This document shows, in pieces, positions 1-64,000 of a stretch of 64,000 nt of DNA; the first letter of the stretch is position 1; each line of letters opens with the position of its first letter. The position numbers and the translations under genes were made by a program. The stretch is taken from assembly GCF_029633865.1 (NCBI RefSeq), contig NC_079216.1, positions 61,882,915 through 61,946,914 on the forward strand. Direction: 5' to 3'. This DNA is from Lampris incognitus (lineage: Eukaryota > Chordata > Actinopteri > Lampriformes > Lampridae). Under the pieces are notes generated by a model, which was not told the origin of the DNA, ran no database searches, and saw nothing but the letters and a program-made list of their open reading frames with translations.

Positions 1-1798
1 CTGTACCAGTACATTCCCTAAAACCACTAAAATATTGCTTTACCTGACTTATCAGGGTTAATACTAATAAATAACTTTTCTAACTGATCTAGGTCACTAT
101 GTGGACAGCAACTAACAATTACAACCTAAAAGTTATTAATAGTATACCATGTGGCTTACAAATTACATGGGAGCAAAATATTGATATGCAATACGTTAAT
201 TAAGAAAAGGTTTCTTGCCTTTCTTTCTTTTTCTTTCTTTCTTACTTACTTAGTTTTGTTTGCCACGTGTCTGCATATATGACATCACTAGTCAGCAAGT
301 CGTGTACCAAAACTTTCTCCAACTTCCTGAGTTGTTCTGACTTGAGGGGGCATTCACATGAATTTTCTCAGTCGAGAACCAATTTTTCTAATTATTCTGA
401 CATCACATGAATGCATGATCAGATCGGGCAGTGACAGTGTCAAAACATTGTGTATTCAAGTATGATTCTTGAAACTAAACCAGAAGTCAATTGTATTTTG
501 CAAGTCAGCAAATCATTCACATCTGATATCAGCACAGGAGAACTGGAGGGACACTGGATGAACCAAAAATAATAACCTCTGTCTTAATTTCACAATATAA
601 TAAAGTTGGGAAAACAGTTTACGCTCACGAATCTGCGACTCACATCTACGGTTGACTCAGATCGGCAGCGACTTGATTAAAAGTTATTTTTAAAAAAATT
701 CTAATCCAAAAAATGCTTAGGTTGTCATGTAACAACTTCCTCTAGGTTACAGTCAAAACAGGAAGTGTTGCATACTCTTGTTGCTGCACGATCTGAGTCA
801 ATCATAGATGTGAGTCACACATGTGCAAATGGTTTACCCAGCTTTACTACATTATGAAAAGAAAGACAGGTTAGGGTTTGACCAAAATGGTCACATAGCA
901 AACGTATTCATTTTGGAAAGTGCAAGTTCATATTAAATGTGGTTGCATTTGTGCAAGGTTGGGTGCACATCCACAGACTGACGGGCAAAACGTTTTTTAG
1001 GTAGTTTTTTTTTTTTTTAGCTTGAGCGCTGCATATTAAAAGCCCCCCCCCCCCCCCCCATATGTCCCATTCAATCGACTTGGGCATTGTGCAGATGTCT
1101 TATAATGGCAGGAAAAACACTGTTTTTTCCGTCGGTGTGTGCGTGTATCTGTCCGCTGCTAATCTCGCACACTACTGGTTCTTTAGGCCTAATAATTTTT
1201 GTGCACAGTTATGACTGTATGATCAAGACTTCTCATGGTTGCAGTGATTTAAAACCTTTGAAAAACCTGTTATATACTGCAACTGAGTGCGAGCTCCTCA
1301 GCTGGTTTTTCCAAGCACCGGAGAAGGGGAGCTCCACAGGCAGTGCCTCCGTATTTTCCCTTCTCCCGGTAGGTGAAAAAAAGGGGTGGTTTGTCGCCAA
1401 GTCTGAGCGCCGGAGAAGGGTAGATAAAACAGGCAAGGATCTTTTATAGTTGCATTAGCAATTAGACGTCTTTCCGGGAAAAACTGTTGGCTTCGCCCAC
1501 CAGACCCCATGTATAGGCATACCCATAGTCAAATGTCTGGGAGGCGACGAATCACTGAGCAGATCTTTAAAAAAAGACGGGGCACACTGACAGCACTCCC
1601 ACACGCCTGCTCCAAAAAAAAGTATTGGATGTCCGGAGGAATTCAGTTGCCCCCCTTGAAAGTACATATTTGCCAGGGCACAGTCAGGAAGAGCTTGCAC
1701 TCCAGCTTAGCGTTCAATTAGGCACAGACGCTCTCTCTCGGCTCTCGCCTTGGTTTCTTTTGGACGTTTAGGTGCAGCCAAACAAAAAATAAGCAGCC
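1..1798. promoter_or_regulatory. 5' flank and putative promoter of tpm1
   Basis: No coding exon is recognisable here. The stretch just before the tpm1 ATG (about 1690-1798) is pyrimidine-rich and runs without an ATG to a fair start context (GCAGCCATGG), so it is probably the 5' untranslated part of exon 1a. I see no convincing TATA box at the expected distance. The stretch also holds a TTTC-rich tract near 210-245, poly-C near 1043-1060, and the inverted-repeat element listed separately. The transcription start cannot be placed from sequence alone. Confidence 0.4.
596..856. mobile_element. Small inverted-repeat element (MITE-like)
   Basis: The segments 637-664 and 789-816 are inverted copies of each other, matching at 26 of 28 positions. 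The similarity continues outward more weakly: the left end reads AATAAAGTTGGGAAAAC and the right end, reverse-complemented, reads AGTAAAGCTGGGTAAAC. This is the form of a non-autonomous DNA transposon of about 260 bp with long terminal inverted repeats. I could not define a target-site duplication or a superfamily. Confidence 0.5.
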
Positions 1799-18766
<16,968 letters not shown>

Positions 18767-18770
<4 letters not shown>

Positions 18771-18995
18771 ATTGTTTACATCTAGTCAAAGACGCCTTCT
18801 GCCAGCTGAGCGGTACCTGTCTGCTCTCTCCAGCCTTCTCTCCATTTCCCTTCCCCTCTGTCTTTTCTTTTCTCCCCCTACCCACCATGTTTTCACTCTC
18901 CTGTCAACGTTAGTCACATCCCATCTCTTGTACAGAATCCTAGAATCTTTCTGTGTTGTGTAAAGAAAAATAAACATTCTTCCTTCTATGTAAGC
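18767..18995 (+). other. tpm1: tpm1 exon 9b: last codon, 3' UTR and poly(A) signal
   Basis: After a strong acceptor (TTCTTCTCTTCTACACAG) the exon opens with ATAA. Joined to exon 9a (...TCC AT) this makes ATA TAA, so Ile284 and the stop codon span the junction. The 3' UTR runs to an AATAAA at 18969-18974. The surroundings (CTTGTACAGAA, AATAAACA..., TGTAAGCT) resemble the end of the mammalian TPM1 striated 3' UTR, which supports the gene assignment. A second AATAAA lies at 19063-19068. Confidence 0.8.
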
Positions 18996-19675
18996 TGAAT
19001 CTCTTTACTGTCTTTTGGTTGTTCTTGTTCTTTTCCATTTCTATTTATTTTTAAGTAGCTCTAATAAAACCAGGAAGCCTTAATTTTATTTTATTTTTTA
19101 CATTTTTTTTACATATGAGGAAACTATTAAGCAGTGACACATAACTTTTTCTTGGCCCAGTTTCTCAGTTTTATTACTTTACATTTCAAGTTTTTTTTTC
19201 CATTTAAAATTTGAAGATGAGCTATTAGGACTGCCACGGCAGGATTTCAACCACAGTAGCTGAAACTTGGGGGCAAAGCTGACTTGTCTGCTCCTCTAGC
19301 ATTTGGAATCAATGCATGCAGGCACTTTTTAGCACTAAATACTGTGGGAGGAATAGAGGATTCTGCCGTGTTTTTGGAAAAAGGAAGAATGATTGTTACT
19401 GGGAAGACTGCGGTCAGGTAGATTGGTGGGTAATGATGAAGTGCAGCTCTGTAGGACACATGGATGAAAATGAACGTTTGACTCCCAGTGGAGATACCAG
19501 TGCTGACGATGACACATGGTCTTTGTATGCTATATGGTATACTGTCATTTATTTAAATAAATATAGATTCATACTTTCTGGGTGTTTTTATTAAAGATTA
19601 AAAACAGAACTTCCATCAAACACCACAACTTAAAACAGTAGCAGCCAGAATTCTTAGTCCAGACCAAAGAAATTA

Positions 19676-19769
<94 letters not shown>

Positions 19770-19918
19770 GAAAAGATACGAAAAATTTTCAAATTAGTGC
19801 AGAACAATAGTTGAGCTAGCCTCCTGGTAGTCCCTGAACTGCTGGACCAGCCCAAATTATGTTACGGACTAGTCGGGTCTAGGGAGTTACGTGTTAATGT
19901 AACAGAGATGGGAATTAT
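18996..19918. other. 3' flank of tpm1, no gene recognised
   Basis: AT-rich intergenic sequence. I looked for a smooth/non-muscle terminal exon of tropomyosin (9d type, with acceptor and ...LDQTL.EL..-like ending) and saw none. It contains the GT microsatellite listed next. Confidence 0.4.
19679..19766. repeat. (GT)n microsatellite, about 44 units
   Basis: Uninterrupted GT dinucleotides. The apparent poly-His/Thr reading frame on the minus strand is only this repeat. Confidence 0.98.
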
Positions 19919-20757
19919 AGGTGCATCTCAGAAAAGTAGAATATTGTGGAAAAGTTCTTTATTTTCTGTAATTTAATTCAAAAAGTGTAACTTTCATATA
20001 TTCTAGATTCATTACACATAAAATGAAACATGTTAAGCCTTTTTTGTTTTAATCTTGATGATTACGGCTTACAGCTCATGAAAATCAAAAATCCAGTATC
20101 TCAAAATATTAGAATATTACGTAAGACCAATCAAAAAAAGGATTCATAATACAAAAATGTTGACCTTCTGAAAAGTATGTTCATTTATGCACTCAATACT
20201 TGAATGGGGCTCCTTTTGCACGAATTACTGCATCAATGTGGCGTGGCATGGAGGCAATCAGCCTGTGGCACTGCTGAGGTGTTATGGAATCCCAGGTTGC
20301 TTTGATAGCGGCCTTCAGCTCGTCTGCATTGTTGGGTCTGGTGTCTCTCATCTTCCTCTTGACAATACCCCATGGGGTTCAGGTCAGGCGACTTGGCTGG
20401 CCAATCAAGCACAGTAATACCACGGTAGTTTTGGCACTGTGGGCAGGTGCCAAGTCCTGCTGGAAAAGGAAATCAGCATCTCCATAAAGCTTGTCAGCAG
20501 ACCGAAGCATGAAGTGCTCTGAAATCTCCTGGTAGACAGCTGCGTTGACTCTGGGCTTGATGAAACACAGTGGACCAACACCAGCAGATGACATGGCGCC
20601 CCAAATCATCACTGACTGTGGAAACTTCACACTGGACTTCAAGCAACTTGGCTTTGTGCCTCTCCACTCTTCCTCCAGAGTCTGGGACCTTACGTCTCTG
20701 TCGCTTCGTCACACGACGGCAACAGTTGGTATGTTGTCCTAAAGAGCTCACTCCAAA
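19919..20757 (-). mobile_element. Tc1-like DNA transposon relic
   Basis: The left end starts TAGGTGCATCTCAGAAAAGT next to a TA. On the minus strand the transposase C-terminal half is visible: SVMIWGAMSSAGVGPLCFIK (near 20570-20620), YQEISEHFMLRSADKLYGDA and FLFQQDLAPAHSAKTT (near 20420-20540). These match the last two catalytic blocks of a Tc1 family transposase. The N-terminal DNA-binding part is missing, the frame is broken, and the RTE LINE at 20758 interrupts the element. Inactive. Confidence 0.8.
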
Positions 20758-23700
20758 TCTACTACTACTACTACTACTTTTGGCTGCTCCCGTTAGGGGT
20801 CGCCACAGTGGATCATCCATTTCCATTTCTTCCTGTCTTCTGCGTCTTCCTCTGTCGCACCAGCCACCTGCATGTCCTCCCTCACCACATCCATAAACCT
20901 CCTCTTTGCCTTCCTCTTTTCCTCTTAACTGGCAGCTCTATATTCAGCATCCTTCTCCCAATATACCCAGCATCTCTCCTCCACACATGTCCAAGCCATC
21001 TCAATCTTGCCTCTCTTGCCTTGTCTCCAAACCGTCCAACTTGAGCGGTCCCTCTAATATAATCATTCCTAATCCTGTCCTTCTTCGTCACTCCCAGTGA
21101 AAATCTTAGCATCTTCAACTCTGCCACCTCCAGCTTCGCCTCCGGTCTTTTCGTCAGTGCCACTGTCTCCAAACCATATAACATAGCGGGTCTCACAACC
21201 ATCTTGTAAACCTTCCCTTTAACTCTTGCTGGTACCCTTCTGTCGCAAATCACTCCTGACACTCTTCTCCACCCACTCCACCCTGCCTGCACTCTCTTCT
21301 TCACCTCTCTACTGCACTCCCCATTACTTTGGACAGTTGACCCCAAGTATTTAAACTCATATGCCGTCGTCACCTCCACTCCTTGCATCCTGACCCTTCC
21401 ACTGTCCTCCCTCTCATTCACGCATAGGTATTCTGTCTTGCTCCTACTGACTTTCATTCCTCTTCTCTCCAGTGAATACCTCCACCTCTCCAGGCTCTCC
21501 TCAACCTGCACCCTACTGTTGCTACGGATCACAATGTCATCCGCGAACATCATCGTCCATGGAGACTCCTGCCTGATGTTGTCCGTCAACCTGTCCATCA
21601 CCATTGCAAACAAGAAAGGGCTCAGAGCCGATCCTTGATGTATTCCCACCTCCACCTTGAACCCATCTGTCATTCCAACCGCACACCTCACCATTGTCAC
21701 ACTTCCCTCATGCATATCATGCACCACTCCTACATACTTCTCTGCAACTCCCGACTTCCTCATACAATACCACACCTCCTCTCTCGGCACCCTGTTGTAT
21801 GCTTTCTCTAAATCTACAAAGACACAATGCAACTCTTTCTGGCCTTCTCTATACTTCTCAATCAACATTCTCAAAGCAAACATCGCATCTGTGGTTCTCT
21901 TTCATGGCATGAAACCATACTGCTGCTCGCTGATCGTCACCTCTCCTCTTAACATAGCTTCTATTACTCTTTCCCAAATCTTCATGCTGTGGCTGATCAA
22001 CTTTGTACCTCTGTAGTTGCTACAGTTCTGCACATCACCCTTGTTCTTGAAAATCGGTACAAGTATGCTTCTTCCCCACTCCTCAGGCATCCTCTCACTT
22101 TCCAAGATTGTGTTACACAATCTAGTTAAAAACCCCACTGCCATCTCTCCTAAACACCTCCATGCCTTCACAGGTATGTCATCAGGACAAACTGCCTTTC
22201 CACTCTTCATCCTCTTCATAACTGCCCTCACTACCTCCTTGTTAATCTACTGAACTTCCTGATTCACTATCCCTACATCATCCAACCTTCTCTCTCTCTC
22301 ATTTTCTTCATTCATCAGCCCCTCAAAGTACTCCTTCCACCTTCTCAGCACACTCTCCTCGCTTGTCAGCACATTTCCATCTCTATCCTTGATCGCTCTA
22401 ACTTGCTGCACATCCTTTGCAGCTCGGTCCCTCTGTCTAGCCAATCGGTACAAGTCCTTTTCTCCTTCCTTAGTGTCTAACCTATCGTACAACTCACCAT
22501 ATGCCTTTTCCTTTGCCTTTGCCACCTCTCTCTTCGCTTTACGCTGCATCTCCTTGTACTCCTGTCTACTTTCTTCATCTCTCTGACTATCCCACTTCTT
22601 CTTTGCCAACCTTTTCCTCTGTATACTTTGCTGTACTTCCTCATTCCACCACCAAGTCTCCTTGTCTTCCTTCCTCTGTCCTGGTGACACACCAAGTACC
22701 TTCCTAGCTGTCTCCCTCACTATTTCTGCAGTGGTTGCCCAGCCATCTGGCAACTCTTCACTACCACCCAGTGCCTGTCTTAACTCCTGCCTGAACTCCA
22801 CGCAACAGTCTTCCTTCTTCAACTTCCACCATTTGATCTTCGGCTGTGTCTTCACTCGCTTCCTTTTCTTGGTCTCCAAAGTCATCCTACAGACCACCAT
22901 CTGATGCTGACTAGCTACGTTCTCCCCTGTCACCACCTTGCAGTCTCCAATCCCTTTTAGATCGCGACTTCTACATAAGATATAGTCCACCTGTGAGCAC
23001 TTTCCTCCACTCTTGAACGTCACCTTGTGTTCCTCCCTCTTCTTGAAATATGTATTCACCACAGCCATTTCCATCCTTTTTGCAAAATTGACCACCATCT
23101 GTCCTTCCATATTTCTCTCCTTGACTCCATACCTTCCCATCACCTCCTCACCACCCCTGTTCCCTTCACCAACATGTCCATTGAAGTCCACTCCAATCAT
23201 CACTCTCTCCTCCTTGGCTACCCTCTCCACCACGTCGTCCAACTCACTCCAGAATTCTTCTTTCTCTTCCATCTCCCACCCAACTTGTAGGGCATATGCG
23301 CTGATAACATTCAGCAGTACACCTTCAATTTCCAGCTTCATACTTATAACTCTGTCTGACGCTCTCTTCACCTCCAGCATGCTCTTGACATACTCTTCCT
23401 TCAGAATTACCCCTACCTTGTTTCTCCTCCCATTCGCACCATGGTAGAAGAGTTTGAACCCCCCTCTGATACTCCTGGCCTTACTCCCCTTCCACCTGGT
23501 CTCTTGCGCACACAGTATGCCTACCTTTCTTCTTTCCATCATATCAGCCAGCTCTCTCCCTTTACCAGTCATAGTGGCAACATTCAAGGTTCCAACTCTC
23601 ACTTCCACATGCCTACCCTTCCTCCTCTCTAGCTGCCTCTGGACATGCCTTCCCCCTCTCCTTCTCCTTCGCCCAACAGTAGCATAGTTTCCTCCAGCAC

Positions 23701-23903
23701 CCTGCTGGTTAACAGTACCAGTGGCGGTCGTTGGTAACGCGGGCCTCGACCGAGCCGGTATGGAAATCTTATTTATGATCCGCATATCTGATTTGGCAAA
23801 GATTTTACTCCGGCTGCCCTCCCTAACGCAACCCTCCCCATTTGTCCGTGCTTGGGACCGGCACTAAGAATGCACTGGCTTGTGCATCCTCAGTGGCTGG
23901 GTT
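20758..23903 (-). mobile_element. Near-complete RTE-clade LINE with target duplication
   Basis: About 3.15 kb on the minus strand, flanked by an identical 17-bp duplication AAAGAGCTCACTCCAAA at 20741-20757 and 23904-23920. The 3' end (at low coordinates) carries a short CTA/TAG trinucleotide tail next to GGCTGCTCCCGTTAGGGGTC (plus-strand orientation GGCTGCTCCCGTTAGGGG), typical of fish RTE elements of the Rex3/Expander type. The same 3' end occurs in the truncated copy at 34270-34876. The intact duplications and the long frame show a full-length and fairly recent insertion into an older Tc1 relic. Confidence 0.9.
20882..23785 (-). pseudogene. RTE LINE endonuclease-reverse transcriptase
   Basis: A single frame of about 967 codons, broken only by a TAG at 22247-22249 and a TGA at 21902-21904 (CAG and CGA are the likely ancestral codons). 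The N-terminal part is an AP-type endonuclease: VRVGTLNVATMTGKGRELAD, ILCAQETRWKGS, VMIGVDFNGHVGEG, and VDYILCRSRDLKG with SQHQMVV. A Lys/Arg-rich linker follows. The reverse transcriptase blocks are DDIPVKAWRCLG, LVPIFKNKGD, HCVFVDLEKAYNRVPREEVW, GIHQGSALSPFLF and the catalytic MFADDIVI. The C-terminus contains RLRWLGHVWRRD. Such elements copy themselves by target-primed reverse transcription. Two stops make this copy defective, but decay is slight. Confidence 0.88.
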
Positions 23904-23920
23904 AAAGAGCTCACTCCAAA

Positions 23921-24526
23921 ATGGCTAAAAAAAAGTGTTATAAAATTGATAAACAACCACTCCAATTGCAGCTATCGTTGTATAAATGTATGCACAATAT
24001 TTTTCCATGCTATATTTTTTTTTGAGTGTTTCTTTTGTTAAACTTCATGAAACGTTCACTCAAGCTACCTAGTTAACATTTGGTTACATTTCCTTATGAA
24101 TAGGGCTGGAGTTGAGCTGACAATACATGACCACAACATCTATATGTTCATTTTGATTTTGCCAGGTATGTTGTTATGCTGAATATAAATTTTCTACAAT
24201 GTACATATGGTTAGATTCATTTCATATTAGTAATACAAAACCGATTCAGGGAATGCTATTATGGAAAATGTTTCTATTAAATAGTGAAAGTTAACACTGT
24301 TGTAAACTATACGTTCAAGTTTTATTTTGGTTGAACCAATTGTTATTATTGTATTTTATTTTGTGTTTATTATGTACGTATATATCAGCAGTAGAAAGCC
24401 CTTCTTCACACGACGGCGACAGAGTTGGGCAGGAGTCGAGCTGACAATACATGACCACAACATCTATATGTTCATTTTGATTTTGCCAGAATTGAGTTGT
24501 GCCAAAAATAAATGGGCCTGCAGCAG
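23921..24526. repeat. Unclassified AT-rich stretch with a 63-bp direct repeat
   Basis: Segments 24103-24165 and 24427-24489 are near-identical direct repeats (shared core GAGCTGACAATACATGACCA, ending TTGATTTTGCCAG), 324 bp apart. No coding potential is seen between them. It may be a duplicated piece of an older transposon. Confidence 0.55.
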
Positions 24527-24593
24527 CAGCAACCCCGAATTCAGAGGACTGATGTGGTTTCTACACGGTATAGCCAAGAAAAGGGGTTACATT

Positions 24594-24891
24594 CAGGCGC
24601 GGATCTACGGGGTGGCAAGGGGTGGCAGCTGCCACCTCTGGGACACAGTCTTGCCACCCCTGTTGCCACCCCATTTATAAATCAGATAATATGTTTTTAA
24701 AGTATATTTTATGTACATGCATGGCGAAGGTCAATGAGACCCGCACCAAGCTCATCTCAAACAGAAGTCGCCAATTTAGAATCCCCCTCCCCCTCAGAGG
24801 CGCGGATCTACAGGGTGGCAACTGCCACCTCTGGGACACAGTCTTGCCACCCCTTTGCCACCCCAGGAAAAAATCTCTAGATCCGCCACTG
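24594..24891. mobile_element. Non-autonomous hAT-like element, 298 bp
   Basis: The ends are CAGGCGCGGATCTACGG and ...TCTAGATCCGCCACTG (imperfect terminal inverted repeats, 5'-CAG..GCGGATCTA). They are flanked by an exact 8-bp duplication GTTACATT at 24586-24593 and 24892-24899, the size hAT transposases make. Internally the block GGATCTAC.GGGTGGCAA..., GCCACCTCTGGGACACAGTC and TTGCCACCCCT occurs twice, so two copies are nested or duplicated. It is inserted in the L1 remnant. Confidence 0.8.
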
Positions 24892-25985
24892 GTTACATTA
24901 AATGGATATCTCTTGTATATGCTGCCCTCGTGCCTCAATTATTACAAATGGCCTGAAGTCTCCTGTTTTCTCAGTGGGGCGTGGTTCCAGACAGGGTTGC
25001 CTGGCCTCGCCCCTTCTGTTTGCCCTTGCCATGGAGCCCTTGGCAGAAGCCATTAGGAGGGACCCAGTAGTGACTGGCATAGAAGTGGGTCACATGCAGC
25101 ACAAAATCTCACTATACGCGGACGACGTCCTACTCTATCTTAGCAACCCTGAGGCCTCTATTGCGAGAGCAGTTGAGATAATTATATCCTTTTGCCAATG
25201 CTCAGGTTACAAGATTAATTACTCCATGTCAGAGGCAATTTCCCTGACTCCTCATATAGTATCTTGGTCCCCATCAGGTTTTGTCTACTTAGGCATACAC
25301 ATTACCCCCTCCCTCTGGCCTGTACAAAGCTAATTTTCTACCCCTAATACGCAAAATTAGAGAAGACCTGGCCTGCTGGACAACCCTGCCACTATCTCTC
25401 CTGGGAAGAGTTAACCTTTTTAAAATGGATATACTTCCTCGGTTGTTGTACCCTTTTCAAATGATCCTGGCCCTTGTACAAGGAAATCTCTTTTGGCAAT
25501 AAATAGCGTTTTTACTTCCTTTCTCAGGAGAAATAAGCGGGCTAAGTTGAAATTTACCACACTGCAACGTCCTTTTGAGGAAGGTGGTTTGGCGGCACCG
25601 GACATTGAATGCTACCAAATCGCGTGTCTCTGCAGTTACCTGTGGAATTGGTTTAGAGACGACCCTAAATCTACCTGGCTTGCTGTGGAGGCTGCCCCAG
25701 TGGCCCCTATTCCTCTCTGTAACATTTTATATGCCTCTAAGAAATGGGTTAGTCTTCATATTAAAGACAACTTTATCCTACTGAACACTCTAAAAGTTTG
25801 GAGACTGACAAGAAAACTAGAAAACCAAGAAGGCTGTATCTCTCTCCTCACACCTGTCCGCTTAAACCCAGAATTTTCCCCCTGGTCTGGTAGACCAAGC
25901 TTTCTCTCTGTGGTCTGACAAGGGCATAAAGGCTGTGGGCGACTTGATGATAGATGGTATATGATGTCTTTTGATCACCTCAAAG

Positions 25986-26449
25986 CAGTGTTGTAGTCGA
26001 GTCACTAAACCTCGAGTCCGAGTTGAGTCTTGAGTGCCCAGTGTTCGAGTCCAAGTCCCGAGTCCCCAAAGAAGAGTCTGAGTTGAGTCCGAGTCAAGTC
26101 CCCATTACCTGAGTCTGAGTCCAAATCATCAAGGTTGAGTCTGAGTGGCGTTCCAAGATGGGCTCCAGTGCTCCACTCTGGCACCGTAAAAAAGCTGACA
26201 TACAAATAAAAAAGGTCTACATTAAACAAAAATGACACAGCTGTCACCATTCCAAAGGGAGTTCGTGATACAATAGCCATGTGCACACACACCAGTGTTG
26301 TAGTCGAGTCACTAAACCTTGAGGTCGAGTCTCGAGTCCCCAGTGTTTGAGTCCAAGTCTGAGTCCAAGTTATCGGTGTCCAAGTCGAGTCATGAGTCCT
26401 GAAAATCAGGACTCGAGTCGGAGTCTTGGACTCGAGTACTACAACACTG
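25986..26449. mobile_element. GAGTC-rich hAT-like element, 464 bp
   Basis: The ends CAGTGTTGTAGTCGAGTC and GACTCGAGTACTACAACACTG are inverted repeats. Flanks CCTCAAAG (25978-25985) and GCTCAAAG (26450-26457) form an 8-bp duplication with one mismatch. The interior is built of degenerate GAGTCnGAGTC repeats. A second left end (CAGTGTTGTAGTCGAGTC) begins at 26293, so the element is composite or internally duplicated. It splits the L1 frame. Confidence 0.8.
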
Positions 26450-27440
26450 GCTCAAAGAGAAGTATGATCTTCCTCAGAATAACTTTTTTAGTTATTTGCA
26501 AATATGCAGTTTTATCACCTCGGCCATCAAGTTACACTCTAATGGTTTCTCTCTTTCAGCTGTGGAGAAGGCTATCCAAAATTCTGACACCCAAAAACTT
26601 GTCACCAGGTTTTACAAGGCCCTGTCGATCCCAAACAATGAATGTACAGCTCGTGTCAGGGTCTCTCTGGGAAGTGGACTTTGGAGAGTCTGTATCAGAT
26701 GATGAGTGGGACAGTGTCTGGTCAAGCTCTTCAGGTTGCTTATTCACCAACAAAGCCAGGGAGTTGCAATTTAGGGTCATACACAGGTTTCAAATCCCAC
26801 CGGTGAAGCGTGACAAGTTTAACCCTTTGCTTTCAAAATATTGTAATAAATGTAAAATCCATATTTTTGAGTGTCCTTTTGTTAATAATTTCTGGATCAA
26901 AGTATGTAAGGAAATTGATACCATATTCAATAAAAAACTTCCTGCTGAACCTATTATTTGCATTCTGGGAATACATTCAGCTGCACTAAATCTCAGCCCT
27001 TCTTCACCGAAGCTGCTCAAGGTGCTTCTTTTTGGTGCAAGGAGATGTGTGCTTCTTCAGTGGATTTTGGACTCTGTCCCCATGGTTTCACATTGGATCC
27101 GGTGTGTTATGGAACTTATCCCTTTAGAAGCTATAAGCTTCTGGCTCAAGGACAAACCATTCACATATTTTCACATCTGGGACCCCTTTCTGGACTATAT
27201 TGGAGATGACGGAGCCCAGCCCAGGCCCTCCAAAGTGGTCTCTATGGTCTAGCATGGACTGAGATCTCGCGTTAAATCTCCATATAGGTCCTATTGTGAT
27301 ATGCCATTCTCCCATCATCATACCTGATTACCCATGCTGTATATTTAACTGTATTAACCTTCTGTCTTGACGTCTTATTGGTTTTGCTTTGTTTTGTGTA
27401 TGTATATGTGTGTGCATTAATAAATTGTTAAAATGTGAAA

Positions 27441-28056
27441 GCACCACCGGACAACTGGGTCGATCAGGCTGGACTCGCACCGCGGCTTGAGGAGCAGGAC
27501 GCCTCGTCGACCGCTTCTTCCCATCTTAAGGAGCCCCCTTTTGTCTGCGGCACATCTGTGCTGCGGCAGTTGGGGCGTCTTTGTGGGGTGGTGTCTGACA
27601 CCAGGACTCAAGCCGGGCTGGAGGAGGGGACTGGGTACAGAGGTGTGCCACGGCGAGCCAGCAATGCCAGGCCCTTCTTCCGGATCTCTGTAGCTACTCC
27701 TGACCATGCTCCTTCCTCACACACCCACACCCCCCACCCTTTCAGTGCCTTGCCTTTTTTCTTTTTTTTTTCAAAATTATGCAGTGGGTAGAGTTAGGCT
27801 CAGACCTGGGGAAGAAGTTACACTTCAAAATTTGTTAACTGTACCTCAAGCCAGACCTGTTTTTTCCCCACTTATTTTACCTTGGCTTATTACCATTTTT
27901 AGCTCTGTTCTCAGCTTGGCTGCCAGTCCTGGACTAGTTTTGAAGGCATTGCATATGCAGACACAAAGTTATGTGTTTTGTTTATACTTGTATTACTTGT
28001 ACAGGCGCTGAGGGACTGTTATATGTGACCTCCCCCAAGACCCTCATCATACATAC
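27441..28056. other. Intergenic sequence, no gene recognised
   Basis: The first ~280 bp are GC-richer than their surroundings and have open frames, but I recognise no domain. The rest is AT-rich, with a T run at 27758-27770. Confidence 0.3.
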
Positions 28057-28618
28057 TGTAGCGTCCCTCAATTAGAAGGCTACGAGACATCGACTGGTTT
28101 CACTAGCACTTTATTAGTGACAGTACACAGGCTACTGTGGGCCGTAGCCAACAACAAAACCTTTTTACTTTTTATAGTGTGTTCTCAGCACTCCCTACTC
28201 GCTTGGCTCCAGCTTATCATCTAACTCCGCTCCCCAGAACTAATGTAAACTACTAATAAGACACGTTAGTCCCTAGCTAACGGGTCTGACCCTTTAGCCG
28301 AGCGGTTAGTGATGTCGCCTTGCGGTGCAATACAACCCGTATCGAATCCCGCACCGGGCAAGAAAATAACCGGTTACATTGGTGGCAGCGGTGGGATCCG
28401 GAAGTGTGCAGATCCTCAGAAGTCTCTTCGGAGCGCGGGAAGAACAAGCGCGAGGGCGCGCTTCCGGGGAGGGTGACGACTGTAAACTACTAATAAGACA
28501 CATTAGTCCCTAGCTAACGGGTCCGACCCTTTAGCCGAGCGGTTAGCGATGTCGCCTTGGGGTGCAATATACCCCTTATCGAATCCCGCACCGGGCAAGA
28601 AAATAACCGGTTACACTA
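28057..28618 (+). mobile_element. LTR-like element with duplicated tRNA-like module
   Basis: A 322-bp LTR-like unit runs from TGTAGCG (28057) to CCGGTTACA (28378). TTGGTGGCAGCGGTGGGATC follows it directly, in the position and style of a primer-binding site of fish Ty3/gypsy elements. After about 100 bp, the last ~135 bp of the unit is repeated (28481-28618, TGTAAACTACTAATAAGACA ... CCGGTTACAC). Each copy contains TTTAGCCGAGCGGTTAG (A-box-like) and ATCGAATCCCGCACCGG (B-box-like). No pol reading frame is present between them, so this is a deleted or recombined element. Confidence 0.55.
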
Positions 28619-28944
28619 ACGAGAACAACAACACAAACATCCTCCCTAACTCTGCCAATCACAAGAACACCATCTCACCCAAATCATCGCCACAGGCAAC
28701 TGAAAATTTTTTTAATTCTACATACAACGAACACAAAAAAATTTAAAAAAAAAAAAGAAAGAGGGGGGGAATAAAAGTAAAGAAAATTAAATAAAGAAAA
28801 TTAAATGCATAAATGAAAGGGAGGGGAGTCCGAGGGGTTTTCTGCAAGTTCAAGTTCTATCAGGTCAGAGAGAAATAATGACACAGTTCCCTATGAAATA
28901 TGCAGAAATTTTGCAACTAAAATAATAATAATAATAATAATTAA

Positions 28945-29783
28945 GGCCGCAAGCGGCATTGGGAGGGGTCCAAGCGTTGCCACTGTTGCGCCCCCTATGG
29001 AGCAATTTGAATGGTTTTGTCCTCATGATCATATACCTTCACCCAACGTAAATAATTAACGCTATGATACGTAGGGGCCTTTTATACACCTGGCCTGTAA
29101 TAGACTACCGTTTCAACATGAAACTAAACCGCTGTTGGTAATGTAATAAAGATTGAAGAATCTTGCTTCAGAAACAGCAGCCTACCCGAGTTTCCAACTA
29201 GATATGACAATGTCGGATTACTTGGGTCGCCTGTGTCCTAGACGATTACCGTAATTTTTTAAAATGTCGTAACACTTCCATTGCTTCAGAAACATGTGCC
29301 AGAGTTTCCAAAACTGGACCAGACGGTGCCTGATTTCTTGCGTCCTAGCCGACTGCCGTAAAAAGAAAAAGTATGTCGTTAAACCCAGGTGTCCTGGCGT
29401 GTGGCATGTAGAGCTGCAGCGCTTCCACACCAAATAAGTCAAAATAGCGGGCAAACTATATGACCGACATAGGTGGTCCCAATAGTAAAGTTGTTGAGCA
29501 CATTGAGATGCATAGGTCGATTAAGTTTTGTGTTGATCTGACTTATGCTGTGGGAGTTATGGCCTTTTAAGCACGACCCTTTGTTATAGCGCCACCATCT
29601 GGCTGACATGGGTGATTTGTACTGCCAGAGTAGTGGGGGGCCGTATGAATGCACCTACCAAATTTGGTTGGTCTAGGACTTACGGTTGCTGAGCCTCACA
29701 CACTTTTAGTGGAGAAAAATAATAATAATCCCAACAAATACAATAGGGTTCCACCAGCTTCGCTGCTTGGACCCCTAATAATA
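28945..29783. repeat. Dispersed fish repeat (GGCCGCAAGCGGC type)
   Basis: Begins after an (ATA)n tract with TTAAGGCCGCAAGCGGCATT and ends with CAATAGGGTTCCACCAGCTT, then CGCTGCTTGGACCCCTAATA. This start/end pair is typical of an abundant non-coding fish element, probably a non-autonomous DNA transposon. There is no coding potential. Confidence 0.6.
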
Positions 29784-29786
29784 GGC

Positions 29787-30352
29787 TAGTGGTTCTCAAC
29801 CTTTTTGGGGTCCTGGACCCCCTGCGTATTTTTGATCTACCCTGAGGACCCCCTCCACCTGATCTTGGGGGAGGGGGGTTGCAATTTGATAGAAACAGTA
29901 GAAACTGCATTTTAAATTGCATTATAGCATTTATTCACTCTTTGGGGCAAAAATAAGAGCTTTCAGTTGTAACTTAGATATAGTTAACAAAACAGAATTC
30001 TTATGCAGTAACTTTCAGATATATGTAACAAAACAGAATATGTATTCAGTAACTTCCAGATATATGTAACAACAGAATTTTTATGCAGTAACTTTTAACA
30101 ATGCAAACGGGAGCGAGATCTCTTATCAAAATACAATAAATTACACTTGTGAAACAGATGTAATTAGAGAAAAAAAGTCCTGTTAGCCTTTATAGTTTAG
30201 GTAGATAAAGGTCTCAGTCACATCTGAGTAAAATAATTCTATTTCTATAAATGTCATAGGATCTTTTTTTAAAGATATTTTATTTTCACGGACCCCTTGC
30301 AATTACACCACGGACCACTAGGGGTCCGCGGACCCCCGGTTGAGAAACACTG
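29787..30352. mobile_element. Non-autonomous hAT-like element (CAGTGGTTCTCAACC type)
   Basis: Left end TAGTGGTTCTCAACCTTTTT and right end GGTTGAGAAACACTG are terminal inverted repeats of the hAT type. Near each end lie the typical GGGGTCC..GACCCCC blocks. The AT-rich middle contains about three tandem copies of a CAGTAACTTTCAGATATATG-like unit (29985-30100). I could not confirm an 8-bp duplication. No transposase is encoded. Confidence 0.75.
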
Positions 30353-30779
30353 TTAAATAGCCAACTGAAAATGGCTGACAGGCCCCACAGGCTCCAAGCA
30401 TACAACATGCTCACTGACTTCCCAGAAATCCCAGGAACCGCAACAGACCGTCAAAAACGAACATGTCACCCAGTCCATTGCACTGCCAAGTTCTCTTTGT
30501 GTGTAAATGAGCGGGAGAAGTGAAAGCTGCGCAAGTTAATAATTAACGAGACAGGTAAAAAAAAATGTAAACGGACTCTCTTCGCGCCGTTTTAGAATCG
30601 CACAGACGTCCGCTGAAACGCGTATCTCACTCATGTACATCCATACAACGAGCCGCCTCGATCCCCGCTCTGGATCTGGCGATCGATGCCACGTGGCTCG
30701 TCACTCGGCTAGTTTCGTCTGGGGGGGGCCGGAGCGTAAACAGGAAATCGGGAACGTCTCGAGTCTTCGTGAACTGAGG
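30353..30779. other. 5' flank of lactb, becoming CpG-rich
   Basis: No exon is recognised. From about 30580 the sequence becomes CpG-rich, which suggests the edge of the CpG island serving lactb. Confidence 0.35.
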
Positions 30780-30788
30780 TTCCCGGCC

Positions 30789-31377
30789 GCGATATTATGA
30801 ACCCTACATAGGCCTCGCCAAAATCCCGTTTCTGGCTTTGTCACGTGTGCGCCACCGTAGCAACGCGAAAATATGTTGTTATGGGGTTAGCGCTCATCAA
30901 GGAAACGCTGTACACCCACAACTTAACCTGTCTAAGTTATCCACAATCAACATTAACGTTTTTAACTCAATCTTTGCTTGCTCCACGTTTGAGCATAGGA
31001 TACTTCACCCCTTATCATGACTAGCTGGTAAATAGTGAGATTGCTCTTTATACACAGGTAACAACTTACTGATCAGCTTTCTTAAATGTGAGAAAGTCTA
31101 TTTATTAGATATATGTTCATTTTCAGACAACTAACGTTACTTACCTCCGTTCTGTTGTTGACAGCCAGCAGTCCAAAATTACAAAAGCAGCCAGCTGTCC
31201 AAAATTGCGAAAAATACAAAATTACAAAATTGAAGGTAGCTAACGTTAGCTTTGCTTCGCACCGAGTTGATAGTTGATTGTTTCCTCAGCAACGCAGCGG
31301 AAATCCGGCGTCCGTTCGCGAGATTTGGGACAGGGTACGGGATTTTGGCGAGGCCTATGTAGGGTTCATAATATCGC
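30789..31377. mobile_element. 589-bp inverted-repeat transposon at the lactb promoter
   Basis: Perfect 40-bp terminal inverted repeats at 30789-30828 and 31338-31377 (outer ends GCGATATTATGAACCCTACA; inner CGCCAAAATCCCG). They are flanked by an exact 9-bp duplication TTCCCGGCC at 30780-30788 and 31378-31386. The interior is AT-rich without a transposase. A 9-bp duplication fits Mutator-like elements best; the superfamily is otherwise unidentified. It ends 56 bp before the lactb start codon, so it separates the gene from its ancestral upstream DNA. Confidence 0.88.
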
Positions 31378-31860
31378 TTCCCGGCCAGCCAGCCCGCCCC
31401 CGCGTCGGCGAAAAGCGCTCAAGCCTCGCCGAGATGTCGCGGCTGTTGCTGCTGAGCCGCGTTTGCGCCAAGTGCAGATGTCTCCCCCCACCAGGCGCGC
31501 GTAATTCGGCTTCGTCGCCGACCGACCGCCGAGTGTCGGGCGAGCGGTCCGTCTTTCCGCTGCGGCGACAAAGGCAGCTCGCGAGGAGGTCGGGCGCGCC
31601 GACTTTCGGACGGCGCGGGAAGTCCGCCGTTTGGTTCTACGGGCTCGGCGCCGGACTAGCGTTGGCTCTCGGTCTGAGGCACCGCTCCGACCCGGCGGAC
31701 GGTTCGTGCGACGACGAAGCGACGCGTGACGAGGGGGCTCGGCGGTACGACGCTGCGATCGAAGCCAGCAGGGACCACGTGGAGCGGATAAAGGTAAGCG
31801 TGAGGGTAGGCTGCCCCGCGCTAACACGCGTGTCCCCGGGGGGGGGGGGGCGCACGCGTT
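31378..31860 (+). promoter_or_regulatory. CpG-rich core promoter and first exon of lactb
   Basis: Dense CpG sequence surrounds the lactb ATG (31434), with no TATA box, as for a housekeeping gene. The transcription start must lie either in the 56 bp between the transposon end and the ATG or inside the transposon. Confidence 0.55.
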
Positions 31861-34800
31861 CCGCACGCTTCTGTCAGCCCGGCTATTAACCAGACCTCTC
31901 CCGTTGCAGGATGAGGTCGGGGCCCCTGGGCTGGTGATAGGGGTGTCCGTGGATGGCACTCAAGTCTGGTGTGAAGGTTGGTGTCAAACAGGCATTCAGA
32001 TGTTTTTTTCCCCTTTAGTCGGATTCACATTCTGCATGCGTCCTGCTGTGTGACTTGGCACAGGAATTGGCTGCGCTGATTTGGAGAATCGGGTACCGTG
32101 CCATCCAGGGACAGTGATGCGCATTGCCAGCATCAGTAAGCCCCTCACCTCCGCAGCTGCAGCGCGCCTGTGGCAAGAGGGGAAACTGGACCTTGATGTG
32201 CCAGTTCAAAAGTATGTCCCAGAGTTCCCCCCAAAACAGTTTGACGGAGAAGATGTAAGTTGCTTGAAATTGGCATCAACATAAGCAGACGAGTTTCCAC
32301 GGCCTGCACGCTCTTGCCCTTCTCTCTCTCTCTCTCTCTCTCTCTCCCTCTCCTTTTTTTGGTTTTTGTGGAGTTCAGATGTTTCCTCTTCCATCACGTA
32401 GGTCACAATAACCCCCCGCATGATTCTCTCTCACCTAAGCGGGATACGGCACTACGAGAAGGATGCCAAGAAGGTGAGAGAGGACAGGGAGAAAGCCAAG
32501 CGAACTTTGAAGTCTCCCGTGAAAAAGGAAAAGAGAGTGAGTGAAAACAAGGAGAACTCCAAGACGGAAGACGCCACTGAGGGCAAAGAGGCCAAGCAGG
32601 CTCTGAGGAAAAGGGAGTTTGAGCAAGAGGAGTACTACCTGAAAGAAAACTTTGACAGTGTCGTCCAGTCTTTGGACCTGTTCAAGGACGACCCTCTAAT
32701 TTTCAAACCTGGTAAAGTGTGCATTTAGCTCACTGAATTGCAGTACAATTACATTCTGATTTTCTTTTCTTTTTTTTAAGTAACCGACTTGAGTGGCTAA
32801 ATTAAGTCTGCTTTTGACTGTTTACAGGCACCACCTTCCTGTATTCAACCCATGCCTTCACTTTGTTGAGCGCCATCGTGGAGCGAGCTGCCGGTCAACG
32901 CTTCTTGGATCACATGATGGATATGTTCCGTGAACTGGGAATGCTGAACACTGTGCCAGATGAGAATGATCCTATTATTTATCACCGCTCAAGGTAACAT
33001 ATAACAGCCTCTAGTCAAACTCTAGTGAGAACCAAAGTATTGTGTCAAATCAGTCACGAATTGCATCAGCTGCATGATCAGCAACGTCCCATCACATCCC
33101 GGTGGTACAGAGAATAAGTCTATTGCTTGTTTGCAGTCATGTGCTTCTGATGACCTGCGAGATTCAGGTGGAGGGCAGGGAGTGAAAAGCAGAATGGACG
33201 AGATGGAGGAAAGCCCGAACTGTGCTAGTTTAGACGATATTATGAGAGAAAGGTATAAACAGAAAGTAAGATATGTTGGACATGATCCTTATGTTATGAA
33301 GAGCTTGAAAGACTTGCCTGCTATCGAGGCAGTAGGTATAAGCAATCAGTACCTTGTCCTTCAGACATCCTTCTACTCAAGACAACAAATGAAAGCGTAC
33401 AAAAGCATGGAGGCATACAACTGTTGTTAGCAGTTGGGTCCACAACCTTTGTATCAAGGTGCTACACAACTATTGTCATTTGGTTTTTGCCAGGGCGAGC
33501 GGCTTTTCTTTCCTGTGGATTAACCTAACGACAAACATTCAATGCCGCAGCGCCTCTCAACATTGCTAGGTTAACCACTGTCAAAGGTCCGGTGAAATGC
33601 CACTAGAGATGTGGATCATCGCGAAACAAGATGGAGAAGTCATTACAGCTCATTGCAGTTGCGTGGCAGGTTAAGTTACTTGCGTTTGCCTGCCTTTTCT
33701 GTAATTTATAACCCCGATTTAAGTGGTAGCGGTGTCGCTTGTAGCTATTTTAAATCTATCACCAGTGCACACTCCCAGATGAACTGCAAAATACAAGTTT
33801 ACATTTGTGGTTAGTAAAGAAATATCTATCCCATTCAGATTGTCAGATTCCTGTTTTCATGTCGGGGCAGTTCTGTTTTGCATTGGAGCTGGTGTTAAGA
33901 TGCGGGATACAGCCTCCTGCACAACGGAAATGTGCAAGTGGCTGATGCCGTCACGTAAAAAAAAATTACATATCAATGCTGTTGTTTTTATTCCTTGTTC
34001 AGGTTTAGAAAGCTAAAATAGCCACAGCTGGTAAGACTCGCACAGTTGAAAAACCTGCATTAAAAATAAGACGTTGGGAGCCCAGTGTAAAACCTTGTCT
34101 TCATTCTTCTGGCTTAACTGTGTGTCCAATGCTTTAGTCTTAAAATCACTCAGCTCTGTTGTGGTTTTCTTTAGAACATCCTCCCATCTTCTCAGTGTCC
34201 ATCTTGCATCTGCATACATGGCAGTAGGGAGAGGGATTAGTTATTCAAATTACTCCCCAAATTATTAATCTACTACTACTACTACTACTACTTTCGGCTG
34301 CTCCCTTTAGGGGTCGCCACAGCGGATCATCCGTTTCTATTTCTTCCTGTCCTCTGCATCTTCCTCTGTCACACCAGCCACCTGCATGTCCTCTCTCACC
34401 ACATCCATAAACCTCCTCTTTGGCCTTCCTCTTCTCCTCTTCCCTGGCAGCTCCATATTCAGCATCCTTCTCCCAGTATACCCAGCATCTCTCCTCCACA
34501 CATGTCCAAACCATCTCAGTCTTGTCTCTCTTGCCTTGTCTCCAAACCGTCCAACCTGAGCTGTCCCTCTAATATACTCATTCCTAATCCTGTCCTTCTT
34601 CGTCACTCCCAGTGAAAATCTTAGCATCTTCAACTCTGCCACCTCCAGCTCCGCCTCCTGTCTTTTCATCAGTGCCACTGTCTCTAAACCATATAACCTA
34701 GCTGGTCTCACAACCATCCTGTAAACCTTCTCTTTAACTCTTGCTGGTACCCTTCTGTCACAAATCACTCCTGACACTCTTCTCCACCCACTCCCCCCTG

Positions 34801-35887
34801 CCTGCACTCTCTTCACCTCTCTACTGCACTCCCTCTTACTTTGAACAGTTGACCCCAAGTATTTAAACTCATTCCCAATTATTAATGATGATGATAATGT
34901 TACATTTTATATAGTGCAACAATGACGTAAATTGTTGTTGTCTAGTTATCTCCGTTGTTAACATTCTTACAAAGGTTCAATCTATCTGGTCCAATATAGT
35001 TGCAGACTCATTTCTTTATACCCTTATTTAACCAAGTGAGTTAATTGAGAACTAAGTTATCTACATTGTGTAAGCCTAATTCAAAGTTTACATTCATTAG
35101 TTTTTTCAAACTATAAGATACTGGCTACACGTACTATTAATACTGTTCATTTACCGTGTCGACCGTATAATATCTGTCAGACACTCCTTGCCCTCCATCT
35201 GGAAATCGCGTCCATTTGTGACGTCGTCCGCAAACAAGCGGTTGCTTTGAAAATGATTCCTATTATTTGTTGTGAATAGAATTGCTTTAAGTTTACACAG
35301 TGAAAACAATGAGAACGTTGGGATGATTTGAATCCGTCCTTTCACTGACTGTGTTCTTCCACAGATTTTATCATCATAACAAGACGGGGCGCGTGGTAAA
35401 CTGCCCGTATGTAGACAACTCGTACAAGTGGGCAGGAGGCGGCTTTCTTTCCACCGCTGGAGATCTGCTGCTGTTTGGCAATGCCTTACTCTACAGCTAT
35501 CAGGTGGCCCACCTGAAGGACAGCAAAGGCCTGCTGCCTGGCTTCCTCAAACCCCAAACTGCCCTGAATCTGTGGAGCCCGGTGGACAGGACAGAGGCCA
35601 GCTGGGATAAGGATGGACTGTATGCTCAGGGCTGGCTGGTGGTGGAGAAACTACAGAAATATGGTCAGTGTCGGTGTCGCAGGCACTATGTCTCACACAC
35701 AGGAGGGGCTGTGGGGGCTAGCAGTGTGCTTCTGGTGTTGCCCAGTGAAGAGGATTCACTCCAACAACAGACACCACCGCTCCCACAGGGGGTAGTGGTC
35801 ACCATCCTCACTAATATGCAGTCTGTGGGACTCAATAGCGTAGCTCTAAAAATCGCTCTCGAGTTTGACAGAGCCAGAGGCCTTTGA
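31434..35887 (+). CDS. lactb: Serine beta-lactamase-like protein LACTB, mitochondrial
   Basis: Six exons: 31434-31793, 31910-31976, 32064-32254, 32402-32711, 32828-32993 and 35365-35887, giving 538 residues (human about 547). The family descends from bacterial penicillin-binding/beta-lactamase proteins (peptidase family S12). LACTB forms filaments in the mitochondrial intermembrane space and affects lipid metabolism. Visible here are an Arg/Ser-rich N-terminus, a hydrophobic segment at 66-81 (VWFYGLGAGLALALGL), the catalytic SxxK motif Ser165-Ile-Ser-Lys168, Tyr315-Ser-Thr in the YxN position, and the His-Thr-Gly-Gly motif at 476-479. A Lys/Glu-rich insert, usual for the animal protein, occupies about 226-290. 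All motifs are intact, so it should be functional. An in-frame TTG upstream (31278) is not a start. Intron 5 is long and contains transposon remnants. Confidence 0.95.
33074..34017 (+). pseudogene. SWIM zinc-finger transposon-type gene relic, spliced
   Basis: Within lactb intron 5, same strand. Three pieces line up as one protein. 33074-33430 encodes ERYKQKVRYVGHDPYVMKSL and LQTSFYSRQQMKAYKSMEAY. 33601-33669 encodes EMWIIAKQDGEVITAHCSC, then VAG at a GT. 33839-34017 encodes LSDSCFHVGAVLFCIGAGVK and MRDTASCTTEMCKWLMPSRK. Together they have a SWIM-type CxC...C-x-H zinc finger as in multi-copy fish proteins that also carry a YqaJ-like nuclease. A ~169-bp intron interrupts the SWIM finger between CSCVAG and LSDSCFH. 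A stop at 33428, a one-base phase mismatch at the donor and the missing C-terminus make it a pseudogene. Confidence 0.6.
34270..34876 (-). mobile_element. 5'-truncated RTE LINE copy in lactb intron 5
   Basis: The 3' 0.6 kb of the RTE element described at 20758-23903, with the (CTA)n tail at 34270-34292 and C-terminal frame MGSTVQSKRECSREVKRVQA ... RLRWFGHVWRRDAGYTGRRM. Flanked by a 10-bp duplication AATTATTAAT at 34260-34269 and 34877-34886. 5' truncation is normal for LINE insertions. Confidence 0.88.
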
Positions 35888-36440
35888 GAGTATGTGCTTT
35901 ACTCAGCAGAAACAAAAATGTTTACATTTCACTGCGCATTAATTTCATTTGAATCGCTTCATTTGATATCTGTCAACCTTTTTAAACATACTTTTAAATA
36001 ATGCCAGAAAATAGTTTGTGAAATCAAATAAATTCTACATTTTACATGGATTTGGATTAAATATAGATTTTATGATTGTTATAATGGCTGTAGACTACTT
36101 TGCATTTCAGCACACCGCATAACTGCCATGACAGCCTTATTGCCACTAGGTGGTAGCAATACACAGGACAGCGCTCCTGCTAAGGGAGGGTCACTTTAGT
36201 TCGTTTTCGAAAATGCATCAGTTCATGCGTTGCTTCATTAAAATGGGACTTTATGTACTTTTAATTGTTTAAAAAAGTGTTGAAGATAGCACAACACAAA
36301 GATAGTCATATGCACATCCAGACCTGAGGAAGACGGGTGTAAAAGACATTCATGAGGAGTCTGTTCTAGTTGAAAGAAGAAGGCCACTTTACTAGGTCAT
36401 TGTACAGTTACAACGAAATGTGTTCTCTCGATTTAACTCA
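35888..36440 (+). terminator. lactb 3' UTR and poly(A) signal
   Basis: AT-rich 3' UTR after the TGA at 35885-35887. An AATAAA at about 36027-36032 is the likely polyadenylation signal. Nothing else is recognised up to the SINE at 36441. Confidence 0.55.
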
Positions 36441-36718
36441 TCCCATTGTATAGGAGCAGTGGGCAGCTGCAGCGCCCGGGGACCAAGTCCAGTTATTTTT
36501 CCCTGTTGCCTTGGTCAGGGGCACAGACAGCAGTAGTAACCCTAACAGGCATGTCTTTTGGGTGGGAAGGAAACCGGAGCTCCTGGAGGAAACCCACACA
36601 GACACGGGGAAAACATGCAAACTCCACACAGAAAGGACCTGGGACGGCTTGGGGTTCGAACCCAGGACCTTCTCGCTGTCAGGCAACAGCGCTAACCACT
36701 GGGCCACCGTGCTGCCCA
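36441..36718 (-). mobile_element. tRNA-headed dispersed repeat, family C, copy 2
   Basis: On the minus strand: GGCAGCACGGTGGCCCAGTG, then GGGTTCGAACCCC, GGAGTTTGCATGTTTTCCCC and CTCCGGTTTCCTTCCCACCC. Same family as 7771-8119. No gene. Confidence 0.75.
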
Positions 36719-37021
36719 ACCTCGCTCCATAAATGAGGGAGCTCTAATTCTATTGTGGAGAGAATTTTGTCTTCACAATAACCTACAGCTAATAGATATC
36801 TGAATATTCTGTTCTGCTAAACCAGTATGGTAGATCACCTTAGGCTTCACGTTGCACGAAACAAATATGTTTGGTATTTCAGACCGGAAAAGTGTTTTTG
36901 TGTCACAGTGAGGGTCTAGTCTAGCCAGACCTCAGGTCATGACAACACGCCAAACAACATGTTGCTCCAGCTTTTTTCGTTGCTTATGAGTTGTAGCTTA
37001 TAAATGCTTGTGTTGTGGAAG

Positions 37022-38060
37022 TGTCGTTATGCATGCTCAATAATCTAAGTAAGAAAATCAAAGAACTGGCGTCCGGGTTGCATAGCGGTCTATTCCGTTG
37101 CCTACCAACATGGGGATCGTCGGTTCGAATCCCCGTGTTACCTCCGGCTTGGTCGGGCGTCCCTGCAGACACAATTGGCTATGTCTGCGGGTGGGAAGCC
37201 GGATGTGGGTATGTGTCCTGGTCGCTGCACTAGCGCCTCCTCTGGTTGGTCGGGGCGCCTGTTCGGGGGGGAGGGGGAACTGGGGGGGAATGGCGTGATC
37301 CTCCCACACGCTACTTCCCCCTCGCGAAGCTCCTTACTGTCAGGTGAAAAGAAGCGGCTGGCGCCTCCACATGTATCGGAGGAGGCATGTGGTGGCCTGC
37401 AGCACCCCCTCCCCCCCGCCCCGGATCAGCAGAGGGGGTGGAGCAGCGACGGGGACGGCTTGGAAGAGTGGGGTAATTGGCCGGGTACAATCGGGGAGAA
37501 AAAGGGGGGGGGGGAGAGAAAATCCGAGAAAGTTGAATCAGTTCATCTGACACAACGTTTATTGACAGAAACGTTTCATCAGTCATCTAACAGGATGATG
37601 TGTCCTAAACACACAACTCATCCATCCGTCAGGCCAGGACTCCGCAGTCTACACCAGTCTACAGGCCAGTGGCCACTCTTTCAAGGATGAGAATGTGCAC
37701 ATCCTTGATAGGGAGGAACACTGGTTTGAACGGGGAGTCTATGTGAAGAGGGAACGACCAGATCTGAACCGGGGGGGGGGGGGGGGGGCTACAAGTACAT
37801 CTGTTGCTATCTTACTATGATTGCAAACATTCCCAAATCCTCTGTGAATAGTACACATGGCCACTGAAACTCTAGTTAATGGTCACACCCATAATTGCAT
37901 ATGACAATGATCGTTGGTGTCGGTCGTTATGCAACTGTATTGTTTATAAGGGTGGGGACACCTGCAGTCAGTTTAGACCGGAGAGGTCACTTAGATGACG
38001 AAGCGTTTCTGTCAGTAAACTTTGTGTCCAGATGAACGGATTCAACTTGCTTTTGATTTT
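37022..38060 (+). mobile_element. Penelope-like element remnant interrupted by a SINE
   Basis: The left end GCATGCTCAATAATCTAAGT..AAAATCAAAGAA continues after the nested SINE as AGTTGAATCAGTTCATCTG (37530-37549). The right end near 38030 is its inverted copy (CAGATGAACGGATTCAACTT). In the middle (37660-37770) a frame reads SFKDENVHILDREEHWFERG, then VYVKRERPDLNRGG. This matches the C-terminal segment of the GIY-YIG endonuclease of fish Penelope-like retroelements. It ends in a long G run (37771-37788). Related remnants lie at 51300-51805 and 40233-40353. Confidence 0.6.
37066..37516 (+). mobile_element. tRNA-derived SINE, family A, copy 2
   Basis: The head GGCGTCCGGGTTGCATAGCG, then GGTTCGAATCCCC, starts a 451-bp SINE related to 5658-6094. 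Target duplications are AGAAAATCAAAGAA (37052-37065) and AGAAAATCCGAGAA (37517-37530). It is inserted inside the Penelope-like remnant and is therefore younger than it. The tail ends in TACAATCGGGGAGAAAAAGG and a G run. Confidence 0.85.
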
Positions 38061-39333
38061 GTTGTGGAAGTAATCCAGAAGTGTCGGAGTGGTTAGTTCC
38101 CATCACATTCACAACTCATTGGTTTGACAAGGTCACGGGCAGGATATTGACTCGAGCATATATAGTCCAGTGTGTATCAAAGTGACTGTCGTCTGTGATG
38201 TGTTCAGAGTCTTGGCCAAGCAACATTTCTAACTGCATAATAACTCTAGCTAACCTCTTGTTTATGATAAAAAAATGAATCGAGCTTCTCGATGACAACC
38301 ATCAAACTGCAGGGTTTCCTATGGGTGGTTCTGAGCAGTATTTAGAGAGCTCAGGAGGTCCATGTAAATGTAAAGTCTGTTTAGCATATCACTGGAAATG
38401 TGGTCTAGTGATTTTTAATGCTCCTACTGTGTGGAATAGAAGCTGATGTGATGCCAGCCCTGTGATTGTAAACCTGCAGCTGAGCTCAAGAACCATCTGT
38501 GGCTAGGATTTCCTGTGCTCCTATATTTAGTTTGAATGGGGCTGGCGAATAAATTGGCCTAAGCGGACCCGACAGGTAACAGATTATGTTTTGAATGAAG
38601 GTGAAGTTGGCACCTTAAATGTGTGGGTGTGGTTTTTGACCTACAACCACATTGTCATATCAGTCAGTTTAGTTTATTACTTTTATGTGCACAGTTACAA
38701 TAAACACACAAGGAGCTTTGATGCATTAAATGACACAGTTATCTCAATATACAGTAATATATAATTAAATATTAAGCAGTCAGTTATAGATCAAAACTTT
38801 TAAAATGGTTTTTTTTTTCACGCAATCTAACAGCGCTTTGTAAATATCTCACAAGCTTCAAAGCACATTGAAATGTGACTCTCCGTATGTGAGTATCAAT
38901 GGTGCTAAATTCATATCCTTGTTAAAAATGTTATAATGCCTGGCTTCCCTTTTTCCTGCGCGTGTGTGTGTGTGTGTGTGTGTCTGTGTGTGTGCGTGCC
39001 TAGGTGTCTGTTGTTATGGCAGTGAGAATACTAACACATCCAAAAATCGCAAGACAGTGTGTCAGCGGTACTGTACATGTATGGTGAGGCTGCCCTGAAT
39101 GATCCGTACAGACCCAGCCTCGATTCGGCCGAGACGAGAGTCTGCGACTACAGGCTGCAGACGGGTAAAATATTATGTATAGTTTTCCTCATTCCACTTG
39201 CAATTATGCGCCCATTTGCAAAGCAGCATCAAATCACACAGAGCGACTCACACCCTTGGCTGTGACTCGTTTCGTTATCCAGCCCAGACCATTAAGATCG
39301 TGGGGGGGGGGGGAAAGTCAACTCGGATAGGGA
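38061..39333. other. Region between lactb and nrg4; probable nrg4 3' UTR
   Basis: No coding exon is recognised. A (GT)n tract lies near 38960-38996. The part nearest the nrg4 stop codon is probably its 3' UTR. A minus-strand AATAAA (plus TTTATT, 38673-38678) is one possible poly(A) signal. Confidence 0.35.
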
Positions 39334-40422
39334 TCATACTCTTGGTTTTACTTTCCAGTATTGTTGCTGACTGCCCTGTTGGCTCTGTGACCTGGATCTC
39401 CTCGCCCTGTAAGGGGACACAAATGATTCATTTTAAGTTTTGAAGGAATGCGTTACGGCAACAGTAGCTTTAGAATATGAGTGATACAAAATGTATCTGC
39501 TACTTACTTGCATATATGGTAAATAACAACTGCCACTCCTACTAAAATGAGTATGGCAACAATGACCATGGCAGCAATAAACCCAGCGTGCCCTGCGTTG
39601 CTGGAGCTGCTGAAGAGCTGGAACTGCTCACACCTGCTGCCCTTGTAGTTTTCACTGCACCTGTAAAGTAACGTATTACATGCAATCATGTGGACAACCT
39701 GTGAGCACGGAGGAAATGAGTTCAACAGCATGCTATGCCCTGCTATGAAACCATATGGCTGCTGGGAATTTAAATGTGCCCACACACGTGTACACACACA
39801 CACACACACACACGTATTATTGATACTCAAAATGAAATCGCAAGTGTGTGATACTTACACACAGGTGAGTGTGTCCATCGAGGGTATTCTATAGCATGTC
39901 CCGCCGTTCATACAAAAGGTTGCCTCCAGCTCACTACAAGGGTCACCGTGTTCTGCACGGACACGACAACGTTTCAGGGATCGTGGCTTCGAATAAAGTA
40001 TACCGTCAATGGGGAACAATGCACACGTGGCTTTGAACAGGTTAGCGGACTTGTGTACGCTTGTTTTACGGGATCTCGGCAAATTTGGCTTTGTTTCCTC
40101 CTACCTTGAGTTGTCATGGAAGTTACAACTTAAAATCCGGTTGAAAATCGTGGCTCCAAATTAGACAACGGGCAATTGCGGATTAGGTCTTTGTGCAAGT
40201 GGCGATAATGAACCGTTAACACCAACTATGTCTTTATGCGTGCTCAATAATCCAGGTAAGACGGTCAAAGAAAGGTGACTCGGTTCATCCGATTCCACTT
40301 TTCAGCCGATTTTGTACGTCGTTTCCGGATGAACTGATTCAGCTTTCTTTGACAAACCATGTGTCTTCGTCCCGAGTTCTGATCGTTTCCCCAGCGATAT
40401 TGTTGGTATTACCTGCCATCAT
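39334..40422 (-). CDS. nrg4: Neuregulin 4 (pro-NRG4), EGF-type ErbB4 ligand
   Basis: Minus-strand coding exons: 40422-40413 (ATG ATG GCA G), 39952-39859, 39660-39508 and 39406-39334. All have AG/GT sites and matching phases, giving 109 residues (human 115). Residues 9-45 form one EGF domain with six cysteines (C9, C17, C23, C34, C36, C45): DPCSELEATFCMNGGTCY and CVCSENYKGSRCEQF. A transmembrane helix spans about 61-82 (GFIAAMVIVAILILVGVAVV), followed by a short basic/Gln-rich tail ending WKVKPRV. NRG4 is shed from the cell surface and activates ErbB4. The short leader without a signal peptide and the exon phase after the start (ATG...G|) match human NRG4. Either of two tandem ATGs may initiate. 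Intron phase and gene neighbour (TMEM266) also agree. Confidence 0.9.
40264..40353. repeat. Snap-back inverted repeat in nrg4 intron 1
   Basis: Arms 40264-40291 and 40326-40353 are complementary at 25 of 28 positions around a 34-nt loop. The sequence (GTCAAAGAAAG..TCA..GTTCATCCG) equals the two inverted ends of the Penelope-like element at 37022-38060. This is therefore a terminus-only relic. It lies about 60 bp downstream of the nrg4 start exon in transcription order. Confidence 0.7.
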
Positions 40423-40467
40423 CTGGAATGTTCCTCCTCCCCGCTGTTGTCCGTCGTCGACCAATCC
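40413..40467 (-). other. nrg4: nrg4 start exon (5' UTR plus 10 coding bases)
   Basis: On the minus strand an acceptor (TTTTACGTTTTCAG) precedes a 55-nt exon that ends ATG ATG GCA G and a GTAATA donor. Only ten bases are coding, as in human NRG4, whose first coding exon also ends after ATG plus seven bases. It was found because it fits the phase and peptide (MA-EHGDPC) of the EGF exon. Confidence 0.75.
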
Positions 40468-41770
40468 CTGAAAACGTAAAAGGGTCACAGAAATGATGAT
40501 GGTCAATAGTGTGACCTCCACTGACAACACCTGTAACAATCTGAAATGTGAGATGCCAGTTAGAGAAACAGAACCCACATCTTTCACATCCATGTCTCTC
40601 CCCCCCCTCGGAAGGTGTTTTCGAGCCGTTCGTAACTGTTGCACGGAGCAAGATCCTATCGCCTCGCACAAAATAAAGCCAAAGTGTTTTTAATCTCTCC
40701 TTACCAGCTGATGAAATCCAACCGGCAGGCTAGTGTAAGTTCCCAAGGTGAGTCATACAGCCAGGGCTCAGAATAACTCATATAACTGCTTTTTCGTCAG
40801 GCCTCTGAAGGCGCTTGCCATGTGGGCGGGTTCCTTTGAGCTAAAAAATGTTGCGATTGCAGTTTGTCCACATTGTACGACTGACACGGTAAATGTCAGG
40901 ATTCTGCCCGTGGATCGCGTCTCTCTTTAGACAGGACATGCACGCAAGAGAGGGTTTGGATTCACTTGGCATGGAAGTATGATAACACTCCCGTGTCGTA
41001 CCACCCCCCACCCCCACCCCCCCCCTCCGTAGAAAACGCTGCACAGTGCCGTGATGTTGACCCCTGCAAGTGAGCTGCAGAAATTTGCCGCTCTGTGGTT
41101 TCAGTTATTGCAGTTCCCTGGAAATGAGGATGTTCCGCTGCGTCATCCTATGGGCATCCATTGTTTCGGCATCTCGGACAAGGAAATAAGGTCTGAGCAA
41201 AAAAAAAAAAAAACCAAAACAAAACAAACAAACCAATGGAATGAGTGGTATGTAGAGAGGACTTCAGAATTAGAAGCACAGGTTATAAGTGGACTCGTGG
41301 GAACGTCACGTGCCGTCTCGGGACCTCAGAGGGGGTTTTCGTTTTCAGGTTGGGACCGTTAGTTGACTCGTCAGTTAGACCTTGTTAGTCTAGTTGGCCG
41401 GCGCACGTCGAATAACCACGTAATTAGGACCACTTCCTAGATTACCGCAGCAGGCTGCCAGCCGCGGGGCTGCAGCGCCGGGTACGCCACTTTTTGCGTG
41501 GTCCACTTTGATTGACAGTCTCGTTAATCCCGGTCTAATCGGACCGCAGCAGTGGGCTTCACTCTAACTCAACGTGCAGTTTAATTGGCCTGTTGTGGAT
41601 GCGATGTGTTATTAGTGGAATTGTGTTATTTTCATCTTTTTTTGGGGGGGAGGGTGTTTCTCTAATGTGCCCCTGTGTAAAGAAATAACGAAGTGGAGAC
41701 GAGGGGGGCAAAGGGGTCAGAAGTGTCGTGTTGCGGGGTACTTGATCACATCCGTGGGTTGTTCTTCTGT
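40468..41770. other. Shared upstream region of nrg4 and tmem266
   Basis: The two genes are divergently transcribed from this side. A possible nrg4 non-coding first exon could end at the minus-strand CATCAGCTG|GTAAGG (near 40703), but this is weak. A poly-C stretch (40999-41030) and an A-rich run (41200-41216) are present. No coding exon is recognised. Confidence 0.35.
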
Positions 41771-41914
41771 GGTGGGTGGCTCGTGTTATGGGCCGGTGGG
41801 TGGCTCGTGTTATGGGCCGGTGGGTGGCTCGTGTTATGGGCCGGTGGGTGGCTCGTGTTATGGGCCGGTGGGTGGCTCGTGTTATGGGCCGGTGGGTGGC
41901 TCGTGTTATGGGCT
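41771..41914. repeat. 24-bp minisatellite, six copies
   Basis: Six almost identical copies of a GGTGGGTGGCTCGTGTTATG-GGCC unit. The unit length is divisible by three and has no stop in any forward frame, which produces spurious repetitive reading frames. It lies upstream of the putative tmem266 first exon. Confidence 0.95.
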
Positions 41915-42021
41915 GTCCTCCCGAACGAGTCTGTGCCGTCCTGCGCTGTTATCGCGAGGAGCTCTGAAGCTCAAGAGGTGAAGTGGAGCGTTGTACGTCG
42001 ACGCTTCGAGTGTGGCATAGA

Positions 42022-42400
42022 AGAGAGAGAGAGAGGGGGAGACAGAGAGAGAGAGGGGGAGACAGAGAGAGGGGGGGGGAGACAGAGAGAGAGGGGGGGG
42101 GAGAGAGAGAGAGGGGGGGAAGACAGAGAGAGAGAGAGAAGGGGGGGAGACAGAGAGAGGGGGGGGAAGACAGAGAGAGAGAGGGGGGGGGACAGAGAGG
42201 GGGGGAGACAGAGAGAGAGAGAGAGAGAAAGCGAGAGAGAGAGAGAGGGGGGAGACAGACAGAGAGAGGGGGGGAGAGGGGGGAGAGAGAGAGAAAGCGA
42301 CAGAGGGGGGGGAGACAGAGAGAGAGAGGGGGGGGGCAGAGAGAGAGAGAGGGGAGACAGAGAGAGAGGGGGGGGGAGACAGAGAGAGAGGGGGGGGACG
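42022..42400. repeat. Long purine-only GA/G tract
   Basis: About 380 bp of almost pure purine on the plus strand: GAGAGA blocks with many G7-G9 runs and occasional GACAGA. Open frames of Arg/Glu/Gly or Ser/Leu/Pro on either strand are products of this repeat. Several G runs could form quadruplexes. Confidence 0.97.
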
Positions 42401-42705
42401 TCTGCGGGCTCTCGTGGCTAAGAACAGAAACATTGGCGATATCTGATTTTATTTCCTTTCTCCTCCCCCCCCTCCCCCCCTCCTCCTCCTCCTCCTCCGC
42501 ATCTTGTCCTGCGCTGTTCACGTTGCGAGGTCAGCTCGCCGTGCGCGTGCGGCTACATAGCCAGTATGTAGCGGCATCCCATTTCAGCACCGGGACAGCT
42601 CCCCGTCTTCTTCTTCTCTTTATTATTGTTGTTGTTGTCGTCATCGTCATCATCATCATCATCATTGGGCACATGGAGTCCCCGGCGTGATTCGTGGGGG
42701 GGAAG

Positions 42706-42739
<34 letters not shown>

Positions 42740-42745
<6 letters not shown>

Positions 42746-43084
42746 CGCGAGCCAGGCGCTATAGTAGAGCGCGGTGCCGTCGGTTCCTTCAAAGATGTCA
42801 TTCTCTTCCTGACTCGACGGTCGGTCGTCGTCGCCGAAGGATGGTGCTCTCAGCGCGGAGCGGGGGGGTTTCGCCGTGCCGCTGCCACACAGCCTGCGAG
42901 GGAGCAACGCGGCGGCCGCCTGCCGGAAGACCACTACGGAGCGGGGACCCGCAGCCTACACACGGCACCGTCCGAGCCGCGCTCACAGCCATCGCCGCCG
43001 GCGAGGGGGAGATCGTTCCCGTCACCGCTGCGAGGGCAGGGGAGTCACGACCGCCATGTAGAGCCCAGCCAGCCGACGGAAAAG
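42740..43084 (+). promoter_or_regulatory. Putative tmem266 CpG island and 5' UTR exon
   Basis: CpG-dense sequence after a (CT)n tract, ending GACGGAAAAG|GTGGGT at 43084, a good donor. It lies 1.2 kb upstream of the exon with the start codon, on the same strand. I infer a non-coding first exon, but its 5' border cannot be seen. CpG-rich sequence continues to about 43400. Confidence 0.4.
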
Positions 43085-44253
43085 GTGGGTGCGCTTCCCT
43101 CCGTCGTAGATTATCCCCCCCCCTCCTCCTACTTTTCCACAGCTTGGAAATCCCCCATTCCCGGTCCGCTGTCGGGACCGGCGGTCAGATATTGGGGGGG
43201 GGGGTGTTCGTCCGACTCGGTGATGATGATGATTGATGCGTTGTGATGTGGTGAAATAGGAAAGGTGCCACGCGAGTGTCGCGTGGCGGAGCAGGACGCG
43301 CGAGCCGCTTCCTGTGCTGCGGCGAAGCGACGCCGTGGCGCTCAGCGCCGAGTCGCAGCCCGGCATCACGATCTTCGCGGCTGATCCGAGCGGTGGTTTT
43401 TTTTTTATCCTGCTCCCGGAATAATTTGGCCTACATAGTCGCGGCAAACTATTGCACGCCTTGCAGCCGACTTGTGTCTTTGCATGAAGTAAAAGCAACC
43501 CCCCCCCTTTTGAGCACTTAAATGGTCCGGATTGATTGATTTATTTTTTAATCTTGAGTGGTATTTAATCTGCTGTGCCACAGCCTACTGCTCTTCTCCG
43601 GTCTACCATGGGTTTGACTCCCTACCTTGCTGCGTCTCGAGGTTTTCCTTGTGTGTTTGTTTGCCACGTTTATTTGTCTACCGAACCTTTGCAGCGGTTC
43701 ACAAATAAGTCCCAGCCATGCAACATGAAATCTGAAGGCTGGTGTAGCCTATATGCATCTGACCTTTGGTGCAAAAATCTGTGACAATCCGTGGCTTGTG
43801 ATTAGACGGCTGTTGGCAAACTTAGTTCGATTTTAAGTTCAGCTGCAACATTAATAGCGATGCCTGTTTGTGTGGCTGTGTGTCCGGGCGCTGTGATGCG
43901 GGCCGTTTTCCTGCGAGGTGGTGGAGTTTCTTCTCCCTGCAAAACAGCTGGAGTGAGCTTTCAGTGAGTGAATAGGTTTGGACATCAATGGCTCTCTATC
44001 CTATGGCACAAAGAGCTAGCATCCTGCTGTACTTGCTATGCAAGGGGTGTAATGTTTCTCAGCCAACTGATTCAGAGTGGTGCATATACCAGAGACGTTT
44101 GAATCTGTAACAGTTACGTGTGTGGCGTTTAAGTTAATACCAGCCACTACTAGGGCAAGCGCTCACATGAGCACGGATATCAGGTGAGATTTTCCTATGT
44201 GCACAGGGCGAGGTTATAAAAATCCATGTATCTACCTCAGTATTTCCTCTTTT

Positions 44254-44286
<33 letters not shown>

Positions 44287-44316
44287 TCTTCATTGCTATT
44301 TTTCACCTCTCCATAG
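43085..44316. other. Putative tmem266 intron 1
   Basis: No coding exon. Contains a (TTG)n tract at 44252-44284 directly before the polypyrimidine tract and acceptor (CCATAG, 44316) of the start exon. Confidence 0.4.
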
Positions 44317-44406
44317 GTATGGTAGGAACAAAGTCTCTCCTGTGGTGAAATCAATTACCTGGGGTCATTTCGTGCAAACGTCTCTTCAAAGCCTAAAGAC
44401 AGAAGC

Positions 44407-44492
44407 ATGAGCAATCCCCAGTAAGTATAACAACAAGCTGTATCTATTTGACGCCACGCATGGGATAGTGTCCAATCCTGAATCAGCATATC

Positions 44493-44529
<37 letters not shown>

Positions 44530-47500
44530 TTGTAATGGGCCTTACGCAGTGGGGTGTTATTACAAGAGTGGCACCTGCACATCCCCATGACTTTGAATGG
44601 AGATGGGCTGACCTCACCCGAGCCGCTGTACAAGAGCCGGCTGCCCATCTCCAGCCTCTGCTGGCATCTCTTAGCATTCAGGGAGGGATGTTCACTTGTC
44701 ATCTTTTTCCTATTAATAATTACTCTCTATGTGGTCCCCCAGACAGGCCCTGCATCCTGATGACAGCTAGGGTTGTGGGGCTAAGCGAAGGGGAAAGGGA
44801 GAGGGGGAGGGTGGTGAGGGGAGGAGGAATGGAGGGAGCCGGAGGAATGGAGTGGAGTGGAATAGAGTGGAGTAGTGCAGAGCGGAGTGGAGTAGGGGGT
44901 GAATGCAGAATGAGTTCAATCAGCTGCGTTCCCCGGTTAAAGGCACACCGCACTCTGCTCCAATGGAGAGCTCTGTCGGGGCCTCAGATGGCAGGTTAAC
45001 ACGTTGGACAATCAGTCATGCGTCTCGTTGTCGGGACATATTTTCAGATGGCCTACTGGCTGCGTTGTCCGGTTACATCGACGCAGAGGCATAAATTAAT
45101 GCTGCTGGCCACCACCGGTGACTCCCCTCCGTGCGATGACAGATGGGAAACTTTAATGTTGAGGGGAGCCTGCATAAACTACCGTCGCCCCCTGTTCTCT
45201 CAGGCTGAGTCTAAATTTGTTCAGCCGCCCCCCCCCCCCCCCCCCCCATCACTATCTGGAGAGTATCTCTGCTCCGGCTCTGTCAGGAAACGGTTGGAGG
45301 CAAGACAGGAAAAATACTAGATACTCAGAAACACAACACATGTCAATGGCGTTCTCCTATGTTACCCAAATTGGTTTTGGAAGGTTTAAAATAATTCATA
45401 TTCCTGTATTTTGGCTGTTTGTTTACATGTGAGTCAGACTGAGCAACAAAAAAAAAAAAGAAGAGGCAAAATGACACATTTTTTTAACATGCCTCACTCA
45501 GATAGTTCAAATAGCCATAATTTGAGCATTTCCTGCCATACATTACTTTCAATAAGCTACCGACTCATGGGATATCTCATCTAATATATAACAATACTTG
45601 GTGTTTGATTTTATATGTGCACTTTCTTTGGGTATATACATCATTTTGTTCCATTCAGCCGTCAAAGTCGGCACACGGCACACCCCGAGGAGCCCAGCGG
45701 CTTCATCGGGTCAGCCAACATTTACTGTAACTGACCTCCGTGCCGTATGATCCAGTGCAACCAACGCTGCTGTTATTTTCTCAGTGAACTGAAGCCTCCG
45801 CCAGCTCGTTGGGACAGAATCTGCTGATTAGCGGACCACCGCCTAACCCACCGTGGCCCATCTTTATCTCACGAGCCTCACGTTTAAACCCTCCGCTGTG
45901 AAATTTGACTTGCTCGGCTGCCTTGTACGTCATCTCGTGTAGTATTAATGTTCTGTCAGCGGATATGCCGAGGGGATCGGTTGGCGAGACCTTTTCGCCG
46001 TTACCAAATCTGAACGTAGCCACAATGCTTTGCTGGTTCGCCTCCCTCAAACATACGTTCTCATCGCCGATGCAGGCCTCGTGGCGATAAGCACCGCATT
46101 TACGCAGTCTAGTTCCACTCACTGAGTTGACCAGGTGGGATAAGAGGTGTTAGAATCCATATTGCAGCACACCGTGGATGAAACGGGTGGATAGAAACAT
46201 CAGTTGAATCGACCGCTCGAGCGTGATTGTAAGACTCTCCTCTATGATGGATCCTGCACGACCCCATTGGTCTTTTTCCAGATCCAGGCTATTGCATTAA
46301 CTTTTAATTACGCTGCTTAATATTGTGTTTGGGCTCATTCCTGTGGCGGCAGTGATGCTTGGAGCAGGCACGATTGCCCCAGCCTGCCTGATTGAAATTT
46401 TATTGACTTCCGTGCAAAGGGCTGTATTGAAAGTTCTAACAGTTCCCCTGGTGTTGACAAAAAAAGAAGAAGCAGGGAAAAAAAAGAGACATGAATACTT
46501 TCACTCTTGAGTGATGTGATAGAAATGTCAACTGCTGTACACCCCCCCCCCCCGGACCATAACCTAAAAGATCCGATCTTATAAATGTACCATTGTGTGA
46601 AGGGCCTGAGTCAGGGATGCTGTCGAGAAATCTGGCCGGTGCCCGCATAAGTGATTTGGCATGTTTGTCCCGCTTCCCTGATGATATCAGGGTGGGGAAT
46701 TGCTTCGCATTGAGCAGCAGCCAAGTGTCCGTATCCAGGCTTATCGGGTGAGACGATGTGGCAGGCCCGTAGACAAGCTGGCCAGAAATGCTGTGGCGGT
46801 GAGCGCTCTGAATGACAACGATACCGATGCCCTCCACACAACACCGCTTCATGCTGAGGCAGCACTTTCAAATCCCGTGAAGCGAAAGTGGCGGATGATT
46901 TCATTTTCTCTGAGTAAACGAGTTGGCGGTCATTGATCCAGATGTTGGGAGTTTGAATATAGATTTTTTTTGTTTTGTTTTATGTCGTGGCTGCGACTCA
47001 TAAACGGTCGCATTTTAACAATGCGATTATCGTTAATGTCCTAGGTTGCAGCGGTTAATAATCGTCCGTCATTGTGTTTGGATGGTTTTTTGGCTCGAGT
47101 ACACGTGCTTTAGACATCAGCACTAACCTGCTTCTCACTCGCACCGTTTCACAGATTCACAGCAGGGAGCGGCCCGGCGAAGCCGCAGCTGTGTACTGCC
47201 TGCCACTGAACTGGGCTCTCGTTTATAAAACAGTGCGTAGGATCCTTACTAAAAGTATACGTGTGCAGAAAAGCCGAAAATGGCGTGTGCCAAAAAAAAA
47301 AAATTGGACTTAAATATGTGAGAGGCATCGTTATACAACCTGGCTTCAATTCAGTTTGTTTTTATAGATCACACATTTTTTTGCATGGGAAGTGGCGTAC
47401 GCCTCTTTCGGGCTCCGTTTTGTGCGTACGCACTGATCATAAACGAGACCCCAGGTCTGCTGGAGCCTTTGGAGGCTTATTAGTAGGTGATGCTGGGGTT

Positions 47501-50500
47501 TTGTCGTTCACTCGAGTCATCATCCTCAGTGATTTATGCAGTGTTAGTCGCAGATCTGTGGGAAGTAGACATCCTCAGATTGTGTCTCAAGACTTGTCCA
47601 TGATAGGCTGCATCCAATATCGCATTCCACCACACTGTTTAGTAAACCAAACTAGCATGCAGAGTGTTTTTAGTATGTCTGAAACCACGGCATGCATCAA
47701 ATAGTATGCGAAAAATACTCGGGTGTCATTCTACATCCAGAGAAAAATCAGAGTATGCAAAGACTGGACAAAACCCTGGCATGAGTAACCCACAACGCAG
47801 GGTGATACAAAACCCAAGCATCATCATCACCATCATCATCATCATCATCATCATCAGTTCCGTAACCTATGGAGGTCACAGGAGCACAGCTGAAGCCTCA
47901 ACAAGTCTTTTCCACCGTTTATGGTGATTGAGTTTGTTTGAGTCATCATTGTGTTCCAGTAGGGGGAGTACCTGGTGGTCCCTCTCTCCTCTCCAGGTAT
48001 GGACGGCTGTTGGTTCACGGAGGAACTCGTCCGCCCTTTGACAGGTTTTGTTTTTAGTCCTGCTGGGTGTCCACACGCCCTCCTCACAACAACCCAAGGG
48101 TTGCAGTAGGGGTGCCAGTTTAGTCCCCGACGGCCCGACAGTTGCAGTTTAACGTCGTACCCAGGACCAAATGGTGGAAATGTTTGTATGTAAAGGAGAA
48201 TGTAATTGAATCCATTTATTTTCAAGTTTAAAAAAAAAAGAGATGTGGATCACCAGACCACCAGACCGTTAATGACGATAACCTTAACTCCTACATGAAC
48301 TCCTGCTGATCATTTCTTCTTTCTCATCCAACCCTCTTACAACTGTGCCTCTGTTGCCCCCGATTAGCAAAATTAGCAAGAAAAAGTATTGGCCACATCT
48401 TGGATCGATTTGCACTGTGAACTAGTGCCAGCGCCTTCAACTGTGCTGTGACCCAGGAACGAAAGCCCCAAATCTGCTTACCCCAGCTACCACTTTTCAT
48501 TATCATTGTACTTGGAGGTAGAAGGATGTTGCCCTTTATCTGTTATAAAGCAGCATTAAATAGCCAAGACAATGCATTGGAGCTCAAAGGGAGGAATCTC
48601 TGCGGGATATTTCATCTTCATATAGTCTATTGATTAATGTGTAGTGATGAACGGGGATGCACCATAAAAACTCTGCTAACAGGGCTGCTGATGGCTGTTA
48701 CTGTGAAGAGTCAATCCCTGTTAGTGGTTACATACTGAGAGGAAATTAACCTCCTTCAAACAGCAGCTTTTGCAACTTCTGAAATACAGTGCTCTTAAAG
48801 GATCTGTATTTGCAAGCTTACTTTAACGAAGAGGAGGACCCTGCAAAAACATGAGCTTAAATACAAGAAATAAACACTGAATTTGAGGGGGAAAGTACGT
48901 AATACTAGTGAAATTGTCTGTCCATGCATCAAGATAATTTTACTTGACAAGAAATCTTAAAATAAGTTGGTTCCAGCCTAGAAACAAGTAGGCTCGGATG
49001 AGTGTTCAAAGGCTTGAAATAAGAAGAAAATGCTGGTTTTTAGATCAAATTACTTAAGCTCAGACTTGCTACAGCACAGTAATGAGTGAAATACACTGGA
49101 TATTAGCAATTCTTTACTCAATTTTTTGCATTCTTAATTTTAGCACACTGAAAAAGGATCAAGAAATCAAATCACTAATTTAAGTGGAAACTACTTAATA
49201 CTAGTGGAGTATGATTATTCCGTTACTTGAAACAAGTTGGCTCATCTTGAAATATGTAGGCCTAAACTTAAAACTAGTCCTTAATCCCAGGGCATACATC
49301 TTAAAACAGGAAACTTGATTTTACTGAAATCACAACCAGGACAAGTGAAATTTCCATCAACATTTATTGACAACTCTTTCCAAGTTTGAGCAGTGAAAAT
49401 CCAAGTGTACTTTCATTTCGTGATAGGTGAAGCATGTTGGGCCATTGAATAAAAATGTATTTATATATATATATATATATGTGTGTGTATAAAAGCCTTG
49501 TGGCATTTGAAACAAGTTATTTTTGTGAACGAGGATGGTACAGATTGCTACTCTAGCTAATGTAGCTTGTTTTAACAATGAATTACTCAACTGTAAGATT
49601 TCCTGACTAATTGAGGCATAAAAGACATATTCATGATCAATTTAAGAATATACCATGAATTCAAAGATAGAAACTAGTAAATAACTTTTAAAACAAGGTA
49701 ATCAATCTCATATTTCCTGATCTAAGATTTTAAATCTTGGCAAGCACAGAAGAATTTTTGCAGTGAACTGATTAAGACTGATACACTTGATAGAATGGAC
49801 CACTACCAAAACTGGCCTTTTGTGTAGAACTTAGTAGCTGAATTACTAAATTGCGGTTCAATGATGGATTTGTTAGCAGTAGGCCAGGTTATTTGTATCC
49901 ATCCATACATCCATTATCCAAACCGCGTATCCTGTTCAGGGTCGCGGGGATGCTGGGGCCTATCCCAGCAGTTATTTGGCGGCAGGCGAGGAGACACCCT
50001 GGACAGGCCGCCAGTCAATTTCTTTCTTATCATGAAAATTCAGGAAAGTTTGAGCCGGACCCAATAATCTTTGAATGTTTTCCCAGATGAGACGATAATC
50101 AGCCCAGCCTTTAAACACAGATGTAAGAGCACTGCGATGTGCAGTGGTAGACCGTATCTAAAAACATGATCTGATATGAAAGCAGAGCTTCTGTTCTGTC
50201 TGGCCTTCATGGTAAACTGAGGCACTCGGTGCACCCTCTGTAACGGTGCTAGATTCCCCCCCCCCCCCAGCTATGTGCGCCCTATGATAACCTTTCTGCT
50301 TCCTTGTGGCGTTTGCTAATATTGCATGCCTCTGAAAAAATTCCCAGCCTTTGGCGGGCTTCTGGCCGTCCTTTTCCTGCACCGGGGAGGGGAGCAGAGT
50401 GTTCAGATGTGCAGCCTCTATCCCCTCCCCAGGATGGCAACCAGCCACTCAACTGGGCTCTGCATATAATGGCTCCTGGCCTGCTCTGTGACTGTCTGGA

Positions 50501-52220
50501 AATGTGATTTTGATGCACTGAACAGTTTGTGTCTGTCATGCGTGATTAGCGTCCCTGTTGTTGTTGGTGAAAGGTGCCAAGTGTACAGATAACACCGTAA
50601 CACGCAGGCGCGCTTTGCGAAGCATGTGAGTTAAAGGGGCATTTCTCCCTCCAGCTACGCAACACATCCAGAAAGGCTCGCGTGTAGCAAAGAGCGCCGA
50701 TACGGGAGGAGAGGATGGCCATTTGTTGTACGGAGCAGACTTGCGGGGCATCATTCCACCGTGTAAGCGGTGTATTTGGAGCAATGCTTGGTTACCTAGA
50801 CAATAAGTATGCAACCTTTGTAATGAATATATTAGATAAGGTTAGCCACACAGTCTGTCGGGGGGGGGGGGGGAAGAGAAAGGCCTGCTTCTGTCTGCGG
50901 GTATGACTACATTAACATTTCCCAAGAAGGCAGGGCTGCCCATCGGTCTACCACTGACCATTCCCTCTGGTGCTGTTTAACCCCCACACATAGCCGGGAT
51001 TGGCGTTTGTTCTTCTCTGTCTCATAATCAATTCCGTCTTCCGCTGTTAAGCACAGGAGTTATTGATGTCTCTACGTCGGCTGCACTGGGACAGGGGCCA
51101 AGCCATGTGAGAATCCTGTTACAGCTTGACTTTCCCTTGGCTGCCATTGGCTTGGCTCCCCGCACTCCCCAACCCATCACGCACACGCACACGCACACAC
51201 ACAAATCACCTGTGCAGAATCACCTGTCTGATGATGTCAATGTTGGGCGTCCAATCAGGATATTATGGAAATAATATGTACTGTTAGCTACTCAAAGGAG
51301 GTTGAGTCAGTTTATCTGGATACGTTTATTGACAGATGCATTGCATCACTCATCTACGTAAATAACAGCTTCAGTCTAAACTGACTGCAGGTATCCCCAC
51401 CCTTATAAACCACACCGTTGCATAACGACTGAAAACAATGACCAGTTTCATGTGCAAACATGGGCGTGACCATTAACTAGAGTTTCGGTGGCCGTGTGTA
51501 CTATTCACAGAGGATGTGGGAACGTTTGCAATCACGGCGTCGTAAGATGGCAACAGATGTACTCTTTGGCCTCCCCCCCCTCGGTTCAGGGATGATCGTT
51601 CCCTCTTAACAAAGATGGCCTCTTTGACTCCCAGTTCAAGCCAGCGTTCCTCCTTATCAAGGATGTGCGTTGATGAGGGGTGGGGACCCCTGCAGGAGAG
51701 GTCACTCAGATGAGTGATGCAACGTATCCGTCAATAAACGTTGTATCCAGATGAACTGATTCAACTTTCTTTGGTTTTCTTACCTGGATCGTTGAGCATG
51801 CTTAAAGACATGTTAGCTGCTCAGCTGAAAATATGCAGCCATTACTTGGACTGCTTCCAATTATAAACTCAAGACAGCGATCCTGTGTCATCATGTTCAC
51901 CACAAAACCCCACAACAATTGTGCATCATAGTTGTGAAACTGTGTGTATTTTTTTTTTTTGTTAAGAGAAAAACTCATTGCTTACTATTCTGACTCTAAC
52001 ACAAATCCTGGTTGTGGCGTGCCCACCGCAGAGCCCCTCCCCAGGCCGGGGCCTCGGAGCTGGAGGTGATCTCCCAGCAGGTGGAGGAGGACAACCAGTG
52101 TGTGGCCCCCGTCCAGCTGGTCAGCTTTGCCTACAGAGACCTGCCCCTAGCCGCTCTGGACATCTCCCTGGCCGGGTCCCAGCTCATTTCCAACCTGGAC
52201 GAAGAGGACAACAGAGAGGG
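44407..52220 (+). CDS. tmem266: TMEM266 (C15orf27) N-terminal part, gene continues beyond window
   Basis: Two coding exons fit. Exon 44317-44420 carries ATG AGC AAT CCC CA (44407-44420) and a GTAAGT donor; exon 52032-52220 carries 189 nt. Together they read MSNPQAPPQAGASELEVISQ, QVEEDNQCVAPVQLVSFAYR, DLPLAALDISLAGSQLIS and NLDEEDNREG. This aligns closely with the N-terminus of human TMEM266, which has M-T-N-P-Q and later QLV.FAYRDLPLAA.D. TMEM266 is a membrane protein with a voltage-sensor-like four-helix domain. That domain is encoded by later exons; I searched 52221-64000 for the next exon (expected to begin near ..NWLKPCC) and did not see it. The divergent placement next to nrg4 is as in human. 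Confidence 0.85.
47815..48190. repeat. (CAT)n tract with adjoining retroelement-like sequence
   Basis: A (CATCAT)n repeat at 47820-47856 is followed by GTCACAGGAGCACAGCTGAA and GGGGTGCCAGTTTAGTCCCC. The pattern of a trinucleotide tail joined to a GC-rich segment suggests the 3' end of a LINE. The class is not determined. Confidence 0.35.
49896..50025 (-). repeat. Fragment of a common fish repeat
   Basis: TCCATCCATACATCCATTAT, then CCTGTTCAGGGTCGCGGGGA, GCTGGGGCCTATCCCAGCAG and CACCCTGGACAGGCCGCCAG, in reverse orientation. This is the 3' part of the widespread tRNA-headed fish repeat whose heads occur elsewhere in the window. Confidence 0.7.
51300..51805 (-). mobile_element. Penelope-like element remnant, second copy
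   Basis: Inverted ends GTTGAGTCAGTTTATCTGGA (51301) and CAGATGAACTGATTCAACTT (51749-51768), followed by TCTTTGGTTTTCTTACCTGG. On the minus strand, 51570-51670 reads DKEERWLELGVKEAIFVKRE followed by RSSLNRGG, the typical C-terminal block of the GIY-YIG domain in fish Penelope-like elements. Same family as 37022-38060. Located in tmem266 intron 2. Confidence 0.6.
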
Positions 52221-53363
52221 GTACGTGCCATCGCCACATCCCATCCCACCTCTTTCTCACTTTTGACGGGGGGTCCTTGACAGTTGAAGCCGCTGACGTT
52301 TGCCAGTTCCTCAGAAAATATTTAATTCTCGCGATATGGCAAAGATAGCCTCACCGCTAGACAGTTCAGCTTTCGTCGTTTGAGGTAGAAAAAAAAAAAC
52401 AACCGTTTCATTTTAATGCACTGCGGTAGGATTATCGGTGGAATCTGTCTATAAAGAATCTGTATAATAAAAAAGCCAAGGTGTAATTAAACAATGATTG
52501 ATGTTTTTCATGTTTGCCGTTAAATTTAATAAGCTGTTAGAGATACGGCGTCTGAAACATTGTCCCCGCATGTTGTATGGATGTGCTCTATCCATAATTG
52601 AGACAGAATTGCAATTACCGCAATCTATAATCTACCCTGGCAGAGGGAAGCTCTGCCTCCACTCTCTCTATTGCTGGTTATTGCGTACGATAATTACACC
52701 TGGCATATTGAATCACCTCTCATTTTATATCAGAGCCGAGAGTCCGAGGATATTGGGCAATGAATTTATTAGTGTCACTCAGTTAAATGGACAATACCTC
52801 AACGGACTTGTTCATTTCAGCCCTGTGACACAGCAATTTCTCTCCACCCAAAAAAAAAAAGAAGAAGAAGAAGAAGAAAAAAAGTCTTCTGCTCATAACG
52901 TTATTATTTGGCAGGCAACAACAAGCATTGTTAGCGCCATATTTCTTTGCTGAAATGTCAGAGCCTCGTCGTGGTGTTGTTTCTATCCTGGGGGTGTGGG
53001 GGGGTGCTGACGTGTGTGTTATATATTTTCCCCAAGCCACATCTCCCATTGTAGAGGCCCCAGTACACTCAGGACAGGACGCACCGCTCCCGAGCGCCCC
53101 TGTAGCGAGTGTCCATGGCTCTTCACTCAGGAAGCGTGACTCACAGCCCCTTTGGCTCGCTGTGATGCCGGTGCCCATGCGTCGATGGTAGACAAACAGC
53201 ATAAGGTTAAATGGTGTATCGGGCCTTTCGCCATCCAAGCCCCGGTGTGTCAGCTGACCACACCCGGTCGGATCTTGCCTGACTCTGGCTCTGTGCGGTC
53301 TTCGGGCTCTGTGGGACGGAGGAGAGGGACAGATGGGTCCTCTCCTAAACATTCTCTCTCTCT

Positions 53364-53395
<32 letters not shown>

Positions 53396-54032
53396 GTCTT
53401 GCTCTCGCATGCAAAAAAACAGAACACAACATGCACACGTAGCAGTGCCACATCAGAGGACTGGGGCTGGCAGCTATTCACACTCAGCATGAGTATGGGC
53501 ACACCCTGGTCCCCTTTGGATAGGCAGCATAGTTTAGCAGAGAAGCCATTCGGTGCCGAGATGGGTCCGGGAGGAGAATTTGTCAAGTCAGAAATCTTGG
53601 GGGGAAAAAAAATAAAGGAATTCACAATAAAAATGATACCGTGGAAGCAGCCCTGGCCCCCGTGGCCCAATGAAAACGTTCATTTGGCGCCGGCGGTGAT
53701 TAAGTGACTGTGTGTTCAACAAGGTTTTCAGATCGAAATTCCTGATTTCCAAGCCAAAAGCATTCCGAGGCACACCTGTCATCGTGGTTTCACTGCACTC
53801 TCTCTAACACACGCGCTTTTTACTGGAAGCGTTGTTGGAAAATGTATTTTACATGTTACGGGTTTTAGCTGCCTTTGTGACTCATTGGTGTAGCGTCAGA
53901 GGAATTACACAAAGGAAGAATGTTGTTTCCCTCAGTAAGCTATCGCATCAAACAAGACAGTCAAAGGCCCGACGGTAGGGGTAATGTACAAACTGACTTA
54001 TTTGCATTGTCATTTTAGCTCTGTGAACTATT
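52221..54032. other. tmem266 intron 3, first part
   Basis: No exon recognised. Contains an A/GAA-rich stretch (52850-52884) and a (CT)n tract (53351-53400). Confidence 0.4.
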
Positions 54033-54850
54033 TGGGGCGGCATGTTGCCTTACAGCAAGAAGGTCCTGGGTTCGAACCCCAGGCCATCTCAGGTCCTTTC
54101 TGAATGGAGTTTGCATGTTCCCCCTGTGTCTTTTTTTTTTAATTTATTTTTTTTATACATTTATTTCTAGTTTTTCCCCTTATCCCACCCGATTAACCCA
54201 GTGGCATATGGCCGGAACCCTTGTGGAATAACTCCCCTGGCTCACGTTTCCACAGGAAGGAGATAGTCGCAACACCAGCTTCCTTCAAACTCGTGTCGGC
54301 TGCTCTCGCTATTTTACACGCTGAAGCCTCGCGTGGATTGCATCACCTTCAGGCCGCGAAGGAGACGTAGGGAGAACGCTTCCGGTTGCTTGGCTGCAGG
54401 TGCCCGGATGGGCCAGAGGGGTCGCTGGAGAACGACGAGTCCCCGAACACTACACCGATCTACACCCAGTATCCCTCGGGTAAGGGTGGCCTAATGAATG
54501 CCTCACCCCGTGGACGCTCTGGCCGTGACCGGTTGTGGCGAGTCTGGGATACGAACCTCCCCGCCACGTGACGAGCGGGTTGCCAGGACGGCGGTTTATT
54601 CCGCTCGGCCATCAGAGCGTCCTGTTCTCCCCCGTGTCTGCGTGGGTTTCCTCCGGGTGCTCCGGTTTCCTGCCGCCGTCAAAAAGACATGCGAGTTAGG
54701 GTTAATACTCCTTCCTGTCTGTGCCCCTGAGCAAGGCGATGGAAAGGAGAGCTGGAGTTGGTCGCCGCCACTGTTTGCAGCGTGTGTGCTGGGGCGGGTT
54801 AAATGCAGGGGATGAATTGCCCCTCGGGGATTAATAGAGGAGATTTTATC
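54033..54850 (+). mobile_element. Family C repeat split by a family B SINE
   Basis: The left piece (54033-54131: GGCGGCATGTTGCC, GGGTTCGAACCCC, GGAGTTTGCATGTTCC) and right piece (54623-54850: TGCGTGGGTTTCCTCCGGGT ... GGGGATTAATAG) are the two halves of one family C repeat, separated by the SINE in the next entry. Confidence 0.8.
54132..54622 (-). mobile_element. tRNA-derived SINE, family B, copy 1
   Basis: On the minus strand: GATGGCCGAGCGGAATAAAC (A-box-like), GAGGTTCGTATCCCAGACTC (B-box-like), a body of about 400 bp, and an A-rich tail (poly-T at 54132 on plus). Target duplications TGTTCCCCCTGTGTCT (54116-54131) and TGTTCTCCCCCGTGTCT (54623-54639) flank it. A second copy is at about 60060-60518. 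Confidence 0.82.
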
Positions 54851-55959
54851 TTCTGTTTCTGCTTGCTGGGATGTGCGGTCAAAGGAGACTTTCCACACTC
54901 ATCTGTGGGGTCATCTAGACTCTAAACATGAAGACTAATGACGCTATCGGCCCTTCGTAGATGAGGATGATATCCCATCTGGTCATTTCACCAGTGAAAT
55001 TCAGTGTTCTCACGTTTTAACCAGTAAAAAGTAACGTGCCCCTTTGTTCTCACAAAGCTGATGTGAGTGGCTTTTTTTTTTATTCCAGATAAAAAAATAA
55101 GAGAGCAGTTCATTCAAATATAATTCGTTTTCCCGAGCTGAAATCCTAAGGAAAGACATTTAAGAATCTTTTTTTTTTTCTTCTGTATTTTGATCACCAG
55201 ATCCTTTATTGCGCAGTTCACTGGGGGTTTCGGTTTCGGGGTGGGACGGACACGAGCGAAACGAAGAGTAAGGACATCCGAGGTCGAAGTTGCAGCATCG
55301 TCATCGGGGGCGCGATAAAATAAAAGCGTTTCACGAGTAACTTAAGCCTGAGGCGTCCGCGAGGCCTCGGTTTTTATTTGGTTCTCTGTGGCAGTAAAGG
55401 AGAAGAACACACACACACCAGAGACACGCATTTAGTCTTGCACGGCAGCCTCGCGCGGCTCTTTATCAGCAGACGTGGGCGACTGTGTAGGAGGCGGATG
55501 TTCTTGCGGACTGCAAGGGGCACAGGCGGCGCTAGCAGATGCTATGCAGTGGCGAGCCGGATGGAATTATTAATAGCGTTTGGCTGCACCGTCTTCTCCA
55601 GAAAAAGGCCGGTGAAACCTGACAGCGGCCGGTCCATTTTAAATCTGTATTTACTGTATGAACGCACTCTATTGATAACAGGGCTCCTGTCCCTTATTCG
55701 GGAATTTGTAATATTGTGTCTCATTGACAGGGGGGGATTTTCTTTGTTGTAGAATGTGCATATAGATTGCAGCAGACAGATCTGGTGGTTAATTCCCAAA
55801 ATAAATAAATAAATAAATGCAGGTGCATATATACATCTTCATTATGAGATGCTGCTTGTGTACAGCTAATCAATACACAGTGTTCAGACATCGTACTGAG
55901 ATTTGTATTTAAGTTCTGACCTCTCTAGACCGTCTCGGGCCCCATTCGAGGGGCCCAGA

Positions 55960-56510
55960 GGTGGGACCAAGTCCGCTGGCTCGCACTTAACAAGTAGTCC
56001 AAGTCTCAAGTCTTGACAATGAAGTCTTGCTCAAGTCCCAAGTTGCGTGTTACACCGATTGGGTCCAAAAAGTCAAGTCAAAGGTCCTTAATTTCAATTT
56101 CCAGGTATTAAACAAGTCCTCGTGTTTTTTAATCGAGTTCAAATTCATTTTCATTTCCCCTAGAAATGTTCTTTAAACTATTTTTGTAAGATATTTTTAC
56201 ACTTTCAAATACACATTGAAATCCCACAGCAGCCACGGGGTGATTTATGACATGCCAGCTACTCTCACCGAGCATGCCCGCTCCTCTCCGCCGCTACGTC
56301 GCATGCTGCAGTTTTGCTATAGCCGATTGCATCAAGGGGGGGGGGGGGGGGAACACAAACGACTATATGATGCTGCTTTTTTTAAGCTTTATTTCTGCTG
56401 GCCGAAACTGGGATCCGGGCGTTACTCAAGTCGTTTTCCTCGCACGCGTCTCGAGTCAAGACTCTCGCCTGTTTAAAAGTCCGAGTCAAGTCTAAGACCT
56501 AGTGCTCCAA
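55960..56510. repeat. CAAGTC-rich element (hAT-like, decayed)
   Basis: Begins CAGAGGTGGGACCAAGTC (55959) and contains many AAGTC/GAGTCAAG repeats, ending CGAGTCAAGTCTAAGACCTA. The start matches a common non-autonomous fish hAT element. The right terminal repeat is degraded. A G run lies at 56337-56350. Confidence 0.55.
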
Positions 56511-58590
56511 AGCTTACCCAGAGCCCGGGTTATCGTCCCCCAGATCGGCCCGCTCCCTGCAGCAGCGGCCGCAGCGGCATATGCCGCTGATCTCCAGGGG
56601 TCGGAGCGAGAGGTGTGAAGCGCCGCAGCCGTGACAGATGGTTCATATGGGTCAACTCGCTGCTGTGACTAGATGGGAGCGAAGAGGTGACGAGGATGAG
56701 AAATGAACGGAACAAGAGAGGAGGGGATCTGGCAACCCTCCTCCACATTTCCACTCGCAAAGCTGCCAGCTGCAGATTAGCAGGACGGAAATGGTTTCGT
56801 TTGATGGATGCCTTGTGTGCTCATGCCGGTTGGCAGTGCGGCGTTAACCCTGTGTAGTGCGCTGCATGCAGCGGCAGGCTAAGGGGGCTGGCTGATACGG
56901 TACTGCGGTGAGATGGGGAGGGGGGGGGGTATTAGATAGGCTTAAGCACATAGCCTGGCCAGCACAAACCAGCCATCGTGAGTGGTTACTTATAGGTTAA
57001 GTAAACCCGAATGCTCACTGATGTAAAGGCCTCCAGCAACTTATCCTGTCGCCATCGAGACGTTTCACCCGCTAGTGCTCGCCGTGGCGTTAAGCTCACT
57101 GGCACATCATCAGACCAAGGCATTAACGATGAAATCAGATGGTGTGATTACAAAAAGAGCTAGGCGGCAGAACGTCGCACTCAAGGCGCTTAGCCGAGGG
57201 TAGGATGGTTCTCGGCAGCCGCGCCGATTCTCGGGTCTGTGGCTCCAGAAACGCGCTATACCTGCTCCGTGTAGACGGATGGCCGGGGAGGGAAGAGCGC
57301 TAGTCCTCATTTTTGTTGTCTCTTCTCGACTCTTTTTCAAACACTCGGAGGAGCAGTCCCCTCCGTCAAGTCGGCCCGCCCTACCTCCAGCGCCGGGTGC
57401 GGTACAATAGACGACGGTTGAGTGCGGGGTTTGAGGGTTCGTTCATTTTCACAGACATGCAAAGTGCGAGATTGCTTTTTTTTTGTGCGTGGAGGGCGTG
57501 AAAAGATCAAGCGTCCTCGTGAAGAGCCATTTATCAGGAACCGCCGCTTCTACACGTGTAGCCCCATCCATCTCCATTCGCCTCACATCTGAGGCGCATT
57601 TCGCCGGCGGAGGCCAGCTCCGCGTTGCCTCTGCCGGGCAGACGAGCGGCGCCGTAGCGCCGGCACGCGAGGGAAGAGAAGGAGACGGTCCGGGTTAAAC
57701 CGGAAAGCTGTGTTATTTCTTTGCAACATAGGATGGAAAGCGAAACGGCTGACCACAGCTAACAAGCTGTGGCGGGTGCATGTGCCAGGATGTGCTCAAA
57801 ACGGAGTCCGAAGCTTTCTGCACCCCCACCCCCCCCAAAAAAACCAAAACCAAAACAATCGATGGGCGCTTTTCAGTCGGCTTGATAAGTCCCTTCAACA
57901 TTGTTTGCTAATCCCCCGGGCGTGAGCGCAAGTGATTAATGCTGGGGAGATATGAAAGCGCTAAACTGTAAAATTGATTACCTATGATAACGGCCGTCGG
58001 AGCCGTATTCAGCATATTTCTTGCTTAGCTGGTTTTCCCTTCTCTCGGGGCCCCTCTGCTCCCACTGGCAGCGGGGGAGGCCGATGACTCGGCAGCGGTT
58101 ACAGAGGAGAGGAGCCGAACCTGTCGTCTTAGCGTTTGTCTTTATTTTAAAGCGATCCAGGGGATGTGCCCCGTACGTGCGATTTCAGAAGGCGGTGGCA
58201 CTCGAGCAAAAAATGCATATATGGGGGGTGGGGGTGGGGTGGGGGGGTTATAAGAAACGTCACTTCGGACTAATGTGGCGAGCGAAGGTACGCGTACAAC
58301 CTGTGCAGTTTGAACAGGCCGGAGCAGAATGAAGCTGCCCGGCCTCCGCCGTTCGGTAGCCAGAAGCCTCGCCGTCCGTTTCCACCCCCCCCCCCTCGTG
58401 CCCGCCGAGCACGCCGGGTTGGTGTGAATGTGTCAAACGGGAGAATCCGCAGGGCCGTGTAGGAATCAGTCCGGGGGGGGGGGGACCGAAAGGAGACGGG
58501 CGGGACAGACTTTACATCACATCGAATAGCTTCGTAGAAATGATACGTCTGTTTGAAGCGATGCCATCGCTGACTACCTGTAGTGTTCCT
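56511..58590. other. tmem266 intron 3, GC-rich unique-looking DNA
   Basis: No exon or repeat family recognised. The sequence is CpG-rich in places (56520-56620, 57580-57700), which could mark regulatory DNA. Several C and G runs (58386-58397, 58473-58484) are present. I see no open frame with protein character. Confidence 0.35.
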
Positions 58591-59223
58591 GCAGTACTGC
58601 CGCTATGCAGTACTGCCACTATGCAGTACTGCCGCTATGCAGTACTGCCACTATGCAGGACTGCCACTATGCAGTACTGCCACTATGCAGGACTGCCACT
58701 ATGCAGGACTGCCACTATGCAGGACTGCCACTATGCAGTACTGCCGCTATGCAGTACTGCCACTATGCAGTACTGCCGCTATGCAGTACTGCCGCTATGC
58801 AGTACTGCCACTATGCAGTACTGCCACTATGCAGGACTGCCACTATGCAGGACTGCCACTATGCAGGACTGCCACTATGCAGTACTGCCGCTATGCAGTA
58901 CTGCCACTATGCAGGACTGCCACTATGCAGTACTGCCACTATGCAGGACTGCCACTATGCAGTACTGCCGCTATGCAGTACTGCCACTATGCAGGACTGC
59001 CACTATGCAGTACTGCCACTATGCAGGACTGCCACTATGCAGGACTGCCACTATGCAGGACTGCCACTATGCAGTACTGCCACTATGCAGGACTGCCACT
59101 ATGCAGGACTGCCACTATGCACTACTACCACTATGCAGTACTGCCACTATGCACTACTACCACTATGCACTACTACCACTGTGCAGTACTGCCACTATGC
59201 AGTACCGCCACTATGCAGGACTA
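58591..59223. repeat. 16-bp minisatellite, about 40 copies
   Basis: Tandem units of CAGTACTGCCACTATG with two main variable sites (GTA/GGA and CCA/CCG). The GG+CCG combination does not occur among about 33 regular units. The last units are degenerate (CACTACTACCACTATG). Because 16 is not a multiple of three, all three forward frames are open and each encodes the same 16-residue periodic peptide (YCHYAVLPLCSTATMQ type). These are not genes. Confidence 0.98.
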
Positions 59224-59354
59224 TAAGTGCTGCTCATCATATTGCTCTGCTTCCTCTCATTAAACCATTACTGACGCTGAGAATAAACCTCATCCGGGAA
59301 ACATTTAATGTATTTTAAAATGTCTGGCGTTCAAATGGGCTTTCTTCTTTTTTT

Positions 59355-59812
59355 TGTTCTTATTTTCCCTCCCTTTTTCTCCCCGATTGTACCCGGCCAA
59401 TTACCCCACTCTTCCGAGCCGTCCTGGTTTCTGCTCCACCGCCCCCCCTGCCGATCCGGGGAGGGCTGCAGACTACCACACGCCTCCTCTGATACATGTG
59501 GAGTCGCCAGCCGCTCGTTTTCACCTGACAGTGAGGAGTTTCGCCAGGGGGTACGTAGCGCGTGGGAGGATCACGCTATTCCCCCCCAGTTCCTCCTCCT
59601 CCTCCTCCCCCCCGAACAGGCGCCCTGACCGACCAGAGGAGGCGCTAGTGCAGCGACTAGGACACATACCCACATCCGGCTTCCCACCCGCAGACACGGC
59701 CAATTGTGTCTGTAGGGATGCCCCGACCAAGCCGGGGGTAACACGGGGATTCGAACCGGCGACCCCCGTGTTGGTAGGCAACGGAATAGACCGCTACGCT
59801 ACCCGGACGCCC
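59355..59812 (-). mobile_element. tRNA-derived SINE, family A, copy 3
   Basis: On the minus strand: GGGCGTCCGGGTAGCGTAGC, GGTTCGAATCCCC, then the body ending near 59380 (TACAATCGGGGAGAAAAAGG). Degenerate flanks TTCAAATGGGCTTTC (59330) and TTCAAGTAGTCTCTC (59813) are probably an old target duplication. Confidence 0.8.
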
Positions 59813-60059
59813 TTCAAGTAGTCTCTCTACAATTTGTTAGAATTCAAATCAGTTTGATCTTTTTTTTTGAATTCAGGTACATTGTACCAACATTGCCCAG
59901 GATGTACTTGTTATTGTACAGCCGTGTGGGACTAAAGTCTCATTTATAAATCTGACCTGACTTACGAATCTTCAGGGTAACTTGTTGACATTATTTTCCA
60001 AAAAAAAATGATGTGGTGCATTTTAGAGTGAAACCTCAACTGCAGGTATAGAAAAAAGG

Positions 60060-60518
60060 GAGATGGCCGAGCGGAGTAACCGCCGTCCTGGCAACCCGCT
60101 CGTCACGTGGCGGGGAGGTTCGAATCCCAGACTCGCCGTATCCGGTCACGGCCAGAGCGTCCACGGGGGTGAGGCGTTCGTTAGGCCACCCTTACCCGAG
60201 GGATAGCGGGCGTAGATCGGTGTAGTGTTCGGGGACTCGTCGTTCTCCAGCGACCCCTCTGGCCCATCCGGGCACCCGCAGCCAAGCAACCGGAAGCGCT
60301 CTCCCCACGCCCCCCTCGCGGCCTGAAGGCGATGCAATCCATGCGGGGCTTCAGCGTGTAGAACAGCGTGAGCAGCCGACACGAGTTTGAAGGAAGCTGG
60401 TGTTACGACCATCTCCCTCCTGTGGAAACGTGAGCCAGGGGAGTTATTCGACAAGGGTTCCGGCCACGTGCCACTGGGTTAATCGGGCGGGATAAGGGGG
60501 AAAACTAGAAATACATTT
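60060..60518 (+). mobile_element. tRNA-derived SINE, family B, copy 2
   Basis: GAGATGGCCGAGCGGAGTAA (A-box-like) and GGGGAGGTTCGAATCCCAGA (B-box-like) open the element. The body includes CAGCGACCCCTCTGGCCCAT and it ends AAACTAGAAATACATTTATT with a poly-A run at 60522-60534. Same family as 54132-54622, in the opposite orientation. Confidence 0.8.
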
Positions 60519-60539
60519 ATTAAAAAAAAAAAAAGGGGG

Positions 60540-62280
60540 GAGAGGAAAAAAAACCCCATACCGTGCAGAGTTGTGTAACGTTGTCCAGGGTCTTGTGTCG
60601 GCCATGTGGAGAACCGCCGAGTCGCTTGTCTGACGTCATTCCCCAGACTGACGTCAGGACGGATCTTTGCATAATGAAGCATAATGTCGTGGCTGCTGCC
60701 GCAGGTTCGCTCCCTGATGCGCTGGGATTCTTCACCAGCTGGACTTGCTGTGTTGTAAACGTGCAGCCGAGGCATCAATAGAGTGGGCAGAATCACTTGT
60801 TCTGAAGAGCTGGCACAGCAGCGCCAAGGTGGTCAGGACCCCACCACCCCCCCCCACCTTCCTCCCTCGACAGTATCGGGGGGGGGGGAGGGGGTTAGGT
60901 TTTCGGTCGTTCGTTAGCTTTGTTTTGTGTGTGCGTGATGAGCACGTGCGTGTGTGCGATCGATACCTGAGACGGGTTGACGAAGTTCCACCGACTCATT
61001 ATTTCTCAATGAGATGACGCCTTCGCAGCCCCCCCCCCCCCCGTGTCTCCTTCTAACACACACACATTAACAAACACCCACTTTGGTTTAACGACTTCAC
61101 ATCGTACTTTTCTTCCTATCTCAATTAGGATGGACGCTATAATGAAAGAGATGCCCCTCCCCCCCCCACCGAGATAGACCCCCCCCCCCAGCACCTCAAT
61201 AGCACTCGCTGAGGCCGGAACCAAGGCAGATCCGTCCTGTCCGCATGACTGGGCCCCGGGTCAGGCACCACACGGTGTGCCGGTCAGCCTACCTGGCCTC
61301 CCTATTTGGTCCTTCCCGGATCATGTACAGCACGCCATCAGACTCCATCTCAGGGCCGTTATTGATCAGTCTCGGGGTCTAATCCCTTTCCTCTGAGCTG
61401 CTGTCAGCCGCGCTTCGATCTCCCCTCCCCGTGTGACCGCTGTAGCCGCCGGCCCCTTGATGTCTTCATGAACCTGCCCACAGTACACGCCACCTCCAAG
61501 CTCTCATTTCCTCCTCATCCCCTGTCCTTAATGATGCGTGTGTGGGTGTGCGTTTGTGTGCATGTGCTCGTGTGTGTGTGTGTGTGTGTGTAGGAGACAG
61601 CGAGAGAGAAAGTAAGCGAGACACTTCCGTAAAATATTGCCTGTTCGATCCGAGCCAGCTGTGACCCTGGCGGAAAGCGAGTTGGGTCCCCCAACCCCCC
61701 CCCCCCGCCTTGCTTGTGAAGCCTTCCAGCACCAAAGCGGCTCCACTCCTTCATAAATACTTCAGGTCCGCTGTGCTCGAGGTTTAAAGTGATTTCCCCA
61801 AAATTAAGTTCCTGCGCTCGGAGTAATCCATCATTCCCATTTGCTCATCTCCCTGACAGTTTCTTTCTTTGCGGGTTTATTAAATTAATACCGTTTCTGT
61901 CCGGCTTAAGGGAGCGGTCCCGACTGAGTTATGACCTCGCACGGCATGAATTTAAGCGCGCCTCTCATCCCTGAAGCTAAGCGAGGTGTCTCTCGGCATG
62001 ATCGCTGAGCTGCTCGTCACCGCTTTCGACTCGCAAACGCCCGGTGACCGTGTGACTGATGGCGTCGTTGGCTGCGCGTATCACGGGGAGTTGCTCCGTT
62101 TTCCAAACCTCACACAAGCAGCAAAGCCACCTGACACGCGGTAGTCCCCCTGGGAGCACATCTGTACCCGTGGGGGGTGGGGGGGTGGGGTGGGGGGGAG
62201 TCTCTCCGGCACTGCAATGACGCCGTTGCTCACCGCCGCTTCCTCCTCACCTCGGGTGTTGAGCTCCTGATCTGGTGGCG
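60540..62280. other. tmem266 intron 3, no exon recognised
   Basis: Contains poly-C/G runs (60883-60899, 61029-61042, 61693-61706) and a short GT tract (61568-61591). The stretches 61210-61480 and 61740-62160 appear unique and non-repetitive; I recognise no gene there. Confidence 0.35.
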
Positions 62281-62326
62281 CGGGCCGGGCCGGGCCGGGC
62301 CGGGCCGGGCCGGGCCGGGCCGGGGC
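62281..62326. repeat. (CGGGC)n pentanucleotide repeat
   Basis: About eight uninterrupted CGGGC units followed by CGGGGCAG, pure G/C and able to form a G-quadruplex or stable hairpin. Confidence 0.95.
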
Positions 62327-62526
62327 AGAGTGAGTGGTGGTGATGCTGCGCGGGGCCGAGCGTGCCAGTTAGCCTTCAGGGGTGCTCGCTGACATATCGC
62401 GCCTCCGCCTCCGCCCCCTTCCTCCGACCTTGACCTTGGCGGAGGCTGAGCAGGATATCAAGTCATCCTCCGCCAGAGCTTAAGCTGCGGTTGCAAACTG
62501 ACTCCCCTCGCACGGGTCTCTCGCTT

Positions 62527-63365
<839 letters not shown>

Positions 63366-63614
63366 AGAATTAGTCATGTCTGTCAGAGCTGAAGCTAGAA
63401 AAGAGTAGTATAAATGTTGCCCCCTGTTACCCTCATTCATACATTGCCCAGAGCCTCCATCCTGCGGGGGACAGGTGACAACCAATAGCCGCTATTTTTG
63501 AAGGAACATGCCGCCTTTTGAAATGCGCCTTCACGAGAAGACCGCATCCCCCGATCCCTCAGCCTTACCCGTTTCCAACCCGACCGCCATCACCTCTACC
63601 TCGCCATCTGTCAC

Positions 63615-63650
<36 letters not shown>

Positions 63651-64000
63651 CCCCCCCCCCCCCTTTGACTATAGTCTACTGACTAGTCTTTGTGTGGAAT
63701 GTCGAGTTGTGACAGGGAGGGAAAGCCGTGGGTGACTCCTTGGGATTTGTCCTTATTTATTGACGGTAAACCCTGGGCGCTCCAGCCAGCCACGGTCCCT
63801 GAGTAGAGGGACGCAGGGCGGCAAGCTGGGGACGGACGTTAAGACAGGCTGGACACTTACCCAGGAGCTGAACAATGGCTATTCCAACCAACCACACCAG
63901 CAATCGATGTTAAAAAAAAAAATGGGACGCTAACAAAAAGGGACGATAAAAGCAGTAGAAAACAGACATAATGAGAGACGGGGGGGAGGGGGGGGATAAC
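63366..64000. other. End of window, tmem266 intron 3
   Basis: No exon recognised. A (TC)n tract with a C run (63620-63664) and G runs at the very end. Confidence 0.35.

Follow-up and report, generated by a model that had tools for sequence, protein, structure and literature searches.

The critical question raised by this locus is what kind of DNA lies directly in front of the presumed start codon of LACTB in Lampris incognitus, how it arrived there, and what its arrival might have meant for the gene. In the initial annotation of the 64-kb stretch that we analysed (hereafter, the window), the sequence at this position was read as a transposon whose suggested recent insertion had displaced the proximal promoter, with a duplication of a length typical of Mutator-like transposases. 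Our analysis confirms the terminal inverted repeats (TIRs) and the flanking duplication, excludes a chance origin for them, and supports a cut-and-paste DNA transposon insertion. With regard to the wider scenario, we consider it probable that one non-autonomous copy was mobilised in trans, with a Mutator-like element as the likeliest source, that its target was a CpG-rich region at the LACTB 5′ end, and that transcription now starts in the leader or in the rightmost bases of the element. A bolder version, in which an undescribed vertebrate family was recently mobilised by a true Mutator-like transposase (or by a new one making 9-bp duplications) and, in this lineage, took the place of the region where the LACTB promoter starts transcription, appears improbable to us.

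The transposon copy spans positions 30789–31377 (589 bp). Its left TIR (30789–30829, plus strand), which begins with GCG and contains three CpG dinucleotides, recurs with the same sequence on the minus strand as the right TIR (31337–31377). The two arms are identical at 41 of 41 positions and the next base inward is a mismatch; the repeats had been described, at correct coordinates, as 40 bp long. Directly abutting both TIRs on the plus strand is the target-site duplication TTCCCGGCC (30780–30788 and 31378–31386), which matches at nine of nine positions, exactly as had been claimed. The probability that such a direct match arises by chance is approximately 4e-6 given the composition of the window and 7e-6 given the local composition. 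When inverted repeats within 4 kb were sought in 20 sequences simulated with a first-order Markov model of the window, the longest perfect repeat was 13–15 bp in every one of them. Six inverted-repeat pairs built on a perfect 14-base seed and lying within 4 kb were found in the actual window, and only the element at 30789–31377 is flanked by a direct duplication of at least 6 bases. One further pair is long (23 bp, 38961–39814), but it has no end duplication and overlaps a GT repeat.

Furthermore, the element looks foreign to its insertion site because the GC content of its interior is 0.41, versus 0.58 and 0.70 in the 200-bp flanks. An RNA fold z-score of −10.35 was obtained, which carries no extra weight because the inverted ends alone would give such a value. 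An identity as a structured RNA was considered and rejected, with zero Rfam matches at the gathering threshold in the window. A bacterial promoter scan returned three promoter-like sites versus 0.8 expected, under a bacterial model that is inapplicable to this genome, and two of the three are a single stretch repeated in both TIRs. The motif TAACGTTA, present twice, and 25-nt internal repeats were also noted, and no further significance emerged for either.

The age of the insertion can be addressed by comparing its paired sequences. Zero differences among 41 end pairs and 9 duplication pairs limit divergence to no more than 5.8% at 95%, which sets a maximum age of 14.5 million years if a rate of 2e-9 per site per year is assumed, and of 2.9 million years if the assumed rate is 1e-8. 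The same three CpG dinucleotides are present in both TIR arms, which would fit either youth or an unmethylated site. The 50 matching sites are compatible with the earlier description of the insertion as recent, but what they provide is an upper bound, and a divergence of up to 5.8% would satisfy it equally.

Stops interrupt all six reading frames of the element. Six internal open reading frames (ORFs) of 30 or more amino acids lie wholly inside it, and the four that were scanned yielded no Pfam match above the family cut-off and no match to a transposase, in agreement with the earlier statement that none is encoded. We take the element to be non-autonomous and MITE-like, without a recognisable transposase gene. 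To generate this copy, a transposase encoded elsewhere in the genome, most likely supplied by a Mutator-like element, would bind the 41-bp ends and make a 9-bp staggered cut in the CpG-rich, promoter-like sequence at the LACTB 5′ end. The element would be joined to the cut ends, and repair of the gaps would leave the TTCCCGGCC duplication.

The surrounding DNA holds no second copy: blastn returned only short, chance-level matches and no other full or end copies in the 64-kb window. A 16-base end probe allowed up to three mismatches matched both TIR ends and nothing else in the window, a result that is weak by itself, as two matches were also reached in 4 of 100 shuffles. Among ORFs of the window (stop-to-stop, at least 85 residues, complexity-filtered; n=170), a Pfam scan at E 0.01 covered 96. 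It identified part of LACTB, tropomyosin and a reverse transcriptase, together with weak matches to endonuclease and protease families, and no DNA-transposase domain in the 96. The reverse transcriptase match (E 6.2e-24) lies beside weak endonuclease matches below the cut-off, and the region that holds them, at 20885–23863 on the minus strand, looks like the remains of a non-LTR retrotransposon. The exact 24-base TIR sequence had no match in viral or prokaryotic contig collections, 20-base and 18-base versions had none in viral contigs, and phage and plasmid collections gave no similarity at E 0.01, although a fish element would not be expected in any of these sources. A 15-mer and six 12- to 13-mers from the TIR are absent from the literature searched, and the portions of the transposon superfamily literature available to us give rules for classification and no named match to this element.

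A transposon insertion close to a promoter is an ordinary and common event, and this example belongs to a known kind. Its main wider interest resides in the identity of the transposase. P and Zisupton elements make 8-bp duplications, as opposed to the 9 bp seen here, and this length also distinguishes the element from the medaka P element called Izanagi, which is discussed below. We leave the superfamily open, and our best guess is a Mutator-like source, which is favoured because of the combination of a 9-bp duplication, 41-bp ends and a GCG terminus. Mutator-like elements (MULEs) are described as making target-site duplications of 8–11 bp (PMC6446971), a range that includes the 9 bp observed. 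According to an account of arthropod MULEs, most species have TIRs of 20–95 bp, and most of these elements begin with three bases that are mostly G or C (PMC13359780). The GCG terminus agrees with this pattern, which would be matched by chance about one time in eight and is weak for that reason.

Comparison with maize Mu elements adds a point about location. Of the 8 fixed positions in the target consensus of maize Mu, the site used here agrees at 5, where 4 are expected, and is uninformative. Maize Mu elements are reported to favour sites near transcription starts and in open chromatin (PMC2774946), so the location of the element is expected rather than striking. The nonautonomous Muta1 derivatives of Aedes aegypti, as reported, provide a close likeness in kind, being derivatives with TIRs and 8–9-bp duplications, and 110 of 171 insertions are inside a gene or no more than 5 kb from one. 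In contrast to the 41-bp TIRs of the Lampris element, TIRs exceed 100 bp in 12 of the 14 families from Aedes (PMC5225508). The Lampris element also differs in residing in a vertebrate, where the existence of MULEs is disputed (PMC6446971).

This dispute tempers the Mutator-like link suggested in the initial annotation, which is plausible given the duplication length and the GCG terminus. A survey of MULE transposases that lists nine vertebrate entries reports no match for the three vertebrate MuDR entries listed as autonomous, and judges these to be probably misidentified (PMC6446971). Copies under the MuDR label number 4276, 206 and 70 in three teleosts in a tabulated survey (PMC4746887), and these counts may fall under the same doubt. 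A non-autonomous transposon mobilised by a different superfamily, whether Merlin, an atypical relative of hAT or P, or a transposase not yet described whose duplications are 9 bp long, is possible in our view and is the alternative that survives best. In addition to the doubt over true vertebrate MULEs, it draws on the occurrence of Merlin in zebrafish, with duplications of 8–9 bp, a length shared by the element, and TIRs of 24–462 bp (PMC8101967), and on the 76084 Merlin copies given in the first column, presumed to be zebrafish, of the teleost table (PMC4746887). Merlin itself was rejected, as the new families of that account and all other Merlin families are stated there to start with GG, whereas the TIR of the element starts with GC (PMC8101967). 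Likewise, hAT was rejected on its stated duplication length of 5–8 bp (PMC4482050).

If an autonomous partner were found to encode a MULE transposase, the element would matter more, given that the survey holds its vertebrate MULE records to be misidentified (PMC6446971), and the 41-bp end offers a ready probe for the vertebrate MULE question.

The second question is what the insertion might have done to the adjacent gene. The right target-site duplication and the start of the presumed LACTB coding region are close together, with 56 bases between the end of the element and the ATG at 31434–31436 on the plus strand; both this distance and the 589-bp length had been given correctly in the initial annotation. 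The frame opened by this ATG runs for 151 residues and ends at 31889. We regard the start codon as presumed because the first-exon protein has no Pfam match above the cut-off. Its identity is taken from a downstream exon near 32081, which matches LACTB chains in the PDB (E 4.7e-24) and supports the gene label originally assigned. A further beta-lactamase-type exon overlaps 35327–35884 (E 5e-5, below the Pfam cut-off). Tropomyosin-type peptides occur on the plus strand from 1832 to 16585, with one Pfam match (E 2.3e-5), and a TPM1–LACTB order is known from vertebrates.

CpG-rich DNA is present on both sides of the element. Upstream, in the stretch at 30401–30788 that is now parted from the gene, 300-bp intervals beginning at 30401 and 30551 have CpG observed/expected ratios of 1.28 and 1.40 and GC contents of 0.49–0.54, with the second interval extending 62 bases into the element. 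Downstream, in the stretch at 31387–31900 that contains the presumed first exon, intervals beginning at 31451 and 31601 have ratios of 1.46 and 1.29 and GC contents of 0.69–0.70, and the ratio is 0.80 for the interval from 31751. Two intervals in the middle of the element give 0.84 and 0.74. Over 500-bp flanks the ratios are 1.06 upstream and 1.33 downstream, compared with 0.57 for the whole window. We infer that the CpG-rich DNA around the element might be a single promoter island, a reading that we hold loosely because the upstream GC content is moderate. If there was one island, the insertion would have shifted its upstream half 598 bp further from the presumed ATG. The locus would also permit a before-and-after test of how a 598-bp split affects the promoter of this gene, which encodes a mitochondrial protein.

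The position of the transcription start can be approached through the ATG content of the element. Seven ATGs occur on its sense strand, and each of the frames they open terminates upstream of 31434. The rightmost is a start-stop upstream reading frame (ATG TAG, 31357–31362, plus strand) inside the right TIR. When the flanks are joined as an empty site, no ATG is present between 30689 and 31434. A transcript started upstream of the element would carry all seven ATGs unless they were spliced out, and between 30700 and 31500 a single strong match to a splice donor was found, at 31147 on the minus strand. Because of these seven ATGs, a start downstream of the element or at its right edge is favoured over one upstream, and because that single strong donor-like sequence has the wrong orientation for the gene, we infer that LACTB transcription most likely begins in the GC-rich 56-bp leader or in the last bases of the element. 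The proposal that the proximal promoter was displaced is preserved in part: the CpG-rich DNA on both sides agrees with it, and the ATG load points to a start downstream or at the right edge and not upstream.

One might instead propose that LACTB has adopted the element as its promoter, such that transcription starts inside it and depends on its sequences, for example the CACGTG E-box at 30842 and the CpG-rich ends, whose terminal 100 bp carry 8 and 10 CpG dinucleotides. Under such a scheme, the internal CACGTG would be accompanied by the loss of proximity of an older CACGTG at 30690, which would be 146 bp before the ATG without the insert and is now 744 bp before it. There is also a likeness in fish, in that the nonautonomous P element Izanagi is located upstream of medaka dmrt1bY and bears a Sox5 site; in Izanagi, however, this site is reported to reside in a Rex1 insert (PMC7599744). 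We consider this takeover unlikely, as simple pattern searches found no TATA box, CCAAT box or GC box inside the element, and a transcript that started before 31357 would have one or more upstream ATGs in its leader. No relevant literature, judged by title, was found by a search that combined the LACTB promoter, transposable elements and fish.

The minus-strand site at 31147, approximately 230 bp inward from the right end of the element, has the sequence GAG/GTAAGT and may be a remnant of a gene that the element once carried. It could also be viewed as the mark of a Pack-MULE-like element that has captured a fragment of a host gene, given that 0.06 such sites are expected in 1178 nt, that the termini are CpG-rich, and that one of the scanned internal ORFs, on the minus strand, matches Mpv17_PMP22 below the threshold (E 0.013; 15.9 bits versus a cut-off of 27). 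We take this match to be due to chance. Gene capture is very doubtful, since the four scanned internal ORFs have no match above the cut-off, and since the splice-like sequence is a single short motif of a kind that a shrunken transposase gene would leave as well. We judge it negligibly probable that there is no transposon here at all, and that the structure is an error of assembly or a palindromic promoter conserved among fish lactb genes, because a 9-bp direct duplication exactly abutting 41-bp inverted ends is the signature of transposition. Such a duplication would make no sense in a palindromic promoter and would hardly result from misassembly.

Repetitive DNA of other types is also present in the window, away from the insertion. 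A tandem array at 58590–59222 consists of approximately 40 copies of the 16-bp unit TGCAGTACTGCCACTA with 93% matches, and a 24-bp unit is repeated six times at 41771–41913 with 100% matches and no indels. Near the end of the window, an imperfect TC repeat of approximately 700 bp (62537–63232) is followed by a further TC-type repeat (63310–63362).
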